Assembly (NCBI RefSeq): GCF_001429285.1
Contig: NZ_LMJJ01000003.1
Coordinates: 263,256-327,255, forward strand
Direction of reading: 5' to 3'
DNA: 64,000 nucleotides
Source of the DNA: Ensifer sp. Root278
GTDB taxonomy: Bacteria > Pseudomonadota > Alphaproteobacteria > Rhizobiales > Rhizobiaceae
A program made the translations under genes and the position numbers. The notes under the pieces were generated by a model. That model worked only from the letters and a program-made list of their open reading frames with translations. It made no database searches and was not told the origin of the DNA. Of the stretch, positions 1-64,000 are shown piece after piece. Numbering within the stretch: the first letter of the stretch is position 1; each line of letters begins with the position of its first letter.

Positions 1-1
1 C

Positions 2-169
2 AAGCGCAATGCCGAGGCCGGCATGGTCATGGTCAACCTGCCGACGGCCGGCGTCGATTTCCACGTGCCCTTCGGCGGCCGCAAGGGCTCGTCCCATGGT
101 TCGCGCGAGCAGGGCCGCTACGCCGCCGAGTTCTACACCACCGTCAAGACGGCCTACACGTCGGCGTAG
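2..169 (+). CDS. Aldehyde dehydrogenase, C-terminal end (partial)
   Basis: The window opens inside this gene, so only the last 55 residues are present, ending in TAG. The sequence AGMVMVN, then VPFGGRKGSSHG and a closing EFYTTVKTAY is the usual C-terminus of NAD(P)-dependent aldehyde dehydrogenases, where the PFGG-K-S loop lies just before the oligomerisation strand. The AGVDFHVPFGGRK-SS-G form is typical of the alpha-ketoglutaric semialdehyde / 2,5-dioxovalerate dehydrogenase branch used in sugar-acid breakdown; that sub-assignment is inferred from the tail alone. The gene is followed by an inverted repeat that could end its transcript. Confidence 0.8.
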   Translation, partial: KRNAEAGMVMVNLPTAGVDFHVPFGGRKGSSHGSREQGRYAAEFYTTVKTAYTSA

Positions 170-182
170 ATGTGAGCATTCA

Positions 183-223
183 CCCCGCCGTTCGACTGGC
201 GATTAACGTGTTGAACGGCGGGG
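183..223. terminator. Inverted repeat after aldehyde dehydrogenase
   Basis: Perfect 11-bp inverted repeat (CCCCGCCGTTC / GAACGGCGGGG) with a 19-nt spacer, starting 14 bp after the aldehyde dehydrogenase stop. There is no T-run behind it, so it is either a weak or factor-assisted terminator or a 3'-end stabiliser. Confidence 0.45.
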
Positions 224-295
224 CAATTCCAATGATCCGACTGACGCAGCAACCGCTAACACGCGGCTCATCAACTCTGGGGATTAAATCCGCTC

Positions 296-418
296 TCAGA
301 GGACGGCATAGAGGGAGCGCGACGACACCACATACTGGATCGCCGCAAGCAGGAGCGCGACCGCAACGATCACGCCGATACGCAAAATCCTATCAAGGAA
401 GGTTTCCTGGCCCTGCAT
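296..418 (-). CDS. Small hypothetical membrane protein (40 aa)
   Basis: A 40-residue reading frame whose ATG at 418 has a GAGGT ribosome site about 7 bases upstream. The peptide has a short polar start (MQGQETFLDRI), then one hydrophobic stretch of about 20 residues (IGVIVAVALLLAAIQYVV), so it would be a single-pass membrane peptide. The frame stays open further upstream (to 493), but that part is not membrane-like and the good ribosome site favours the short form. No family is recognised. It stands alone between the aldehyde dehydrogenase and the DapA-family gene. Confidence 0.4.
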   Translation of the reverse strand: MQGQETFLDRILRIGVIVAVALLLAAIQYVVSSRSLYAVL

Positions 419-589
419 CGTCAAACCTCGTTCTTCGCCAGGTGTATTCGACAATCGCCAAAGCCAAAGTATCATCCTCGCGAGCCTCAGCACAGATCGC
501 GATGAAGAGGCGCAGATACGACGGATGACTTTGTAGGCCCGTCCGCGGCTCTTGATCAGCTACGAACGGGCTCAGAGAGATCGAACTGA

Positions 590-1516
590 CTAGAGGGCAG
601 CGCGCTTGTCATGCCTTGCGACGCGAGCAAGCAGGTAGTCGACTTCTGTTCGCGCTGTCGGGGTCAGCATCTGGGCCGGCTTGCGTTGGGCGTCGGAGGC
701 GATGACGCCACGGCGTTTCAGAACATGCTTGCGAACGGCAAGGCCGATGCCAAGCTGTTGCTCGTAACGGATCAAAGGCAGGTGCGCATCGAAGAGATCG
801 TGCGCTTCATCCCTTTTTCCGGCCGCAAACAATCCCATGAATTCGGTGAGCATGTCCGGGAAGCCATAGCCGGTCATCGCTCCGTCCGCGCCTCGTTCCG
901 GCTCGAAGTCTAGGAACATGCCGCCATTGCCGCAGAGCACCGAAAAGTCGCGAAGTTCTTTCGCCTTCTGCATGGCGCGCAGCTTCGATATCTTTTCAAG
1001 GCCGGGCCAGTCCTCGTGCTTCAGCATCAGGCAGGACGTGTGGTTGGACATGATCTTCGCGATGACGCCTGATGTCATGACGACCGTGAGGGTCAGCGGA
1101 TAGTCCTGGAGAACCCACGGTACATCCTCGCCGACAGCTTCCACCGCGCCGGCGAAGTAGTTGACGATCTGGTCATCGGTGCGCAGGGCGGGAGGCGGAG
1201 CGATCATCACGCCAGCGGCACCCATTTCCATCGAGTCACGCGCCAACGAGCGCATGCTGGCAAAACCTGGAGCGGAGACGCCGACGATCACCGGAATTTT
1301 GGACCGGGAGACCACGCGCTTGACGATGGCACGGCTTGCCTCCGGTTCGAGCTTCGGGGCCTCGCCCATGATGCCGAGGATCGTGACGCCGGTGCAGCCG
1401 CTCTCCTCATAAAAGTCCGTCAGCTTGTCGATCGAATTGAAATCAATCGAGCCGTCCTCGAAGAACGGGGTGGTTGCGATGGCGTAGACGCCCTTGGATT
1501 GCGTGCTGAACGTCAT
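590..1516 (-). CDS. DapA/NAL-family aldolase (dihydrodipicolinate synthase-like)
   Basis: A 308-residue TIM-barrel lyase of the class I, Schiff-base-forming DapA/N-acetylneuraminate lyase family. Visible landmarks are the early G-(I)MGEA pyruvate-binding turn (position of GTTGE in DapA), the QDYPL motif with the catalytic tyrosine, and LMLKHED with the Schiff-base lysine. Its ATG overlaps the stop of the RraA-family gene by 4 bases (ATGA), so the two are translationally coupled. With the RraA and SDR neighbours, a catabolic role on a hydroxy- or keto-acid is more likely than lysine synthesis. The substrate cannot be read from sequence. Confidence 0.85.
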   Translation of the reverse strand: MTFSTQSKGVYAIATTPFFEDGSIDFNSIDKLTDFYEESGCTGVTILGIMGEAPKLEPEASRAIVKRVVSRSKIPVIVGVSAPGFASMRSLARDSMEMGAAGVMIAPPPALRTDDQIVNYFAGAVEAVGEDVPWVLQDYPLTLTVVMTSGVIAKIMSNHTSCLMLKHEDWPGLEKISKLRAMQKAKELRDFSVLCGNGGMFLDFEPERGADGAMTGYGFPDMLTEFMGLFAAGKRDEAHDLFDAHLPLIRYEQQLGIGLAVRKHVLKRRGVIASDAQRKPAQMLTPTARTEVDYLLARVARHDKRAAL

Positions 1517-2220
1517 TTCTGGCTGTCCTTCCAGGCCTCATACCGGGCCTTCGTTTCTGCATTCATTGGGTAAAGACCGGGAAGCGGCACGCCCCGATCG
1601 ACTTCACTCATGATCCAGGCCTCCATGCGCTCCTGTTCAGGCGCTTCGGCGAGCACCTCGTCGAGAAGCGCTGCCGGGATGAGGACTGCACCGTCGTCAT
1701 CGACCACGACAATGTCGTCCGGAAGCACGGCAACGCCGCCGCAATTGATCGGCTCCTGCCATCCGACAAAGGTCAGCCCTGCGACCGACGGCGGTGCTGC
1801 GATGCCATTGCACCACACCTTCATGCCGCTCGCCAACACTCCCTCGGCGTCGCGCATCACGCCGTCGGTGACGAGGCCGACAACGTTGCGTTTCGCCATC
1901 CGGGCACACAGGATGTCGCCGAAGATGCCGGCATCGCCGATGCCCATCGCGTCGACGACCGCGACACAGCCCTCGGGCATCGCCTCGATCGCCGCCCGGG
2001 TGGAGATCGGCGATGCCCAGCTCGCAGGCGTGGCGAGGTCCTCCCGGGCAGGGATGAAGCGCAGGGTAAATGCCTTGCCGACAACCCGCCCCTGGCCAGG
2101 CTTCAGCGGCTTGGTGCCACGCATCCAGACATTGCGAAGCCCTCTTTTGAGCAGAACCGTCGTTAGCGTCGCAGTGGATACGCCCTTCAGGGTTTCAACG
2201 ACGTGAGGCTCAAGTGTCAT
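1513..2220 (-). CDS. RraA / HMG-CHA aldolase family protein
   Basis: A 235-residue protein of the RraA/demethylmenaquinone methyltransferase-like fold. This family includes RNase E regulators but mostly, in catabolic operons, class II aldolases or decarboxylases acting on 4-hydroxy-4-methyl-2-oxoglutarate or 4-carboxy-4-hydroxy-2-oxoadipate. The core G-IFGDILC-MA and GLVTDGVMRD segments, with the D-G-x(n)-R-D metal/substrate region, are present, and PDDIVVVDDDGAVLIP is the standard closing strand pair. It sits between the SDR gene (17 bp upstream) and the DapA-like gene (4-bp overlap). Aldolase or decarboxylase activity within this operon is an inference. Confidence 0.85.
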   Translation of the reverse strand: MTLEPHVVETLKGVSTATLTTVLLKRGLRNVWMRGTKPLKPGQGRVVGKAFTLRFIPAREDLATPASWASPISTRAAIEAMPEGCVAVVDAMGIGDAGIFGDILCARMAKRNVVGLVTDGVMRDAEGVLASGMKVWCNGIAAPPSVAGLTFVGWQEPINCGGVAVLPDDIVVVDDDGAVLIPAALLDEVLAEAPEQERMEAWIMSEVDRGVPLPGLYPMNAETKARYEAWKDSQK

Positions 2221-2237
2221 GATCGATCTCGCCCAAA

Positions 2238-3023
2238 TCAGATGCTGTTGATCAGACCGCCATCGACGCGGATGACGGAGCCGGTGATGTAGGATGCGCG
2301 GGGGCTGGCAAGGAAGGTGACGGTGTCGCCGTATTCCTTCGGGTCGCCGTAGCGCCCGACTGGAATGGACCCGGTACTTTCGGCGGTGACGTCGGCGACC
2401 GGCCGGTTTTCACGCTTCGCCTTCTGCTCGTCCAGGAACACGATCCGCCCGGTGGCGATCCGTCCCGGCAACACGATGTTTGCGGTGATGCCATCGCGCC
2501 CGACCTCGCGCGCCAAGGTTTTTGACCAGCCCACAAGCGCCAGGCGCAGGCTGTTCGAAATCCCGAGATTTGCAATCGGTGCGACGACGCCTGAAGACGT
2601 GGAGGTGATGATGCGTCCCCATTTGCGCTCGCGCATCGTCGGCAGAACGGCATCGGTGACCGCGATCACCGAGCGAACCATGAGGTCGAAGTACTTCGAC
2701 CAATCGTCGGGCGACTGGCCTGCGGCCGGCGTCGGCGGCGGGCCGCCGGTGTTGTTGACCAGGATGTCGACCGGGCCAAACGCATTGTTTATGGCGTCGA
2801 GCTTCCGACCAACCAGGGACAGGTCGCCAATATCCCAGGTGAGCGGAATGGCCTTGCCACCCTCGGCCTTGATTGCATCCGCGGTCGCCTTGGCGCTTTC
2901 CTCGTGGATGTCGGCGACGACGACGGAAACATCTTCGGCCGCAAGCGACCTTGCGATTGCGCCGCCAAGTCCACCGCCGGCGCCGAAGACAAGCGCCGTC
3001 TTGCCGTTCAAATGTAGATCCAC
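2238..3023 (-). CDS. Short-chain dehydrogenase/reductase, first gene of SDR-RraA-DapA operon
   Basis: A 261-residue classical SDR. It shows the cofactor motif GAGGGLGG near residue 13, an NNTGG variant of NNAG, the serine of STSSGV, and RVDGGLINSI at the C-terminus. The usual YxxxK is altered: the position after the serine reads ISNSLRLALVGWSK, so the tyrosine is replaced by asparagine or serine while the lysine is kept. I chose the GTG at 3023 because AAAGGAGGA lies 5-13 bases upstream and the SDR fold begins right after it; the longer open frame runs into the divergent LysR promoter. It probably oxidises a hydroxy-acid or sugar acid feeding the two aldolase-like enzymes. Confidence 0.85.
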   Translation of the reverse strand: MDLHLNGKTALVFGAGGGLGGAIARSLAAEDVSVVVADIHEESAKATADAIKAEGGKAIPLTWDIGDLSLVGRKLDAINNAFGPVDILVNNTGGPPPTPAAGQSPDDWSKYFDLMVRSVIAVTDAVLPTMRERKWGRIITSTSSGVVAPIANLGISNSLRLALVGWSKTLAREVGRDGITANIVLPGRIATGRIVFLDEQKAKRENRPVADVTAESTGSIPVGRYGDPKEYGDTVTFLASPRASYITGSVIRVDGGLINSI

Positions 3024-3115
3024 CTCTTCCTCCTTTGTTTCCGGGCCACTATGGCAACGCGCAAACAAGAGAAAAACCTTCCTTTTTATTCCTTCAGACG
3101 ATAGTAAAAGTATCG

Positions 3116-3973
3116 ATGGAAACCCGCTTTCTCGAAACCTTCCTGGCCGTCGTTCAACACGGCTCTCTGGCTGAGGCGTCGCGCCGCCTGGGTGTGACGC
3201 CGGCCGCGGTCGCGCAACGTATCCAGGCGTTGGAAGACGAGATCGGGCTGCCCCTTCTGGCGCGATCAGGCCGGCGGGTGAAGCCAACCGAAGCGGGCGT
3301 CGCGATCCTTGAAAAGAGCCGACGCGTTCTATCGGAAGTCAGACAGTTGAAAGGACTGGCACACGACGACCAGGCATTCGGAGAACTGCGGCTTGGTGCC
3401 ATCTCGACGGCACTGACGGGCCTGCTTCCGAATGCGCTACGAAAAGTGTTCGACACGACGCCGGGCGTCGACATCTTCCTGCTGCCGGGAACGTCGGCAG
3501 AGCTCTATAACAGCGTGCTGGAGGAAAAGATCGACGCGGCGATCCTCGTCAAACCGCCCTTCCCGATACCCAAGACCTTACATTGGGAACTGATCCGGTC
3601 GGAGCCGTTCGTCCTTCTGGCGCCGCCCGACCTCGCGAACTTCACCGCCGACCGCTTGCTTCGCGAGCAACCATTCATCCGATACGACAGAAGCAATTGG
3701 GGCGGCCGCTTGGCAGATGCCTATCTTCAATCCCAGCGGATTCTTCCTCGCGAGTGGCTGGAACTCGACTCGCTCGAAGCCATATCGGTCATGGTTGAAG
3801 CTGGACTAGGCGTATCGCTCATGCCCGACTGGCGTTCGTCCCTCTTCGACAACCTGCGCGTTGCCCGGCTTCCGCTGCGCAACGCACCGTGCCGCGAGAT
3901 CGGCTTGCTCAGACCTCGCAACGTGCCATCAGCCCGACTGATACAGGCCATTCTCGATGCCATTCGATTATAG
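3116..3973 (+). CDS. LysR-family transcriptional regulator
   Basis: A 285-residue LysR regulator: N-terminal winged helix-turn-helix (METRFLETFLAVVQHGSLAEASRRLGVTP region, residues 1-60) followed by a periplasmic-binding-like effector domain. The ATG at 3116 gives the standard LysR N-terminus; the open frame upstream is the antisense of the SDR gene. It is divergent from the SDR-RraA-DapA operon with 92 bp between the starts, the classical LysR arrangement, so it most likely controls that operon in response to its substrate. Confidence 0.88.
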   Translation: METRFLETFLAVVQHGSLAEASRRLGVTPAAVAQRIQALEDEIGLPLLARSGRRVKPTEAGVAILEKSRRVLSEVRQLKGLAHDDQAFGELRLGAISTALTGLLPNALRKVFDTTPGVDIFLLPGTSAELYNSVLEEKIDAAILVKPPFPIPKTLHWELIRSEPFVLLAPPDLANFTADRLLREQPFIRYDRSNWGGRLADAYLQSQRILPREWLELDSLEAISVMVEAGLGVSLMPDWRSSLFDNLRVARLPLRNAPCREIGLLRPRNVPSARLIQAILDAIRL

Positions 3974-4091
3974 AGCGGACCGAACTTCCGGCCGCAGGGG
4001 CCGTCCTCGTTCTGGTCTTTACGCGCACCACGATGGCTCGAAGCCGACCCGACGATGGGCTCGTAGACCAACAGTGGATATCTCCGAGAGA

Positions 4092-4421
4092 TCAGTGACT
4101 TTCCGGGCCCTGCATCCACTGCGGGATATCCCGTTTGGCATGAAGCACACGCCAAACGTCGATATAATCAGCCTGCTCGCGATAGAAGACGAGATATGGG
4201 TATCTCTTCAAATAGACGTTCCGCAAATCAGGTAATCCCAATTCGTACGAATATCTCAATGATCCAGATTCCGGATGGTTCGCGATCAAATCGTATGCCG
4301 TTTGAAGAGCGTCGATAAATCCGTGGGCAACTTCAGGTCCCGCCTCGCTTGCGTAATAGTCGACGGCCGCTTCGGCATCATTGCGAGCCAATTCACGTGG
4401 AATAATCCGTTTGTAACTCAC
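4092..4421 (-). CDS. parE: RelE/ParE-family toxin
   Basis: A 109-residue ParE/RelE-type toxin. Typical features are the N-terminal helical A--D---A-DYYASEAG segment, the central ANHPESGSLR turn and the LKRYPYLVFYRE strands that form the toxin core, ending with VLHAKRDI. ParE toxins usually poison DNA gyrase while RelE-like ones cleave mRNA; sequence alone does not separate them, but the ParD-type partner favours ParE. It overlaps the antitoxin by 4 bases (ATGA), the usual coupling for such pairs. Confidence 0.88.
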   Translation of the reverse strand: MSYKRIIPRELARNDAEAAVDYYASEAGPEVAHGFIDALQTAYDLIANHPESGSLRYSYELGLPDLRNVYLKRYPYLVFYREQADYIDVWRVLHAKRDIPQWMQGPESH

Positions 4422-4651
4422 TTGGCCTGCCGAACTCGTTCGCGCAACCTGGTGAAATAATCAGCGTCGGCCGGTTCAGTCTGATCAGAGGAAGCACCGT
4501 CAAGCAACAGCCTGCGCAATGTGAGCCGGTCCTGATCTCGACGAATCAACTCCCGGATATACTCACTGCTCGTCCCATAGCCCCGCCCGGCGACTTGCTC
4601 ATCGACGAAGCTCTTCAAATAGTCCGGCAGAGAAATGTTCATTGTGCTCAT
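4418..4651 (-). CDS. parD: ParD-type ribbon-helix-helix antitoxin
   Basis: A 77-residue antitoxin starting MSTMNISLPDYLKSFVDEQV: a short beta strand followed by two helices (ribbon-helix-helix), with the YGTSSEYIRELIRRD segment diagnostic of the ParD/CC2985 family. I use the ATG at 4651; the frame is open for another 32 residues, but these do not resemble the family. The C-terminal half is charged and probably disordered, as expected for the toxin-wrapping part. It is the first gene of the pair and would autoregulate the operon. Confidence 0.88.
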   Translation of the reverse strand: MSTMNISLPDYLKSFVDEQVAGRGYGTSSEYIRELIRRDQDRLTLRRLLLDGASSDQTEPADADYFTRLRERVRQAK

Positions 4652-4796
4652 GTGAAAAAGAATACCGTCCTTGGCAAAAAATGGCAAGGACGGTTGATTC
4701 CAACAACTTTCACGAGACGCGATAATGCCTAACGCGGTGGCGTTCACCTGATGCGGATTCTACTCGGCCGGCACGGGCCTTGTTTCGCACAGGCGG

Positions 4797-4898
4797 ATGG
4801 CGGTGCACCGCCGGGGCCGCCTGAACTATGCCGGCGTACCCGCAGAGCGCATGCGGTCCTATCTCGGCCGCTTCGCCGAGGCGCTTTCCTGGCCTTGA
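4797..4898 (+). pseudogene. Possible C-terminal relic of an unidentified protein
   Basis: A short open stretch that reads like a protein end (RGRLNYAGVPAERM followed by SYLGRFAEAL and a stop). It has no ribosome site or plausible start and resembles the helical C-terminus of small oxidoreductases only loosely. It overlaps the small minus-strand frame at 4859-5047. Treat it as a weak trace of a lost gene. Confidence 0.2.
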
Positions 4899-5047
4899 GG
4901 CTGCTGCCGTCGAGCCCCAAGGGACCAGCCGGCAAAGCGGACCAGGAGCCCGCGAAAATGCGCCTCTATGAAGCGCGCCCAATCGCGCGGCTCCTCGGGA
5001 TTGTCCAGATCCCGCCGGGCAACCACATAGCCGATCCCCCGCAACAT
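4859..5047 (-). CDS. Small hypothetical protein (62 aa), MLRGIGY type
   Basis: A 62-residue frame beginning MLRGIGYVVARRDLDNPEEP, starting 11 bp after the GMC oxidoreductase stop, with a modest GAGGCGG ribosome site. It has a central aromatic/basic helix (ARFIEAHFRGLLVRFAGW) and a basic tail. A second frame at 12379 opens with almost the same residues (MLRGIGYLVADR-D-D) directly after another gene end, which argues the N-terminal motif is conserved rather than chance. Function unknown. Confidence 0.4.
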   Translation of the reverse strand: MLRGIGYVVARRDLDNPEEPRDWARFIEAHFRGLLVRFAGWSLGARRQQPQGQESASAKRPR

Positions 5048-5057
5048 CGCGGCCGCC

Positions 5058-6743
5058 TCAGTGCCGAAAGGCACGCAGCGGTTTGCCGCTGCGCTGGGTG
5101 ACGCCGACGCCGGGAGCCGCGCCGACCTCCGCATTGGAGGCAGCAAGCAGCGGCTTGCCGCGCACCATGTCTGAGCCACGCTCGGCGAGCATGATCGTCG
5201 GCGCGTTGAGGTTGGCGTTCGGCTCTGCCGGGAAGACGGAGCTGTCGATGACCCGGAGGCCGCCGATGCCGCGCACCCGGAGTTCGCTGTCGACGACGGC
5301 CATCTCGTCCTCGCCCATGCGGCAGGAGCCGCAGGGGTGGTAGGTGCTTTCCATGGTCTCACGCACCCAGGCGTCGATCTCGTCGTTGCTGCGCACATCC
5401 TTGCCGGGCGCGATCTCCTCGCCGCGGAAGCGGTCGAAGGCGGGTTGGGCGATGATTTCGCGGGTGAGCCGCAGGCAGCGCCGAAAACCTTCGCGGTCCT
5501 CCTCGCGGTCGAGATAGTTGAAGAGGATATCCGGCTGCTCGTGCGCCTCCGGCGAGCGCAGCCGCACATAACCGCGGCTCTTCGGCTTGTTCGGCCCCGT
5601 CAGCACCATGAAACCGTGACCGTCGAGCGGCTTCTTGCCGTCATAGCGCATGGCGGCGGGCAGGAAGTGAAACTGGATATCCGGCCACTGGAGGGAGGCG
5701 TCGGAACGAATGAAGCCGCCGCTCTCGAAATGGTTGGAGACCGAAAGCCCCTTCTTGAAGAGCAGCCATTCCGCGCCGATCAGGGCTTTGCTCAAAAGCC
5801 CCATCTTGCCGTTGAGCGTGATCGGCTCCTTGCAGGCATACTGGATGTAGACCTCGGAGTGGTCCTGCAGATTCTCGCCGACGCCTGGCAGATCGTGCAG
5901 CACCTCGACGCCCGCCTTTTGCAGCACGGCAGCCGGGCCGATGCCGGAGCGTTGCAGGAGGTGCGGCGAGCCGATCGGGCCGGAGGAAATCAGCACTTCG
6001 CGGCTTGCCTTCGCCACGACGCGCTCCCCACCCAGCTCGTATTCAACGCCGACGGCACGTTTTCCCTCGAGCAGTACACGCCGCGTCATGGCGTGGGTGA
6101 CGACCGTGAGGTTCGGCCGGCTCATCGCCGGCTTGAGATAGGCATTGGCCGTCGACCAGCGCACGCCGTCCTTGACGGTCATGTGCATCGGCCCGAAGCC
6201 CTCCTGCATATGGCCGTTCGGGTCTTTCGTCGTGATATAGCCCGCCTCGCGGCCGGCATCGACGAAGGCCCGGTAGAGCGGGTTCCGCATCCTGTTGCCG
6301 GCATTGGTGGCGAGCGGGCCGGCGGCGCCGCGATAGGCGTCGCCCCCGTCCTGCCAGCTTTCGGCGCGCTGGAAATAGGGCAGGCAATTGGCATAGCGCC
6401 AGCCGCGCGCCCCAAGCTCCTCCCACTCGTCGAAGTCGCGGGCATGGCCGCGCATGTAGACAAGCCCGTTGATCGAGGAGGAACCGCCGATGACCTTTCC
6501 ACGCGGGCAGTGGACCCGGCGGCCGTCGAGGCCGGGCTCCGGCAGGGTCATGTATTTCCAGTTGTATTTCGTGCCGTTCATCGGGATGGACAGCGCCGTC
6601 GGCATCTGAATGAAGATCGACTTGTCGCTGCCGCCGTATTCGAGGACCAGGACTTTTACGGCCGGGTCTTCCGAAAGCCGGTTGGCGAGCACGCAGCCGG
6701 CCGATCCGGCGCCGATGATGATGTAGTCGTAGGTATCGCTCAT
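5058..6743 (-). CDS. GMC-family FAD-dependent alcohol/choline dehydrogenase
   Basis: A 561-residue glucose-methanol-choline oxidoreductase. The FAD-binding motif [19 protein letters not shown] is at the N-terminus, the GMC signature [20 protein letters not shown] near residue 80 and the second signature [18 protein letters not shown] mid-protein; the C-terminal active-site region [15 protein letters not shown] and [13 protein letters not shown] is intact. This is the BetA (choline dehydrogenase-like) branch, which oxidises primary alcohols to aldehydes at the membrane. I chose the ATG at 6743 (MSDTYDY). It is the last large gene of the ureohydrolase operon, 16 bp after the permease, so it may produce the aldehyde used by the operon's dehydrogenase. 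Confidence 0.9.
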
Positions 6744-6759
6744 GGCAGTCATCCCGATA

Positions 6760-8223
6760 TTACGGATAGAGGCCCCAGCCACGCCCGCGGGCGAAAAGCC
6801 GGGTCAAGGCATAGTGGACCGCGCCGGCTGCAAGGCAGGAAGGCACGGAGGCGGTGAGGTACTTGAAGGCCGGCAGGCTCGCGAGCGTCTGCGGATTGAA
6901 GACGAGCACGTAGACCCCGAAGCCGATGGCAAGCGCAAAGAGGCCGATGGGATTGAAGCCACCCCAGAAACGGTAGGGACCGTTTTCCTGCGGGCCGTGC
7001 AGGCTGCGCATGTCGAGCTTCTGGCCGCGCAGGAAGAAGTAATCGGCAATGCCGATGCCGGCGAGCGCGGAATTGAGCGCCGAGGTCCAGACGAGGAAGA
7101 TGAAGAAGCCGTCATACATCTGCGGATAGAAGACCACGAGGCCGAGCGGGATGACGCAGAACAGGAAGAGGATCGCCCCCCAGGAGGTGGCCCGCACCGA
7201 GGCCGTGCCCACCTGCCGGAGACCGACGATGGAGGTGTAAAGGATGTTGGCCATCGAGGTCATGTTGGCGAAGGCGACGAAGAGCAGCGCGATGATGCCG
7301 ATGACGGGCCCGGCGATCTTGGTCATCCAGATCGTCGGGTCGCTGTCACCGAGTGCGACGGCTGCGAGCAGGCCGACAATTTCGCCGAGTGCGGCGGCGC
7401 CGAAAATGCCGAGGATGTTCGGCCAGAAGGCGGTACGTTCGTTCTTGGTGAGGCGGGCGAGATTGCCGATATAGGGCCACCAGGAGAAGCCGGCGGCAAG
7501 GTTCACTTCGATAGCGATAATGAAGTTGAGCGTATTATCCTCAAACGGCGGGGAAAGCGCCGGCATCGCCAGCAGCTCGGAGAAGGAGCGGTGCTGGAGA
7601 ATGAGGTAGAGCATCACGATCATCAGGATCACCAGCGCGGGCGAGACGACCATGTTGAAGAACTTGATCGAGGTTGGCCCCTTGGCGACGATGAACCAGG
7701 TAACGAGGATGGCGCCGACGGCGGCGACGATCATCTTGATGCCGGTCGGGTTGGCGGCCTCGCCGGAGCTCAGCGCCGTCAACCCGTCGATCGAGCGGCC
7801 GAACATCATGGCCAGCACCGCAAGCCAGCCCATGGTGAGCACCACGACGGCCAGCACATAGACAACGCGGCTGCCGTTATAACCGAACTGGCTGCGCAGC
7901 GCGACGAACTGCTCGATGCCGTAGCGGCCGGAAAGCGGCGTGGTGGCGAGTGCCGTCAGCATGACACCGACGATATTGCCGATGATGATGGCGGCAATGC
8001 CCTCCTTTGGTCCGACGAAAAGACCGACGGAGCCGCCGATCAGGAAGGCCCAGGTGGCGATGGCAAGCGCCGAATTGGCGTAGGTGAATTCCCAGAAGCC
8101 CCAGAGCCGTTCCGAGGGCAGAAGCGGTGCATCGCCGCGTTCGGCAGCGGCACGGTTGGCAGAAGCTTCCTCCCGTTGGATTTCAGCGGCGGCAAGCCCG
8201 CCATTGGCGACGTGTTCGGTCAT
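6760..8223 (-). CDS. NCS1-family (purine-cytosine-type) permease
   Basis: A 487-residue polytopic protein with about 12 hydrophobic segments, belonging to the nucleobase:cation symporter-1 family. Markers are the N-terminal [20 protein letters not shown] helix (the substrate-binding TM1 region), [24 protein letters not shown] TM2-3 linker and the QFGYNGSR segment. NCS1 proteins carry cytosine, allantoin, hydantoins, thiamine and other small nitrogen compounds. Here it lies between a 55-residue membrane peptide (1-bp gap) and the GMC dehydrogenase, in an operon with a ureohydrolase, so a guanidino or amidino compound is a reasonable substrate guess. Confidence 0.88.
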
Positions 8224-8224
8224 C

Positions 8225-8392
8225 TCATGCCCCCCAGAACCAGGAGCCGAGGACCAGCACGAGCGTCAGCACGGTCATGCCGGCATAATCGAGGGCGGTC
8301 ATCGTGCCTTCGAAGCGGTGACCCGCCTCGATGTCTTCATAGATGCGGGCGCGGCGTCCCAGTTCGTTCTGCCAGGCGATATCGTTTTCCAT
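8225..8392 (-). CDS. 55-residue single-pass membrane peptide next to NCS1 permease
   Basis: A short frame with an ATG at 8392 preceded by AGGGGA about 8 bases upstream, a strong ribosome site. The peptide has a charged N-terminal half (MENDIAWQNELGRRARIYED) and a C-terminal hydrophobic helix (GMTVLTLVLVLGSWFWGA) predicted to span the membrane once. Its TGA is separated by one base from the permease ATG, so the two are surely co-translated. I recognise no named family; by position it could be an accessory subunit of the transporter, comparable to small partners of other secondary carriers. That role is inference. Confidence 0.7.
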   Translation of the reverse strand: MENDIAWQNELGRRARIYEDIEAGHRFEGTMTALDYAGMTVLTLVLVLGSWFWGA

Positions 8393-8441
8393 TTTTGGTT
8401 CCCCTATCGCGTCGCGCCTTCGGCGTCTTTCTGCGATGAAA

Positions 8442-8496
8442 GGCGGCTCCATCAGCCGCCGGTGGTGCGAAGCGGCCGCCCATGGGCGGCGGCCGC
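8442..8496 (-). other. Tandem GC-rich hairpins between operon genes
   Basis: Two stem-loops lie in the 109-bp gap between the aldehyde dehydrogenase stop and the membrane-peptide gene: GGCGGC/GCCGCC at 8442-8460 and GCGGCCGCC / GGCGGCGGCCGC at 8472-8496. Neither has a T-run in the transcribed sense. They may stabilise or process the operon mRNA and so set unequal levels of the upstream and downstream genes. Confidence 0.5.
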
Positions 8497-8501
8497 AAGG
8501 T

Positions 8502-10010
8502 TTACGGCAATGTGATCCACACCGCCTTGGTCTCCATGAGGTAGTCGAGTTGCTCCGGCCCCAGGTCCTTGCCGAAGCCCGAAGCCTTGAAGCCGCCGAA
8601 GGGCATGGAAGGATCGATGGTGCTGTGGGCATTGACGTAGACGGAACCCGCATGCAGGCGCGGGATGAGCGTGTGCACGCGCGCGAGATCGTTCGAGTAG
8701 ATCGCGGCGGCAAGGCCGAACGGCGTGTCGTTCGCCAGCGAAACCGCGTCCTCCAGCGTGTCGAAAGGGCTGGTGACCAGCACCGGCCCAAAAATCTCCT
8801 CGCGCACGATGCTCATCTCCGGCTTGCAATAGGCAAAGATTGCCGGTTCGATGAAATGGCCAGGTCGGTCGGGACTGCCGCCGCCATGGATCAGCTCCGC
8901 GCCCTCGCGGCGACCGGCCTCGATATAGCTGGAAACCACCTTTTTCTGCTGCGCCGAGACCATGGGGCCGATGTAGCAATCGCGGTCGAGACCCGGCGCA
9001 AGCTTCAGCGTGCGGGTGACAGCGACCAGCTCTTCGAGGAACGCGTCATGCACCGACTGCTGGACATAGACGCGGGTGCCGGCATCGCAGACCTGACCGG
9101 AGTTGAAGAACACGCCGTTTGCCACTGCACGGGCAGCGCTTGCCAGATCGGCATCGTCGAGCACCAGCACCGGCGATTTGCCGCCGAGTTCCAGCGTCAC
9201 ATGCTTCAGATTGCCGACCGCCGTGCGGCCGACCTCCTGCCCGACCGGCGTCGAGCCGGTAAAGGTGACCTTGTCGATGCCCGGATGGGTCGACATGGCC
9301 GCGCCGATGACGCTGCCCTTGCCCGTGACGATATTGACCACGCCATCGGGAATGCCGGCCTCCTGCACCAGTTCGGCAAAGCGCAGGGTGGATAGCGAGG
9401 TGAGTTCCGCCGGCTTGACGATGACGGTGCAGCCGACAGCAAGGGCAGCTGCGAGCTTCCACGCCATGGTCTGCAGCGGAAAGTTCCACGGCACGATGGC
9501 GGCGACGACGCCGAGCGGTTCCTTGCGGGTATAGGCGAGATAATTTCCGGGAATGGAAGGTTCGACGGTGCGGCCGTGCAGCTTTGTCGGCCAGCCGGCG
9601 AAATAGCGGAACGTATCAACCGTGCCCTGGATATCGATCTCGCGGGCAAAGGTCACCGACTTGCCCATGTCGATAGCTTCGATTTCCGCCAGTTCGTCGG
9701 CATGGGTCTCGATGAGGTCGGCGAGGCGGTGCAGCAGGCGTTCGCGTTCGAGCGGCTTGAGGAGACGCCACGCGCCGCCATCGAACTGGGCGCGGGCAGC
9801 GCGGACGGCCCGGTCGAGATCGTCCGTAGTGCCCGAGGGGGCGCGGGTGATCAGGCCGCCGGTGGAGGGCTCGAAAATGTCGAAGGTCGCGCCATTGCCG
9901 CTGTCGACCCAGGCGCCGCCGATGAACATCTTCTGGGGCTTGGCCAGAAACCGCCGCGTCGCATCGCTGACGCCGTATTGATCCAGATAATTGCGGACGC
10001 TTTCGTCCAT
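8502..10010 (-). CDS. NAD(P)-dependent aldehyde dehydrogenase
   Basis: A 502-residue ALDH-superfamily enzyme. It has the N-terminal cofactor-binding fold with VVAAIVPWNFPLQTMAWK, the Rossmann FTGSTPVGQEVGR motif, the catalytic glutamate in VTLELGGKSPVLV, the catalytic cysteine in FFNSGQVCDAGTRVYV and the C-terminal PFGGFKASGFGKDLG. The closest textbook types are betaine/phenylacetaldehyde dehydrogenases. It is the second gene of the operon, 56 bp after the ureohydrolase, and is followed by two hairpins. It would oxidise the aldehyde released or formed by the GMC enzyme to the acid. Confidence 0.92.
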   Translation of the reverse strand: MDESVRNYLDQYGVSDATRRFLAKPQKMFIGGAWVDSGNGATFDIFEPSTGGLITRAPSGTTDDLDRAVRAARAQFDGGAWRLLKPLERERLLHRLADLIETHADELAEIEAIDMGKSVTFAREIDIQGTVDTFRYFAGWPTKLHGRTVEPSIPGNYLAYTRKEPLGVVAAIVPWNFPLQTMAWKLAAALAVGCTVIVKPAELTSLSTLRFAELVQEAGIPDGVVNIVTGKGSVIGAAMSTHPGIDKVTFTGSTPVGQEVGRTAVGNLKHVTLELGGKSPVLVLDDADLASAARAVANGVFFNSGQVCDAGTRVYVQQSVHDAFLEELVAVTRTLKLAPGLDRDCYIGPMVSAQQKKVVSSYIEAGRREGAELIHGGGSPDRPGHFIEPAIFAYCKPEMSIVREEIFGPVLVTSPFDTLEDAVSLANDTPFGLAAAIYSNDLARVHTLIPRLHAGSVYVNAHSTIDPSMPFGGFKASGFGKDLGPEQLDYLMETKAVWITLP

Positions 10011-10066
10011 GTCTCTTCCTCCTCGTCGGCCGCCGCTGGCGTGCCGGCCCTTCCCGGGGTCTTTGC

Positions 10067-11044
10067 TCAGCGTTTTTCGGCTCTTGCATGCATGACGCGG
10101 CCGATGAGGTTCATGAGAACCTGCGCGGCCAGAATCGAGGTGCCTCCGGTGTGGTCGTAGTCGGGGGCAACCTCGACCAGATCGATGCCGACAATGTTCC
10201 CGCGCTTGGCGAGCGCCGCCAGGATCTCCAGCACCTCGTAATAGATGAAGCCGCCATGCGACGGCGTGCCGGTACCCGGCGCGATCGACGGATCGAAGCC
10301 ATCGATGTCGATGGTGACGTAATAGCGCGCATCGGCGGGGATGCGGTCCACCACGCCCTCTATGCCCAACGCCCGGATCTGACGGACCGAAAGGATGTCG
10401 GAGCCCATCTTGCGGGCATCCTCATAGCCTTCCTTGGCGGTGGAGGAGACGTTGCGGATGCCAAGCTGCGACAGGCCGCTGACATAGGGCTTTTCTGCCG
10501 CGCGGCGCATCGGGTTGCCGTGGCCGTAGCGCACGCCATGGCGCTCGTCGACGAAATCGAGATGGGCGTCGATCTGCACGATGTGGATCGGACCGTTCTT
10601 CTCGCAGTCCTCGGCAAAGGCATTGACGCAGGGGATGTTGATGGAATGATCGCCGCCCAGCACCACCGGCAGTGCGCCGGCCGCCAAAATCTTGCGCACG
10701 CCGAACTCGATATTGGCGTGGCTCTTCATCGTGTCGGTGTGGACGATATCGGCATCGCCGATATCGACGATCGAGACCGCGCCGCTCGGCAGATAGGTGA
10801 CGTCGTCCTCATGATCGTAGGCGCCGCCGTGGCCGAAGGAGAACAGGGTCGAGGCTTCGCGGATCGAGCGCGGCCCGAAGCGGGTGCCGGCACGCCACTG
10901 GGTGCCGCAGTCGAACGGTGCACCGAGGATCGCCACGTCGGCGTCGATGGCGTCCCAGTCCGGCTGGTAGGGATATTTGCCGAAGGTGCAGATGCCGACA
11001 AACGGCAGGTTCAGACGCCCGGTTTCATAGGAATTGCTGGTCAT
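10067..11044 (-). CDS. Agmatinase/ureohydrolase-family protein
   Basis: A 325-residue member of the arginase/agmatinase family, binuclear-metal hydrolases that release urea from guanidino compounds. The metal ligands are visible: GGDHS (His), DAHLD (Asp-His-Asp) and DIDGFDP (two Asp), with the family's HGNPMRR and GTGTPSHGG loops. Relatives include agmatinase, guanidinobutyrase, guanidinopropionase, and more recently guanidine and metformin hydrolases, so the family label does not fix the substrate. The operon context (NCS1 permease, alcohol and aldehyde dehydrogenases) does not look like simple agmatine use. It is the first gene, divergent from a LysR gene with 90 bp between starts. Confidence 0.88.
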   Translation of the reverse strand: MTSNSYETGRLNLPFVGICTFGKYPYQPDWDAIDADVAILGAPFDCGTQWRAGTRFGPRSIREASTLFSFGHGGAYDHEDDVTYLPSGAVSIVDIGDADIVHTDTMKSHANIEFGVRKILAAGALPVVLGGDHSINIPCVNAFAEDCEKNGPIHIVQIDAHLDFVDERHGVRYGHGNPMRRAAEKPYVSGLSQLGIRNVSSTAKEGYEDARKMGSDILSVRQIRALGIEGVVDRIPADARYYVTIDIDGFDPSIAPGTGTPSHGGFIYYEVLEILAALAKRGNIVGIDLVEVAPDYDHTGGTSILAAQVLMNLIGRVMHARAEKR

Positions 11045-11134
11045 GTGTCTCCTCCACAGGTGAAGGAGTGTGCGGAAGGTCGATACGCTTAAAAATATCT
11101 ATGATTGGATGTTTAGTTGTGACTTAATCAATGC

Positions 11135-12067
11135 ATGATCAACAAGGTTCGCCACCGCGTTCTCAACCTGTCGCTCGGCGATGCCGAGCTCCGGCTGCTG
11201 CGCGTCTTTGCTTCAGTCGTGCAGCACGGCGGCTTTTCCGCCGCGCAGTCAGCGCTCGGCATGACGCAGGCGACAATCTCCACCCATATGCGCAATCTGG
11301 AACAGCGGCTGGCCTTGCGCCTGTGCACCCGCGGCCGCAGCGGTTTCCAGCTAACGGAGGAAGGGCGGCTCGTCTATGACGCGGCGCTCGAACTCTTCGG
11401 CTCGCTGGAGAAATTCCAGAGCCGCATCGGCGAGGCGCAGGGTGAGCTTTCCGGCAATCTCAGCTTCGGCACCGTCGATGCGATGATCACCAATGGCGAA
11501 CTCGACCTTCAGGGCGCGCTCGCCAGCTTCCATGCGAAAGCGCCGCGCGTGCATCTGGAAATCGATGTCGCAGCACCGCAGGTGCTGCACCAGGGGCTAC
11601 TGAACGGCTCCTACCAGGTCGTGCTCATGCCATCGGTCGGCAGCGTCACGCCGCATGTCCGCAGCCAGCCGGTGTTTTCCGAAGTCCAGAAGCTCTATTG
11701 CGCCGAGCGCCACCAGCTCTTTACCCGCCCCGACGAAGAGCTCACCGACGCGATGCTGGCATCCCAGTCCTTTGCCGGCCGCACCTATATGCTCAACGAG
11801 ACGATCTGCGGCGTGAACTTCACCTGGGCCGCCGCAACGCCGCATATGGAGGGCACACTGCTGCTTCTGCTTTCCGGTGCTTACATCGGCTTCCTGCCCG
11901 ATCATTATGCAGAGGAATGGGTGCGCACCGGCCGCCTCAGGGTCCTTGCCCCCGAGCGCATGACCTTCGAGGATATGTTCCATATCGCCTATCCCCGCAA
12001 CAAGCCTTCACGCGCGGCCGAAACCCTGGCAGAGGCGATCACCGAGAGCGTACGAAAGCCGCACTGA
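11135..12067 (+). CDS. LysR-family regulator of the ureohydrolase operon
   Basis: A 310-residue LysR protein. The helix-turn-helix (LRVFASVVQHGGFSAAQSALGMTQATISTHMRNLEQRL) sits at residues 20-60 after a slightly extended N-terminus, followed by the effector-binding domain. It is divergent from the ureohydrolase gene, so it is the likely activator of that operon. The AT-rich gap between the two starts (tatgattggatgtttagttgtgac region, 11097-11122) is the place to expect its operator. The ATG at 11135 has no strong ribosome site. Confidence 0.87.
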   Translation: MINKVRHRVLNLSLGDAELRLLRVFASVVQHGGFSAAQSALGMTQATISTHMRNLEQRLALRLCTRGRSGFQLTEEGRLVYDAALELFGSLEKFQSRIGEAQGELSGNLSFGTVDAMITNGELDLQGALASFHAKAPRVHLEIDVAAPQVLHQGLLNGSYQVVLMPSVGSVTPHVRSQPVFSEVQKLYCAERHQLFTRPDEELTDAMLASQSFAGRTYMLNETICGVNFTWAAATPHMEGTLLLLLSGAYIGFLPDHYAEEWVRTGRLRVLAPERMTFEDMFHIAYPRNKPSRAAETLAEAITESVRKPH

Positions 12068-12379
12068 TGTTTTCCGCTGGCCCCGGAAACCGGGGGCAGA
12101 CGGTTCAGTCCTAGGACAATTCCAGGAAAAGTGTGAAACGGTTTCCGTCCGGAGTAGCGTTGCTTCAACGAGTTGGATCATTTCACTGTTTCGATGAAAC
12201 GATGAAATGATCTTGGGCCGGTCGAGGTGCAGCAACCGCCGCATCGCTGAGGGCAGACATGGTGCAAAGCGGCGCAGCATGCGCCCTGCCCAGCCGGAAA
12301 GCGCAAGGCAGACCGCAGTTTCACTGCTCGCGTCCCTATCGCCCCGATCTGCAACCAAGTAGCCGATGCCGCGCAGCAT
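12008..12379 (-). CDS. Possible small protein, second MLRGIGY-type frame
   Basis: An ATG at 12379 with a good AGGAAG ribosome site about 7 bases upstream opens a frame starting MLRGIGYLVADRGDRD, close to the start of the 62-residue frame at 5047. It begins 15 bp after the stop of the deacetylase relic. The frame runs on through the rhizobial repeat and into the antisense of the LysR gene for 123 codons, so the natural 3' end is probably lost or the protein is truncated. The similarity of the two starts is the main reason to list it. Confidence 0.25.
   Translation of the reverse strand: MLRGIGYLVADRGDRDASSETAVCLALSGWAGRMLRRFAPCLPSAMRRLLHLDRPKIISSFHRNSEMIQLVEATLLRTETVSHFSWNCPRTEPSAPGFRGQRKTSVRLSYALGDRLCQGFGRA
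12113..12212. repeat. Rhizobial intergenic repeat with long inverted repeat
   Basis: The stretch around AAAAGTGTGAAACGGTTTCC (12127-12146) matches, from memory, a short dispersed repeat common in rhizobial intergenic DNA (aattccaggaaaagtg...ccgtccgg). It is followed at 12176-12212 by a perfect 10-bp inverted repeat GATCATTTCA / TGAAATGATC enclosing a second GTTTC/GAAAC stem. It has no coding role and marks a likely recombination-prone junction. Confidence 0.5.
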
Positions 12380-12393
12380 TTTCACTTCCTGTC

Positions 12394-12782
12394 CTACCGA
12401 ACCCGAACGGGCTCGGCGTAATAGGGCAGCCGGTCGATCCGCGGCGACCACAGTCCCTTGTCGACGACCGTGCGCACATGCGCTGCGATCTCCTCCATCG
12501 GCGCGAACCAGACGTCCCCGCGCTTAAGAACCTGCTCAAGGAAGCGATGCACCACTTCCCAGCGCGCAAAGCGTCCGGTGGCGAATGGGTGAACGACCGG
12601 CACCCAGGGCGCGCCGTGCCGGTAGGCGGCCTCGAACTCCTGCGCGAGGGCGGCAAAGCCCCTGCTCCGGCGCGCGGATCGGCATCATGTAGTCGAGATC
12701 CATCGACTGGACATATTGCGGCCAGTCGTCGAGGCCCCAGTGCGAGGGCAGTTCCACCAGGCGGCCGGCATCGCATTCCAAC
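12394..12782 (-). pseudogene. Polysaccharide deacetylase (PuuE/allantoinase-like), C-terminal remnant
   Basis: Read across two frames, this gives LVELPSHWGLDDWPQY, MDLDYMMPIRAPEQG and then WVPVVHPFATGRFARWEVVHRFLEQV with RGDVWFAPMEEIAAHV, the C-terminal half of a NodB-fold deacetylase of the allantoinase-like (PuuE) type. One extra G in a GGGG run near 12659-12662 shifts the frame. The N-terminal half, with the metal-binding residues, is absent: its place is taken by an SDR fragment. The natural stop (TAG at 12394) is retained. Not functional. Confidence 0.7.
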
Positions 12783-13016
12783 CCGCGGTGCAAATTCCTT
12801 CGCCCAGGAGCGCACCAGCCCGAGCACCCCATGCTTGGAGGCGACATAGGGCGAGAAGGTCTCGCGGCGGTGATAGGCCATGTCGGACGCGGTCATGATC
12901 AGACGGGCCGTCCCCTCCACCGTCCCCTCCATCAGCCCGATCGCCATTTTTCCAACGAAGAAGCTGCCGCGCAGGTTAATGGCGATCACCCGGTCGAAAT
13001 CGGCGGCTGGAGTTTG
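12783..13016 (-). pseudogene. SDR fragment fused to deacetylase remnant
   Basis: Encodes the middle of a short-chain dehydrogenase: DFDRVIAINLRGSFFV, the catalytic-serine region ARLIMTASDMAYHRRE, YVASKHGVLGLVRSWAKEFAPRV with the YxxxK motif, then switches directly into deacetylase sequence at about 12783. The 5' part with the cofactor motif is missing and the fragment abuts the stop of the glucan synthase gene (13017). The head-to-tail joining of two broken genes points to deletion or recombination here. Confidence 0.7.
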
Positions 13017-15032
13017 CTATTGGGAGACGGTGCGCGCGCGTCCGAAGGCGCGCAGTAGCAGGTTCACCGAAACAGCGATCTTGTCGATGTCGGGGACGTC
13101 TCGGGAGTAGCGCCCGGTATAGAGCTTGACGATCATCTGGTCGCGCTCTTTGCCGCTGAGCTCGTAGTGAAGGTGAAGGTAGAAGCGCCTCTTGTCTCCG
13201 GCGCGCGAGATGTCGCCGCGCCGCTGCGTCACTTGCCTGAGATCTGCATGTAGCGGCTCGAAGCCATCAAGTCTGAGCGTCACCTGTGTGGACTGGAAAC
13301 GCACTTCAGTCGGAACGGCGACCACCGCCTTGTCGAGTGAGAGGCTGACCACGCGCCCCGGCGTGCCGTCGACATTGGCGGGCTCATCGAGCCTAAAAGC
13401 CTGGAAAAGGCGACACGGTTTCTCAAAGCAGATGAGAGAAGCGATGACAAGGACGACGATGTTGATCCCCGACCATACGGCCCCAATCGCCGAAAACGAG
13501 CCGTGTATCCGCGCGGTTTCCGGAACGATGTTGATCAGGAGCCCCAGTGCTGTGGCAGTGATGAAGCCCGCGATCCAAGAGAACGTGTAGGCATCGAAGG
13601 CGTTGGCCTCGTTACCGGTGCCTTTCGGGGTCACCTTGAACGGCTTGCCGAAGGGCCGTACGAGGCTGGAAACGACCGTCGGCAGCATGCGAAAGGTTGC
13701 GAACGTCCCGACGGCGCTGGAAACTACAGGGAGGTAGCGCGTCGGGGTGATCCACAGCATCAACAGGAAATAGGCCGCCAGAACGGGAAGCTGGTTAGAG
13801 ACATAGTCGGCAACGCCGGTGAAGTGCAGCGGCAAGGCGCCGAACCAGAGATAGGCGATCGGCACCATCAGGACGATCAGGCGCACGATGTACTGCACCA
13901 GCCAGGACATGGGAAGAAACATAATCCGCTGGAACAACGACAAGCCCGGTCCGCGCAAGGGGCCGTTGTGGAGATAGAGCGTCTGGATGCCGCCCTGGCA
14001 CCAGCGCTCTCGCTGGACGAAATAGCCCGTCAGGTTCTCGGCTGCCAACCCCATCGACAGGCGCTCGTTCAAGTAACGGGTCTTGTAGCCTTTGTTCAGC
14101 ATCGACAGTGTCGTCAACAAATCTTCGGTGATCGACTCCGTCGGGAAGCCGCCGATCGCGTCGACTGCCTTGCGGCGGGCGATCGAGCACGACCCACAGC
14201 AGAAGCTGACGTCCCAGACGTCGCGGCTCGGAGCGATCTCGTCGAAAAAGAGGCGCTGTTCGTCCGGCCAGATGTTCTCCAGACCCAGGTTTGACTGGAC
14301 CGGATCGACATTGAAGAAATGCTGCGGCGTCTGGACGATGCCGATCTCCTCGTCCGAGAAGAACGGCAAAGTACGCTTGAGAAAATGGCGATAAGGAACA
14401 AAGTCGGCATCGAAAATGGCAATGAAGTCGCCCGAACTCGCGCGGAGCCCGTTGTTCATGTTTCCGGCTTTCGCGTGCGCATTGTCCGTTCGCGTCAAGT
14501 GGACCGCGCCTCGCTCTGCGCAGAAGCTCTTCAGCCAATCACGCCTGCCGTCATCGAGGACATAGACCTTGAACTTGTCTTTCGGATAGTCGAGTGCCAA
14601 CGCCCCGACGATCGTCCGCTCCAAGACATCGAGCGGTTCATTGTAGGTCGGAATAAAAACGTCGACTGTAGGCAGATCCTGTTGTTCGCGAGCGAAGAAC
14701 GTCTTTCCCAAGCGGTCCGCTTCGGAACTCCGGTCAACGTATCGGCTCATCAAAATGAGGAAAAGGACAACCTCGGTGAAGGCAAGGAGCTCGATGATGA
14801 AAACAACCCAAACCCACCATGCGTTCGCGCCATCGGCTGGATAGGGAAGAACGGTCTCGAAAAGACGCCAGACCATATAGCGCAATGCGACAGCGCCTAC
14901 GACGGCGCAGGTGATGCTGCGCGCCCAGCTTTGATGCCGTGGCCAGTTGGATGGCCCAAGCAGGAAGAAGGCGATAACCAGCAATGTGGGCGCGAGCGCT
15001 AAAAGAGGTTGAACCACAAGCTTTTGATCCAC
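13017..15032 (-). CDS. bgsA: Cellulose-synthase-like GT2 glucan synthase, BgsA type
   Basis: A membrane GT2 glycosyltransferase of about 671 residues: N-terminal membrane helices, a cytosolic catalytic domain with VDVFIPTYNEP, FDADFVP (DxD-like), SITEDLL (TED) and QRERWCQGG (QxxRW), then more membrane helices and a soluble C-terminal domain. The four motifs are those of processive beta-glucan synthases. The pairing with an overlapping HlyD-like gene is the arrangement of bgsB-bgsA, the c-di-GMP-activated mixed-linkage beta-glucan synthase described in Sinorhizobium meliloti. No canonical PilZ domain is obvious in the C-terminus, also as reported for BgsA. The start is uncertain: I use GTG 15032, overlapping bgsB. 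Confidence 0.8.
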   Translation of the reverse strand: MDQKLVVQPLLALAPTLLVIAFFLLGPSNWPRHQSWARSITCAVVGAVALRYMVWRLFETVLPYPADGANAWWVWVVFIIELLAFTEVVLFLILMSRYVDRSSEADRLGKTFFAREQQDLPTVDVFIPTYNEPLDVLERTIVGALALDYPKDKFKVYVLDDGRRDWLKSFCAERGAVHLTRTDNAHAKAGNMNNGLRASSGDFIAIFDADFVPYRHFLKRTLPFFSDEEIGIVQTPQHFFNVDPVQSNLGLENIWPDEQRLFFDEIAPSRDVWDVSFCCGSCSIARRKAVDAIGGFPTESITEDLLTTLSMLNKGYKTRYLNERLSMGLAAENLTGYFVQRERWCQGGIQTLYLHNGPLRGPGLSLFQRIMFLPMSWLVQYIVRLIVLMVPIAYLWFGALPLHFTGVADYVSNQLPVLAAYFLLMLWITPTRYLPVVSSAVGTFATFRMLPTVVSSLVRPFGKPFKVTPKGTGNEANAFDAYTFSWIAGFITATALGLLINIVPETARIHGSFSAIGAVWSGINIVVLVIASLICFEKPCRLFQAFRLDEPANVDGTPGRVVSLSLDKAVVAVPTEVRFQSTQVTLRLDGFEPLHADLRQVTQRRGDISRAGDKRRFYLHLHYELSGKERDQMIVKLYTGRYSRDVPDIDKIAVSVNLLLRAFGRARTVSQ

Positions 15033-16234
15033 TGCGTCAGTTGCAGATTGTGCCTGGAGATGCGTACCTGGGCGGTCCGCCCCACCTGGCAAAAATTGCC
15101 GAAATCGGTGTTGAGCGCTGAGGGTATGAGTTGAACGCGGATCCTGGCATCGCGCTCCTCGGCCTCCGGCTCCTTGGCAGCTAGATTGTCCTTCTCGACA
15201 ACGGCAGAAGAGCCTTTGACTGCCTGCACTTTCGCCTTGAAGACTTCGCTCCGACCGAGGAGCCGAACCTCCGCTTCGCGACCCGGATAGATCTCGTCGT
15301 AATCGACTTCGGGAACGAGGATATCGACGAAAAGCTCGCGGCAATCGAGGATACGCAGCAGCTCGTTGTTCAAGATGACATTGGAACCGTTGACGACGTT
15401 CCGGGTCCACACCACGCCGCTGAATGGCGAAGAGACCGCCGCCAATTCGAGACTGCGAACGCGCTTCTCCTCCTCGACCAATTGATGGTCTATCTGGTCG
15501 GCGCGCGTGCTGTTTTCGACTATGCGGGTGTTGATATCGTTTATGCGAACGATCACCTCGTCCTGGCGCTGGCGGGAATAGGGTACATCGTTTTGACCAT
15601 CGCCCACGATGAATATCCCCTGACGAAGCGCCGTCAGTCGTTGTTCGAGCAGCTCGAGCGACAGATTGCTGATCTCGACCTCACCGCCCGTGGCGGCGCC
15701 CGCGGCAGCGGCCGACTCCACCATTTTGCGCGCAAAAATCCCTTTCGACTCCAACTCCTGCCGTCGGTCGAGGTCTACCTTGGCGACGAAGTCCTGGGCG
15801 CGAGATACCTCGACCCGCTTCTGCAGGATGCGAAGCTCGCGTTCCAGACTTGCAATGGTGGCGTTCTTGAAATTCTCGAGTCGATCGGCGAGTTGGGTGC
15901 GCAACGCGACAAGTTCGTCCCGTTCCCGTTCGAGCGCCGCAACGCGATCAACCGCGGTCTTTCCTTCCGCCTGCAGCGAAGCAAGGATCGCCCGATTGAC
16001 CCGATCATTGCGGATCGTCAGAAGCGTCTCGTTTGCGGCTACCGGGGTGCCGATCCGGGGTGGTGCCTGCTCAATCTCGCCATCGATCGGCGCGTTGATC
16101 ACTGCAAAGCGAGCGTTGACCGTGCCATCAAGGCTGGTAAAGCCCGTGAGCCCCGGCAAGAGCACGACAATGGCAAGTGCCAGAAGCAGGATCCCAACGA
16201 CAATGCGTGTGACGCGATGGTTCAGGAGCTGCAT
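14999..16234 (-). CDS. bgsB: HlyD-like membrane-fusion protein, BgsB type
   Basis: A 411-residue protein with one N-terminal membrane helix (IVVGILLLALAIVVLLPGL), a barrel-sandwich segment (DGEIEQAPPRIGTPVAANETLLTI), a long coiled coil (about residues 80-270, rich in E/R/L) and a returning sandwich SSPFSGVVWTRNVVNGSNV, typical of HlyD/EmrA adaptors. The ATG at 16234 has a GTGGGA ribosome site; a GTG 12 bases earlier is possible. It overlaps the glucan synthase gene, matching the bgsBA operon in which BgsB probably helps the polymer cross the periplasm. The symbol rests on architecture and synteny, not alignment. Confidence 0.78.
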   Translation of the reverse strand: MQLLNHRVTRIVVGILLLALAIVVLLPGLTGFTSLDGTVNARFAVINAPIDGEIEQAPPRIGTPVAANETLLTIRNDRVNRAILASLQAEGKTAVDRVAALERERDELVALRTQLADRLENFKNATIASLERELRILQKRVEVSRAQDFVAKVDLDRRQELESKGIFARKMVESAAAAGAATGGEVEISNLSLELLEQRLTALRQGIFIVGDGQNDVPYSRQRQDEVIVRINDINTRIVENSTRADQIDHQLVEEEKRVRSLELAAVSSPFSGVVWTRNVVNGSNVILNNELLRILDCRELFVDILVPEVDYDEIYPGREAEVRLLGRSEVFKAKVQAVKGSSAVVEKDNLAAKEPEAEERDARIRVQLIPSALNTDFGNFCQVGRTAQVRISRHNLQLTQWIKSLWFNLF

Positions 16235-16453
16235 GCGCAATCCCACTCACTACCGTTGACAACGACGACGGGGCTAGCGACATGCTCCCACCGCCGGGTT
16301 AACTTCCGGTGAGATGACGAGATGAACAACCCTCAAAATTGTATGTTTTGCAGCTGAAGTTTGTCCCATTTTCGGAAGATTCGGACGGGCTACCGCCGTG
16401 TGTGCGGCCGATTTTCAGACAGAGGCGCGGGCGTCCGCAGGCCTCCTCTTCTC

Positions 16454-17221
16454 TCAGCAAACCATCGCACTTGAGTGATCGTGCACTTCTCCGCCAAATA
16501 GCGGAGCGAGGGTAGGTTCGGAGAGCAGAAACCCTTGAACATGTGTTGCTCCCGCGGCCTGCGCGGCTTCAAACTGCGCATAGGTTTCGACGCCTTCAAT
16601 GACCACGACCGGGGCGACGCAGGATGCGAGACCCACCATGTGCGAGAGAAAGCGCTCCGCGTCGTCACGACCCAGACGCAAAAAGAATCCGTCGATCTTC
16701 ACGATGTCGACGGGCAGCGACAAAAGCGCCTCAGGTGTCGAGAACCCAGTGCCAAAGTCGTCGACGGCGATCCTGTAACCAAGCGCCTGCACACTTTGCA
16801 GAAACCGGCCGGCTATCGGAAGTCCCGATACGGGCAGACTTTCCGTCAACTCGAGCACAAGCCGCGATGCAAATCTCGTATTTGCAGACAGCAGATCGAA
16901 GAGAAGTGCTCTGTTGCGTTCGTCGGAAATACTTTCGACTGAAATGTTGCACCCGAGGACACCGGATGGCTGGCACGCGAGCCAGTCAAAAGCGAGGGCG
17001 AGCATATGCCTGTCAAGCGCGGCAACACGACCTGCCGCCTCCAGATAGCCTATGAACTCGCTGGCTGCCATGATCTCGCCATCGGGTTTGACGAGCCTTC
17101 CCAGGCATTCCGAGTAAAGGACGCGGCCGACGTCGGCGACTGAGTTGATGTGTTGAAGAGAAAAGCCGACACGTCCCTGTTTCATTGCGTGGTCGAAGGC
17201 TTCCGCAACACGATCAAACAT
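16454..17221 (-). CDS. EAL-domain protein (putative c-di-GMP phosphodiesterase)
   Basis: A 255-residue stand-alone EAL domain without GGDEF or sensor domains. The signature reads ECL-R (residues 38-42) rather than EAL-R, keeping the metal-binding glutamate. Other catalytic landmarks are present: CNIS (asparagine), LELTE, DDFGTGF (154-160), IVKIDG (lysine) and VIEGVET, so activity is plausible. I use ATG 17221, which has AAGGCGG upstream. It is about 220 bp upstream of and codirectional with bgsBA; since BgsA-type synthases are switched on by c-di-GMP, local control of polymer synthesis is a fair inference. Confidence 0.85.
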   Translation of the reverse strand: MFDRVAEAFDHAMKQGRVGFSLQHINSVADVGRVLYSECLGRLVKPDGEIMAASEFIGYLEAAGRVAALDRHMLALAFDWLACQPSGVLGCNISVESISDERNRALLFDLLSANTRFASRLVLELTESLPVSGLPIAGRFLQSVQALGYRIAVDDFGTGFSTPEALLSLPVDIVKIDGFFLRLGRDDAERFLSHMVGLASCVAPVVVIEGVETYAQFEAAQAAGATHVQGFLLSEPTLAPLFGGEVHDHSSAMVC

Positions 17222-17287
17222 TCGAATTCCGCCTTGTTTGGCAACCGGCCCGACAACAATCACCGGAGCCGGCTGCCTGTCTTTGTT

Positions 17288-18022
17288 TTACTGGACGCTT
17301 TCTACTTCCGGATCCGTTTCTACTTCCGGATCCGTCTCATCCACCGTCGATGGCGGCAGCGTCTCGCGGATTTCGTCGATCTTGCCGACCGCAGGGCCAA
17401 CGCCGAGTATCTCCTTGGCTTCATCGACCATGTCGTCAGTCACCACACCGTCCTTGGTGAAGCTGGCAAGCGCATCACGCAGCGCTTCGTCACTCAGCGC
17501 CGGGTCCGTGGGGATGGCATCCTCACCGTTTTCAGCCTCAAACTCGGCATAGGCGATCGCATAGGCCCGAACCCCGGCCATCTTGGGATCGTTCGAATTG
17601 AGGTAAGCGTGGTAATTCCGGTTGAGCGAACCAAAGCCCGGCGCGTTCCCCGGCGTTACCGGTTCAACAACCGGATCCAACTCCACCGGCGCCGATTTGA
17701 CGACCTTCTCGGCCTTCGCCGGCTTGGACGCTTTTTCCTTGCCGCTTGATGTGTGGGTCTTCTTATGCGATTTCTCGCCGGACTTGTTTCCCTTCGTCTC
17801 CTTGCTTCCGCGCGCATTATCGGACTTGCCGTGGCCGGAACTGCCACCACGATCACTGCCGTGGCCGCCACCATGGTCACCACCGTTTCCGCCACCATGG
17901 TCGCCGCCGTTGCCGCCCTTGGCATAGGCGAAACCGTTCAGCCCCAAATTGCCGCCAGCCACCGGCGCGATTGCCAGTGTCAGTGTCATGATGCTTCGCG
18001 CGATCAGTCTCGTCATGGCCAT
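17288..18022 (-). CDS. Exported Gly/His-rich hypothetical protein
   Basis: A 244-residue protein with a Sec signal peptide (MTRLIARSIMTLTLAIAPVAGG...GFAYAKG). A low-complexity region of GGDHGGGNGG repeats (about residues 36-65) is followed by a Lys/Ser-rich stretch and then a folded-looking acidic domain (NRNYHAYLNSNDPKMAGVRAY, ALSDEALRDALASFTKDG). The tail carries a short tandem TDPEVE repeat. AAGGAG precedes the ATG. It is divergent from the histidine kinase gene and shares its upstream region, which contains an AGGTCC direct-repeat site. A similar small Gly-rich exported protein lies on the other side of the two-component genes. Confidence 0.7.
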   Translation of the reverse strand: MAMTRLIARSIMTLTLAIAPVAGGNLGLNGFAYAKGGNGGDHGGGNGGDHGGGHGSDRGGSSGHGKSDNARGSKETKGNKSGEKSHKKTHTSSGKEKASKPAKAEKVVKSAPVELDPVVEPVTPGNAPGFGSLNRNYHAYLNSNDPKMAGVRAYAIAYAEFEAENGEDAIPTDPALSDEALRDALASFTKDGVVTDDMVDEAKEILGVGPAVGKIDEIRETLPPSTVDETDPEVETDPEVESVQ

Positions 18023-18152
18023 GATAATCTCCTTATTCCAACTTGCTGTTCACTGTCCTTTCGCGGACTCAGGCGAACGATCATTGATGCACGGACGATA
18101 TCTGCGCCCCGGACACGGCGCCATCGACCCCAGACCATTGCCTTCGCGCTTG

Positions 18153-18186
18153 GGACTTAGGTCCGGGCCCAAAGCATCAAAGGTCC
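18153..18186 (+). promoter_or_regulatory. Candidate operator: AGGTCC direct repeat, copy 1
   Basis: GGACTTAGGTCC and AAAGGTCC with their AGGTCC cores 22 bp apart (18159 and 18181), in the divergent gap between the Gly/His-rich protein and the histidine kinase. Four similar sites occur at 20954, 21316, 22070 and 26052. The 21-22 bp spacing (two helix turns) would suit a dimeric NarL-type regulator. Confidence 0.5.
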
Positions 18187-18251
18187 GATCAAGCTCGCGT
18201 CGATCGCCCTGCCATTGACCGCGTTTCGAGAGTGGTTAGGTTGAGCTGGGC

Positions 18252-19688
18252 TTGCTACAATCGTCGCGCCGCACGAGCCGGCGGCCCGATCCGAGAGACC
18301 TGGTGCGCTTCAATCAACTTATCACCCGCTGGAATTCTCAATCGCTCGCCAGGCAGTTTCTGCTGATTGGGGGAGCAGTCTCCGCATGCGCCATGGTGTT
18401 GATCGGAGCCTTTGTTTCGAACCGGATCGAAGATGCGGTCACCCGGAACTCGGCCGCGACGACTGCACTCTATGTCGATAGTGTGATTGCGCCGCTGCTG
18501 CCCGACATGCAGAGGAACGAAGTCCTAGACGGGACCGTGGCACGCGCGCTGGATGAGACCCTCGGCCAAGGCGCACTGGGTGACCGGCTTCTCTCTTTCC
18601 GCCTTTGGCGCGCGGACGGCACGCTCCTCTATTCGAGTGATCGGGCCGCTGACGGCACGAAGGTTGAGCTCAGCGGTGAATTGCAAACCGCATTTTCCGG
18701 CAAGATGGCCGCGCGCTTCGATCGGGAAAGGAACATAGCGACTGATAAAGGTTCAAGGGTACCGGCGCTTGTGATCTACAATCCCGTACTGCAGCCCTGG
18801 TCCGGGCAGGTGGTTGCCGTGTCGGAATTCCACGAGGTCGCCAATGAGTTTCAGCAAAGTCTCAATGAGGCGCGCATGCATACTTGGTTGGCGGTCGCGG
18901 CCTTCACACTTGCCTTCTTTGTCGTGCTGTCGGCAATCGTGCTTCGCGGTAGCAAGACGATCGAGAGCCAGCGCCATGCCCTCAAGCAACGGGTCGAGGA
19001 ACTCTCGGAATCGCTCGCGCAGAACGAAAAGTTGCGGGGTCGCCTCCAACGCGCTTCGCAGCGCGCCACCGCGTTGAACGAAAGTTATCTGAGACGTATC
19101 GGAGCGGACCTGCATGATGGCCCGGCCCAACTCGTCGCCTACGCCTCGCTCAGGTTGGATAGTGAAGCCTTGAAGCGCAGCAAAACGCCGGCCGGCACGC
19201 GCGACCGCGAAATTGGTGCGATAAAGGCGAGCTTGGACGAAGCGATGCAGGAGATTCGCACGATCTGCGGCGGCCTGGTCCTTCCGCAGATAGAAACGGC
19301 GGGTCTGACCGAAATCCTGCAGCGGTGCGTAAAGGCGCATCAGCAGCGGACTGGTTCACCCGTCGAGCTGCACTTGACGAAGCCTCCCGAACGCCTCTCG
19401 CAGGCGGCGAAAATATGCATCTACCGGTTCGTGCAAGAGACCCTCAACAACGGCTTTCACCACGCCGGCGGTGTCGGACAGCGGGTTACGCAGCGGACGG
19501 ATGGCGACCGTGTCACGATCGAGGTTACCGATAGTGGACCCGGTTTTGACCCGGACACAGTTCTGCCCACAAGTCTTGGTCTTGCCGGCTTGCGAGAACG
19601 GATCGAAAGTCTCGGAGGAACGTTCGAGCTCGTTGTGGCAGCGACCGGTACAACCGTTCGCATGACGACCAGCGTCAAGGAGATATGA
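18252..19688 (+). CDS. NarL-family sensor histidine kinase
   Basis: A 478-residue membrane kinase: a helix near residues 35-55 ([20 protein letters not shown]), a periplasmic sensor of about 160 residues, a second helix near 215-235 ([20 protein letters not shown]), a coiled coil, then a HisKA_3 dimerisation domain with the phospho-accepting histidine in [11 protein letters not shown] and an HATPase_c domain (N box [10 protein letters not shown] boxes DSGPGFD and GLAGLRERI). The start is uncertain: a TTG at 18252 gives the frame shown. It overlaps its response regulator by 4 bases, so both act as one system; the signal is unknown. Confidence 0.9.
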
Positions 19689-20335
19689 CAATCATGGTGT
19701 TTCCCATTCGCGTTGCTATCGTGGACGATCACCCCTTGTTTCGGGAAGGTGTGACGCGGAGCCTGTCGGAGATCGAGGGCTTTGAAATTGTCGCCGAGGG
19801 CAGCTCGAAGGACGATGCCACCCAGATCGCGGAGCGCCTTGGACCGGATATCATGCTCATGGATATCTCCATGCCCGGTGGTGGTTTGGAGGCCATACCG
19901 GCGATCCTGAAAATCGCCCCATCACAGAAGATTATCATGCTCACCGTTTCCGAAGACGGCGACGACGTGACAACTGCGCTGGATCGAGGTGCCACCGGCT
20001 ATGTGCTGAAGGGCGTCGGTGCAAGAGCGCTTGCCGAGGTCATTCGCACCGTGGCTTCGGGAGAGCGCTATGTGGCGCCGACCTTGTCTGCCAAGCTTCT
20101 GTCCAGCCGGACACCAGCGGCAGGCGGCAAGTCCGGCCTGATCGCCGGTCTAACGCCTCGTGAAAGGGAAGTTCTGGAATTGGTGGCAGCAGGTATGAGC
20201 AACAAGCATGTCGCAATCCAACTGGACCTGCAGGAAAAGACCGTAAAGCATCATATGACGCAGATCATGACAAAGCTGGGTGTCGGCAACCGCACTGAAG
20301 CGGCTATGGTACTACGCGACGCGCGCGAAGTCTGA
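19685..20335 (+). CDS. NarL/LuxR-family response regulator
   Basis: A 216-residue two-domain regulator. The receiver has the acidic pair in AIVDDHP, the phospho-aspartate in [10 protein letters not shown], and the conserved threonine (MLTVSE) and lysine (YVLKGV). The C-terminal GerE/LuxR helix-turn-helix begins [22 protein letters not shown] and ends [22 protein letters not shown]. Coupled by a 4-bp overlap to the kinase gene. AGGTCC direct-repeat sites upstream of the flanking genes are the best candidates for its targets. Confidence 0.92.
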
Positions 20336-20353
20336 TCCACGTCGAACAAGGAT

Positions 20354-20375
20354 GGCGCAACCGGCTTCGTGCGCC
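20354..20375. terminator. Hairpin between convergent genes
   Basis: GGCGCA / TGCGCC stem with a 10-nt loop in the 49-bp gap between the converging response regulator and Gly-rich protein genes. No T-run, so intrinsic termination is uncertain. Confidence 0.4.
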
Positions 20376-20384
20376 TACCCTCAC

Positions 20385-20837
20385 CTAATGCAAGAATGAA
20401 TCTATCCGTTTTCTGTCGTTTGCCGTCGCGCGGCGGTTGATGATGGTGCGTCCGCGGGCATCCTTCATGATGTAGCGGCCATTCGCGATCTCTTCGGTAA
20501 TGCCGCCTTCGTGGCGAACGCCGACATCCTGTCCATTGGCCTTTGCGTTCCCACGATTGGAGTTCTTGGAACGCTCGCTGTTGGAATTGGAGCGGTCACT
20601 GCCATTTGAACTCCCACCACCGTTCCCGCCGCCGCCTCCACCATTCCCGCCGCCGTTGCCGCCACCGTTCCCGCCATTTCCGCCCCCGCCTCCATTACCA
20701 TTGCCACTGTTGGCGAAGGCGACCGTCTTGACGATCGTAAGCCCAGCGCTCGACGTTTCGAGGCTGTAGGGTAAGGAGATGGCGAGGGTGCAGACTGCCG
20801 GCAAGAATGCTGTCAGGATCATCCGACGCGTGATCAT
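20385..20837 (-). CDS. Exported Gly-rich hypothetical protein
   Basis: A 150-residue protein starting MITRRMILTAFLPAVCTLAISL, an N-terminal export signal, then a low-complexity GNGGGGGNGG region followed by Ser/Asn-rich sequence. The C-terminal domain (GGITEEIANGRYIMKDARGRTIINRRAT, then DRKRIDSF) looks folded and resembles short conserved tails of rhizobial exported proteins. The ATG at 20837 has TTGGAG upstream. It converges on the two-component genes and has an AGGTCC direct-repeat site about 117-146 bp upstream, as the other Gly-rich protein does. Confidence 0.7.
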   Translation of the reverse strand: MITRRMILTAFLPAVCTLAISLPYSLETSSAGLTIVKTVAFANSGNGNGGGGGNGGNGGGNGGGNGGGGGGNGGGSSNGSDRSNSNSERSKNSNRGNAKANGQDVGVRHEGGITEEIANGRYIMKDARGRTIINRRATANDRKRIDSFLH

Positions 20838-20953
20838 AATGTCTCCAAGGTCATTTCGTGCGCAAGCGCACTCAGCGCGGCGGGTAACCAACCGACTTTG
20901 CCCTTGACCGAGACGCACAGTCAACTCGCTCCAGCAAAGATCCTGGCTGCACA

Positions 20954-20983
20954 GGACCTTTCCCTTACCCCGGCTGGACCTTC
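20954..20983 (-). promoter_or_regulatory. Candidate operator: AGGTCC direct repeat, copy 2
   Basis: On the minus strand the site reads GAAGGTCC then GAAAGGTCC, cores 22 bp apart (GGACCT at 20954 and 20976 on the plus strand). It points toward the Gly-rich exported protein starting at 20837. Confidence 0.45.
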
Positions 20984-21122
20984 GTCCCATCCAAGCCAGA
21001 CTATGGTCGGAAGACCGGGCGGGGGTCCGCTGGTGCGATCCGGCGGATCAGCCAGGCAAACGCGCTTGAGCCGGTCTCTGACTGGAGGGTTGCCGGGTTT
21101 AGCCTGATGCCGCCGTCTGGTT

Positions 21123-21146
21123 AAAAAGACGGCTCCCGGAGGAGCC
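21123..21146 (-). terminator. Intrinsic terminator on minus strand
   Basis: Minus-strand GGCTCC-tccg-GGAGCC stem followed by GTCTTTTT, a canonical rho-independent terminator. No protein gene precedes it on that strand within several hundred bases, so it would end an unannotated transcript. Confidence 0.6.
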
Positions 21147-21315
21147 GATGAGGTAAGCGAAGGGGCCAAATGTCAGGATCACCGATCTATGAAGGCTCCT
21201 GGTTGACCCCATTTGAAGGGCATGCTGTTCGGGCGGGGCTAGATATTCGTCGATTCCCGCGCCGGCGTATGGTACTTCTCCAAAAGGTAGAGTGGTGCCA
21301 AAGGTTCCGCCATGG

Positions 21316-21349
21316 GACTTCAGTCTCACTCCTCGCGGCAAAGGTCTTA
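21316..21349 (+). promoter_or_regulatory. Candidate operator: AGGTCC direct repeat, copy 3 (degenerate)
   Basis: ACTTCAGTCT then GCGGCAAAGGTCTTAG, half-sites 21 bp apart (21320 and 21341). Each core departs from AGGTCC in one or two positions, but spacing and flanks match the other copies. Confidence 0.35.
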
Positions 21350-21655
21350 GTTCCGTTGTCGCGCGTTCCGTTCACCCTAGTCTTCCTGTTCAGCCCATGG
21401 CACTTCGGCCCGTACCGCCATGGGAGGGTAGCGGCTTCGGAGCGGTCCTATCGTCCCCGCCCGACGGCTCTGGTGCCGCTGCCCGATCCTTCCGGAGGGT
21501 CGTCAGAAGTACTTTCGAAACCTCTCATCGCGGCGTGAGATAGGTGTCCGGGAATTCTCGTTCTGAAACGGCAAAACTCTCGCCTGGTAGGAATCCCAGA
21601 GGACAAAAGCCTATCGGGCAGCTCCCCTTCCGTTGAGGCTCAGGCGGTCATCGCG

Positions 21656-21690
21656 AAAAAAAGAGCCTCTACCCGCTAAGGAAGAGGCTC
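21656..21690 (-). terminator. Strong intrinsic terminator on minus strand
   Basis: Minus-strand GAGCCTCT stem pairing with AGAGGCTC over a 12-nt loop, followed at once by seven Ts (plus-strand A-run 21656-21662). No minus-strand protein gene lies upstream; a structured segment does. Confidence 0.75.
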
Positions 21691-21790
21691 AGTCGGTGCT
21701 TGCGATTGGCCTCTGCAGCGGGGACTGCATCGAGGGTGGCAATCGCAATGAGAAAAGGGTGACTGAGGCCCCGCCCAAAGACAACTTCCC
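21656..21790 (-). ncRNA. Candidate structured small RNA (minus strand)
   Basis: Immediately upstream of the minus-strand terminator are three nested complementary pairs: GGCTCAGTC (21686-21694) with GACTGAGGCC (21761-21770), TTGCGATTG (21700-21708) with CAATCGCAA (21740-21748), and CCTC-GCA with TGC-GAGG inside. Together they form one long interrupted hairpin ending in a terminator, the layout of many bacterial small RNAs. The 5' end is a guess, and no promoter or known family is recognised. Confidence 0.35.
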
Positions 21791-22069
21791 TAAAGGGACT
21801 AGCCCTGATTAGCCGAAGATATAACCGGGGGCCTGCACAACAAAATGTCGGGCAGCGGTTTAAGAGCGTGGCAGCCGCACACCTTACAATCTATTCCTCA
21901 TGAGCGATTTCAAAGGCAGCGTCCTGCGCAAGAACCAACGTCTCAATCGGAACAGTGGCGTTGCAACAGTCGACCAAAAGGCCTGTCGTCGTATACCAAG
22001 ACGGGCGGACGCCCGGTTGAGGATTAGATTGCTTGTCGGCCTCGCTGCTGGGGTCCTGTCCCACATAAG

Positions 22070-22104
22070 ACCTAAGTCCTATTTGCGCCGGCAAAGGTCC
22101 TACT
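22070..22104 (+). promoter_or_regulatory. Candidate operator: AGGTCC direct repeat, copy 4
   Basis: GACCTAAGTCC then CCGGCAAAGGTCCTAC, cores 21 bp apart (22075 and 22096). It is about 520 bp upstream of the RTX-like gene, with a terminator in between, so it more likely drives a short transcript ending near 22593. Confidence 0.5.
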
Positions 22105-22550
22105 CTGCTTGTGACGCAATTCAATCCCAGAATATCCTAACTACGACCATGGCGTCATCCACCGCCACGGCCGCAAAAGTGGTTCCAGAGTCGCTTGTGA
22201 CGCCTTTCCGGGCGACTCTGGATCACAGCGCCAAACTTGCTCGCAGGTTCATTAATAATAATTAAGAATCCGAACCTGCCGCATCTCATCTCTGCTTTTC
22301 GCTGGGACATTTATGCCAGACGGCTCGGCCGTTCAGCCGCAACGCTATCGATGCCCTTACGCTGATCCGGCTTCGCGAAGCGGCACAACTTCCGATATAT
22401 TAGATAGTCCTTAAGGACGGCTTGAAGGGCCCATACGAGAGGCGTAGCGTCCCAGTCTAAACCAGGTGCCTCAACGTAGAGCACCTGACAAGGCGTGATG
22501 AGAACACGCATAGGGGGGGATTTCCCAGAACAAATCTGCTTTTCCTAAGT

Positions 22551-22593
22551 GGATAGAGGCCATAAAGCTCGAGGGCCCCTATCCCTTTTCTTT
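22551..22593 (+). terminator. Intrinsic terminator before RTX-like gene
   Basis: GGATAGAGGCC pairs with GGCCCCTATCC (one mismatch) over a 12-nt loop, followed by CTTTTCTTT. It would end a plus-strand transcript that contains no recognised gene, just before the ribosome site of the gene at 22625. Confidence 0.7.
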
Positions 22594-22624
22594 GGCCAAT
22601 TCATTTTCGTGGAGGATAACCTCG

Positions 22625-23888
22625 ATGGCGCTGGACATCCAGACTCAAGACATCATCATCGACGAGAGTACTCTACTTCAGGACGACGATATTAACCCGT
22701 CGGATCCGCCTCACGATACCAACCCCACCCTGTTGTATCTCCTAACTCTCGACGATACGGGCGGGCTGACCTCACCAGAGGTCGCTTACCAAGCCAATTT
22801 CGTGCAGGCCTCGGCGAGCGCAGGGGAAACCATCTCCGGGATCGTTCTTGCGCAGGATGCCTCCGGCACACCCTTTTCCAAAACCGTCGGCGTGAACAGC
22901 GGCATCCAAACGGTCGATGGCAACTATGTCCCAACGAATCCCAACGTCGTGATCGGCGTGATCGGAACCTCCGACCCGGACGTCCCGCCCGCTGCTGACG
23001 GGTCGCTCGCCTTTGCGTTTGGGCTGGACCCACAAGCGCCACTAAAGCGGACCTTTACCTGGTTCAGTACGTGCCGCTGCTCCATCCGGATGAGACCGAC
23101 CCGGACGACCGGATCGATCTGACTGATCACGTGGTCGCCTCGGTCGCGGGGACCTCGGTGGTCAGTTTTACCGGTGAGAATGCCCATCCCGGCAGCAATG
23201 AATTCAACCTGCTCAGTTCACCCAGTGACGCATCCAAGCAGTTGCTGGTGACGGGGCTCGTGCGGTCCTCCCAGGGCGACCCGAACAGCGCGCTGGTCAA
23301 CAGCGAGTGCAACGTGAATCAGCAGGGTTTTGGCGTCGATAACCAGAGCATCCAACCGGACACGGACGGGCAAAATCAACCACTCGGACGCGAAGTGCTG
23401 CAGATTGATTTTGTGACCGGCGGCACCCCCGATGCAGGTGATGGCGCGGACATCGCGTACGGCAGCCATCTCGAAAACATCACGCAGGCTGGCTTCATAA
23501 TCAACCAGCTCACGCCGTCTCAATCGGCTGGGCGGGCGGACATCGCGATCCGCGCCTTCAACGTTCAGGGCAACGAGCAAGGCTCGGACTTCTTCAACGG
23601 CAGCCCGACCACCGCCGTGGACATCACCAGCATCAAGCTGACCGGTGCATCGGGGTTTGCTTCCACCATCACCGCGGACGGAACCTATGCCACCGCGAGC
23701 GGCAACGTCACCATCACCGGGCTCAGCGGGACCGGGAATGCTGTCACCATCACCGGGCTGGATAACACCACAACCGTCGATATCACTACCAGCGGCTTTA
23801 TGGATCGACTGCATGTCGAGTCGGTCGATTCGAATGAAGGGATCGACATCACCGAGGTCCATTTCTCAGCGACGAACACCAACGCCCA
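22625..23888 (+). pseudogene. Large RTX/cadherin-like secreted protein, broken N-terminal part
   Basis: Begins with ATG 22625 behind TGGAGG and encodes an acidic, Asp/Thr-rich beta protein (IIIDESTLLQDDDINPS, LLTLDDTGGLTSPEV) like the repeat units of giant type-I-secreted adhesins; the unit resembles DUF5801-type repeats. A one-base shift near 23040-23055 separates LAFAFGLDPQA from ADLYLVQYVPLLHPDETDPDDRIDL, after which the protein continues in another frame. At about 23888 it runs directly into the end of an ABC transporter gene. The C-terminal repeats and secretion signal are gone, so no functional product is expected. Confidence 0.75.
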
Positions 23889-24362
23889 CAGATCGGCGAG
23901 TCGGGCGCGACACTGTCGGGCGGGCAGCGTCAACGCATCGGGCTAGCGAGGGCACTCTACGGCGATCCGGCACTCCTTATCCTGGACGAACCAAATTCCA
24001 ATCTCGACCGCGAAGGTGAGGACGCGTTGATCGCAGCCATCAGCGCGATCAAGGCCGCAGGCACGACGATTATTCTGATCGCGCACCGACCGAGCATCAT
24101 GCAGAAAGTTGACAAGATACTGGTCCTCAACCGAGGCCAACAAGATCTCTTCGGTCCGCGTGACCATGTCTTCAACGAACTTGCCAAGCGCAACGGCGCG
24201 GTAACCCGGATCACAGCCATAGCCGCGAACCAAGGCGTCGGCGCTGGTCCGGCCGGTCGATTCACAGTCCGAAATTCGTCACCTATTTCAGAAATTGTTG
24301 CCGGAAGCATTTCAGGAGGAGATGCAGACCCGGCACAAGCACCCGAATGGAAAAAGATATGA
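23889..24362 (+). pseudogene. Type I secretion ABC transporter, C-terminal remnant
   Basis: The last 157 codons of a PrtD/HlyB-type exporter ATPase: signature LSGGQRQRIGLARAL, Walker B LLILDEPNSNLD, H-loop IAHRP and the closing KILVLNRGQ. The membrane domain and Walker A are missing; the fragment starts exactly where the RTX-like gene breaks off, so an internal deletion joined the two. It overlaps the start of the HlyD gene by 16 bp, the original operon spacing. Confidence 0.85.
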
Positions 24363-25690
24363 CCGTTGTGCCGCTACCCGCGCCACCGTCCCCGATGCCG
24401 AAGCCGATACCCTTGCGTATCGCGGGCGTGACGTGGGCCGGATTTGCCATCATGTTCCTGTTCTTCGGGATGGCCGGAGGTTGGGCGGCACTGGCGCCGT
24501 TGGACAGCGCCGCAGTGGCACCGGGCGTTGTCAAGGTCGCCGGCGACCGCAAGCTCATCCAGCACCTTGAGGGCGGCATCATCGCGGAGTTGAACGCCGC
24601 CAACGGTGACATCGTCAAGGCTGGCAAGGTTCTGATCCGGCTCGACGACACGCAAGCCAAAGCACAACTGGACCTGGTTCAGAACCGGATCACAACGCGC
24701 GAGGCGCTGGCCGCGCGGCTCAGGGCGGAGCGTGACGACAAGGCCGAGATCGACTTTGATCCGGCGCTGCTCGCAAACCGTGCGACCGCTGCCAAGGACG
24801 CGGTGGCCACGCAGCGCGACGTGTTCGCGGCAAAGCGCCACAACTTGAACGACGAGCGGACCATTCTCGGACAACGCCGCCACCAGGCCGAGGAGGAGAT
24901 AACCGGACTGGAGAGACTCGTTGCGACCGAGGACAAGCAGATCGAGGCTCTCGAAGGGGAGACCAAGGATCTTGAAACTCTGCTCAAGAAAGCACTCACC
25001 ACCCGCGCACGGAACCTGCTGCTCAGACAACAACAGCGCGAGATCGAGGGGGAGCGCGCTACCAATATCGCGGCGATCGCTCGTGCCAGAAGCGCCATGG
25101 CCGAAATTGACGCGCAGATTCTGAACCTTAACACCGTGCGGCTGAAAGATGCTGTCGAGGAATTGAGCAAGGTCGAGGCGGATTTGTTCGACCTCAAACA
25201 GCAGGAGCGTTCCGCCAACGACGTGCTTGCCCGCACCGACATCGTCGCACCGGTTGACGGTATCATCATGGACCTGAAGGTCCACACGGACGGCGGTGTC
25301 GTGAAGCCCGGCGAAACGTTAATGACCATGGTGCCTCTCGGACAGCAACTCGTGGTCGAGGCTATGGTCAGGCCGGAGGATGTCGAGACGATCGCCCCCG
25401 GACAGCCGGCGCGTGTCAGCTTTCCAGCCTTCGCACGCTACAACCTGCCGCCACTCGACGGCGTCGTGGAGATCGTATCGGCTGACCGCATGGTAGAGGA
25501 ACGCAGCGGGGTGCCATACTTCACCGCAACCGTGTTGATTGACAGAAACGAACTCACCAAGCTCGAGGGTCGCAAACTGTTGCCCGGCATGTCGAGCGAG
25601 GCAATGATCCGGACGGGTGTCCGCACCGTGCTTGCCTACCTTGCAGAACCAATCACGCAGAACTTCCGCCGGGCGCTACGGGAAAAATAG
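24347..25690 (+). CDS. HlyD/PrtE-family type I secretion adaptor
   Basis: A 447-residue membrane-fusion protein: short cytosolic N-terminus, one membrane helix (AGFAIMFLFFGMAGGWAALAP), the family hallmark GVVKVAGDRKLIQHLEGGIIAEL, a long coiled coil (about residues 100-290, matching type I adaptors), then ARTDIVAPVDGIIMDLKVHTDGGVVKPGE and a C-terminal beta barrel. The gene looks intact, but its ABC partner upstream is truncated and no TolC gene follows, so the system cannot work unless another ATPase substitutes. An ATG 12 bases inside (MTVVPLP) is an alternative start. Confidence 0.9.
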   Translation: MEKDMTVVPLPAPPSPMPKPIPLRIAGVTWAGFAIMFLFFGMAGGWAALAPLDSAAVAPGVVKVAGDRKLIQHLEGGIIAELNAANGDIVKAGKVLIRLDDTQAKAQLDLVQNRITTREALAARLRAERDDKAEIDFDPALLANRATAAKDAVATQRDVFAAKRHNLNDERTILGQRRHQAEEEITGLERLVATEDKQIEALEGETKDLETLLKKALTTRARNLLLRQQQREIEGERATNIAAIARARSAMAEIDAQILNLNTVRLKDAVEELSKVEADLFDLKQQERSANDVLARTDIVAPVDGIIMDLKVHTDGGVVKPGETLMTMVPLGQQLVVEAMVRPEDVETIAPGQPARVSFPAFARYNLPPLDGVVEIVSADRMVEERSGVPYFTATVLIDRNELTKLEGRKLLPGMSSEAMIRTGVRTVLAYLAEPITQNFRRALREK

Positions 25691-26462
25691 GGAGCCAGCC
25701 CGGTTGCGGTAGAAGAGCGACGAACGGGTTCGTTTGGCTTTGGGCGAGCAAGAAGGGACGTGATGAGCCTCTGGTCGTTCAACCGAGCGGATGATGCGCG
25801 GATAGATTTGCTCCTCAAATGCAATGCGACGCCCGACACCACGGTCCAACATCTGCCAAGAAAGCCACGCCACGCGCGTCGTTGCCCGATATTCGTTCCG
25901 ACCTCAATTCTCCCGCATAGCCCTACGAAACGTTCGTGTTCGACCGACAGAGCTCAGAGGTCTGTCCCTTATTCCGATGGGGAGCCCAACGGGTGCACTT
26001 GATTGGCGCAGTGGTCGATTTTCGGGGAGGCATTTCTTTGAGATCTTATCAGACCTAGGTCCGGTGCGCTCTGGCAAAGGTCCTAGCGGCGTTGCTCATT
26101 CCGAATCCGCCCGCCATGCTGTTTAAGCGCCAAAGAGCCAAGGACTGCCCTCCGTCATTGGCGCTAGTGATCCCAGAGCGCTCGCCCCAGTCCCATTCGA
26201 TTAAGCGCTCTGGGATCCCCCCACTCCTCGTTCCGGCACAAACGCGTTTGGTCATTGGAGGGCCGAGACGCGGCTGTCGAGCGAGTGACCTCGGCAACAT
26301 CACTCTTGACGCTACTGATCTCACTGGTCGGATTGAGGATTTCCATCTCGCGGTCCTGCCGCGCTCAATTGCCGCTACAGAGCCTGCACGGTCATATTCA
26401 TGTTGCTACCCCTCGGATTGTGGAGGACACTGGCCTACAGGCGTTACCTGAAGGCGGAAACG
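25691..26462. other. Non-coding stretch with operator-like site and long inverted repeat
   Basis: No convincing gene. It holds the fifth AGGTCC direct-repeat site (26052-26085) and a perfect 14-bp inverted repeat GATCCCAGAGCGCT / AGCGCTCTGGGATC with a 31-nt spacer (26169-26227). The repeat lies in what would be the leader of the small gene at 26463 if transcription starts near the site. Confidence 0.55.
26052..26085 (+). promoter_or_regulatory. Candidate operator: AGGTCC direct repeat, copy 5
   Basis: GACCTAGGTCC then CTGGCAAAGGTCCTAG, cores 21 bp apart (26057 and 26078). This is the best-conserved copy. The next plus-strand frame is the 85-residue protein at 26463. Confidence 0.5.
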
Positions 26463-26720
26463 ATGGATTTTGAGAAGATCGGACGGGCACGCCTGATGAT
26501 GCGGCTGCCGAGGCATCGGCAACAGCTTGCGGAGCTAAGGTTCCTTTCCCTGAGTACCCTGTTAGAGGCTTATGGCATCGCGGTGATCACCCGGGATGAA
26601 CTCCGAGAACACGCGATCTCAGGCGAGCCTCTGACTGCCCGATACGAGAACGACTGTCAGGCGATCGAAGACAAAGTCGTGAGTTTGCTTACCAATGTTA
26701 GTCCTCGCTTTGTCAATTGA
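26463..26720 (+). CDS. Hypothetical protein (85 aa)
   Basis: Starts at ATG 26463 with AAGGCGG about 6 bases upstream. The peptide (MDFEKIGRARLMMRLPRHRQ...) is basic at the N-terminus and largely helical, with LLEAYGIAVITRDELREHA and a C-terminal amphipathic helix (CQAIEDKVVSLLTN). No signal peptide or membrane segment. No family recognised. Codon use fits the neighbourhood; it sits alone between the secretion remnant and the gnd scar. Confidence 0.5.
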   Translation: MDFEKIGRARLMMRLPRHRQQLAELRFLSLSTLLEAYGIAVITRDELREHAISGEPLTARYENDCQAIEDKVVSLLTNVSPRFVN

Positions 26721-26775
26721 GTGCTCGCCTCTTGGCTCCTGAAGGGATCGAACGGTCGCAATTTCTGGGTGCCGG

Positions 26776-27242
26776 CTAAAAGCCACTGCCCCAAGGTCCG
26801 TGATGGCTGTCGGCACCGTCAATGCGGTCGAAGCCGTGGGCGCCGAAGAAGTCGCGCTGCGCCTGGATGACATTGGCCGTACCGCGGCCGCGGCGGTAGC
26901 TGTCGAAGTAGCCGAGCGCCGAGGCAAGCGCCGGCACCGGCAGGCCGCCGAGAACGGCAGCCGAAACGACGCGGCGCAGGGCTGCGTCGGTTTGCTTGAC
27001 CATGGCGGCGAAGACCGGGGTGACGATCAGGTTGGCGGCATCCGGCGCCTTGGTGAACGCGGTGGTGATCTCGTCGAGGAACTGCGAGCGGATGATGCAG
27101 CCGGCGCGCCAGATCTTGGCGATGGTCGGCATCGGCAGGTTCCAGTTGAACTCCTTCGATGCCGCCGATAGGCGCCGATCTTGGCGGCCAGCAGCGCGCT
27201 TTCGAGATCCCTGATGAAGGCTGCCTTGTCGGCCACCTTGAA
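26776..27242 (-). pseudogene. gnd: 6-phosphogluconate dehydrogenase, C-terminal fragment
   Basis: Encodes FKVADKAAFIRDLESALLAAKI, then, after a small deletion and frame change near 27160-27170, SAASKEFNWNLPMPTIAKIWRAGCIIRSQFLDEI through RGRGTANVIQAQRDFFGAHGFDR and the terminal HGPWGSGF: the C-terminal domain of decarboxylating 6-phosphogluconate dehydrogenase. About 9 residues (the AYAQGF- part) are missing at the break. The N-terminal cofactor domain is absent. It faces another gnd piece in the opposite orientation. Confidence 0.85.
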
Positions 27243-27428
27243 GGCGCCGACTTGCTGAAGGCCGCTGATCCTTTGACCGGCAAACCGATCGTCGATTTGA
27301 TCCTCGACAAGGCCGGCCAGAAGGGCACCGGCAAGTGGTCGGTGATCGAGGCGCAGAACATGGGCGTGCCGGCAACCGGCATCGAGGCGGCGGTTGCGGC
27401 GCGCAGCATCTCTTCGATGAAGGTGCCG
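27243..27428 (+). pseudogene. gnd: 6-phosphogluconate dehydrogenase, internal fragment (inverted)
   Basis: Reads GADLLKAADPLTGKPIVDLI, LDKAGQKGTGKWSVIEAQNMGVPATGIEAAVAARSISSMK, the segment of Gnd that normally lies just before the piece found at 26776-27242, but on the opposite strand. The joint near 27242 is therefore an inversion breakpoint. It ends where pxpC sequence begins. Confidence 0.85.
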
Positions 27429-27544
27429 ATCTCCAGTGCCACGGGATCCATTGCTCCTGAGGCCGTGACCCCGATATTTCGATAGCCCGGACGCCCCCGA
27501 TCCTGGACAGTGTTCAGCGGGCCGGTTTCGAGGATTTCGATCAC
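27429..27544 (-). pseudogene. pxpC: PxpC/KipA (AHS2-family) N-terminal fragment
   Basis: Starts at ATG 27544, overlapping the pxpB stop by 4 bases, and encodes MIEILETGPLNTVQDRGRPGYRNIGV then SGAMDPVALEIG, the unmistakable start of the biotin-dependent carboxyltransferase/KipA family. After about 38 residues it runs into the inverted gnd piece, so some 280 residues are lost. PxpC is needed for the PxpABC 5-oxoprolinase. Confidence 0.85.
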
Positions 27545-28251
27545 AAGTCGATCCTTTCAGGGCGGAAGCGCACGGTATCGCCAGGCGCCATCAAGGCGGG
27601 CACTGCAGCCAGCGGATCGAACATCTGAAGTTCGGCAAAGCCGATCGAATTCCATCCGTTCGGGCCGGTCAGCACGGCAACACCGGTTTGCATGCCGCCG
27701 ATCGTGACGCAGCCCCGCGCCATCTTGAGCGAGGGCACGGTCTTTCGCGGCATGTGGATGCGTGGATCAAGCCCGTGCAGGTACCCGAAGCCCGGCGCAC
27801 TGCCGAGAGCGAAGACGCGATAGATGCCTTCGTGGTGAATGCGCACGACCTCCCGGTCGCTGAGGCCGCTGAGGTCGCAGAGCGCCGGCAGGTCGGTGGC
27901 ATGTTCGCCGCCATAGGTGACGGAGATTTCAATTTGCCGACCGGCAAGTTCGATGCCCTGCGAACGCTGCCATTCGTCCTGCAGGTGCCGGACGACAGCT
28001 TGCGGATCGTCCGGGGTCTCCTTCAAGAGGACCAACAGGTTGGTCATGCCAGGAACGATTTCGGCGACGTCTTCGTGCGTCTCGAACGCGCGGGAGAGCG
28101 CCCAGATGCGCCTCTGGTTCGGCAGGTCGAAGGCCCCGGGTGCTTCGAGCAGAAAGGCACGCGTGCCGATGAAGGAAATCTTCGCCAGCGCCTCGGTATT
28201 CGGGACGATTGAGGCAGGCGACGGGAACGGGGCCTGTCGCAGGAGGCTCAT
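27541..28251 (-). CDS. pxpB: PxpB/KipI-family 5-oxoprolinase subunit
   Basis: A 236-residue AHS1-domain protein (KipI/PxpB). The family signature GSAPGFGYLHGLDPRIHMPRK (with P-G-F-x-Y) is present, followed by VTIGGMQTGVAVLTGPNGWNSIG. PxpB with PxpC and PxpA cleaves 5-oxoproline at the cost of ATP; related AHS1-AHS2 pairs act in urea and other amide carboxylation with a biotin carboxylase. The gene is complete, coupled by 4-bp overlaps to the BCCP-like gene before it and the broken pxpC after it. Without PxpC its original function here is doubtful. Confidence 0.88.
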   Translation of the reverse strand: MSLLRQAPFPSPASIVPNTEALAKISFIGTRAFLLEAPGAFDLPNQRRIWALSRAFETHEDVAEIVPGMTNLLVLLKETPDDPQAVVRHLQDEWQRSQGIELAGRQIEISVTYGGEHATDLPALCDLSGLSDREVVRIHHEGIYRVFALGSAPGFGYLHGLDPRIHMPRKTVPSLKMARGCVTIGGMQTGVAVLTGPNGWNSIGFAELQMFDPLAAVPALMAPGDTVRFRPERIDL

Positions 28252-28715
28252 TGGGCGTGTTCTATGGTCAAAACGGGATCTCCGTAGCCGATCAACTCTC
28301 CGGCACGGGCATGAACGCCTGCGACGATCGCGGTTGCCGGCGCTACCACCGGGACGAGGATGGGCCCGACCTCGACAAAACCAGCGATATCGCCGGCTTC
28401 GAGCGCTCGGCCTTCACCGGCAAGCGGTGAAGCGTCCGATCCAGCGGGATGCCGGTCGCGAAAAACCCCGGCAAGCGGCGCCTTGACGGCCCGGCCTTCG
28501 GGCACCAACGAGGTCACATCCTGAGCCTCTTCACGACGCTCGACCGGGCTGGCGTCGGGGGCCAGCACGATCTTCAATGCGTGGCCGTCCTTCGTGCTGA
28601 TCTCCAACTCGCTCGCGCCGGAAGCGCCAAGCCAGGTGGTCAGAGTGGAGATGAGGGCCGGATCGGAGAAGTCACCGATCCCGGATCTGCCTGACGAGCG
28701 GTCACGCCTTGACAC
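28248..28715 (-). CDS. Biotinyl-domain-like protein lacking the biotinylation lysine
   Basis: A 155-residue protein starting at GTG 28715 (GAGGAAG ribosome site inside the end of the biotin carboxylase gene). The C-terminal 70 residues fold like a biotinyl/lipoyl domain (VKAPLAGVFRDRHPAGSDASPLAGEGRALEAGDIAGFVEVGP...). At the hairpin where EAMKM should be, the sequence reads VEVGPILVPV, so the acceptor lysine is missing. The N-terminal part resembles BCCP leaders. Another protein of the operon (30098-30523) has a normal EAMKV site. A structural or regulatory role seems likely. Confidence 0.7.
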   Translation of the reverse strand: MSRRDRSSGRSGIGDFSDPALISTLTTWLGASGASELEISTKDGHALKIVLAPDASPVERREEAQDVTSLVPEGRAVKAPLAGVFRDRHPAGSDASPLAGEGRALEAGDIAGFVEVGPILVPVVAPATAIVAGVHARAGELIGYGDPVLTIEHAQ

Positions 28716-30057
28716 CGGCTTCCTCCCTCAAACGTTTTTCAAGATGATGGATATCGACGCAGCCCTGCATGAAATCCGGATCTGCCAAGATCCTTTCGTG
28801 CAGCGGGAGGTTGGTGGAGATGCCTTCGATCCTGGTTTCCGAAAGCGCGACCTGCATGCGCCGGATCGCCTCGTCGCGGGTCGGGGCGTGGACGATCAGC
28901 TTGGCAATCAGGGAATCATAGTATGGGGAAACCCGGTAACCGGCCGAGATATGGGTATCGACGCGAATGCCCGGTCCGCTTGGAAAACGAACCGCTGAAA
29001 TGCGGCCGGGAGCGGCCACGAAAGTGGTCGGGTCCTCTGCATTGATACGGCATTCGAAGGCGTGTCCTTGCGCCTCTCCGCGGAAACGGCGCGTGTCGAG
29101 CACGTCGCCCTGGGCCGAACGCAGCTGCTCGTGCACGAGATCGACGCCCGCTGTCGCCTCCGTCACGGGATGTTCGACCTGCAGCCGGGTGTTCATTTCG
29201 ATGAAGTAGAACTCGCCGTGCTCGTAAAGGAACTCGAAGGTCCCAACCCCACGATAACCGATCTGCCGGCAGGCCTCTGCGCAGCGCGCGCCGATCCTCT
29301 CTGCGAGTTCCGGTGCGATACCGGGCGCCGGCGCCTCCTCGACGACCTTCTGGTGCCGTCGCTGAACGGAGCAATCGCGATGACCAACCCAGACTGCATT
29401 GCCGTGATTGTCGCAGAGCACCTGGAATTCGACATGGCGGGGGTGCTCCAGAAACTTTTCCACGTAGAGCTCAGGCTTGCCGAAGGCGCGGCGCGCCTCC
29501 TCGCGCGTGATCACGACCGCATCGGCTATATCGGCGCCATCGCGCACAACGCGCATGCCCCGCCCGCCGCCGCCGCCGGCCGCCTTGACGATGACCGGGT
29601 AACCAATGGCCTCAGCGGTGGCGCGCACGGCATCTATGTTATCAGGTAGCGGCTCGCCCGGTCCCGGCACGCAAGGGACGCCGGCCGCCATCATCGCGCG
29701 CTTGGCAGCGATCTTGTCGCCCATGATGCGGATTGCCGAGGCCGGCGGGCCAACGAAAACCAGTCCGGCCCTTTCGACCGCTTCGGCGAATTCCGCATTC
29801 TCCGAGAGAAACCCATAACCCGGATGGATCGCCTCCGCGCCGGTCACACGCGCAGCAAGCAGGATCGCCGCCTGGTTGAGGTAGCTCCTTGTTGGTGCCG
29901 ACGGTCCGATCGAGAGTGGACCACCTTCGCCCGGTGCTGCCGCGCCGGCCCTATCCGCCTCGGATGCAACACGGATCGCGCGAAGGCCGAGTTCCTTGCA
30001 GGCCCGTTCGATCCGGACGGCGATTTCTCCTCGATTGGCGATGAGGACGGACAGAAT
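28702..30057 (-). CDS. Biotin carboxylase (AccC-type), start unresolved
   Basis: About 450 residues with the biotin carboxylase architecture: SVLIANRGEIAVRI, EAIHPGYGFLSENAEFAE, the ATP-grasp loop KAAGGGGGRGMRVV, EKFLEHPRHVEFQV, the HRDCSVQRRHQKVVEEAP catalytic region and EMNTRLQVEHPVTE. No ATG, GTG or TTG occurs in this frame between the upstream BCCP stop and SVLIANRG; ATT at 30057 is the only near-start. An ATG at 30098 that overlaps the BCCP stop (TGATG) is in another frame, which suggests a frameshift at the 5' end or an unusual start. It would carboxylate the biotin of the BCCP encoded just upstream. Confidence 0.8.
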   Translation of the reverse strand: MLSVLIANRGEIAVRIERACKELGLRAIRVASEADRAGAAAPGEGGPLSIGPSAPTRSYLNQAAILLAARVTGAEAIHPGYGFLSENAEFAEAVERAGLVFVGPPASAIRIMGDKIAAKRAMMAAGVPCVPGPGEPLPDNIDAVRATAEAIGYPVIVKAAGGGGGRGMRVVRDGADIADAVVITREEARRAFGKPELYVEKFLEHPRHVEFQVLCDNHGNAVWVGHRDCSVQRRHQKVVEEAPAPGIAPELAERIGARCAEACRQIGYRGVGTFEFLYEHGEFYFIEMNTRLQVEHPVTEATAGVDLVHEQLRSAQGDVLDTRRFRGEAQGHAFECRINAEDPTTFVAAPGRISAVRFPSGPGIRVDTHISAGYRVSPYYDSLIAKLIVHAPTRDEAIRRMQVALSETRIEGISTNLPLHERILADPDFMQGCVDIHHLEKRLREEAGVKA

Positions 30058-30097
30058 GGATGACCGGTTTTCCGGCCGGGCTCGAAAGACGCATCCA

Positions 30098-30523
30098 TCA
30101 CCCGATCTCCACGAGCGGGTCGCCGAAGGCGACCTCCTGGCCGTCCGCAAAGAAGATGCGCTTGACGATGCCGCCGAACGGAGCCGATATAGTCGTGAAG
30201 ACCTTCATCGCCTCCACGATGCAGAGAGCCTGACCCACCTCTACCGGATCGCCTTCCGCCACGATTGGAGCGGATCCCGGGCTGTTTGACTGATGTACGA
30301 TGCCTGAGGTCGAAGCACGAACAAGCTGCGTTTGCGGCTGGTCGTCCAACCTTGGCGGCTCGACCGTCGATGGCGTTGCCTGCACTGTGGTTGGGATTTC
30401 CAGGTTGGCTACACGAGCCGGATTGCGAATGACGACAGTCGTGTCCGCATCGCTGACTATCAGCTCCGAGACACGCGAACGCCCGACAAAGTCGAGAAGC
30501 GTCTTGATCTTTTGCAGATCCAT
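30098..30523 (-). CDS. Biotin carboxyl carrier protein
   Basis: A 141-residue AccB-like protein starting MDLQKIKTLLDFVGRSRVSEL, the N-terminal helix typical of BCCPs, then a Pro/Thr-rich linker and a biotinyl domain with the acceptor lysine in CIVEAMKVFTTISAP. The ATG at 30523 has GTGGGGAA upstream. First gene of the biotin carboxylase - pxpB operon, divergent from the amino-acid decarboxylase gene with 277 bp between starts. It probably serves the operon's own carboxylase rather than fatty-acid synthesis. Confidence 0.88.
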   Translation of the reverse strand: MDLQKIKTLLDFVGRSRVSELIVSDADTTVVIRNPARVANLEIPTTVQATPSTVEPPRLDDQPQTQLVRASTSGIVHQSNSPGSAPIVAEGDPVEVGQALCIVEAMKVFTTISAPFGGIVKRIFFADGQEVAFGDPLVEIG

Positions 30524-30800
30524 TGTTTTCCCCACGGAACGAAGATCACCGGGGTGCGGCCCTGAGAGCCTTGATCTGTCCGGTGCAGTTAGGGAAATCT
30601 TACACAGCATCCCGTTTGATGGGGGCAGACAAACTTTGAATAGAGAGAACCACCGCCCCCTCTCCCGCTGCTCCACGAGGACTCTTGGACGAATGGCCGG
30701 CACGAGTTGGTCTCGAACATCACAGATAATCCGGGCCGCTGTCACAACATCGTCACGAAACACACGAACAACTCGCTGCGTATAGATGGCGGAGGCTCAG

Positions 30801-33158
30801 ATGGACTACTTCAGGCGCTTCACCTTTTTATTCGCGACACCCGCCTTCAACAGCGAGGACCTGGAGGGGGCCCGCTATAACCAAATCGTCGAGGAGATCG
30901 AACGATCCGGTTTCGAGGTGGTGCGCGCGCGCAATCTTGAAGACGCCGAAATCGCCGTCCAGACGGACGCGGCCATCGGTTGCATGATGGTCGATTGGGG
31001 CAAGAAGGGCATGGAGGGCAAGACAGCCTCCCTTATCAATCTGATGCGCCGTCGCGGCCTCGAATTCCCCATCATTCTCTTGATCCGCCGCAAGCGCTTC
31101 GAGGATGTGCCGGTAGAAGTGCTCGACTTCATCGACGGTTATGTCTTCCTGTCCGAGGAGACCCCCGCCTTCATCGCAAAGAACCTCATCAGCCGCCTCA
31201 AGCAGTATGCCGAGACGATGAAGACACCTTTCTTCGGCGCGCTGGTGGATTACGCCGAGGAAGGCAACCAGCTCTGGACATGTCCCGGCCATAATGGCGG
31301 CGTGTTCTATAGCCGCAGCCCGGTCGGCCGCGTGTTTATGGAGCATCTGGGCGAAGCGGTGTTCCGCGACGATCTCGACAATTCGGTGCTCGACCTTGGC
31401 GATCTCCTGACCCATGAGGGCCCGGCGCTCGCGGCGCAGAAGGAAGCCGCCAAGATTTTTGGCGCGGAGAAGACCTATTTCGTCCTCAACGGCACCTCGA
31501 CCTCCAACAAGGTCGCGCTCTCCGCCCTCGTCACCGATGGCGACCTGGTTCTGTTCGACCGCAACAATCACAAAGCGGCGCATCACGGCGCGCTGATGAT
31601 CTCCGGCGGTATCCCGGTCTATGTGCCGACCGCGCGAAACGCCCATGGTCTGATAGGCCCCATGGATTTTGGCTCCCTGAACGAGGAGGCGCTGCGGGAA
31701 CGCATCCGCACCCACCCATTGGTCAAAGACCCTAACGCCTGGCAGAAACCGCGCCCGTTTCGGGTGGCGGTGGTGGAACAGTGCACCTATGACGGCACGA
31801 TCCACAATGCGGAGATGATCCTGAAGGCCATCGGGCATCTGTGCGACTACATCCTGTTCGACGAGGCCTGGGCGGGCTTCATGAAGTTTCATCCGCTCTA
31901 TGCCGGACGTTTTGCCATGGGCCTTGCCGAACTCGGACCCGATGCGCCGGGCATCATCGCCACGCAATCCACTCACAAGCAGCTTGCGAGCTTTTCACAG
32001 GCTTCGCAGATCCACATGAGGGATCGGCACATCACCGGCCAGAAGCGCCGGGTCGAGCACCGGCGCTTCAACGAGAGCTTCATGCAGCACGCTTCGACCT
32101 CACCCTTCTATCCGCTCTTCGCCTCCCTGGACGTCGGCGCGCAGATGATGAAGGGCCGCTCTGGCGAAGTGCTGTGGGACGATACGATCCGCCTCGGCAT
32201 CGAACTGCGCAAGAAGATACGGGCTGTGCGCCGGGAGTTCGAGGAGAAGGAGCGTCGGCCCGAGCGCCGCTGGTTTTTCGAGCCCTTCGTGCCGGACCGT
32301 GTGGCGATGCCGGATGTGGCAACCCCTGGAGCGGTGCACGACGTGCCCTGGGAGAGTGTTGCCACCGATCAACTCGCCACCAACCCGGCCTTCTGGCACC
32401 TCGCCCCAGGTGCTGCGTGGCACGGCTTTTCCGATATGGCGCCGGGCTTCGCAATGACCGATCCCAACAAACTCACGCTGCTCACGCCCGGATTCGACAG
32501 GGCGACCGGCGCATATGCCGAGCACGGCATTCCGGCGCCGATTGTCGCGCAATATCTGCGTGAGAACCGGATCGTCGCGGAAAAGAACGACCTGAATTCC
32601 CTGCTGTTCCTGCTCACACCCGGCGTCGAGGCAAGCAAAGCGGGCACGTTGATCAGTGGTCTCGTAGCATTCAAGCGGCTTCATGATGACAATGCGCCTC
32701 TGGAAGAGGCAATCCCGGAATTTTATCGCCGCCGACCCGGTCGTTACGCTGGCGTGCGGTTGCGCGACCTGTGCGGCGATATGCATCGCTTCTTCCGCGA
32801 CGCCAATGTCAGCGCGCTGCAGGCGAAGCAATTTTCCGAAGCGCACCTGCCTGATATCGCCCTTTCGCCCCACGACGCGGCGCGCTGCCTCGTGCGCAAC
32901 GATGTGGACTATCTTCCGATCGACGCCATCGCCGGGCGGATCGCAACGACGCCTTTCGTCGTCTATCCGCCGGGGATCGCCACCATCGTGCCGGGCGAGC
33001 GGTTGACCGAGCGAGCGCAGCCGATGATCGACTATCTCAAGATGTTCGAAGCCTGTTTCAACGCGTTTCCCGGCTTTGACGTCGAGATCCAAGGTCTCTA
33101 CCGTGAAACGGACGCATCGGGCCGCGTACGACTTCATACCTACGTCGTCGCCGAATAG
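30801..33158 (+). CDS. Orn/Lys/Arg decarboxylase (PLP-dependent)
   Basis: A 785-residue fold-type I basic amino acid decarboxylase of the large bacterial (AdiA/CadA/SpeF) type: N-terminal wing domain (to about 130), the PLP domain with NGTSTSNKVAL, DEAWAGF and the Schiff-base lysine in ATQSTHKQLASFSQ, and the C-terminal domain typical of the family. I chose ATG 30801 because GGAGG lies 8 bases upstream; an ATG at 30786 lacks a ribosome site. It yields agmatine, cadaverine or putrescine; which one cannot be told from sequence. Followed after 23 bp by a GNAT gene. Confidence 0.9.
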   Translation: MDYFRRFTFLFATPAFNSEDLEGARYNQIVEEIERSGFEVVRARNLEDAEIAVQTDAAIGCMMVDWGKKGMEGKTASLINLMRRRGLEFPIILLIRRKRFEDVPVEVLDFIDGYVFLSEETPAFIAKNLISRLKQYAETMKTPFFGALVDYAEEGNQLWTCPGHNGGVFYSRSPVGRVFMEHLGEAVFRDDLDNSVLDLGDLLTHEGPALAAQKEAAKIFGAEKTYFVLNGTSTSNKVALSALVTDGDLVLFDRNNHKAAHHGALMISGGIPVYVPTARNAHGLIGPMDFGSLNEEALRERIRTHPLVKDPNAWQKPRPFRVAVVEQCTYDGTIHNAEMILKAIGHLCDYILFDEAWAGFMKFHPLYAGRFAMGLAELGPDAPGIIATQSTHKQLASFSQASQIHMRDRHITGQKRRVEHRRFNESFMQHASTSPFYPLFASLDVGAQMMKGRSGEVLWDDTIRLGIELRKKIRAVRREFEEKERRPERRWFFEPFVPDRVAMPDVATPGAVHDVPWESVATDQLATNPAFWHLAPGAAWHGFSDMAPGFAMTDPNKLTLLTPGFDRATGAYAEHGIPAPIVAQYLRENRIVAEKNDLNSLLFLLTPGVEASKAGTLISGLVAFKRLHDDNAPLEEAIPEFYRRRPGRYAGVRLRDLCGDMHRFFRDANVSALQAKQFSEAHLPDIALSPHDAARCLVRNDVDYLPIDAIAGRIATTPFVVYPPGIATIVPGERLTERAQPMIDYLKMFEACFNAFPGFDVEIQGLYRETDASGRVRLHTYVVAE

Positions 33159-33181
33159 GATTTAGGAATTTCGGATCCCTC

Positions 33182-33742
33182 ATGCAGCAGGACAAGTCAA
33201 TCGTCATTCGCCCGTCGCGGGACGGCGACGTGGACGCGATGCTGGCGATCTATCGCCGCCACATTCGCCGCGGCATCGAGGAGGGTGTGGACGAGGGCGA
33301 CACGCCGCAGCCGGACGATCTGCGCGAGCGGCGGAAGAACTTGAAGAGCCGCCGCTTCCCGCACCTTGTCGCGATCAAGGAGGGCGCAGTGGTCGGCTAC
33401 GCCTATGTCGTACTGTTTCGCAAGCGACCTGCCTACCGCTATACCGTCAAGCACTCGATTTATGTTCATCATGAGCATCTCGGCCAAGGCATCGGAGGTC
33501 TGCTCATGCGCGGCCTGATCGACGCTTGTGCTGCAGCCGGCTTCCGGCAGATGATCGGCTATATCGATGCCGAGAATGTTGCCTCGCTGTCGCTGCACGA
33601 ACGGTTCAACTTCGTTCGCGTTGGCGTCCTGCAGGGGGTAGCCTATCGCTACGGGCGCTGGGCGGACAGCGTCATGGTCCAACGCTCGCTCGGCACCGGC
33701 GCGACGACGCCACCGCCTCCCCCGCCCCTCTCCACCCGTTGA
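33182..33742 (+). CDS. GNAT-family N-acetyltransferase
   Basis: A 186-residue acetyltransferase of the phosphinothricin/L-amino-acid N-acyltransferase group. It opens IVIRPSRDGDVDAMLAIYRRHI, has the acceptor-side YRYTVKHSIYVHHEHLGQGIGGLLMRGLID with the acetyl-CoA loop (Q-x-x-G-I-G) and ends with the NFVRVGVLQGVAYRYGRWADSVMVQRSL strand typical of this group. A short proline-rich tail follows. Lying 23 bp after the decarboxylase gene, it may acetylate the amine product or an amino acid; that link is inference. Confidence 0.85.
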   Translation: MQQDKSIVIRPSRDGDVDAMLAIYRRHIRRGIEEGVDEGDTPQPDDLRERRKNLKSRRFPHLVAIKEGAVVGYAYVVLFRKRPAYRYTVKHSIYVHHEHLGQGIGGLLMRGLIDACAAAGFRQMIGYIDAENVASLSLHERFNFVRVGVLQGVAYRYGRWADSVMVQRSLGTGATTPPPPPPLSTR

Positions 33743-33837
33743 CGATCGAAGTTGGAAAACCCGGGTGGGCTACGCCCGCTCAAGCCTCCCCGAGAGGCGG
33801 CCGCGACTCCCTGGCCTTCATCAGCACTCGATCTCTG

Positions 33838-33930
33838 ACGCCGGCTAAAGGCCTTTGCGTAAACTGAGGGTGTCTTTCCGACATAACCAAAGAACGCACT
33901 CGAAAACGCGGAGCTCGAAGAGAAACCGAC
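33838..33930 (-). pseudogene. AraC-family regulator, C-terminal fragment
   Basis: Minus-strand sequence VGFSSSSAFSSAFFGYVGKTPSVYAKAF is the second helix-turn-helix of AraC/XylS regulators. Nothing of the rest of the gene is found; on its 5' side the plus-strand pirin remnant begins. The two broken genes abut at about 33930. Confidence 0.6.
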
Positions 33931-33931
33931 C

Positions 33932-34440
33932 ATGCACCAGGAAACGGACCCTGGCTTCCAGCATATTGCGGCGGATGCGCTGCCGCGCATCGAGGAGGAA
34001 GGCGTCGACATGCGCCTGATCGCAGGCTCGCTTCATGGCGAGCGCGCGCCGGCAAGAATGTTCTCCGACATGTTCAATGCCTACGTGGCCCTGGCGGCCG
34101 GCGCGCGCTTCCGCCTCGACGGTGAGCACATCGAGCGGGCCGTCTTCGTCATCAGTGGAACGATCGAAGTCACTGGACAGCAAGAGCGGTTCAGGCAGGA
34201 TCAACTGGTTGTCTTCAAACCCGGCTCCGAAATCGTCCTCAAGGCGATTGGCCCAGCGCGGCTCATGGTGCTGGGCGGCGAACCGCTCGCCGAGAACGGC
34301 ACATTTTCTGGAACTTCGTGTCGAGCCGCCGCGACCGCATCGAGCAGGCGGCCCTCGACTGGCAGAACCGCTCATTCCCCGGGGTGCCGGGAGAAACGGA
34401 GTTTACGCCGCTGCCCCATGGGCCCAGAAACATCACCTAG
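33932..34440 (+). pseudogene. Pirin-family protein, C-terminal part with frameshift
   Basis: Encodes DPGFQHIAADALPRIEEEGVDMRLIAGS, FSDMFNAYVALAAGARFRL and [10 protein letters not shown], the C-terminal cupin half of pirin. Near 34297-34303 the frame changes and the family ending [21 protein letters not shown] then [13 protein letters not shown] continues to a TAG at 34438. The N-terminal cupin with the metal site is missing. Truncated and frameshifted, so non-functional. Confidence 0.8.
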
Positions 34441-34475
34441 CCCCATCCCAAACAAGGAAACTGAAGGAAATCGAA

Positions 34476-35069
34476 ATGACCTACGCAATCATCGGATCCG
34501 GTGCCATCGGCTCGGCGCTCATCGCACATTTCGCGTCAAAGGGCATACCTGTCAAAGTGGCCAACAGCCGAGGACCCGCATCGCTTGCCGCCGCCAGGAA
34601 GTCAGGCGACACGACAATCCCCGTCGAGATCGACGAAGCCGTGGCGCAGGATATCGTCATCCTCGCCCTGCCGTTCACGGCGGTGCCCGACCTGGCGAAG
34701 GTTCGCAAGGACTGGACGGGGACGATCGTCATCGACGCCACCAATGCGATCACCTTCCCCGAATTCCGCCCCGCCGACCTCGGCGGCAGGCTTTCGAGCG
34801 ACATCGTCGCCGAGACGCTTCCAGGCGCAAAAGTGGTCAAGGCCTTCAATTCGCTTCCGGCCGCCTTGCTCGCGGCCGACCCCGCCGAGGCGTCGGGGCG
34901 CAGGGTGGTGCTGCTGTCCGGCAACGATGAGGGCGCCAATGCCAGCGTCGCAGGTCTTATTGAGAACCTGGGCTTTGCAGCGCTCGATCTCGGTGACCTC
35001 AAGGCCGCCGCGCCCATGCAACAGTTCGGCGGTCCTCTGGTGGCGGTCAATCTGATCAAGAAGGGCTGA
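34476..35069 (+). CDS. NADPH-dependent F420 reductase-like protein
   Basis: A 197-residue Rossmann protein of the F420-dependent NADP oxidoreductase/ProC-like family. The dinucleotide motif is MTYAIIGSGAIGSALIAHFASKG; strands and loops such as DIVILALPFTAV, VIDATNAI and VVKAFNSLPAALL are standard for the group. The ATG at 34476 has GAAGGAAAT upstream. Rhizobia generally lack F420, so it likely uses another NAD(P)-linked substrate. It begins a run of small redox genes. Confidence 0.85.
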   Translation: MTYAIIGSGAIGSALIAHFASKGIPVKVANSRGPASLAAARKSGDTTIPVEIDEAVAQDIVILALPFTAVPDLAKVRKDWTGTIVIDATNAITFPEFRPADLGGRLSSDIVAETLPGAKVVKAFNSLPAALLAADPAEASGRRVVLLSGNDEGANASVAGLIENLGFAALDLGDLKAAAPMQQFGGPLVAVNLIKKG

Positions 35070-35179
35070 CGGAGCCCTTTCACGGCCGGCCATACTTTGC
35101 GTCAACGCCCTCATCGTGCGAGCGATGGGGGGGCGCATGGGAATCCGTGGCTGGAACGCAGCCCAAAATGTTCGAAATT

Positions 35180-35198
35180 ATAGAGCGTTATCGTCTAT
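35180..35198. promoter_or_regulatory. Possible operator upstream of DoxX gene
   Basis: ATAGA-N9-TCTAT inverted repeat in AT-rich DNA about 90 bp before the DoxX start. The shape suits a LysR-type (T-N11-A) or similar dimeric regulator. No regulator gene is adjacent apart from the AraC fragment. Confidence 0.3.
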
Positions 35199-35286
35199 TT
35201 TATTCGGCTTTTGCGATGAGTTCGATCTCGGCATAGTTGTTTCCACAGAGCGGACATGGTGGCTGCCGATTTCAAACGAAACCAGT

Positions 35287-35721
35287 ATGTCGCATATCGC
35301 AACCGCTCGTCAGAACGAAGACCTGACGTCCTCCGCCGCCGTTCAGGCCGTTCTGCCGGCCGTCGGCCGCGTCCTCATCAGCCTGATCTTTCTGCTGTCA
35401 GGCTTCAGCAAGCTCACCGCCCCGGCGATGACGATCGGCTATATCGAATCTGTGGGCCTGCCGTTCCCGACGCTGGCCTATGGCGCAGCACTCGCCGTGG
35501 AACTCATCGGCGGCGCCGCCCTTGTCCTCGGCTACCAGACGCGCCTCGTCGCAGCGGGTCTTGCCGTGTTCTCCGTCGCCACAGCAGTCAGCTTCCACAA
35601 CGATCTCGCAGACCTGAACCAGTTCGGCCACTTCTTCAAGAACGTCGCCATGGCCGGCGGGCTCCTGCATGTCGTCGCTTTCGGCGGCGGCAAGTTCAGC
35701 ATCGATGGCTGGCGCCGCTAG
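35287..35721 (+). CDS. DoxX-family membrane protein
   Basis: A 144-residue protein with four hydrophobic helices of the DoxX family: VGRVLISLIFLLSGFSKLTAP, PTLAYGAALAVELIGGAALVLGYQ, LVAAGLAVFSVATAVSFH and the closing FFKNVAMAGGLLHVVAFGGGKFSID. The FHNDLADLNQFGHFFKN loop is typical. DoxX proteins are linked to redox and thiol stress, though the biochemical role of most is unknown. I use ATG 35287; the open frame upstream crosses the promoter region. Confidence 0.85.
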   Translation: MSHIATARQNEDLTSSAAVQAVLPAVGRVLISLIFLLSGFSKLTAPAMTIGYIESVGLPFPTLAYGAALAVELIGGAALVLGYQTRLVAAGLAVFSVATAVSFHNDLADLNQFGHFFKNVAMAGGLLHVVAFGGGKFSIDGWRR

Positions 35722-35795
35722 GCGGGAGGACCGCGCCGGCTTTCGAGCCGGCGCTCCTTTGGCAGCTTCCACTCCAAGCAAGAAAGGCAGATCCC

Positions 35796-36272
35796 ATGCG
35801 CGTCCTGAAGATCCTTCCGTTGGTCGCTTCGCTGCTTGCCGGCGGCTGGGCAATGGCAGCACCGCAGAACGATGAAACGGCAATCGCCGTCAAATGGTAC
35901 GAAGCCTTCGACAAGAGCAAGCCGGAGATCCTTGAAGCCATTCTCGCCGACGGTTGGCGTGACATTCCCGATGCACCCGACGCCCCTCGGGGAGCGCAAG
36001 CCGCGAAGGCCGTCCTGAAAATGCTTCACACCGCCTTCCCGGACTTTCAGATCACGGTCGAGGACATCATCTCCGACGGAAACAAGGTCGTCGTCCGATC
36101 GACAATCTCGGGTACCCACAAGGGATCATTTGCCGGGCTCCCGGCATGCGGGCGGAAACTGCTCATCCAGTCCGTCGATATTCACCTTGTCGAATGCGGC
36201 AGGATCCAAAAGACCTGGCACACCGAGGATTGGATGTCCGGTCTCACCCAGCTCGGTGCGTACAAGCGCTGA
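35796..36272 (+). CDS. Exported SnoaL-like (ester cyclase-type) protein
   Basis: A 158-residue protein with an N-terminal signal (MRVLKILPLVASLLAGGWAMAAP) followed by a SnoaL/NTF2-like alpha+beta cone: VKWYEAFDKSKPEILEAILADGW, AAKAVLKMLHTAFPDFQITVEDIISDGNKVV and a C-terminal KTWHTEDWMSGLTQLGA. SnoaL proteins bind small ligands, sometimes as cyclases or hydrolases; substrate unknown. AGAAAGGCAG precedes the ATG. It follows the DoxX gene by 74 bp in the same direction. Confidence 0.82.
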   Translation: MRVLKILPLVASLLAGGWAMAAPQNDETAIAVKWYEAFDKSKPEILEAILADGWRDIPDAPDAPRGAQAAKAVLKMLHTAFPDFQITVEDIISDGNKVVVRSTISGTHKGSFAGLPACGRKLLIQSVDIHLVECGRIQKTWHTEDWMSGLTQLGAYKR

Positions 36273-36302
36273 CGCTGTAAGCCGAAATACCAGCAAACGC
36301 AT

Positions 36303-36912
36303 TTTTGCGACCATCCTCACCAAGGGCCTGACCGCCTGGATGGCGATCAACGCCATGGCGAAACCCGGCGAAGGCGACCACGCGCTCGTTCAGGGTGCGA
36401 GCGGCGGCGTCGGAAACCTGCTTGCCCGCTGGCTGCGGGCGCGGGGGATCACGGTGATCGGAACCGGGTCGCAACGTAAGCTCGCCGATCTGGAACAGGC
36501 GGTCGACCACGCATTTGCATATGAGACCGTCGCGCTCGACGAGCACATCCGCACCCTCGCCCCCAATGGCGTCGATATCGTCTATGAACTGGTCGGCGCA
36601 ACGACCTTCGCCACGACGCTCGGCGTGATCCGCGATGGCGGAACGATTGCTGTGATCGGCGCGGCATCGGGTGGCGCCGCCATCGATGAGACGGGACTCA
36701 GCCGCCGCGGCATCCGCCTGGTGCGTGGCAGCACCGGCCAGCATGTGACGAAGGACAACCTTCAGGCCGCCGCAGACGAAGTGTTCGATGCCTGGCGGAA
36801 CGGAGTGTTCGGCACGGTCAGCGCCCGGAAATATCCTCTGCCGGAAGCGCAGCTCGCGCATGCCGACATTCTCGAACGCCGCGGCGACGGCCCCACGGTG
36901 CTCGTCCCCTGA
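36303..36912 (+). pseudogene. Zinc-type/quinone oxidoreductase, N-terminally truncated
   Basis: Contains the Rossmann half of a medium-chain dehydrogenase: FATILTKGLTAWMAIN, ALVQGASGGVGNLLARWLRARG, GVDIVYELVG, RDGGTIAVIGAASGG and a normal C-terminus with stop. The N-terminal GroES-like substrate domain (about 110 residues) is missing and the frame just before has no homology, so it begins inside the gene. Codon use is otherwise normal. Confidence 0.75.
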
Positions 36913-36933
36913 TCGGCTTAGAAGGAAACCGTC

Positions 36934-37103
36934 ATGTCCGGGCTCGCGCCGCAGCGGTCGTCCTGCTGCTCGTGTTTGCGGTCAACTTCGATCGGTGGAC
37001 GGGCAATGCCAATGCCCTAGCGCCCTCGGCGCTAGCCGCTTTCGACGAGACCGGGCCGGAACTCGACCATTGCCGAGGGGCTTTCCAGCCCGGCGACTGC
37101 TAA
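36934..37103 (+). pseudogene. Small exported protein with frameshift after the start codon
   Basis: ATG 36934 has a strong GAAGGAAA ribosome site, but its own frame is meaningless. One base over, the sequence reads RARAAAVVLLLVFAVNFDRW, a signal-peptide-like start, and continues (GNANALAPSALAAFDETGPELDHCRGAFQPGDC) to TAA. A one-base deletion just after the ATG explains this. Product unknown; two cysteines near the C-terminus. Confidence 0.4.
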
Positions 37104-37110
37104 GACGGCG

Positions 37111-37138
37111 ATGGCGTCACCTTGGAAGGTGACGCCAT
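37111..37138. terminator. Long perfect hairpin at convergent gene ends
   Basis: ATGGCGTCACCTT and AAGGTGACGCCAT form a 13-bp perfect stem with a 2-nt centre, overlapping the last codons of the flavin reductase gene and lying just after the small frameshifted gene. It probably ends both convergent transcripts, although T-runs are short (TTT on the plus strand). Confidence 0.5.
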
Positions 37139-37662
37139 TTCACCATATGCTCGCTGAGATCGAGCACATCGCCATCGGCGGCAAAATGACCGTCGCCGCG
37201 ATGATGCAGGGTCCGCCGCTCCTTGCGGTCCGAGTCGATCCACAGCCGTTCGGCCTGCAGGATGAAGAGGCTATAGGCCTCGACGGTATCGACCACCCTG
37301 CATTCGATGTTGGCAAGGCACTCGCCGATCAGTGGCGCCGCGACACTGCGTGCCGGCTGCGGCGTCAGGCCGAAACGCTTGAACTTGTCGACGGTGTCGC
37401 CCGAGCAATTGCCGATATCGACGACCGCCCTTGTAAGATCGATGGTCGGGATGGCGATGACGCATTCGCCGGTCCCCCTCAGAGCGCGGTAGCTATGATC
37501 CCAGGGACCGATGACACAGCCGATCAGCGGCGGCGCATGCTGGATCATCATGTGGAAACCCATCGTCATGACGTTGGGCGTTCCTTCATAGCTGGTCGTC
37601 ACCAGCACGATCGGACCCGGTTCGAGCTGACGAAAGGCCCCAGAGGCCGGTACTTCCTTCAT
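37117..37662 (-). CDS. Flavin reductase-like (FMN-binding) protein
   Basis: A 181-residue protein of the flavin reductase/FMN-binding split-barrel family: PGPIVLVTTSYEGTPNVMTMGFHMM, IGPWDHSYRALRGTGECVIAIPT, and KFKRFGLTP followed by AAPLIGECLANIECRVVDT, all typical. Members reduce or bind FMN, often feeding partner monooxygenases. ATG 37662 has AAGGAGAT upstream. The terminal residues lie in a strong hairpin. Follows the SDR gene by 59 bp on the same strand. Confidence 0.85.
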   Translation of the reverse strand: MKEVPASGAFRQLEPGPIVLVTTSYEGTPNVMTMGFHMMIQHAPPLIGCVIGPWDHSYRALRGTGECVIAIPTIDLTRAVVDIGNCSGDTVDKFKRFGLTPQPARSVAAPLIGECLANIECRVVDTVEAYSLFILQAERLWIDSDRKERRTLHHRGDGHFAADGDVLDLSEHMVKWRHLPR

Positions 37663-37721
37663 AGGAAATCTCCTTGATCGTCGGCCTCCCCATCCCGGAC
37701 GGGAAGGCCGATGGTTCACGA

Positions 37722-38471
37722 CTACCAGCCCTGTTCAACCGGCAGGACGAAGAGCTCGGCCACATTGACGTGCGCGGGTGCCTGGGCCGCAAACACGATC
37801 GTGTCGGCCACGTCGGCGCTTTGCAGGAAGGTCATCTGCTTGGCGAGATCGTCCATCTGCTGGCGGTAGCCCGGATCCGTGATCTGGTCATAAAGTTCGG
37901 TCGCGACCGCGCCGGGCTGAATACAGGTGACGCGGATGTTGTGCTTCTGGCCGACCTCCATGCGCAGACCGTCGGAGAAGGCGGTCACGGCATGCTTCGT
38001 GGCGCAATAGACCGACAGTCCCTTGAAGACCTTGCGGCCGGCGATCGAGGAGGTGTTGAAGATATGGCCGGAATGCTGCTTGATCATCTGCGGCAGCACG
38101 GTCGCCGTCGTGTTCAAGAGGCCCTTCACGTTGACGTCGACCATGCGAAGCCATTCGGCCGTCTTGAACTGGTCGATGTCGGAAAGCGGCATCAGGCCGG
38201 CATTGTTGAAGAGAATGTCGATCGCACCATAGGCATCGATCAGCTTCTTCACACCGGCTTCGACGGAAGCCGGATCGACCACGTCCATCTCGATGACCAG
38301 GGCTTCACCACCCTTCTCAGTGATTTCGGCCTTCAGCTCTTCCAGACGATCGGTGCGCCGTGCCGCGATGCCAACCTTTACGCCGGCTCCGGCAAGCGCA
38401 AGCGCCGTTGCTGCACCAATGCCGCTAGAAGCACCGGTGACCAGTGCGACTTTGCCGTTGATATTCGTCAT
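37722..38471 (-). CDS. Short-chain dehydrogenase/reductase
   Basis: A 249-residue classical [14 protein letters not shown] cofactor motif, NNAG (LFNNAGLMP), catalytic serine in FNTSSIAG and YCATKHAV (YxxxK). It is close in type to the second SDR at 40028-40759 (both share NNAG-MPLS and VDVN-KG-L), so the two are paralogues of the YdfG/clavulanate-dehydrogenase-like group. ATG 38471 has AAGGAGAT upstream. It is divided from the AraC gene by 152 bp and followed by the flavin reductase gene; the AraC protein probably controls them. Confidence 0.88.
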
Positions 38472-38623
38472 GATGATATCTCCTTGTTGCTTGCAAACCC
38501 GCTCCGGAAGCGGAGAGGTGTTTGCTTTCGGCAAGGAGAACCCTATGAAATCCGGGATTTTTCCTCTCCCGGTGGCTTGCCTAGGCTATTGGGATTTTGC
38601 TCCATTCTGTGTGCCGAATGAGC

Positions 38624-39553
38624 CTAGCCCCTGCGATAGTCGCTCGGCGTAAGCCCCGTTTCACGGCGGAAAATCTGGGCGAAGTGGCTGGGACTGGAAT
38701 AGCCGACCATGAGGCCGATCTCGATGATGCTGGTGTCGGTTTCCTGCAGCAGCTGCTGGGCCTTGGCCACCCGCTGCCGGATGAAATAATGCGAGGGAGG
38801 AAGACCCGTCGCCTTCTTGAACAGCCGGCTGAAATGGAATTCGCTGATGCCGACCTCCTGTGCCAGGCGGCCGAGATCGAACGGTTCCTCGAGATGTTTC
38901 TCCATGAAGGCGATCGCTCTCCTGAGCTTTGCGCCGGGCAAGGCGTTCTGCGCACGCATCTCGGCATTGGCGACCGCATAGCGGCGCACGAGATGGACGG
39001 CAAGGCTTTGCGCCAACCCTTCGACATAAAGCGGGCTGCCACCGCCATCCGCTGCCAGTTCCTCGTTAAGGAGAGTGAGGATATGCGAGAGCGTCGCGTC
39101 GCGGCCGCCGGAGACGTCCTTCAGCGTCACGTTTCCGCCGTCCTTGCCGAATATCGCCTCGACCACCCGCTCGAACAGGGGCACGGAAACGTAAAGGTGC
39201 ATGACGCGGAAGGGCTGGTTGCCCTCGGCCTGCCAGCGCATTTCATAGGGCACCGGCGAACAGGTCAGGAAAAAATCGCCGACCTCGACGCGGTTTGCCA
39301 TCCATTTTCCGCCGAGATCCCGTTCCTCGACAACGGCACTCCCAGACATGATCCAGACGATAAGAGGCTCGGCGACGGCGGGCACCAGGAAGGGATGTTG
39401 AGCGCGATGGCGCGAAAGCACCTGCACGAAGACATCTCTCCACGCCGGACCGTCGCCGCTGACCAGCGTGTTTCCGCTGATGTAACTTTCAAGACCGACC
39501 GGGGAGGTTCGCTCAGGGATGGGCAGACACGCGGATGGTTCGTCCAAAGCCAT
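38624..39553 (-). CDS. AraC-family transcriptional regulator
   Basis: A 309-residue regulator with an N-terminal AraC-N/cupin-like domain and a C-terminal pair of helix-turn-helix motifs: LRRAIAFMEKHLEEPFDLGRLAQEVGISEFHFSRLFKKATG and IIEIGLMVGYSSPSHFAQIFRRETGLTPSDYRRG. I use ATG 39553, preceded by GGGAGGGAG. It lies upstream of, and codirectional with, an SDR and a flavin reductase gene, which are its most likely targets. Confidence 0.9.
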   Translation of the reverse strand: MALDEPSACLPIPERTSPVGLESYISGNTLVSGDGPAWRDVFVQVLSRHRAQHPFLVPAVAEPLIVWIMSGSAVVEERDLGGKWMANRVEVGDFFLTCSPVPYEMRWQAEGNQPFRVMHLYVSVPLFERVVEAIFGKDGGNVTLKDVSGGRDATLSHILTLLNEELAADGGGSPLYVEGLAQSLAVHLVRRYAVANAEMRAQNALPGAKLRRAIAFMEKHLEEPFDLGRLAQEVGISEFHFSRLFKKATGLPPSHYFIRQRVAKAQQLLQETDTSIIEIGLMVGYSSPSHFAQIFRRETGLTPSDYRRG

Positions 39554-39649
39554 GATCGTCTCCCTCCCCATGGATCGCTCAAGCAAATGTGGCGCCGGGA
39601 TCAAGGATATCCGGCGCCAGGGAAAAGGGAAGAACGAAGACTTCGCCGC

Positions 39650-40015
39650 TTAGTCCGGTTTCTTTCCGTCGCGATAGAGGATCATGCCGGCATGGTGCAG
39701 CATTCCGTCGATGAAGTCGCCATCGGCGGTAAATCCGGTATCGTCCCAGTAGTCGATGTGATTGCCGCGGACTTCGTATCGTCCCAGATAGGCGCTCTCC
39801 CGACGGCCGCGCGCCTCGTCGTAGCGGCCACTCGGCATCAGGTTGTGACGAATACGGCCATCCGCGGTGATCCACATACCGACATAGGGATGCGTCTGGT
39901 CTGGTGGAGTTGGGTTCCGGATCATTTTCATCTGGGAATATCCTTCCTGGGCGGAGGCCATGCAGAACAGCATCGCGGCAAGGCCCGCCGTTGCAAGTCC
40001 AGATCGGTTCGACAT
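39650..40015 (-). CDS. Atu4866-domain exported protein
   Basis: A 121-residue protein with a signal peptide (LATAGLAAMLFCMASAQEG) and a small beta-rich domain: HPYVGMWITADGRIRHNLMPSGRYDEARG, SAYLGRYEVRGNHIDYWDDTGFTADGDF, the signature of the Agrobacterium Atu4866 family. Structure is known for the family but not its function. It lies 12 bp after the SDR gene at 40028-40759, so the two are probably cotranscribed. Confidence 0.85.
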   Translation of the reverse strand: MSNRSGLATAGLAAMLFCMASAQEGYSQMKMIRNPTPPDQTHPYVGMWITADGRIRHNLMPSGRYDEARGRRESAYLGRYEVRGNHIDYWDDTGFTADGDFIDGMLHHAGMILYRDGKKPD

Positions 40016-40027
40016 CCCGTCCTCCGA

Positions 40028-40759
40028 TCACATGCTTGCAGTGGGCCGAATGACGATGTCGCTGGTATCGACGTCCGCGGGTTGGCCGATCACATGCACG
40101 ATCGCGTCAGCGATGGCCTCCGGCTTCAGGGCTATCTGGCGATAGGCGACCATCGCTTCGGCGGCAGTCGGATCAGTGATGCTATCGGCGAGTTCCGATT
40201 CCACGACGCCCGGATAGACGCAGGTCACGCGGATCCGATCGTTCTCCTGCCGCAACCCGTCGGAAATGGCCCGCACGGCATATTTGGTGGCGCAGTAGAC
40301 GGCGGCCGTCGGCGATACCGAAAGGCCTCCGACGGACGAGACGTTGATCACCTGCCCGGCGCCCTGCCGGTTCATGGCGGGCAGCACGGAGGCGATGCCG
40401 TAAAGCACGCCCTTGATGTTGACGTCGACCATCCGGTCCCATTCATCCACTTTCAGCGAAGCCATCGGCGAAAGCGGCATGACGCCGGCATTGTTGACGA
40501 TCACGTCGATGCGCCCAAAGGCATCGAGCGCGGTATCGGCGAAGGCCTGGACATCCGCGCGGGATGTGACGTCGAGGCTCCGGTAGAGTGCCTTGCCGCC
40601 TGTGGCAGTGATCTCGGCGGCCAGGGTTTCGAGGCGATCGATGCGTCGTGCCCCAAGCACGACCACGGCGCCGGCCTTGGCAAGGGCACGCGCCGTCGCC
40701 TCGCCGATGCCGCTGCTGGCACCGGTGACGAGAACGATCTTGTTTGTGATGTTGCTCAT
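40028..40759 (-). CDS. Short-chain dehydrogenase/reductase
   Basis: A 243-residue classical SDR with [15 protein letters not shown] (IVNNAGVMP), the serine in NVSSVGG and YCATKYAV (YxxxK). Paralogue of the SDR at 37722-38471. ATG 40759 has AAAGGA upstream. Flanked on the same strand by DUF1330 (upstream) and Atu4866 (downstream) genes, forming a small operon of unknown substrate. Confidence 0.88.
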   Translation of the reverse strand: MSNITNKIVLVTGASSGIGEATARALAKAGAVVVLGARRIDRLETLAAEITATGGKALYRSLDVTSRADVQAFADTALDAFGRIDVIVNNAGVMPLSPMASLKVDEWDRMVDVNIKGVLYGIASVLPAMNRQGAGQVINVSSVGGLSVSPTAAVYCATKYAVRAISDGLRQENDRIRVTCVYPGVVESELADSITDPTAAEAMVAYRQIALKPEAIADAIVHVIGQPADVDTSDIVIRPTASM

Positions 40760-40815
40760 AGGAATGTCCTTTCTTGAGGTGTGATGGTCATGTTGCGGCT
40801 TCGCACCAACGATCG

Positions 40816-41109
40816 TCACGCCGGCTCGAAGCCGCGCAGGGCGATGATCCGCGAGCCCGCCGCAGACTGTCTTTGTCTTGCGAGAGGCGCATAGGCCGGC
40901 GACGCGAAAAGATCGCGGATCGCCTGCATGTCGGGGAATTCGATGATCAGCATGTTGCTCGCCTCCCAGCCTTCGAGCTGGAGCGGGGCATCATCAAGGG
41001 CAATGAGCCGGCCGCCGGCTTCGGCGACGAGCGGCAGGGCCTTGGAACGGTAATCGGCAATCGCGTCATGGTCTTGAATGTGGAGATCGACAACGAGGTA
41101 GGCTGACAT
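40816..41109 (-). CDS. DUF1330 domain protein
   Basis: A 97-residue dimeric alpha-beta barrel-type protein of the DUF1330 family: MSAYLVVDLHIQDHDAIADYRSKALPLV, GWEASNMLIIEFPDMQAIRDLFASPAYAPL. These are ferredoxin-like folds with no proven activity. AGGAG precedes the ATG. It heads the SDR-Atu4866 group. Confidence 0.85.
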   Translation of the reverse strand: MSAYLVVDLHIQDHDAIADYRSKALPLVAEAGGRLIALDDAPLQLEGWEASNMLIIEFPDMQAIRDLFASPAYAPLARQRQSAAGSRIIALRGFEPA

Positions 41110-41235
41110 GGGTGGCTCCTGTTTGCTCCGGCCTCATCCAATCCGGATGGGTCGACTGAACCTAGGCCGTCACCGGCAGAACTCTCTTGCCGGCTTGCGC
41201 GAGCCGTCGGGATCTTGCGCAAGGCGCTTCTCTGG

Positions 41236-41485
41236 CTATGCCGCAGGCGCCTGTCTGGCAACGAACAGCGACATGCGCTCCTGCGCGACCAGCAGAGCTT
41301 TTTCCTCCAGCGGATAACCGGCATGGCGAATGACGTTGGAAAAGCGTTTCGACGATTTCTTTCCGGGAAGCCCCAAGGGACGCTTTGTGGCCATCCTGCG
41401 GGCAAGCGGCATCCTGAGCGGCAACCTGGCCGGCAAGTGCGCCGACGATTGCCCCGGTGGCAAACATGATCTTCAAAGAGGTCAT
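41236..41485 (-). pseudogene. Small exported protein with frameshift
   Basis: ATG 41485 (GGAAG upstream) opens MTSLKIMFATGAIVGALAGQVAA, a clear signal peptide, then SRKEIVETLF. At the TTTTCC run near 41337 the frame must change to continue as SNVIRHAGYPLEEKALLVAQERMSLFVARQAPAA and stop at 41236; in the original frame the sequence turns into Arg/Ala-rich noise. About 82 residues when joined. Divergent from the LysR gene at 41621, which may have regulated it. Confidence 0.55.
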
Positions 41486-41591
41486 CGTACTTCCTTTCAT
41501 CGCGGGTGCCGTTTCGATCCCCATTCGCCGTCTGAGCCGTGGGATGAAGGAAGAATAGATGCGGTTGATTGTCGTCGGTACTCCGCTATAA

Positions 41592-41608
41592 CTAATCAGA
41601 TTGGTTAG
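41592..41608. promoter_or_regulatory. Likely LysR operator
   Basis: CTAATCAGATTGGTTAG, an imperfect palindrome of the T-N11-A kind, ends 12 bp before the LysR start and lies in the divergent promoter with the small exported protein gene. Confidence 0.45.
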
Positions 41609-41620
41609 CATGGTGCGACA

Positions 41621-42550
41621 ATGAATCTGGATCTGAACCTGCTGCCGCTTTTCCTCGCGGTGGCCGAGGAGGCGAATTTCGCGGCCGCCGCCGCCCGCCT
41701 CGGCGTCACGCGCTCGGCCGTCAGCCAGGGCATCCGGCGGCTGGAAGACGGCTGCGGGATAGCGCTCGTCACCCGCACCACGCGCAGCGTCCGACTCACC
41801 GAAGCGGGTGAGCGCCTGCGCGACACGCTTTCGCGTCCAATGGCCGACGTACTGTCTGCGCTCGAAGATGTCGGCGGCAACGCCAACCCCCACGGTGTGC
41901 TTCGCATCGCGGTGACCTCGATTGCCGAAGATTTTCTCTCCGGGCCGCTTGTCGCCTCCTTTGCCGAGGCCTACCCCAATATCATCGTCGACGTGACGGT
42001 GACGGACGATACGTTCGATATCGTCGCCGGGGGCTTCGATGCAGGGGTGCGGCTGGGGGATGTCATCGAGCAGGATATGGTGGCCGTTCCGCTGTCGGGC
42101 GAACAAAAGGAAGTCGTCGTGGCGAGCCCCGCCTATTTCGAAGCCCACGGGTTTCCGACACATCCGAGGGACCTGATCCATCACCGCTGCATCGGATGGC
42201 GTCCGTCACCGGACACGGCACCCTACCGGTGGGAATTCGCCCAGGAAGGGGAAGCCTTCGACGTTTCAGTCGAACCCCAGATCACCACGAATGACCTGCG
42301 CCTTATGATACGGACGGCGCTGGCCGGCGGCGGCATTACATTCGCGCTAGAGGAGACCTTTCGCCCCTATCTCGAACGAGGCGAGTTGGTTTCATTCCTG
42401 GAAGACTATCTGCCGCCCTTCCCCGGCTTCTTTCTCTATTTCCCCAGCCGGCACAATATGGCGCCCAAGTTGCGCGCCCTGGTCGACCACGTCCAGCGTT
42501 TCAGACGCGAACGCCTTATGACCAAAACAAGTCCTACGCCCTTGGCATGA
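41621..42550 (+). CDS. LysR-family transcriptional regulator
   Basis: A 309-residue LysR regulator: MNLDLNLLPLFLAVAEEANFAAAAARLGVTRSAVSQGIRRLED at the N-terminus, then the effector domain (HGVLRIAVTSIAEDFLSGPL...). The motif TRSAVSQ-IRRLE and the LVTRTTRSVRLTEAGERL wing place it in the large CrgA/DsdC-like group that often controls oxidoreductases or efflux. A palindrome sits just upstream. Divergent from a frameshifted small exported protein. Confidence 0.9.
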   Translation: MNLDLNLLPLFLAVAEEANFAAAAARLGVTRSAVSQGIRRLEDGCGIALVTRTTRSVRLTEAGERLRDTLSRPMADVLSALEDVGGNANPHGVLRIAVTSIAEDFLSGPLVASFAEAYPNIIVDVTVTDDTFDIVAGGFDAGVRLGDVIEQDMVAVPLSGEQKEVVVASPAYFEAHGFPTHPRDLIHHRCIGWRPSPDTAPYRWEFAQEGEAFDVSVEPQITTNDLRLMIRTALAGGGITFALEETFRPYLERGELVSFLEDYLPPFPGFFLYFPSRHNMAPKLRALVDHVQRFRRERLMTKTSPTPLA

Positions 42551-42622
42551 GCCATCCGGTTTCCAGCAAGATCGGCAATTACCAGGCGGACGAAGCGGGT
42601 CTACGCCGGCCAACGCGAAGCC

Positions 42623-42844
42623 TTGCTGAAATCCCTGCGGCCGGAGGAAGCGATAGTCGCCGGATTGGCCGTGCTGTTGCGTTTGCCGAACGGGGTCCGG
42701 GATCTTGCGATCGCCGCTCTCGGCATGTCGCTATGGCACCCGGAAGCATCGGACCACTCCACTCGTTCCACACCGCGAGTAGCGGCGCTCGTCTTCCCGA
42801 GACGCAAATTCCCGCGCATGAGACGGATCTGGGTGACGACCTGA
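42623..42844 (+). pseudogene. Possible relic of an unidentified small protein
   Basis: A frame reading EALLKSLRPEEAIVAGLAVLLRLPNGVRDLAIAALGMSLW has coding-like composition but no proper start (a TTG at 42623 at best) and degenerates into basic residues before its stop. No family recognised. It lies between LysR and kup genes. Confidence 0.2.
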
Positions 42845-42944
42845 GGCGTATCAGGCGGGAAACCCGCAAATCCGTATTTGCCTCACCTTTCGCAATGCAC
42901 CATATAGTGGGGCCGTTTTTTAGCGGTTCGATCCAGGAGACCTC

Positions 42945-44843
42945 ATGCCCACCTCGCATAGCGAAGCTTTCGAACCTCAAACGGAGATGCGAAGCTTTCT
43001 TGTTCTCCTTATTGGCTGCGTTGGCGTGGTCTATGGCGACATCGGTACGAGCCCGCTCTACGCCTTTCGGGAGGCACTTCGTCCCTTTTTGAATGAAGGC
43101 GTGCAAGCAGACAAGGTTATCGGCCTCATTTCACTGATGGTCTGGACGCTGACAATTATCGTCACATTCAAATACGTGCTCTTCCTGCTTCGCGCCGACA
43201 ACGACGGGGAAGGCGGAACCTTGTCGCTTCTCGCGCTTCTGATGAAGAAGACGGGCAGCTTCATGCCGGTTTTGTTCTTCGCCGGCTTGATCGGGGCCGC
43301 ACTTTTCATTGGCGACGCCATGATTACCCCTGCCCTTTCGGTCATGTCGGCGCTTGAGGGTATGAAGCTCGTCACGCCCACCTTTGACGACTACGTACTC
43401 CCTCTGGCCGCGGCCGTCATGGTCGCGCTCTTCGCGGTCCAGTCAAAGGGTACTCAAGCGGTCGCAAAGTTCTTCGGGCCGATCACGGTGGTATGGTTCC
43501 TCGCGATGGCCTGGGGCGGTCTCATCCACATCGGCGATGACTGGACGATCCTGCAGGCTCTCAACCCGATCAATGCCTTTTGGTTCATCACCCACGCGGG
43601 CTGGGCAGGCCTGATCGTGCTCGGCGCCGTCTTCCTGACGGTCACGGGAGCAGAAGCCCTATACGCGGATCTCGGTCACTTCGGGCGCAAGCCGATCAGC
43701 ACCGCATGGTTTGCGCTTGTGTTCCCCGCATTGGCGGTGAACTACCTCGGACAGGGCGCGCTCGTGCTCAGTCACCCCGAGGCGGTGCACAATCCTTTTT
43801 ACCTTCTCTATCCGGACTGGGCTCTGCTGCCGATGGTCATCCTCGCCACCATGGCCACAATCATTGCCAGCCAGGCGGTCATCACGGGGGCGTTCTCGCT
43901 CGCACGGCAGGCGGTTCATTTGGGCTTCCTCCCTCGGCTGCTGATCAAGTTCACCTCCGAGACCAACACCGGGCAGATTTATGTGCCTGCCGTAAACGTG
44001 CTCCTGTTTGTTGGCGTCATCGTGCTCATCTTCTCGTTCGGCGACTCGGAGTCCCTTGCCACCGCCTACGGGATCTCGGTCACCGGCGCGATGGTCGTCA
44101 CCACGTTGATGGCATTCCAGTTCCTTCGCTCCGTCTGGGGCTACTCCACGGTTGTCGCAGCATTGGCGCTTGCGCCCTTGCTTGTCATCGAGACCGTCTT
44201 CCTGCTTGCCAACTTGCTGAAGATCCATGATGGTGGCTGGGTACCGGTGGCGCTGGCATTGTCCATCATGATCGTGATGTGGACCTGGACGCGCGGGTCA
44301 CAAATGCTGCGCGAGAAGACCGCGCGAAACGACATCCCACTGGGGACATTTATCCGTTCCATCGAGAAATCGACCCATGCGCCCCAGACGGTTCGAGGAA
44401 CCGCCGTCTTTCTGACAAGCGTGGGCGACAAGACTCCGGCCGTCCTCCTTCACAACATCAAGCACAATCACGTCCTTCATGAGCAAAACGTCATTCTGAC
44501 CGTTCGGACGTCCGAGCACCCGTATGTCGCGGAGAAAGAGCGCGTTACGTTGACGGAACTTTCGGACCGGTTTGCAAGGCTCGAACTTTGCTTTGGCTTC
44601 ATGGACGAGCCGAACGTCTCGAAATCGCTCTCGCTCTGCAAGAAGGCAGGGTTCAAGTTCGAGATCATGCAGACGTCGTTCTATCTGGGGCGCAGGACCC
44701 TTATCAGTGATCCAAACTCCGGTCTGCCGGGCTGGCAGGACAAGCTCTACATCGCGCTCGCGGGGCTCGGCATTGATCCGTCGTCATACTTCAAGCTGCC
44801 CGCCAATCGCGTCGTCGAGATCGGCGAGCAGGTCACGATTTAG
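42945..44843 (+). CDS. kup: Kup-type potassium uptake transporter
   Basis: A 632-residue K+:H+ symporter of the KUP/HAK/KT family. It has about 12 membrane helices beginning [18 protein letters not shown] (the family's GDIGTSPLY signature), [15 protein letters not shown] and [17 protein letters not shown], with a soluble C-terminal domain of about 180 residues. ATG 42945 has CAGGAGA upstream. Kup works at low external K+ and acidic pH; rhizobia often hold extra copies on plasmids. Followed by a CorA-type gene 53 bp downstream. Confidence 0.95.
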
Positions 44844-44896
44844 TCGTCTCCGCTCAGACGCTGAACGCGCGACCAACGCAATTTCGGAAAGCTCAA

Positions 44897-45862
44897 ATGA
44901 CAGTCGTCGCCTCCTATCTGTATCGTTTGGGCAAGCGCGCCGAAGAAGTGCCCCTTGCTGCCCAGCCATTCGAAGCGCCAGACGGCGAATTTGCGTGGAT
45001 TGGGCTGACGGATCCCTCCATAGACGAAATGGCGAGCCTTCAGGCAATGTTCGGCCTTCATCCTTTGGCGGTTGAGGACGCCCTCAATGGCAATCAAGTG
45101 CCGAAGGTGGACGTCTACGGAGACCAGTTGTTCGTCGTCGCCAAGACGGCGCATCTGGAGGGTGACAAGATTGCCTACGGCGAAACCTGCATCTTTGTCG
45201 GGAAGCACCACCTGATTTCCGTTCGCCATGGTTCAGCCCGCTCCCACAAGGAACTGCGCCTGCAACTCGAGCAGTCCCCACGGCTACTTGAACACGGTCC
45301 CGACTACGTCCTTCACGGCATCATTGACTTCGTTGTCGACGGCTACTTGCCGGTGGTCGAGACACTCGAGGACAAAGTTTTGGAGCTCGAGAAACACGTG
45401 CTCGTGTCGCTGCTGCAGCCCGAGCAAATCCGGCGCATCTTCCGCATGCGTCGCCAAGTGATCCGCTTTCAGCGAGTTCTCGGACCCATGGGGGAAGTGG
45501 CGGGAAAGCTCAGCCACCTCGAACTCCCCTGCATCGACGACAATGCGAAACCCTTCTTCAAAGATGTGTATGACCATGTGAGGCGCGTTGAGGGGTCGGT
45601 CGGCGGCCTTCGCGAGGTGATGACGTCCGTGTTCGAGGCCTCCAATCTCTTGGAGCAGCAGCGCCAGGGCACCATTACTCGGCAGCTTGCGGCCTGGGCG
45701 GCAATCCTCGCCGTGCCGACAGCCATCGCCGGCATCTACGGGATGAACTTCGAAAACATGCCCGAGCTTGCGACGCGCTACGGCTACTTTGCCGTCCTCG
45801 GCGTTATCGTCACGCTTTGCGCCATCCTGTACTGGCGTTTCAAAAGGTCTGGCTGGCTTTAG
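44897..45862 (+). CDS. CorA-family divalent cation transporter
   Basis: A 321-residue CorA/MIT transporter. The large N-terminal cytosolic domain ends in a long helix; two C-terminal membrane helices follow (LAAWAAILAVPTAIAGIYG and YFAVLGVIVTLCAILYW), with the selectivity motif GMN in IYGMNFENMPEL. Transports Mg2+, Co2+ or possibly Zn2+ (ZntB-like members share the fold). Cotranscription with kup is likely from the 53-bp gap and same strand. Confidence 0.92.
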   Translation: MTVVASYLYRLGKRAEEVPLAAQPFEAPDGEFAWIGLTDPSIDEMASLQAMFGLHPLAVEDALNGNQVPKVDVYGDQLFVVAKTAHLEGDKIAYGETCIFVGKHHLISVRHGSARSHKELRLQLEQSPRLLEHGPDYVLHGIIDFVVDGYLPVVETLEDKVLELEKHVLVSLLQPEQIRRIFRMRRQVIRFQRVLGPMGEVAGKLSHLELPCIDDNAKPFFKDVYDHVRRVEGSVGGLREVMTSVFEASNLLEQQRQGTITRQLAAWAAILAVPTAIAGIYGMNFENMPELATRYGYFAVLGVIVTLCAILYWRFKRSGWL

Positions 45863-46283
45863 GAAGTCTGTTGGCGATCGAGTGCCAACGCCAAGATGCT
45901 ACTGATCGATCAATGTCTCCGGTATGTCGGGCGCCGGTCGGGATCGAACGCGAGCCCAATCACGGAGCTGCCCGCACGCCGTTGCAACAGGCCAAAAGTC
46001 AAAACGCGACTCCGGATGGACCTCGGCAAGTTGAACGGTTCCCGGAGCCGCTGACGACAGCGCCGCAGGAACGTCGAAGAGCGCGGCAAGCGCCCGGAGG
46101 TTATCGTGACTGAGGCCTTTGTATTTCGCGCCATTACGATTTCGCGGCTATAGTCCTTGCGTGGCCGACGAGGTGTCGAATCCGATATACGACCACAACG
46201 AGCCATTGGAGAAGAAGTAGTCGATCGTCTTTGGCACTCATATGTTCCTGTTTGCGAGGCCTCATCTCGGAGGACCCTCGTTT
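45863..46283. other. Intergenic stretch with a weak coding relic
   Basis: Between the converging CorA and monooxygenase genes. On the minus strand, 45899-46147 is open and reads AKYKGLSHDNLRALAALFDVPAAL, which looks like part of a helical DNA-binding or regulatory protein, but it has no start codon and no recognised family. Nothing else stands out. Confidence 0.3.
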
Positions 46284-47315
46284 CTAGGCCGCTTTCTGGT
46301 CGGCGGGCTGCCACCCGAGCTGCGGAGCAATGCGAGCAACAAAGTCATGGACGATCTGGCGGTAGTCCTCGTCCTCGAATTCGTAAGGGAGCTCGAGCCT
46401 GAGTTCGCGGACATGCGGCAGGATCGGGTCTGCAAACAACCGTTCAAGGATTTCATCCGAACTACCGACGAGGTCGCGGGCGTAAAGCGTGCGCCGATCG
46501 CCCTGCGGCGCCAGCGTTCGCTCGGTGCGTCCGGCCGCGTAGTCGAGATAGCGCTTGCGCGTTCTTGCGTCCGCACCATCCAGCGGAACAATGACCCGGC
46601 CAAGCGCGACCCTCCTCTCCGTACCGCCCGCCGCGCGATAGGTCTCGAGCTGGCGCTGCTGCGCGAGGAAGAAATCGTCGGTGCCTTCCCCGGTCGTAAC
46701 ATTGCCGATCAGGAGATTGAGATCACTGCGCCCTGCCCATCCGGCAGATTTCAACGAGCCGCCGCCGTACCAGATCCGGTCTGTCAGTCCCTTGGCATGG
46801 GGCTGGAGCCGGGGGCGCTGCGGGCCAAACGGCGTCTTGATGAAGGTGTTTTCATCGCCGATCGGGCGACTGCGTAGATTTTCGACAAAGCGCAGCACAC
46901 GTGCGTGCGTGAAGTCGAAACCTTCCCAGCCATCGTCGAAGACAAGCCGGCCGATCAGATCGGCATGCAGTGGACGTCCGGCGCTGAGGCCGATGTTCAG
47001 ACGACCCCGCGAGAGTACATCGACGGTCGAGAGATCCTCTGCTAGCCGGTACGGGCTTTCGTAGCCAATTGGAATAACCGCAGTGCCGAGTTCGATGCGG
47101 CTTGTCCTTTGGGTCGCCGCCGCAAGAAAGGCGGCGGCCGACGATATCCCGGGTTCGAGGTGTCGCTGGCGAACCCAGGCGCTGGCAAAACCGAGCGCCT
47201 CGCCATATTGCAGCAACGCCAAGGTCTTCTCCAGCCCATCCAACGGGTCGTCCGCCGGGTAGTTGCCTGGGCTCAGGAAGCCGATATGGCTGATCGATAT
47301 CTTGTTCCGCGTCAC
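46284..47315 (-). CDS. LLM-class flavin-dependent monooxygenase
   Basis: A 343-residue luciferase-like (TIM-barrel) enzyme: ISHIGFLSPGNYPADDP, RIELGTAVIPIGYESPYRLAEDLSTVDVLSRGRLNIGLSAG and YGGGSLKSAGWAGRSDLNLLIGNV are typical. GTG 47315 has AAGGAG 8 bases upstream, overlapping the stop of the binding-protein gene, which shows tight coupling. Such enzymes use FMNH2 and O2 to break C-S or C-N bonds. Last gene of the sulfur-salvage-like operon and a third monooxygenase beside those at 52967 and 54338. Confidence 0.85.
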   Translation of the reverse strand: MTRNKISISHIGFLSPGNYPADDPLDGLEKTLALLQYGEALGFASAWVRQRHLEPGISSAAAFLAAATQRTSRIELGTAVIPIGYESPYRLAEDLSTVDVLSRGRLNIGLSAGRPLHADLIGRLVFDDGWEGFDFTHARVLRFVENLRSRPIGDENTFIKTPFGPQRPRLQPHAKGLTDRIWYGGGSLKSAGWAGRSDLNLLIGNVTTGEGTDDFFLAQQRQLETYRAAGGTERRVALGRVIVPLDGADARTRKRYLDYAAGRTERTLAPQGDRRTLYARDLVGSSDEILERLFADPILPHVRELRLELPYEFEDEDYRQIVHDFVARIAPQLGWQPADQKAA

Positions 47316-47326
47316 GCCAAGGCTCC

Positions 47327-48259
47327 TTAGAATTTCGGAAGACCGGGTGGGTTGGTCTCGGACTTCGGTAACGCCTCCTCCCGGAGGTGCCAGCGTTCCA
47401 GAACCTTGCCATAGGTGCCATCCGCAATCAGACCGTTGGTGGCGATCGTCAGAGCGTTGGCGAGCCCACTGCCCTTGCGCGTTGTGATCGCCACGTCCGA
47501 ACGCTCCGGCCAGCCGGCGCTCAGCGTACCGACACGCTTGATGTTGTTGTCTCGGGCGGCAATGAAGACGAGCTGCGCATGCGGCTGTACGATGACGTCG
47601 GCCCGCCCGGAAGCGAGCGCCACGAGGCTCGTCGCCTCGTCGTCGTAATATTGCAGCTCCAGCGGCTTCAGGCCGGCGGCGACATCCTCGTCGCTCCATT
47701 TCAGGAGGATGCGCTCCTGGTTGGTGCCGGCGCCGACGATGATCCTCAAGCCCGCCGCATCCTTCGGTTCCTTGATCGAAGTTATGCCGCTATCGGATTT
47801 GACGAAGAAGCCGTGCAGCCCCTGCCGATAGGTCGAGAAGTCGAACTTCTCCTTGCGCTGCTCGGTGACCCCGACATTGGAGATCACGGCATCGTACTTG
47901 CCGGACGTCAGCCCCAGTGGCCAGTCGATCCAAGCAGTGGGCACGAGCTCAAGCTCGAGCCCCAAGCTGTTGGCGATCGCACCGGCATATTCCGGATCGG
48001 CCCCAATGACCGTACGCGCGTCGGTAGCGTAGGTGGCAAGCGGCGGCCCGCCCGGACTGACGGCGACCGTGAACTTGCCTGGCGTGACGAATTTGAAGTC
48101 CGCTGGGATGGCCGCAATTGCGGTTTCGTTGCGAACGGCTTGGACGCGGCCGGGCTGTTCGGGGCTGAGATCAAAGGCAGTGTCGGCCTGCGCCGAGCCG
48201 ACATGAAGAAGGGCCGCCGCGGCGGCAAGAAGAGTGCGAAATCGGGTCGTGCCGTTCAT
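47327..48259 (-). CDS. Amino-acid ABC transporter binding protein (family 3), copy B
   Basis: A 310-residue periplasmic binding protein with a signal peptide (TRFRTLLAAAAALLHVGSAQA). Family 3 features are FTVAVSPGGPPLATYATDARTVIGADPEYAGAIANSLGLELELV and SGKYDAVISNVGVTEQRKEKFDFSTYRQ. It is clearly a paralogue of the copy at 48328-49272: both begin the mature part with FDLSPE/D and end TNPPGLPK. Paired binding proteins before or after one transporter also occur in the Bacillus TcyJ/TcyK cystine system. Confidence 0.9.
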   Translation of the reverse strand: MNGTTRFRTLLAAAAALLHVGSAQADTAFDLSPEQPGRVQAVRNETAIAAIPADFKFVTPGKFTVAVSPGGPPLATYATDARTVIGADPEYAGAIANSLGLELELVPTAWIDWPLGLTSGKYDAVISNVGVTEQRKEKFDFSTYRQGLHGFFVKSDSGITSIKEPKDAAGLRIIVGAGTNQERILLKWSDEDVAAGLKPLELQYYDDEATSLVALASGRADVIVQPHAQLVFIAARDNNIKRVGTLSAGWPERSDVAITTRKGSGLANALTIATNGLIADGTYGKVLERWHLREEALPKSETNPPGLPKF

Positions 48260-48327
48260 GCTGTTAGTCTCCGGGTGAAATGCAGGAGCTGAACCGGCGG
48301 CGGCGCCGCCGATCCAGCGAGGCCAGA

Positions 48328-49272
48328 TCAGGAACCACTCTTAGGCAGGCCGGGCGGGTTGGTCTGGGCCTTGTCGACCGCCTCGGCACCCAGGCTCCAG
48401 CGCTTCAGCACCTCGCCATATTTGCCGCTCTTGATCAGATCGTTGAGCGCGACAGTGACGGCATCGGCGAGACCGCCGCCCTTGCGCGTCGTGACGGCGA
48501 TCTCGGCCGTCAGCGGCCAGCCGCCGCTGGCGATGCCGACCACCTTGGTGTCATTCTTGATCGACGCGGCATAGGCTCTGGTGGCATTCGGGTTGAACTC
48601 GACGTCGGCGCGGCCCGACTGCAGCGCCAGATCGCCGGCGGCGCGGTCGTCGTAATATTGCACCTCGATTGGCTTTAGCCCGGCGGCGACGTTCTGCCGG
48701 TCCCATTCCAGAATGATCTTCTCCTGGTTGGTGCCGGCACCGGTGATCACCTTCAATCCGGCGACGTCCTTCGGTTCCTTGATCTCATTGATCTTGCTGT
48801 CGGACTTGACGAAGAAGCCGAGCACATCCTTGCGATAGGTGGAGAAATCGAACTTCTCCTTACGCTCCTCGGTCACCGTCACGTTGCTGATCACGGCGTC
48901 GTACTTGCCGGAGCTGACGCCGAGCGGCCAATCCGCCCAGGCGACGGGCACGAGTTCAAGCTCAAGGCCGAAGCTGTCGGCGAGCAGCGAAGCGATATCC
49001 GGATCGGCGCCGACAACGGTCTTGGAGTCCGATGCGTAAGTGGCAATCGGCGGGTCCCACGGGTTGACGGCAACGGTAAACTTGCCCGGATTGACGAACT
49101 TGAAGTCAGCAGCGATCGCCTTGATCGCCGCTTCGTTCTTTTCCGCGCGGATGCGGTTGGAGGTGTCGGGGCTGAGATCGAATTTCTCCTCGGCCTGGAC
49201 GGGACCCAAGCCGAGGGTCACGGCTGTGACGGCACCGGCGAGAAGCAACTTTGCAGTGTCGAATATTGTCAT
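48328..49272 (-). CDS. Amino-acid ABC transporter binding protein (family 3), copy A
   Basis: A 314-residue periplasmic binding protein: signal peptide (AKLLLAGAVTAVTLGLGPVQA), FTVAVNPWDPPIATYASDSKTVVGADPDIASLLADSFGLELELV, GKYDAVISNVTVTEERKEKFDFSTYRKDVLGFFVKSD. ATG 49272 has AAGGAGAG upstream. About 68 bp before copy B and 72 bp after the permease-ATPase gene. The paralogues differ in the ligand region (VNPWDPP against VSPGGPP), so they may bind different S-modified amino acids. Confidence 0.92.
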   Translation of the reverse strand: MTIFDTAKLLLAGAVTAVTLGLGPVQAEEKFDLSPDTSNRIRAEKNEAAIKAIAADFKFVNPGKFTVAVNPWDPPIATYASDSKTVVGADPDIASLLADSFGLELELVPVAWADWPLGVSSGKYDAVISNVTVTEERKEKFDFSTYRKDVLGFFVKSDSKINEIKEPKDVAGLKVITGAGTNQEKIILEWDRQNVAAGLKPIEVQYYDDRAAGDLALQSGRADVEFNPNATRAYAASIKNDTKVVGIASGGWPLTAEIAVTTRKGGGLADAVTVALNDLIKSGKYGEVLKRWSLGAEAVDKAQTNPPGLPKSGS

Positions 49273-49344
49273 AGTGCTCTCCTTTTCAATCATTGATTGT
49301 TGATGATGGCAAAGCTTCCCCATCGGGAAAGGCGGACAGCTCTT

Positions 49345-51120
49345 TCAGAGAACGCGCGCGAGGAATTCGCGGGTGCGCGGATGGCTTGCTTCGGCGAAGA
49401 TCTGCGCCGGCGGTCCGGCCTCGAGCACGCGCCCCGCCTCCATGAAGATCACGGTGTCGGCGACCTCGCGGGCAAAGCCGACTTCGTGGGTGACGATGAC
49501 AAGCGTCGTGCCGGTGCGGGCCAATTCCTTGATGACGTCGAGCACTTCGCCGACGAGCTCCGGATCGAGAGCCGACGTCGGCTCATCGAAGAGCAGCACC
49601 TTCGGGCGTAGCGCCAGCGCACGGGCAATCGCGACGCGCTGCTGCTGTCCGCCGGAGAGCTGACGCGGATAGGCGTTGATCTTGTCGCTCAAGCCGACGC
49701 GGTCCAGCAGATCCCGAGCGAGGCGCACCGCGTCATCCCGGCTGAGACCACGCACGTGGATGGGCGCCTCAATCAGGTTTTCAAGCACGGTCAGGTGCGG
49801 GAAAAGATTGAAGTTCTGGAACACCATGCCGATGTCGGCACGCCGTTTCAGGATTTCCTTTTCCTTCAGTTCGTAGAGCGTGTCGCCCTTCTGGCTGTAG
49901 CCGACAAGCTCGTCATCGATCGCGATGAAACCATCGTCGACGCGCTCGAGATGATTGATGGCGCGCAGGAGCGTGGACTTGCCCGAACCGGACGGCCCGA
50001 GGATCGCCGTGACGCTGCCGGCCGGCAGGTTCAGCTCGACCCGATCGAGCACCTTCAGCGGCCCGAAGTTCTTGGAAATGCCGTGCACATGCACCGCGCC
50101 GCCGGAGCGCAGGACCTGGGCGTCGCGAAAGCCCACTCTTGCGGCTGCACCAGAAGGGCCAGCGACCGCGGGCAAGGGCCGGTGGAAGCGCGCGACGAGT
50201 GCCTGAAACGGCAGCGGCACCGGATTGCGCACCGCGCCTCTCGAATAGTAGCGCTCGATGTAGTGCTGGGCGATCGAGAGCCCGGTCATGATCACCAGAT
50301 ACCAGACGGTCGCGACCATCAGGAGTGGGATGACCTCGAGATTGCGGCGATAGATGACCTGAACCGTGTAGAAGAGCTCGGGCAGCGCCAGCACGTAGAC
50401 CATCGAGGTGCCCTTGGCGAGACCGATGATCTCGTTGAAGCCGGTGGGCAGGATCGAGCGCATGGCCTGTGGCAGCACGATGCGGAAGGCTTGGCGGCGG
50501 CGCGGCAGGCCCAGCGCCGCGGCCGCCTCGTGTTGCCCCTGATCGACGGCGAGAATGCCGCCACGCACGATCTCGGCGAAGAAGGCCGACTGATTGAGCG
50601 TAAGGCCAAGGAAGGCGGCGGCAAAGGGCGTCAGCAGCTGGGTCGTCGGATAGTTCAGCCAGACGGTGTCGGTGAAGGGCACGCCGATCGCGATCGTCTC
50701 GTAGAGGTAGCCGAGATTGTTGAGCACCAATAGCAGAACAATCAGCGGGATCGAGCGCAGCAGCCAGATATAGCCGAAGGAGAGGCTGGCAAGCAGCGGC
50801 GACTTCGACACGCGGGCAAGCGCCAGCGCGGTACCGAGAAGTGAACCCGAGACGGTGGCAAGCGCCGTCAATAGCAAGGTTCGACCGAGGCCCGCGATCA
50901 CCGGTTCTGCGAAGAACCATTCGGCAAAAACCGGCCAGCCCCAACGCGGGTTGGTCAGCACCGAATAGAGCACGCTGGCAATCACGAGCGCCGCAAACAG
51001 CGTGCCGAGCGCGCGGCCCGGATGGCGAGCCGGTACGATGCGGTAGTGCGCATAGGCCGGATTGGGCTCGCTGGTCCGGCTGACACCGGGCGCGCCGGCG
51101 AGATCGCTCAGAACTGCCAT
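49345..51120 (-). CDS. Amino-acid ABC transporter, permease fused to ATPase
   Basis: A 591-residue fusion. Residues 1-290 are a HisM/GlnP-type permease with about five membrane helices and the EAA loop (QGQHEAAAALGLPRRRQAFRIVLPQAMRSILP); residues 335-591 are an ABC ATPase with Walker A GPSGSGKS, signature LSGGQQQRVAIARAL, Walker B VLLFDEPTSALDPE and the H-loop VTHEVGF. In most polar amino acid systems these are separate proteins. With the two binding proteins it forms a complete importer, probably for cystine or S-modified cysteine compounds. Confidence 0.93.
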   Translation of the reverse strand: MAVLSDLAGAPGVSRTSEPNPAYAHYRIVPARHPGRALGTLFAALVIASVLYSVLTNPRWGWPVFAEWFFAEPVIAGLGRTLLLTALATVSGSLLGTALALARVSKSPLLASLSFGYIWLLRSIPLIVLLLVLNNLGYLYETIAIGVPFTDTVWLNYPTTQLLTPFAAAFLGLTLNQSAFFAEIVRGGILAVDQGQHEAAAALGLPRRRQAFRIVLPQAMRSILPTGFNEIIGLAKGTSMVYVLALPELFYTVQVIYRRNLEVIPLLMVATVWYLVIMTGLSIAQHYIERYYSRGAVRNPVPLPFQALVARFHRPLPAVAGPSGAAARVGFRDAQVLRSGGAVHVHGISKNFGPLKVLDRVELNLPAGSVTAILGPSGSGKSTLLRAINHLERVDDGFIAIDDELVGYSQKGDTLYELKEKEILKRRADIGMVFQNFNLFPHLTVLENLIEAPIHVRGLSRDDAVRLARDLLDRVGLSDKINAYPRQLSGGQQQRVAIARALALRPKVLLFDEPTSALDPELVGEVLDVIKELARTGTTLVIVTHEVGFAREVADTVIFMEAGRVLEAGPPAQIFAEASHPRTREFLARVL

Positions 51121-51182
51121 GTTGGATCCTCTCTTGAAAGTCGGTTGGCGGCCGGACTCGCGACCGGCGCGATCGCTCGGGG

Positions 51183-51746
51183 TCAGGCGTGGCTTGCGGT
51201 CTGGGGATGGGAAGGCGGCACTTCGCCGAGAAACGCAAGCGTCGTGACGAGGTGGGTGACGTCCTTCTCGAAGGGCAGCGTCTTGTAGACCTCCGGGTCG
51301 GCCTCGACGTCGAAGAGCGCGGTATAGCCGTTGGCGAGATAGAGGCCGACCGCTTCCGGTTGACGGAAGCCGGTGGTCAGATAGATGCGCGAATAGCCTT
51401 GCCGCGCCGCCTGCGCCTCGAGCTCGAACAGCACCTTGCGCGCCAAGCCTTGGCGCCGCAGATCGGAGCGGGTCCAGATGCGCTTGAACTCGGCGGTGTG
51501 GTCGTCATAGTACTTGAAGGCGCCGCCGCCGATGGTTTCGCCGTTGCGGATCAGGAGCACGAAATTGCCGTGCGGCGGCGCAAAGGCCTCTGCCGGATAG
51601 CGGTTCATCTCCGCCGCCGCCCCTTCTTCGCTGAAGTAGTTGCCGTAGCGGCTGTCGTATTCCACGATCAGTTCGTCGATCAGCGGCTTGGCGCGCGGGT
51701 CGAGGGGCGTGGTGTAGAGAAACGTGTCGCTCATGTCTTTCGCCAT
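51183..51746 (-). CDS. GNAT-family N-acetyltransferase (SnaA-like role)
   Basis: A 187-residue GNAT protein: LIRNGETIGGGAFKYYDDHTAEFKRIWTRSDLRRQGLARKVLFELE contains the acetyl-CoA loop (R-R-Q-G-L-A), then RIYLTTGFRQPEAVGLYLANGYTALF. I use ATG 51746; an ATG 12 bases inside is possible. In the Bacillus pathway for S-alkylcysteines an N-acetyltransferase (SnaA) acts first, before oxidation and deacetylation; this gene lies beside an M20 deacetylase and monooxygenases, which supports the same role by context only. Confidence 0.85.
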   Translation of the reverse strand: MAKDMSDTFLYTTPLDPRAKPLIDELIVEYDSRYGNYFSEEGAAAEMNRYPAEAFAPPHGNFVLLIRNGETIGGGAFKYYDDHTAEFKRIWTRSDLRRQGLARKVLFELEAQAARQGYSRIYLTTGFRQPEAVGLYLANGYTALFDVEADPEVYKTLPFEKDVTHLVTTLAFLGEVPPSHPQTASHA

Positions 51747-51756
51747 CCCATGGTCG

Positions 51757-52944
51757 TCATGCGAGAAAGGTTTCCACCAGCCGGATCCAGTAGCGGGCGG
51801 CCGGTGCGATGATCGCGTCGTTGAAATCGTATTCGGCGCTGTGAAGAGGCGCGCTGTCGCCGTTGCCGACGAAGGCGTAGTTGCCCGCCTTCTCCTCCAG
51901 GAAGAATGCGAAGTCCTCGCTGGCGGTGCGCGGCTTGAAGTCGGCAACGACCGCTTCGGGGCCAAAGGCCCTAAGCGCGACATTGCGGGCGAAATCCGTT
52001 TCACGCCGGTGGTTGACCAGCGCCGGGAAGCCGAGCCTGTAGTCGACCTCGGCCCTCGCGCCAAAACTTTCGGCCTGCGCCCGGGCCAGCGCCTGGACAC
52101 GTTCGCCGAGCAGGCGACGGACCTCGCCATTGAAGGCACGCAAGGTCAGCTTCAGCGAGACGCTCTCGGGAATGACGTTCGACGCCTGGCCGCCGTGGAT
52201 GGAGCCGACCGTAACGACGGCCATGTCCTGCGGGTCGACATTGCGCGAAACCAGGCTCTGCAACGCGGTGATCAGCGACGCCGTCGCCAGCACCGGATCG
52301 ACGGTCAGATGCGGCTCAGCCCCATGCCCGCCCTTGCCGACGACCGTGATGTTGGCCTGATCGACCGAGGCCATGGCTGGACCGGCGACGAAGCCGAAGC
52401 GTCCGGCGGGCACGCCCGGCCAATTGTGCAGGCCGAAGACGGCGTCCACGGGGAAGCGCTCGAACAAGCCCTCCGACAGCATCTTGCGTGCGCCGGCACC
52501 GATTTCCTCGGCGGGCTGGAAGATCAGCCGCAGCGTGCCGTCGAAACGGCCCTCGACCGCCAGAAAGTGCGCGGCGGCGAGCAGGATCGCCGTGTGCCCG
52601 TCATGACCGCAGGCGTGCATGACGCCCTTGTGGCGGCTGGCATAGGCAAGCCCGGTCGCCTCCTCGATCGGCAGCGCATCCATGTCGGCGCGAAGGCCGA
52701 TCACCTTCTCGCCGCTTCCGCGCCGAAGTGTTGCGACGATACCCGTGCCGGCGATGCCGCGGCTCACCTCATAGCCCCAGGCGGCGAGCAGATCGCCGAC
52801 GAGACCGCTCGTCCGCTTCTCCTGAAAGGCTAGCTCCGGATGCTGATGCAGGTGGTGGCGAATGGCGACGATCTCATCGAGAAAGGCGGCAAGGCCTCGC
52901 TCCACGGCGGCGGACCTCTGGGTGTCGGTGAGAATGAGGTTCAT
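51757..52944 (-). CDS. M20-family amidohydrolase/deacetylase (SndA-like)
   Basis: A 395-residue zinc peptidase-like enzyme of the hippuricase/N-acyl-amino acid deacetylase group: LHQHPELAFQE, metal motif MHACGHDGHTAILLAA, IFQPAEEIGAGARKML with the catalytic glutamate, and the dimerisation domain GKGGHGAEPHLTVDPV. The C-terminal RTASEDFAFFLEE gives the last metal ligand. ATG 52944 is preceded by GGAG. It would remove the acetyl group after monooxygenation in a cysteine-salvage pathway (as SndA/YtnL in Bacillus). Confidence 0.9.
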   Translation of the reverse strand: MNLILTDTQRSAAVERGLAAFLDEIVAIRHHLHQHPELAFQEKRTSGLVGDLLAAWGYEVSRGIAGTGIVATLRRGSGEKVIGLRADMDALPIEEATGLAYASRHKGVMHACGHDGHTAILLAAAHFLAVEGRFDGTLRLIFQPAEEIGAGARKMLSEGLFERFPVDAVFGLHNWPGVPAGRFGFVAGPAMASVDQANITVVGKGGHGAEPHLTVDPVLATASLITALQSLVSRNVDPQDMAVVTVGSIHGGQASNVIPESVSLKLTLRAFNGEVRRLLGERVQALARAQAESFGARAEVDYRLGFPALVNHRRETDFARNVALRAFGPEAVVADFKPRTASEDFAFFLEEKAGNYAFVGNGDSAPLHSAEYDFNDAIIAPAARYWIRLVETFLA

Positions 52945-52966
52945 GTGCGCAGCTCCGCCGATGCCA

Positions 52967-54316
52967 TCAGGCCCCGACGGCCCTTCCTCGTTCGACATCC
53001 GCTGCCGGCGCGGCGTAGCGGCTCTCGCGGTAGGAGAGCCCGAGGTGGTCGCGCAGCGTTTCGCCTTCGAGCTCGCGCTTGAAGTAGCCGCGGCGCTCAA
53101 GCAGCGGCAGGACATGTTCGGCGAAATCGGCGAGCCCTTCGGCGATCACCGGGAAGCCGAGAATGAAGCCGTCGGCCGCATCCTCTTCGGTCCAGCGGAT
53201 GATCTCGTCGGCGATATGCCCGGCCGTGCCGATGAAGGCGGTCCTTGGCGTTGCGACATCGAGCGCGATCTCGCGCAGGGTCGCCCCGGTTTCGCGCGCC
53301 GTCTTCTTGATGCGGTCGGTCGTTGCCCGGAAACTGTTCTTGCCGGTGTCGCCGATATCGGGGAACGGCGCGTCCAGCGGATAGGCGCTGAAGTCGTGGT
53401 GGTCGAAGAAGCGGCCGAGATAGAGAAGCGCCTCTTCGATCGTCACCAGATCGCGAATGGCACGGTACTTCGCCTCGGCTTCCTCGGCAGTCGCGCCTAC
53501 GATTGGGCCGATGCCGGGGAAGATGCCGATCTCGGCGGCGCGGCGCCCTTGAGCCACCGCACTTTGCTTGACCTGCTTGTAGAACGCTTTCGCATCCTCG
53601 ATCGGGCCGCCGTTGGTGAACACCGCATCGGCGTGCTTGCCGGCAAGCCGAATACCGGAATCGGAGGCTCCCGCCTGGAACACCACCGGCTGTCCCTGTC
53701 TGGAGCGTTCGATATTGAGCGGCCCCTCGATCCGGAAGAACCGTCCCTTGTGGTTGAGCCGGCGCAGCTTCGACTTGTCGGCATACACGCCGGACGCGCG
53801 GTCACGCACGAAGGCGTCGTCGTCCCAACTGTCCCAGAGCCCCTTGATGGCGTCGAGATATTCGTCGGCAATCTCGTAGCGCAGCTCGTGCTCCGGATGT
53901 TTGCGCCCGTAGTTGCGGCCGGAACCTTCAAGCGGCGATGTCACGGCATTCCAGCCGGCGCGGCCACCACTGATCAGGTCGAGTGAAGCGAACTGGCGGG
54001 CAGTGGTGAACGGATCGCTGTAGGAGGTCGAAACCGTGCCAACGAGACCGATCTTCGACGTCGAAGCGGCAAGGGCAGATAGGATCGTCAGCGGTTCAAA
54101 GCGATTGAGAAAATGCGGGATCGACTGCTCGTTGATGTAGAGGCCGTCAGCGACGAAGGCGAAGGCGATGCCGGCGGCTTCGGCCTTGCGCGCCGTTTCG
54201 ACGAAGAAGCCGAAATTGACGCTGGCATCGGCCGGCCCGCTCGGGTGTTTCCAGGCATTCATGTGCCCGCCCGGCCCCTGCAACATGATACCGAAAGTCA
54301 CATTCTTCTTGGTCAT
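52967..54316 (-). CDS. NtaA/SnaA/DszA-family flavin monooxygenase (CmoJ/YtnJ-like)
   Basis: A 449-residue long-form luciferase-like monooxygenase: FGIMLQGPGGHMNAWKHPSG, FVETARKAEAAGIAFAFVAD, VGTVSTSYSDPFTTARQFASLDLISGGRAGWNAVTS and VFQAGASDSGIRLAGKHADAVFT are hallmarks of the nitrilotriacetate/dibenzothiophene-sulfone/pristinamycin group. It acts with a reduced flavin supplied by a reductase. It lies 21 bp after the MsnO8-type monooxygenase and 22 bp before the deacetylase gene, matching YtnJ in the Bacillus ytm operon. Confidence 0.92.
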   Translation of the reverse strand: MTKKNVTFGIMLQGPGGHMNAWKHPSGPADASVNFGFFVETARKAEAAGIAFAFVADGLYINEQSIPHFLNRFEPLTILSALAASTSKIGLVGTVSTSYSDPFTTARQFASLDLISGGRAGWNAVTSPLEGSGRNYGRKHPEHELRYEIADEYLDAIKGLWDSWDDDAFVRDRASGVYADKSKLRRLNHKGRFFRIEGPLNIERSRQGQPVVFQAGASDSGIRLAGKHADAVFTNGGPIEDAKAFYKQVKQSAVAQGRRAAEIGIFPGIGPIVGATAEEAEAKYRAIRDLVTIEEALLYLGRFFDHHDFSAYPLDAPFPDIGDTGKNSFRATTDRIKKTARETGATLREIALDVATPRTAFIGTAGHIADEIIRWTEEDAADGFILGFPVIAEGLADFAEHVLPLLERRGYFKRELEGETLRDHLGLSYRESRYAAPAADVERGRAVGA

Positions 54317-54337
54317 GACAGTTCCTTCCCGGAATGA

Positions 54338-55333
54338 TTAGGCGGCGAGAGACAGTCGTTCTCGTGCAATGAGTTCGATCGAGGCGAAGCGTTCGGAAGC
54401 AGCAACCGAAGGCGTATCGATGATGAATTCCTGGACGCCGTAGCGACGATGCAAGTCGTCGAGCTCCCGGCGCACCTGCCGAGGCGTGCCGGTGAGCACG
54501 CTCGGCGTCTTTTTCTCGACGCGGTAGTCCGTGATGCCGGCCTGGCGGGCGTATTCGGCTGCCTGCTCCTCGCTGCCGACATTGACGCTCTGGCCGTTTG
54601 CAAGCAGCACCTTGAAGATCTTCAGATCGGCAACGCGTTCGCGCGCCCGCTGTTCGCTTTCAGCCGCGAAAGCTGCGAGAGCGAGGAGCGGCCGCTCGCC
54701 CTTCGTTGCGCGATCATAGGCGTCGAAGGTTCTTTGCAGATTGTCCGGATCGCCGTTGAGATGGCCGGCAAAGACAAGCTTCCAGCCTTTTTCGGCAGCC
54801 AGCAACGCGCTGTCGACGCTCGCTCCCAGCAGAAAGCGTTCCGGTGCGACGGGCGGCAGCGGCGTCGCCAACAGCTCCGAATCCGCGCCGCCCTCCGCCA
54901 GGAAATAACGGTTGAGATCGCTCAATTGCTCCGGGAAACTCGGCCGCAATGCCGGGTCAACTCCGACCTGCAACGCTTTGGTGGAGAACGGAAAACCACC
55001 AGGTGCCTTGCCGACGCCGAGATCGACCCGGGATGGTGCGAGACTGGCAAGCAGGTTGAAGGTCTCGGCGACCTTGTAAGCACTATAGTGCTGCAGCATG
55101 ACGCCACCGGAACCGATGCGGATCTTCAACGTCTTCGCCAGGAGGTACGCGATCAAGGTTTCCGGCGCGGAGCTTGCGAGGCCGGCTATGTTATGGTGCT
55201 CCGCGACCCAGAAGCGATGGTAGCCCCATTCCTCGGCCTTCACGGCAAGGTTGGCCGTCGCATGCAGGGCGTGTGTCGGCGTGCCTCCGGGATCGACGGG
55301 ACTCTTGTCGAGAAGGCTGAGCAGATAGGACAT
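54338..55333 (-). CDS. MsnO8-type LLM flavin monooxygenase (CmoO/YtmO-like)
   Basis: A 331-residue short-form luciferase-like enzyme: MSYLLSLLDKSPVDPGGTP, AEEWGYHRFWVAEHHNIAGLASSAPETLIAYLLAKT, RIGSGGVMLQHYSAYKVAETFNLLASLAPSRVDLGVGKAPGG. The FWVAEHHN and GGVMLQHYS motifs define the MsnO8 group. ATG 55333 is preceded by GGAACTC. It is the first gene of the long minus-strand operon; a TATAAT at 55398-55393 in an AT-rich gap is a possible -10 box. Corresponds to YtmO in the Bacillus system. Confidence 0.9.
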   Translation of the reverse strand: MSYLLSLLDKSPVDPGGTPTHALHATANLAVKAEEWGYHRFWVAEHHNIAGLASSAPETLIAYLLAKTLKIRIGSGGVMLQHYSAYKVAETFNLLASLAPSRVDLGVGKAPGGFPFSTKALQVGVDPALRPSFPEQLSDLNRYFLAEGGADSELLATPLPPVAPERFLLGASVDSALLAAEKGWKLVFAGHLNGDPDNLQRTFDAYDRATKGERPLLALAAFAAESEQRARERVADLKIFKVLLANGQSVNVGSEEQAAEYARQAGITDYRVEKKTPSVLTGTPRQVRRELDDLHRRYGVQEFIIDTPSVAASERFASIELIARERLSLAA

Positions 55334-55584
55334 GGGTTCTGAGTTCCGGCACAGTGGACAACATAACATCATTAAATACATAAGTTTTATAGATTATAGG
55401 AATGACGTTCTCTTTCGCTGCCCAAAACAAGAAAAGTTGCCGCTTTCGTTGACGTCCCAAGAGGCGCCTTTCTCCAATCGTGGATCGGGCCCGGATGACT
55501 GCCGATGTTCAGGGCATCTCAAGCGTCCGTTGTTAGACGAGGGGACACCTTATAGATTGGAACGCCACCCTGGAGATTGGAAAC

Positions 55585-56022
55585 ATGGCGCTCAAGCGGA
55601 TGGACAACGTAGGAATCGTCGTCGAAGACCTGGCAGCGGCGATTGATTTCTTTCGCGAGCTCGGCCTCGAGCTCGAAGGCCAGGCAACGATCGAAGGAGA
55701 ATGGGCCGGACGCGTCACTGGACTGGGTGATCAGCGTGTCGAGATTGCCATGATGCGCACACCGGACGGCCACAGCCGGCTCGAGCTCTCCCGCTTCCTC
55801 ACGCCACTTGTGGTCGCAGATCACCGGAACGCCCCGGTCAACGCCCTGGGCTACCTCCGCGTCATGTTCGCCGTGGACGACATCGACGCGACGCTTGAAA
55901 GGCTCTTCAAGCGCGGCGCGCAGCTGGTAGGCGAAGTAGTCCAGTATAAGGATGCGTATCGGCTCTGCTACATCCGTGGACCTGAAGGGCTTCTCATCGG
56001 ACTCGCCCAAGAACTCAGCTGA
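55585..56022 (+). CDS. VOC-family (glyoxalase/bleomycin-resistance-like) protein
   Basis: A 145-residue vicinal-oxygen-chelate protein: MDNVGIVVEDLAAAIDFFRELGLELEG at the start, RVEIAMMRTPDGHSRLELSRF mid-protein, ALGYLRVMFAVDDIDATLERLFKRG and the C-terminal YIRGPEGLLIGLAQEL with the metal-binding glutamate region. The first ligand of typical glyoxalases (His in the first strand) is Asn/Val here, so its metal site is not certain. Divergent from the sulfur operon; a link is possible but unproven. Confidence 0.85.
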   Translation: MALKRMDNVGIVVEDLAAAIDFFRELGLELEGQATIEGEWAGRVTGLGDQRVEIAMMRTPDGHSRLELSRFLTPLVVADHRNAPVNALGYLRVMFAVDDIDATLERLFKRGAQLVGEVVQYKDAYRLCYIRGPEGLLIGLAQELS

Positions 56023-56493
56023 GCTCAATACCAAGACGAATGGTAAAAAGTGAGCAATGTCAGCGGGCGCGTCTTGGGCCGACCCGCCTGTTCAAAGAGA
56101 GGACAAGGGCCATTGCGTACGACCTTCAAATAGCACATGCTCTCATCTTCAGTAGCCATTTTCAGGGCGCTGCTGCTTCGGGGCGTTAGTGTCCTGGCCC
56201 CAACGAAAGGAGGACCGCGTGTCTTCCGAGCTTCACCTTCACAGTACCGCGCGTAATCTCGTCAACGTTAGCGGGTTTGGATACCGCGAACGCGGTCGGC
56301 TTCAGCAAATATGCAAAGGTGAAACTACGGCCGCACTCCGTATCAAGCGGTTCAGTTCGGCAGCACGAGGCCCCAGGCTTTCCTGCCTTCGTGGCGGAAC
56401 GTTCCGTCCTTGCTGAGTGGACACAAAGGCACGGTCATGTCGCAGCATTGAAATACTGCAACCCACAATCAACCGAAAATCCAGGAGGATCAG
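56023..56493. other. Intergenic stretch without recognised genes
   Basis: Between the VOC gene and the small basic protein. Open frames here have poor coding character. The last 20 bases hold the strong CAGGAGGAT ribosome site of the next gene. Confidence 0.4.
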
Positions 56494-56637
56494 ATGGCCA
56501 AAGGCCAGGTAAGAAGCAATCGCGAAGTTCGAAAGCCGAAAAAGGACAAGTCCGTGGCACCGGCCGCCGCCGCCGCGCCGGGCAATCAGGTCAAGTTCGC
56601 CACGAGCGCGCCCAGCGTAGGCAAGAAGCAGAAATAG
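56494..56637 (+). CDS. Small basic hypothetical protein (47 aa)
   Basis: ATG 56494 follows a near-perfect ribosome site (CCAGGAGGATCAG). The peptide is Lys/Arg-rich (MAKGQVRSNREVRKPKKDKS), then an alanine run and a Lys-rich end (GKKQK). It looks like small, unstructured, conserved peptides found in rhizobia, possibly nucleic-acid binding. A 9-bp hairpin follows 10 bp after the stop. Too short for standard calling but well supported by signals. Confidence 0.7.
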   Translation: MAKGQVRSNREVRKPKKDKSVAPAAAAAPGNQVKFATSAPSVGKKQK

Positions 56638-57150
56638 CTCTAGTGGAGCAGAGGCGACTTGCATGCCGCCTCTGCCACAGCTGATGACGCCAAGGTTATC
56701 GGCTTATCGACGGCGAACGGTGGGCAGCTTTGATTAAGGCGGTGGCTCATCTATGGAGCTTCCGTTTTCATCCGTTTGGCTACCTGATCCGGCCGGCACG
56801 CGCGGGGGTGCGTGGCGATCCCGGATTTGCAAGCTTTTCGAACGCCGCCCTGCAGGAGATAATTGCGGTCAACGCTATTGCATTGCGCATCCACTTCGTA
56901 GGATACGTTCCGGCACGCAGCGCCCGAAGGTTCAATGCTGCCAAGCTATGGCACCCTCCCGCGACATTCACCTTGCCACCAGAAGCGCACCCATGACGAC
57001 ATTTTGACCGACGAGGCCGAGCGCGATCGCCGTTATGCGGCGCGCATGGCTCGTCGGGCCCGACACTCTCCACCATTGCGCTTGAAACTCCGGCGCAAGC
57101 CATAGGCCTGGCAGGTTATTTGCGAGGCGAGGAAATACGGACCAGTTTTG
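56638..57150. other. Intergenic stretch, hairpin only
   Basis: Apart from the hairpin at 56648-56675, I see no gene. Short plus-strand frames such as one ending LTDEAERDRRYAARMARRARH near 57100 look coding-like but lack starts. Confidence 0.35.
56648..56675 (+). terminator. Hairpin after small basic protein gene
   Basis: GCAGAGGCG / CGCCTCTGC perfect 9-bp stem with a 10-nt loop, 10 bp after the stop. No T-run follows. Confidence 0.5.
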
Positions 57151-58191
57151 ATGAACACACATGTCTACTCACCGGTATCACTTGTGGAAAATGATGCCCG
57201 AGCGTGGTTGAAGATCCTCGCGAAATACCGTCAGCCCCGCATTGGGCGCAGCGCCTTGGAGCTTCTTGTCACAGTCGTGCCGTTCGCCGGCTTCTGGGCC
57301 ATCGCCTATTTTGCCCTCGCGTATGGGTTCTGGTACGGGCTGATCGCAATCATTCCCGCCGCAGCCTTCCTCCTGCGCCTTTTCATGATCCAGCACGATT
57401 GCGGCCACGGTTCGTTCTTCGCCCGTCGCGGCCCCGACGATTGGACAGGTCGTGTCATCGGTGTGCTTACGTTGACGCCTTACGACTACTGGCGCCGGGC
57501 GCACGCCGCTCATCACGCCTCGGCTGGCAATCTGGACGAGCGGGGTACCGGCGACATCACCACGCTCACGATCTCGGAATACCGTGCACTTTCACCCGTG
57601 AAACGCCTGGGCTATCGCCTGTACCGGCACCCGCTTGTGATGTTCGGCATCGGCCCTGCCTGGCTCTTTCTCCTTAAGCAGCGTATGCCTTTCGGGATGA
57701 TGAAGGGAGGCGCCCTGCCCTGGGTCTCCACCATGGCGACGAACGCTGCGATCCTGGTGTGCGCCGCCTTGGTGGCTTGGATGGTTGGGCTCCTGCCTTT
57801 CCTTGTGATCCACCTGCCGATCGTGCTGTTGGCCGGCGCCGCCGGCATCTGGCTCTTCTACGTGCAGCACCAGTTTGAGGAGACGCACTGGTCGGCCGGC
57901 GAGGATTGGCAGTTTCCCCAGGCAGCCCTCCATGGCGCATCCCACTATGACCTGCCGCTGGTGCTGAGATGGCTGACCGGCAATATCGGCATTCATCACG
58001 TGCATCACCTGTCGAGCAGGATCCCTTACTACAGATTGCCGGAAGTTCTGCGCGACCACCCCCAACTCGCGGATATCGGCCGCATCACTTTTTGGGAAAG
58101 CTTGCGCTGCGTTAGGCTCGTCTTGTGGGATGACGGACGCAAGAGACTCGTCTCATTCCGCGATGCCGCCAATAAGGCCATTCACCCTTAA
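57151..58191 (+). CDS. Membrane fatty acid desaturase
   Basis: A 346-residue di-iron membrane desaturase. The three histidine boxes are present: HDCGHGS (about residue 83), HAAHH (about 120) and HHVHH near residue 286 (NIGIHHVHHLSS). Four to six hydrophobic segments separate them (for example LLVTVVPFAGFWAIAYFALAYGF). The ending RLPEVLRDHPQL matches omega-6/delta-12 type bacterial enzymes such as DesA, which act on acyl lipids. ATG 57151 follows a TTG. No operon partner; nuoH starts 215 bp later. Confidence 0.92.
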   Translation: MNTHVYSPVSLVENDARAWLKILAKYRQPRIGRSALELLVTVVPFAGFWAIAYFALAYGFWYGLIAIIPAAAFLLRLFMIQHDCGHGSFFARRGPDDWTGRVIGVLTLTPYDYWRRAHAAHHASAGNLDERGTGDITTLTISEYRALSPVKRLGYRLYRHPLVMFGIGPAWLFLLKQRMPFGMMKGGALPWVSTMATNAAILVCAALVAWMVGLLPFLVIHLPIVLLAGAAGIWLFYVQHQFEETHWSAGEDWQFPQAALHGASHYDLPLVLRWLTGNIGIHHVHHLSSRIPYYRLPEVLRDHPQLADIGRITFWESLRCVRLVLWDDGRKRLVSFRDAANKAIHP

Positions 58192-58406
58192 CAGGTGGGT
58201 TCCGGCTTCGTCTGGGTGTTGGTCATAGGCCAAGGATCCTGCGATGATCTCGGCATTCGCCGTCAAGCACAGAGCTGGAAGCAGTAGCTTGTCCACAGCC
58301 GCCGTTTCGTGAGAGAATCGAGAAATCGGAAGTACCGAAGCGCTCAACGGGTAAGCTCGGCCAAGTGCAGTCGTGTTTCAGCCCGTTGACTAGTTGGCCG
58401 CGGAAC

Positions 58407-59393
58407 ATGGAACTTCTCTTCGCTCTTGGCCTGATCGCCATCAAGATCGCGTTGCTGATCGCAATGCTGCTTCTTTTGCCTTTGCCGCTGACCTGGCTGG
58501 AACGCAAGATTGCCGGCCATATGCAGCAACGGATGGGTCCCATGCGCGTGGGGTGGCACGGGTTGTTGCAGCCCGTGGCGGACGGTATCAAGCTTCTGAC
58601 GAAAGAAGACCACATCCCTGCAGAGGCTGACCGCTTTCTGTTTAAGCTGGCGCCGATCCTGGCGCTCGCTCCGCCCTTTGTCGTATTCGTCGCGATCCCC
58701 TTCGGGGAGACAGTTTCAGTGCTCAATGCCGAGATCACGCTCTACGTTTCCAACCTGAACGTGGCACTGCTTTTCGTCTTCGCGGTGATCGGGTTGGAGG
58801 TCTATGGCGTCATCTTCGGCGGCTGGGCCGCCAACAGCAAATACGCGGTTCTAGGCAGTCTCAGGACCTGCGCGCAGATGATCAGCTACGAAATCCCCAT
58901 GGGTTTCGCGGTCATCGGCGTCGTCATGCTGGCACAGTCGATGAGCCTCGTGGACATCGTGCGCGCCCAGAGCGATCTCTGGAACATCGTCTATCAGCCG
59001 ATCGGGTTCTTCGTGTTCTTCGTCGCGGGCTTGGCCGAAGCGCAGCGCATTCCCTTCGACCTGGCCGAGGCGGAAGGGGATCTCGGCGCCGGGTTCCACA
59101 CCGAGTACAGCGGTATCCGTTTCGCGCTCTTCATGGTCAGCGAATACGTCATCGTGCTCTTGGTATCGGTTCTCTCCGTCATCCTGTTTTTCGGCGGCTG
59201 GAACGGTATTCTGATTCCGCTGCCACCGCTTCTCTGGTTTGCGCTCAAGGTGGCATTCTTCATTTATGTTTTTATGTGGTTCCGCTTCACTTTGCCTCGC
59301 TATCGCTATGACCAACTGATGGCGATCGGATGGAAGGTCTTGCTTCCTTTGTCGATGGCGAACATAATTATCACTGGTATTGCTTTCACTTAG
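58407..59393 (+). CDS. nuoH: NADH-quinone oxidoreductase subunit H
   Basis: A 328-residue membrane subunit of complex I with about eight helices. Family landmarks: TWLERKIAGHMQQRMGPMRVGWHGLLQPVADGIKLLTKED, AEAQRIPFDLAEAEGDLGAGFHTEYSGIRFALFMVSEY and PRYRYDQLMAIGWKVLLPLSM. NuoH forms the quinone-channel and joins the membrane to the peripheral arm. I start at ATG 58407. It is followed by nuoI on the same strand, but nuoG and nuoF are on the opposite strand, unlike the usual nuoF-G-H-I order. Confidence 0.95.
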   Translation: MELLFALGLIAIKIALLIAMLLLLPLPLTWLERKIAGHMQQRMGPMRVGWHGLLQPVADGIKLLTKEDHIPAEADRFLFKLAPILALAPPFVVFVAIPFGETVSVLNAEITLYVSNLNVALLFVFAVIGLEVYGVIFGGWAANSKYAVLGSLRTCAQMISYEIPMGFAVIGVVMLAQSMSLVDIVRAQSDLWNIVYQPIGFFVFFVAGLAEAQRIPFDLAEAEGDLGAGFHTEYSGIRFALFMVSEYVIVLLVSVLSVILFFGGWNGILIPLPPLLWFALKVAFFIYVFMWFRFTLPRYRYDQLMAIGWKVLLPLSMANIIITGIAFT

Positions 59394-59525
59394 GGGCCAT
59401 GGCGGCTCCTCCGCGTGCGTTCCTGGATGGGTGTCGATCCGAGGAAGGTACGTACAGCGATCGAAGGGACTACAGCGACCCTCCTGCGTCGGAATAAACG
59501 CACGCCGCTGTAGAATGGCGCGACG

Positions 59526-60092
59526 ATGTCACGCGTAGTCGACAGAGCTGGAACATGGATCGGCTGGGCGCTTTTTGCGGATCTGCTAAGCGCCTTCACG
59601 CTGACCTTTGGCTATATGTTCTCCAAGCCGGTGACCATGCAGTATCCGGACAAGGAGAAATGGCTCCCCTACTCGCGCTATCGCGGGCATCACTTCCTGA
59701 AACGGGACGAAGAGGGCGAAATCAAATGCGTCGCGTGCGAACTCTGCGCTCGCATCTGCCCCTGCGATTGCATCGAAGTCGTTCCTTATGAGGACGAGAA
59801 GGGCAACCGCCACCCAGCAAAATTCGAGATCGACACGGCCCGGTGCCTGTTCTGCGGCCTGTGCGAGGACGCCTGCCCTGCGGACGCCATCGCACTTGGC
59901 CAGCAGTACGAGTTCTCGAGTTTCTCGTCACGTGACCTGGTGATCGGACGTGACGATCTGCTTGGCAAACCTGGAAAGGCAATGACCGGCGGTGGCGTCG
60001 TCGCCGCACGCCTGAACACGGAACAGGACGTGCTGGTCGAGACGAGCGAGCCGCATGGCTATAACTGGTGGCGCAACATCCGGCGAACGTGA
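59526..60092 (+). CDS. nuoI: NADH-quinone oxidoreductase subunit I
   Basis: A 188-residue protein with two 4Fe-4S motifs: CVACELCARICPCDC and CLFCGLCEDACPADAI, the N6a/N6b clusters that pass electrons toward quinone. Compared with standard NuoI (about 160 residues) it has an extended C-terminus (DDLLGKPGKAMTGG...NWWRNIRRT). 132 bp after nuoH. The ribosome site is weak. Followed by a CBS-domain gene 41 bp downstream. Confidence 0.93.
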   Translation: MSRVVDRAGTWIGWALFADLLSAFTLTFGYMFSKPVTMQYPDKEKWLPYSRYRGHHFLKRDEEGEIKCVACELCARICPCDCIEVVPYEDEKGNRHPAKFEIDTARCLFCGLCEDACPADAIALGQQYEFSSFSSRDLVIGRDDLLGKPGKAMTGGGVVAARLNTEQDVLVETSEPHGYNWWRNIRRT

Positions 60093-60133
60093 GGAGCAAC
60101 GATCAAACCGGCGCGCGCAGATAGGAGGCTCAG

Positions 60134-60574
60134 ATGCTTGTCGGTGAAATCGTGAAAGACAAGGGCGCTGGAGTGATCGCGGTCGCTCCCGACCAGACGA
60201 TGGTGGAGATCCTGCGGCTCTTTCGTGACAACAATATCGGCTTCGTGGTCGTCAGCCACGCGCCCGGAAGGTATCTGGGCACGCTGTCGGAACGGGACTG
60301 CTGCAACGCACTTGCGGAATACGGGCCCGAGGCGGCGCTGATGCCGGTCGCCGATATTATGAACCGCAACGTGGCGATTTGCTCGGCTGTCGACGGGCTA
60401 CCCCTGGTGATGTCGATCATGACCCAGAGACGGACACGTCACGTGCTGGTCATCGAGGAGGAGGCCATTGTGGGCGTCGTCAGCATCGGCGATGTGGTCA
60501 AGCATCGGCTTGACGAAGCGCAGCGCACGGAGCGGCACCTGCACGAATACATTGCCGGGGCTGGTTACCACTGA
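60134..60574 (+). CDS. CBS-domain pair protein
   Basis: A 146-residue protein consisting of two CBS motifs: VAPDQTMVEILRLFRDNNIGFVVVSH then GTLSERDCCNAL, and SAVDGLPLVMSIMTQRRTRHVLVIEEEAIVGVVSIGDVVKHRL. A paired CBS module binds adenine nucleotides and senses energy state. AGGAGG lies close before the ATG. Its place right after nuoI is unusual and suggests a regulatory link to the respiratory genes, which is inference. Confidence 0.9.
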   Translation: MLVGEIVKDKGAGVIAVAPDQTMVEILRLFRDNNIGFVVVSHAPGRYLGTLSERDCCNALAEYGPEAALMPVADIMNRNVAICSAVDGLPLVMSIMTQRRTRHVLVIEEEAIVGVVSIGDVVKHRLDEAQRTERHLHEYIAGAGYH

Positions 60575-60632
60575 TGAGGTTTCGTGCCGGCCGAATGGCG
60601 AGAATGGAGGGAACAGTGCTTCGCGCCCAACC

Positions 60633-63209
60633 TCACGCTCCACGCCAGATCCGGTTCGTGCCCTTGATTTCGTGGGCGGCTTGCACCTTTTGAACCTCTA
60701 CCGGACACGGGTATTCACCCCTCCTCATCAAGCTGTTGAGGCGAAGAGACCGATAGTTTTCTGGAATAAAGACGAGACTCTTGGGAAACGGTTTCTCGAC
60801 CTTGAGCTGCGCGCTCAGTTCGCCACGGGTTGAACGAACGACAACCTGATCACCATCCGCAAGGCCAAGCTGCGCAGCATCCTCAGCGCTCATCGCGACA
60901 TAGGGGTCGTTGGCGACCGTATTCAGAATCTCCGAGCGCTCCGAAAGATAGCCATTGTGGAACAAACAGTTGCCAGTGACGAGCATGAGCCCGTCGCTCG
61001 CCCGGGAAACAGCCGGCGGTGCATAGAAGGCGCCCAAGGGTGGCGTCGGGCTCGCCTTGGTGAAGGCACCGTCGGCGCCAAGCCCGGCCCAAGTCAACGC
61101 CTGATAGGCCGGAAGCAGCCGGGCGATCTCATCGAAAATCTCGACGTGTGTCGAATGCTGCAATGTTTGGCCGCGCAGTGCTGCGACAAAATCGAAGATA
61201 GCGAGATTGCCCCGCGCCTCGAAGACCGGTTCCCGGAACTTGCGGACCTGCTGGATGCGACCCTCGTTGTTGGTAAAGCTGCCGTGCTCTTCACCGTAGC
61301 CCGCCGCTGGCAAAACGACCTCGGCCAGTGCGGCCGTCTCCGTAAGGAAACTGTCCTGCACGATCAGCAGATCAGCAGCCCCAAGGGCCCGTGCCACGAA
61401 CTCCCTGTCCGGATAGGCGATCAGCGGGTCGGTTCCGACAAGGTAGAGGGCGCCCATCTGCCCAGCGACGCACAGATCCAGCATCGCGTCGAGATCAGAA
61501 CCCGGCTCGTGAGGGATTTCGGTGCCCCAGTTCCGGGCAAGAGCGCTGCGCACCGTATCGTCGGCGACCGCCTGCAGGCCCGGGAAGGCGCCCGCCAAAG
61601 CCCCCATATCCCACGCGCCCATCTGGTTGGCGCGGTCGAAAAGGATCTGCAATGCTGGGGTCTTGCCGAGGAGGCGGAGCAGTTGCAGGAGGTTGTTGAG
61701 CTGGTGCAACACCACCCGCGCTTCGGACGATCTCAGGAGGTCGACACCGACGAGCACGGTGACGGTGCCGTCTTTGTTGAGCGCGGCGGCCAGACGATCC
61801 GGTCCGTCGCTGCCATTGCTGGCTGCCGGCCTGCCGGTTGCCGATCCGACCTCTGCAAGAGCGTCACCCGACAGTTTGTCGCCGGCTGCCGCTGCAAGCG
61901 CGGCGACAACGGCCGCAAGGCTCGTGGCCTCTCCGCCGGGCGGTACACGAACCACAACCTCCGCATCGGCGTCGAGACGGGACGGCCGCGTCGTGAGCAT
62001 GAGCAATCCGGCGCCGCGTCGCCGGGCGGCATCCCGCAGCAGATATTCCGTAACCGGGTTTTCCTCGGTCACGTTGCCACCGATGACAAGCACGCGGTCG
62101 ACGCCGATCACCTCCTGCAGCGGCGCGCGCGTGTAGCTCGCCATCAGAGGGGCGAGTGCATCGAAGGGCGTAGACCAGCGCGACGAGCAGTCGATGTTGT
62201 TGGTCCAGAAAACCGTGCGCATGAGCTTCTGGAACTGATAGAGCACCTCATTGGGCAGGCGCGGCGAGACAACTCCGCCAGAAGCCTTGCTTTCGACCGC
62301 CGCCAGCCGCCGGCGCAGATAGTCTCCTGCTTCGTCCCATGAAATCGGAACCAGCGCGCCATCGCGGCGGATCATCGGTCGTTTGATCCGGTCGTGGCCT
62401 TCGATGAAGTCAAGGCCGAACCGGCCGCGTGCGCATAGCGTTTCGCGGTTGACGCCGTGCTCCTCCTTGGAGCGAACCCGCATGAACTCGCCCTTGCGCG
62501 CGCCGACCGTCAGCTGACATCCGGTGCCGCAATGCGGGCAGACCGTGTCGACCTCGGCGAGATCCCAGGGCCGCGCCTTGTAGCGATAGGGAAAGCTCAT
62601 CAGCGCGCCGACCGGGCAGACTTCGATGCAGTTGCCGCATTGGTCGCAACTGGCGAGACTGCCCTCGAAGCCGGTGACGGCCGTATCCATGCCCTTCTCG
62701 ACGGTGCCGAGGGCGACCGCGCCGACAACCTCCTCACACATCCGCACGCAGCGCTGGCACTGGATACAGCGGTTGACGTTCATGATGACGACGGGGCTGA
62801 GGCGAATATCGCGAGAATGGAAGACGCGCTTGGGATCATGAAAGCGGCTTCTCCCCGGACCATAGGCCATCACCATGTCCTGAAGCTCACATTCGCCACC
62901 CTTGTCGCAGATCGGACAGTCGAGCGGGTGGTTGGCGAGCAGCATGTCCAGCATGGAAGAACGCGTTTCATCAATCAGCGGCGTGTCCGTTCGCACGACC
63001 ATGCCTTCAGTGACGGCCGTGGCGCAGGACGGCTGTAGCCGCCGCAGCCCCTCGATCTCGATGAGACACATGCGGCAGGAGGCAAGCGGCGGCAGGCGCT
63101 TCAGGTAGCAGAAGGTCGGAATTTCGATGCCCAATCGCTGGGCGGCCTGCAACACAGTCGAGCCGGCCTCGACTTCCAGTGTTTGCCCATTGATCGTAAC
63201 GCTAACCAT
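60633..63209 (-). CDS. nuoG: NADH-quinone oxidoreductase subunit G
   Basis: An 858-residue large peripheral subunit. N-terminal 2Fe-2S ferredoxin domain (PTFCYLKRLPPLASCRMCLIEIEG), the CDKGGECELQDM and His-Cys region, CIQCQRCVRMC and CDQCGNCIEVCPVGAL clusters, a further CPHCGTGC motif as in N7-containing forms, then a molybdopterin-like domain (about residues 270-858) with no sign of an active cofactor. Starts 28 bp after nuoF on the same strand and converges on the CBS gene. Its length and N7 cysteines are as in many rhizobial NuoG2-type proteins. Confidence 0.93.
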   Translation of the reverse strand: MVSVTINGQTLEVEAGSTVLQAAQRLGIEIPTFCYLKRLPPLASCRMCLIEIEGLRRLQPSCATAVTEGMVVRTDTPLIDETRSSMLDMLLANHPLDCPICDKGGECELQDMVMAYGPGRSRFHDPKRVFHSRDIRLSPVVIMNVNRCIQCQRCVRMCEEVVGAVALGTVEKGMDTAVTGFEGSLASCDQCGNCIEVCPVGALMSFPYRYKARPWDLAEVDTVCPHCGTGCQLTVGARKGEFMRVRSKEEHGVNRETLCARGRFGLDFIEGHDRIKRPMIRRDGALVPISWDEAGDYLRRRLAAVESKASGGVVSPRLPNEVLYQFQKLMRTVFWTNNIDCSSRWSTPFDALAPLMASYTRAPLQEVIGVDRVLVIGGNVTEENPVTEYLLRDAARRRGAGLLMLTTRPSRLDADAEVVVRVPPGGEATSLAAVVAALAAAAGDKLSGDALAEVGSATGRPAASNGSDGPDRLAAALNKDGTVTVLVGVDLLRSSEARVVLHQLNNLLQLLRLLGKTPALQILFDRANQMGAWDMGALAGAFPGLQAVADDTVRSALARNWGTEIPHEPGSDLDAMLDLCVAGQMGALYLVGTDPLIAYPDREFVARALGAADLLIVQDSFLTETAALAEVVLPAAGYGEEHGSFTNNEGRIQQVRKFREPVFEARGNLAIFDFVAALRGQTLQHSTHVEIFDEIARLLPAYQALTWAGLGADGAFTKASPTPPLGAFYAPPAVSRASDGLMLVTGNCLFHNGYLSERSEILNTVANDPYVAMSAEDAAQLGLADGDQVVVRSTRGELSAQLKVEKPFPKSLVFIPENYRSLRLNSLMRRGEYPCPVEVQKVQAAHEIKGTNRIWRGA

Positions 63210-63237
63210 GGCCTACTCGCCCGCGCTAGAGCGCTCC

Positions 63238-63999
63238 TCAGTGGAACGGACACTTCCGCTCCTCGATATGGGCGATGAACTCCTCGCGGAAATGCGCCAG
63301 CGAGGCCCGCAATCCCATCGCCGCGCCGTCACCCAAAGCACAAAACGTATTGCCGAAAATGCCTTTGCAGAGCATATCCAGCTGCTCCATGTCGCCGGGG
63401 GCGCCCTCGCCCGCTTCGATCCGGCGCAGCACTTTCACCACCCAGTTCAGCCCCTCGCGGCAGGGTGTGCACTTGCCACAGGACTCGTGGTGAAAGAACT
63501 CGATGATGCGGGTGGCGACCTTGACCATGCAGGTCGTGTCGTCGACGACGATCACCCCGGCCGAGCCCAGCATCGTGCCGGCGGCAGCAAGCGAGTCAAA
63601 GTCCATTCCGATGTCCAGGCCCGGCTCAGGGATCACCGGCGCGGAAACACCACCTGGGATCACCGCCTTGATCTTGCGACCGGCCGGCGGCCCGCCGGCA
63701 TGGTCCTCGATGAGTTCGCGAAGCGGAATTCCCATCGGCAGTTCGTAAAGCCCGGGTTTGCGCACCTGCCCGCTGACGCAATAGAGCTTCGGTCCGGGGC
63801 TCTTCTCCGGTCCGATGCTGCGGAACCAATCGGCGCCCCGAGCCACGATATGCGGCACGCAGACCAGCGTCTCGACATTGTTGATGACAGTCGGGCTGGC
63901 ATAGAGCCCGGCAACCGCCGGGAAAGGCGGCTTCAGGCGCGGCTGCGCCCTCTTGCCCTCCAGCGAGTCGAGCATCGCGGTCTCCTCGCCACAGATATA
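63238..63999 (-). CDS. nuoF: NADH-quinone oxidoreductase subunit F, C-terminal part (partial)
   Basis: The window ends inside the gene; the last 253 codons are present. YICGEETAMLDSLEGKRAQPRLKPPFPAVAGL is the NADH-binding region following the FMN loop, and SCGKCTPCREG (residues 355-365 in NuoF) with the distal cysteine in NTFCALGDGAAM form cluster N3. The stop is 28 bp before nuoG, so the two are an operon and the nuoE gene is expected beyond the window edge. Confidence 0.95.
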   Translation of the reverse strand, partial: YICGEETAMLDSLEGKRAQPRLKPPFPAVAGLYASPTVINNVETLVCVPHIVARGADWFRSIGPEKSPGPKLYCVSGQVRKPGLYELPMGIPLRELIEDHAGGPPAGRKIKAVIPGGVSAPVIPEPGLDIGMDFDSLAAAGTMLGSAGVIVVDDTTCMVKVATRIIEFFHHESCGKCTPCREGLNWVVKVLRRIEAGEGAPGDMEQLDMLCKGIFGNTFCALGDGAAMGLRASLAHFREEFIAHIEERKCPFH

Positions 64000-64000
64000 A

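Follow-up and report, generated by a model that had tools for sequence, protein, structure and literature searches.

The locus examined here lies in a stretch of 64,000 nucleotides of Ensifer sp. Root278, hereafter the window, and raises the question of which protein acts at a short motif repeated around a two-component system, and what this motif controls. A preliminary description had proposed that the sites are bound by the response regulator of that system and define its local regulon.

Genes and sites of the locus

The genes concerned are the following.
16454..17263, minus strand: EAL-domain protein (Pfam EAL, 1.4e-39), adjoining the Gly-rich gene here and in the S. meliloti record
17288..18022, minus strand: Gly/His-rich protein 1, the presumed divergent target; an ORF with orthologues behind a minus-strand half-site at 10 sites
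18252..19688, plus strand: HisKA_3-type sensor histidine kinase (Pfam HisKA_3 and HATPase_c above cut-off)
19685..20335, plus strand: NarL/FixJ-type response regulator, the presumed binder (Pfam Response_reg, 1.1e-21, and GerE, 2.8e-21, both above cut-off)
20385..20840, minus strand: Gly-rich protein 2, an ORF without Pfam match

The kinase gene, with its HisKA_3 and HATPase_c domains, adjoins the gene of the regulator, which joins a receiver domain to a GerE helix-turn-helix, as expected of a two-component system of the NarL/FixJ family. The recognition helix is invariant in 15/15 orthologues compared, a sixteenth (L074) having been left out, and several genomes of the genus hold a second response regulator that is about 45% identical.

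All five sites of the preliminary description are present and far from random, with the GAC of the left palindrome starting at 18154 (+), 20986 (−), 21316 (+), 22069 (+) and 26052 (+), and the right half-sites ending at 18186, 20954, 21347, 22100 and 26083, respectively. The spacing given there also holds, being 21 bp at 21316, 22069 and 26052, and 22 bp at 18154 and 20986 (−). Two matches to a strict pattern were found in the window, versus none in 100 dinucleotide shuffles. The following sites and promoter were recognized, with scores from a two-block matrix that was trained on 83 sites from other genomes and then applied to the window, a test that is partly circular because the training sites were picked by a pattern derived from the window sites.
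18132..18163, minus strand: divergent site, consisting of the shared palindrome and a minus-strand half-site (AGACCATTGC on the plus strand), facing Gly-rich gene 1; score 34.8 (read from 18163); left half-site in 41/50 orthologous loci
18151..18186, plus strand: palindrome with a half-site on the side of the kinase gene; score 38.6 (read from 18154); palindrome in 45/50 and both half-sites in 40/50 orthologous loci
18215..18242, plus strand: likely kinase promoter TTGACC-N16-TAGGTT, kept in the genus alignment of kinase upstream regions
20954..21016, minus strand: weak candidate operator ahead of Gly-rich protein 2, with three repeats spaced by 22 bp; scores 17.0 and 12.3; G014 is arranged alike
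21316..21347, plus strand: putative operator site; score 41.9; equivalents in L060 and L061
22069..22100, plus strand: putative operator site; score 44.5
26052..26083, plus strand: putative operator site; score 40.0

The site at 20986 (−) has three mismatches, is preceded by a third repeat at 22 bp, and yielded a further weak reading of 14.9. The next-best match in the window scored 6.7, and the maximum in 40 Markov-1 random windows was 11.8. The earlier remark that no other site was noticed in the window is right in that nothing comparable occurs in the remainder of the 64 kb, but it overlooked the divergent site at 18163 (−).

The full site consists of a 16-bp palindrome (consensus TAGGACCTAGGTCCTA) followed by a half-site GCAAAGGTCC, 21–22 bp from core to core. 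The core spacing was 21 bp in 52 of the 83 training sites, 22 bp in 24 and wider in seven. The search pattern did not include the outer T and A that complete the palindrome TAGGACCTAGGTCCTA. The direct repeats of ACYTAGGTCC or AGGTCC described earlier stand as two cores 21–22 bp apart, but the unit is a palindrome with one half-site rather than two equal repeats. The intergenic region of Gly-rich gene 1 and the kinase contains a single palindrome, flanked by a half-site on each side.

The position of the half-site suggests a promoter frame. A −35-like TTG is found exactly 8 bp past the half-site in 49/89 sites, and TTG(A/C/T)C lies downstream of it in 36/89; the former is consistent with the activator-type geometry proposed previously. 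At most targets other than the kinase, the half-site ends 8 bp before the −35-like element without overlapping it. The kinase-side half-site lies far upstream of the likely −35, and therefore regulation there may differ.

Occurrence of the site across genomes

The claim of a local regulon does not hold: at ≤2 mismatches the genome of strain Root278 contains 14 sites, five in the window and nine elsewhere. A first, loose pattern had given eight matches in this genome versus 14 for the reversed control; as this was uninformative alone, tighter patterns were used instead. Across 16 genomes of the genus, again at ≤2 mismatches, we counted 61 matches at 21-bp spacing versus four for the reversed pattern, and 30 versus none at 22-bp spacing, a palindrome readable from both sides counting as two matches; the genome-wide frequency of the site greatly exceeds that of its control, so that the earlier proposal is not refuted on this point. 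A set of 35 named genomes, five of which appear to duplicate genus genomes from the preceding search, gave 66 matches versus eight in the control, with at least one match in 26/35. The 21-bp pattern was absent from nine of these 35, including S. meliloti and S. medicae. Recurrent matches of the form AGGTCCCAATCGAA..ATCAAAGGTCT (7/23) were set aside, as the copy in strain Root278 (L005) lies inside an ORF beside transposase-like ORFs and the others repeat the L005 sequence. In the same search, two matches carried AGGTCTTTTCGAGCC.

Orthologues of the system occur in Ensifer, Sinorhizobium, Rhizobium, Pararhizobium and Ciceribacter, as judged from contig titles. The site is conserved upstream of them: the palindrome was found 1.25–1.75 kb upstream of the regulator in 45 of 50 orthologous kinase/regulator loci, about nine of which are from the same strains as the genus genomes, and was missing from five. 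These 50 loci were scanned of 53 returned, L205–L207 being left out. The left half-site is present in 41/50, the right one in 42/50 and both in 40/50. Among the genus genomes, the palindrome was found at all 16 loci examined; at G014, which has no annotated kinase gene there, the site precedes the regulator by 154 bp, and at G015 the best match is only about 53% identical.

We also compared 121 genomes of the family, drawn evenly, in 10 of which a regulator orthologue was called at E ≤ 1e-75. The motif occurred in 5/10 regulator-bearing genomes (17 matches) versus 5/111 genomes without the regulator (6 matches; one-sided Fisher p 2.7e-4), and the reversed control gave 18 matches across the 121 genomes. 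The other five regulator-bearing genomes were without any site at two mismatches. This co-occurrence, together with the palindrome upstream of 45/50 kinase/regulator loci, supports from sequence the earlier assignment of the motif to a response regulator.

Small proteins and structured RNAs behind the sites

Clustering of ORFs ≤650 nt from 97 sites revealed recurrent families: the 'EIPDFV' family (about 88 aa; 12 sites), a small membrane protein (about 60 aa; 11 sites), Gly-rich protein 1 (10 sites), the 'GRARL' family (about 85 aa; 8 sites, including the window ORF 26463–26720), a small membrane protein 'NPLTIGIYLA' (6 sites) and an alpha/beta hydrolase, assigned by sequence (5 sites). Some ORF clusters were alternative reading frames of the kinase gene and were set aside. 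Three of the small-protein families gave no Pfam or NCBIfam match above cut-off with one or two representatives each. Within the genome of strain Root278, HMMs located EIPDFV, membrane or GRARL genes near the sites on C11, C20, C22, C34 and C43, and no target was found for the site C10:44235. The C34 sites are neighboured by a DNA ligase and other stress-type genes. A stress role of the regulon, based on the kinds of targets and these neighbours, is a guess.

The targets recognized in the window downstream of the three strongest sites are as follows.
21385..21500, plus strand: class-C structured leader, aligned with such leaders, 10 in all (13 pairs, 3 changed on both sides)
22136..22232, plus strand: class-B two-hairpin RNA, a small RNA candidate, kept in L060, L061 and L062
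26114..26221, plus strand: class-A two-hairpin RNA leader (101 bits and E 7.0e-17 with model R1, whose own alignment includes it)
26463..26720, plus strand: 'GRARL' family small protein of 85 aa (HMM 4.3e-39, but belonging to the HMM's own alignment), with related ORFs behind sites in other genomes

The suggestion that sites fronting DNA without annotated protein have short or non-coding targets is borne out by these small ORFs and structured RNAs, but the site at 26052 leads into a two-hairpin leader and an 85-aa ORF rather than bare DNA. The class-A alignment comprises 22 sequences and two helices, with 92.9% of cells paired versus 90.2% in shuffles. Its covariation score exceeds 500/500 shuffles, and further pair types in the helices are not above shuffles (413/500). 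The class-A model gave 32 matches in 12/16 genomes, 28 of them at already known sites, of which 22 are in its own alignment; the four matches not preselected by site include two with a degenerate site and two without one. In G006, the next site follows about 0.2 kb after one class-A unit, and a gene would not fit between them.

Class B is conserved in three other species, folds into two hairpins and contains no conserved ORF; among its 26 pairs, three are changed on both sides (6 sequences). The ORF 21900–22265, considered as a target of the site at 22069, was rejected, having in-frame stops in relatives. Class C folds weakly (−14.4 kcal/mol). No match to the small-membrane-protein HMM was found in the window, so that the usual ORF appears to be missing and the leader behind the site at 21316 is apparently an orphan. 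A search of Rfam gave no matches at gathering score in the window and five loci of this or other genus genomes. Stand-alone small RNAs at all sites were rejected as a general explanation, since most leaders continue into small ORFs.

We tentatively raise the possibility, which is doubtful at present, that the regulator commands a multi-copy structured-RNA family with some free-standing small RNAs (class B at 22136–22232 and the tandem class-A units in G006). The system may then be a hybrid transcriptional/post-transcriptional stress circuit, with leaders detached from small-protein genes or doubling as their regulators.

The regulator and its proposed mode of action

From these analyses, we consider it probable that the sites are operators of the NarL/FixJ-type regulator encoded at 19685–20335, acting by the following mechanism, in which we infer binding, phosphorylation dependence, activation and the signal. 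One dimer of the phosphorylated regulator would occupy the 16-bp palindrome TAGGACCTAGGTCCTA and another the half-site GCAAAGGTCC, 21–22 bp further on and on the same face of the DNA. The half-site, immediately ahead of a weak −35 element of sigma-70 type, would recruit polymerase. In the intergenic region ahead of the kinase, a single palindrome would serve two outward half-sites, which would place the system's own operon, together with the divergent Gly-rich gene, under its control. At other positions, this module would drive dispersed stress-type small proteins behind structured leaders, as well as a few leader-type RNAs without recognizable ORF.

Three other readings were weighed. The sites could be operators of another regulator, with the two-component genes merely one of its targets, as the imperfect co-occurrence (5/10) and the second, about 45% identical response regulator of several genus genomes might suggest. 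We regard this as unlikely: the site lies upstream of this particular kinase/regulator pair in 45/50 loci, matches in genomes without the orthologue do not exceed the reversed control (6 versus 18), and the palindrome with its GAC-N4-GTC core suits a dimer of the LuxR/NarL family. A repressor operator, to which the proximity of the kinase-upstream site to a near-consensus promoter would point, seems rather improbable given that at most other targets the half-site stops 8 bp short of the −35-like element and leaves it free, an activator geometry resembling the one mapped for CrbR (PMC5715377). We attach very little weight to the view that the sites are parts of dispersed palindromic mobile or repeat elements that bring a promoter and a hairpin together but do not themselves regulate anything. 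The same operator is associated with three distinct types of leader and is also found where there is none, the site is kept in place upstream of the kinase across genera while the flanks diverge, and the same small-protein families recur behind sites in different genomes, although the hairpin leaders are multi-copy per genome and at times tandem (G006 has four within about 2.3 kb), and have strong stems but lack a U-tract.

Within the NarL/FixJ family the regulator is unexceptional, and it fits none of the named NCBIfam equivalogs against which it was scored. Like NarX/NarL, the pair consists of a HisKA_3 kinase and a NarL-type regulator, but the score to the NarL model (161.1 bits) is below its cut-off of 250 and the motif is different. 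For CrbR/ErdR, the regulator scores 97.3 bits versus an NCBIfam ErdR cut-off of 390. MctS/MctR of rhizobia provides the best kinase model (87.4 bits) and the second-best regulator model (142.6 bits) for the pair, both far below the equivalog cut-offs of 700 and 300, indicating a homologous but different system.

GacS/GacA with the Rsm small RNAs is an example of a LuxR-family two-component regulator that drives several structured RNAs. The regulator described here scores 123.7 versus the NCBIfam cut-off of 280 for UvrY/SirA/GacA, and, in contrast to the Rsm RNAs, most RNAs here resemble leaders of small-protein genes.

A resemblance in operator design was seen with CrbS/CrbR (ACTU motif; Pseudomonas and Vibrio), for which PMC5715377 likewise describes a LuxR-family response regulator, a GAC-N4-GTC core and a regulon motif from comparative genomics. 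According to the same paper, CrbR of Pseudomonas, an independently tested LuxR-family regulator, needs an inverted repeat of the GAC-N4-GTC kind, located at −52 to −36 and immediately ahead of an RpoD promoter. Compared with CrbR as portrayed there, the palindrome in our sites is one repeat further upstream, and the half-site 21–22 bp on abuts the promoter. The system also differs from CrbS in that no SLC5 or STAC domains are reported for the kinase here, and from CrbS/CrbR in having small proteins and RNA leaders as targets in place of acetate genes.

At the level of sequence, we consider the sites, their conservation, the promoter frame, the co-occurrence with the regulator and the targets to be established. 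No description of the motif, the regulon, the promoter architecture, the small-protein families or the leaders was found in the open-access literature searched. Because the system and the palindrome are present in both S. meliloti and S. fredii, genetics would be possible at once in these species. The site is probably a switch, in nitrogen-fixing soil bacteria, for the genes of its own system and about a dozen scattered, mostly uncharacterized small genes and structured RNAs. For a two-component system of model symbionts that appears to be undescribed, this provides a predicted binding motif and promoter architecture, together with a list of targets that can be tested, among them three small-protein families that match nothing in Pfam or NCBIfam and several structured leader RNAs that match nothing in Rfam.

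Elements and RNA units associated with the proposed operator sites

An additional conserved element lies immediately upstream of the palindromes at class-C sites, the ones that precede class-C structured leaders; it occurs in the window and also at class-C sites in other loci:

21295-21316, GGTTCC(A/G)CCATGGGAC element

Class-A RNAs, the two-hairpin leader type, can be clustered. At L141:3641-6122, four class-A units with sites are found within approximately 2.5 kb, two of them only about 0.2 kb from each other.

Apparent gene remnants in the window

At 22625-24362, the start of a repeat-type secreted protein, split over two overlapping frames, is joined to the C-terminal part of a type I secretion ATPase; this stretch, which is followed by an intact HlyD gene, looks like a broken, fused remnant. 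The fragments at 26776-27544 are rearranged and resemble pieces of a 6-phosphogluconate dehydrogenase gene.

The two-component system in other genomes

On S. meliloti pSymB (L208), the two-component system has minCDE as its neighbour on one side, while genes for EAL and L,D-transpeptidase proteins flank it on the other. Ensifer adhaerens W2-B9 (loci L062 and L209) has no annotated kinase gene between the regulator and the Gly-rich gene, although the site is still present there, as are other regulon sites; it is a kinase-less natural case.
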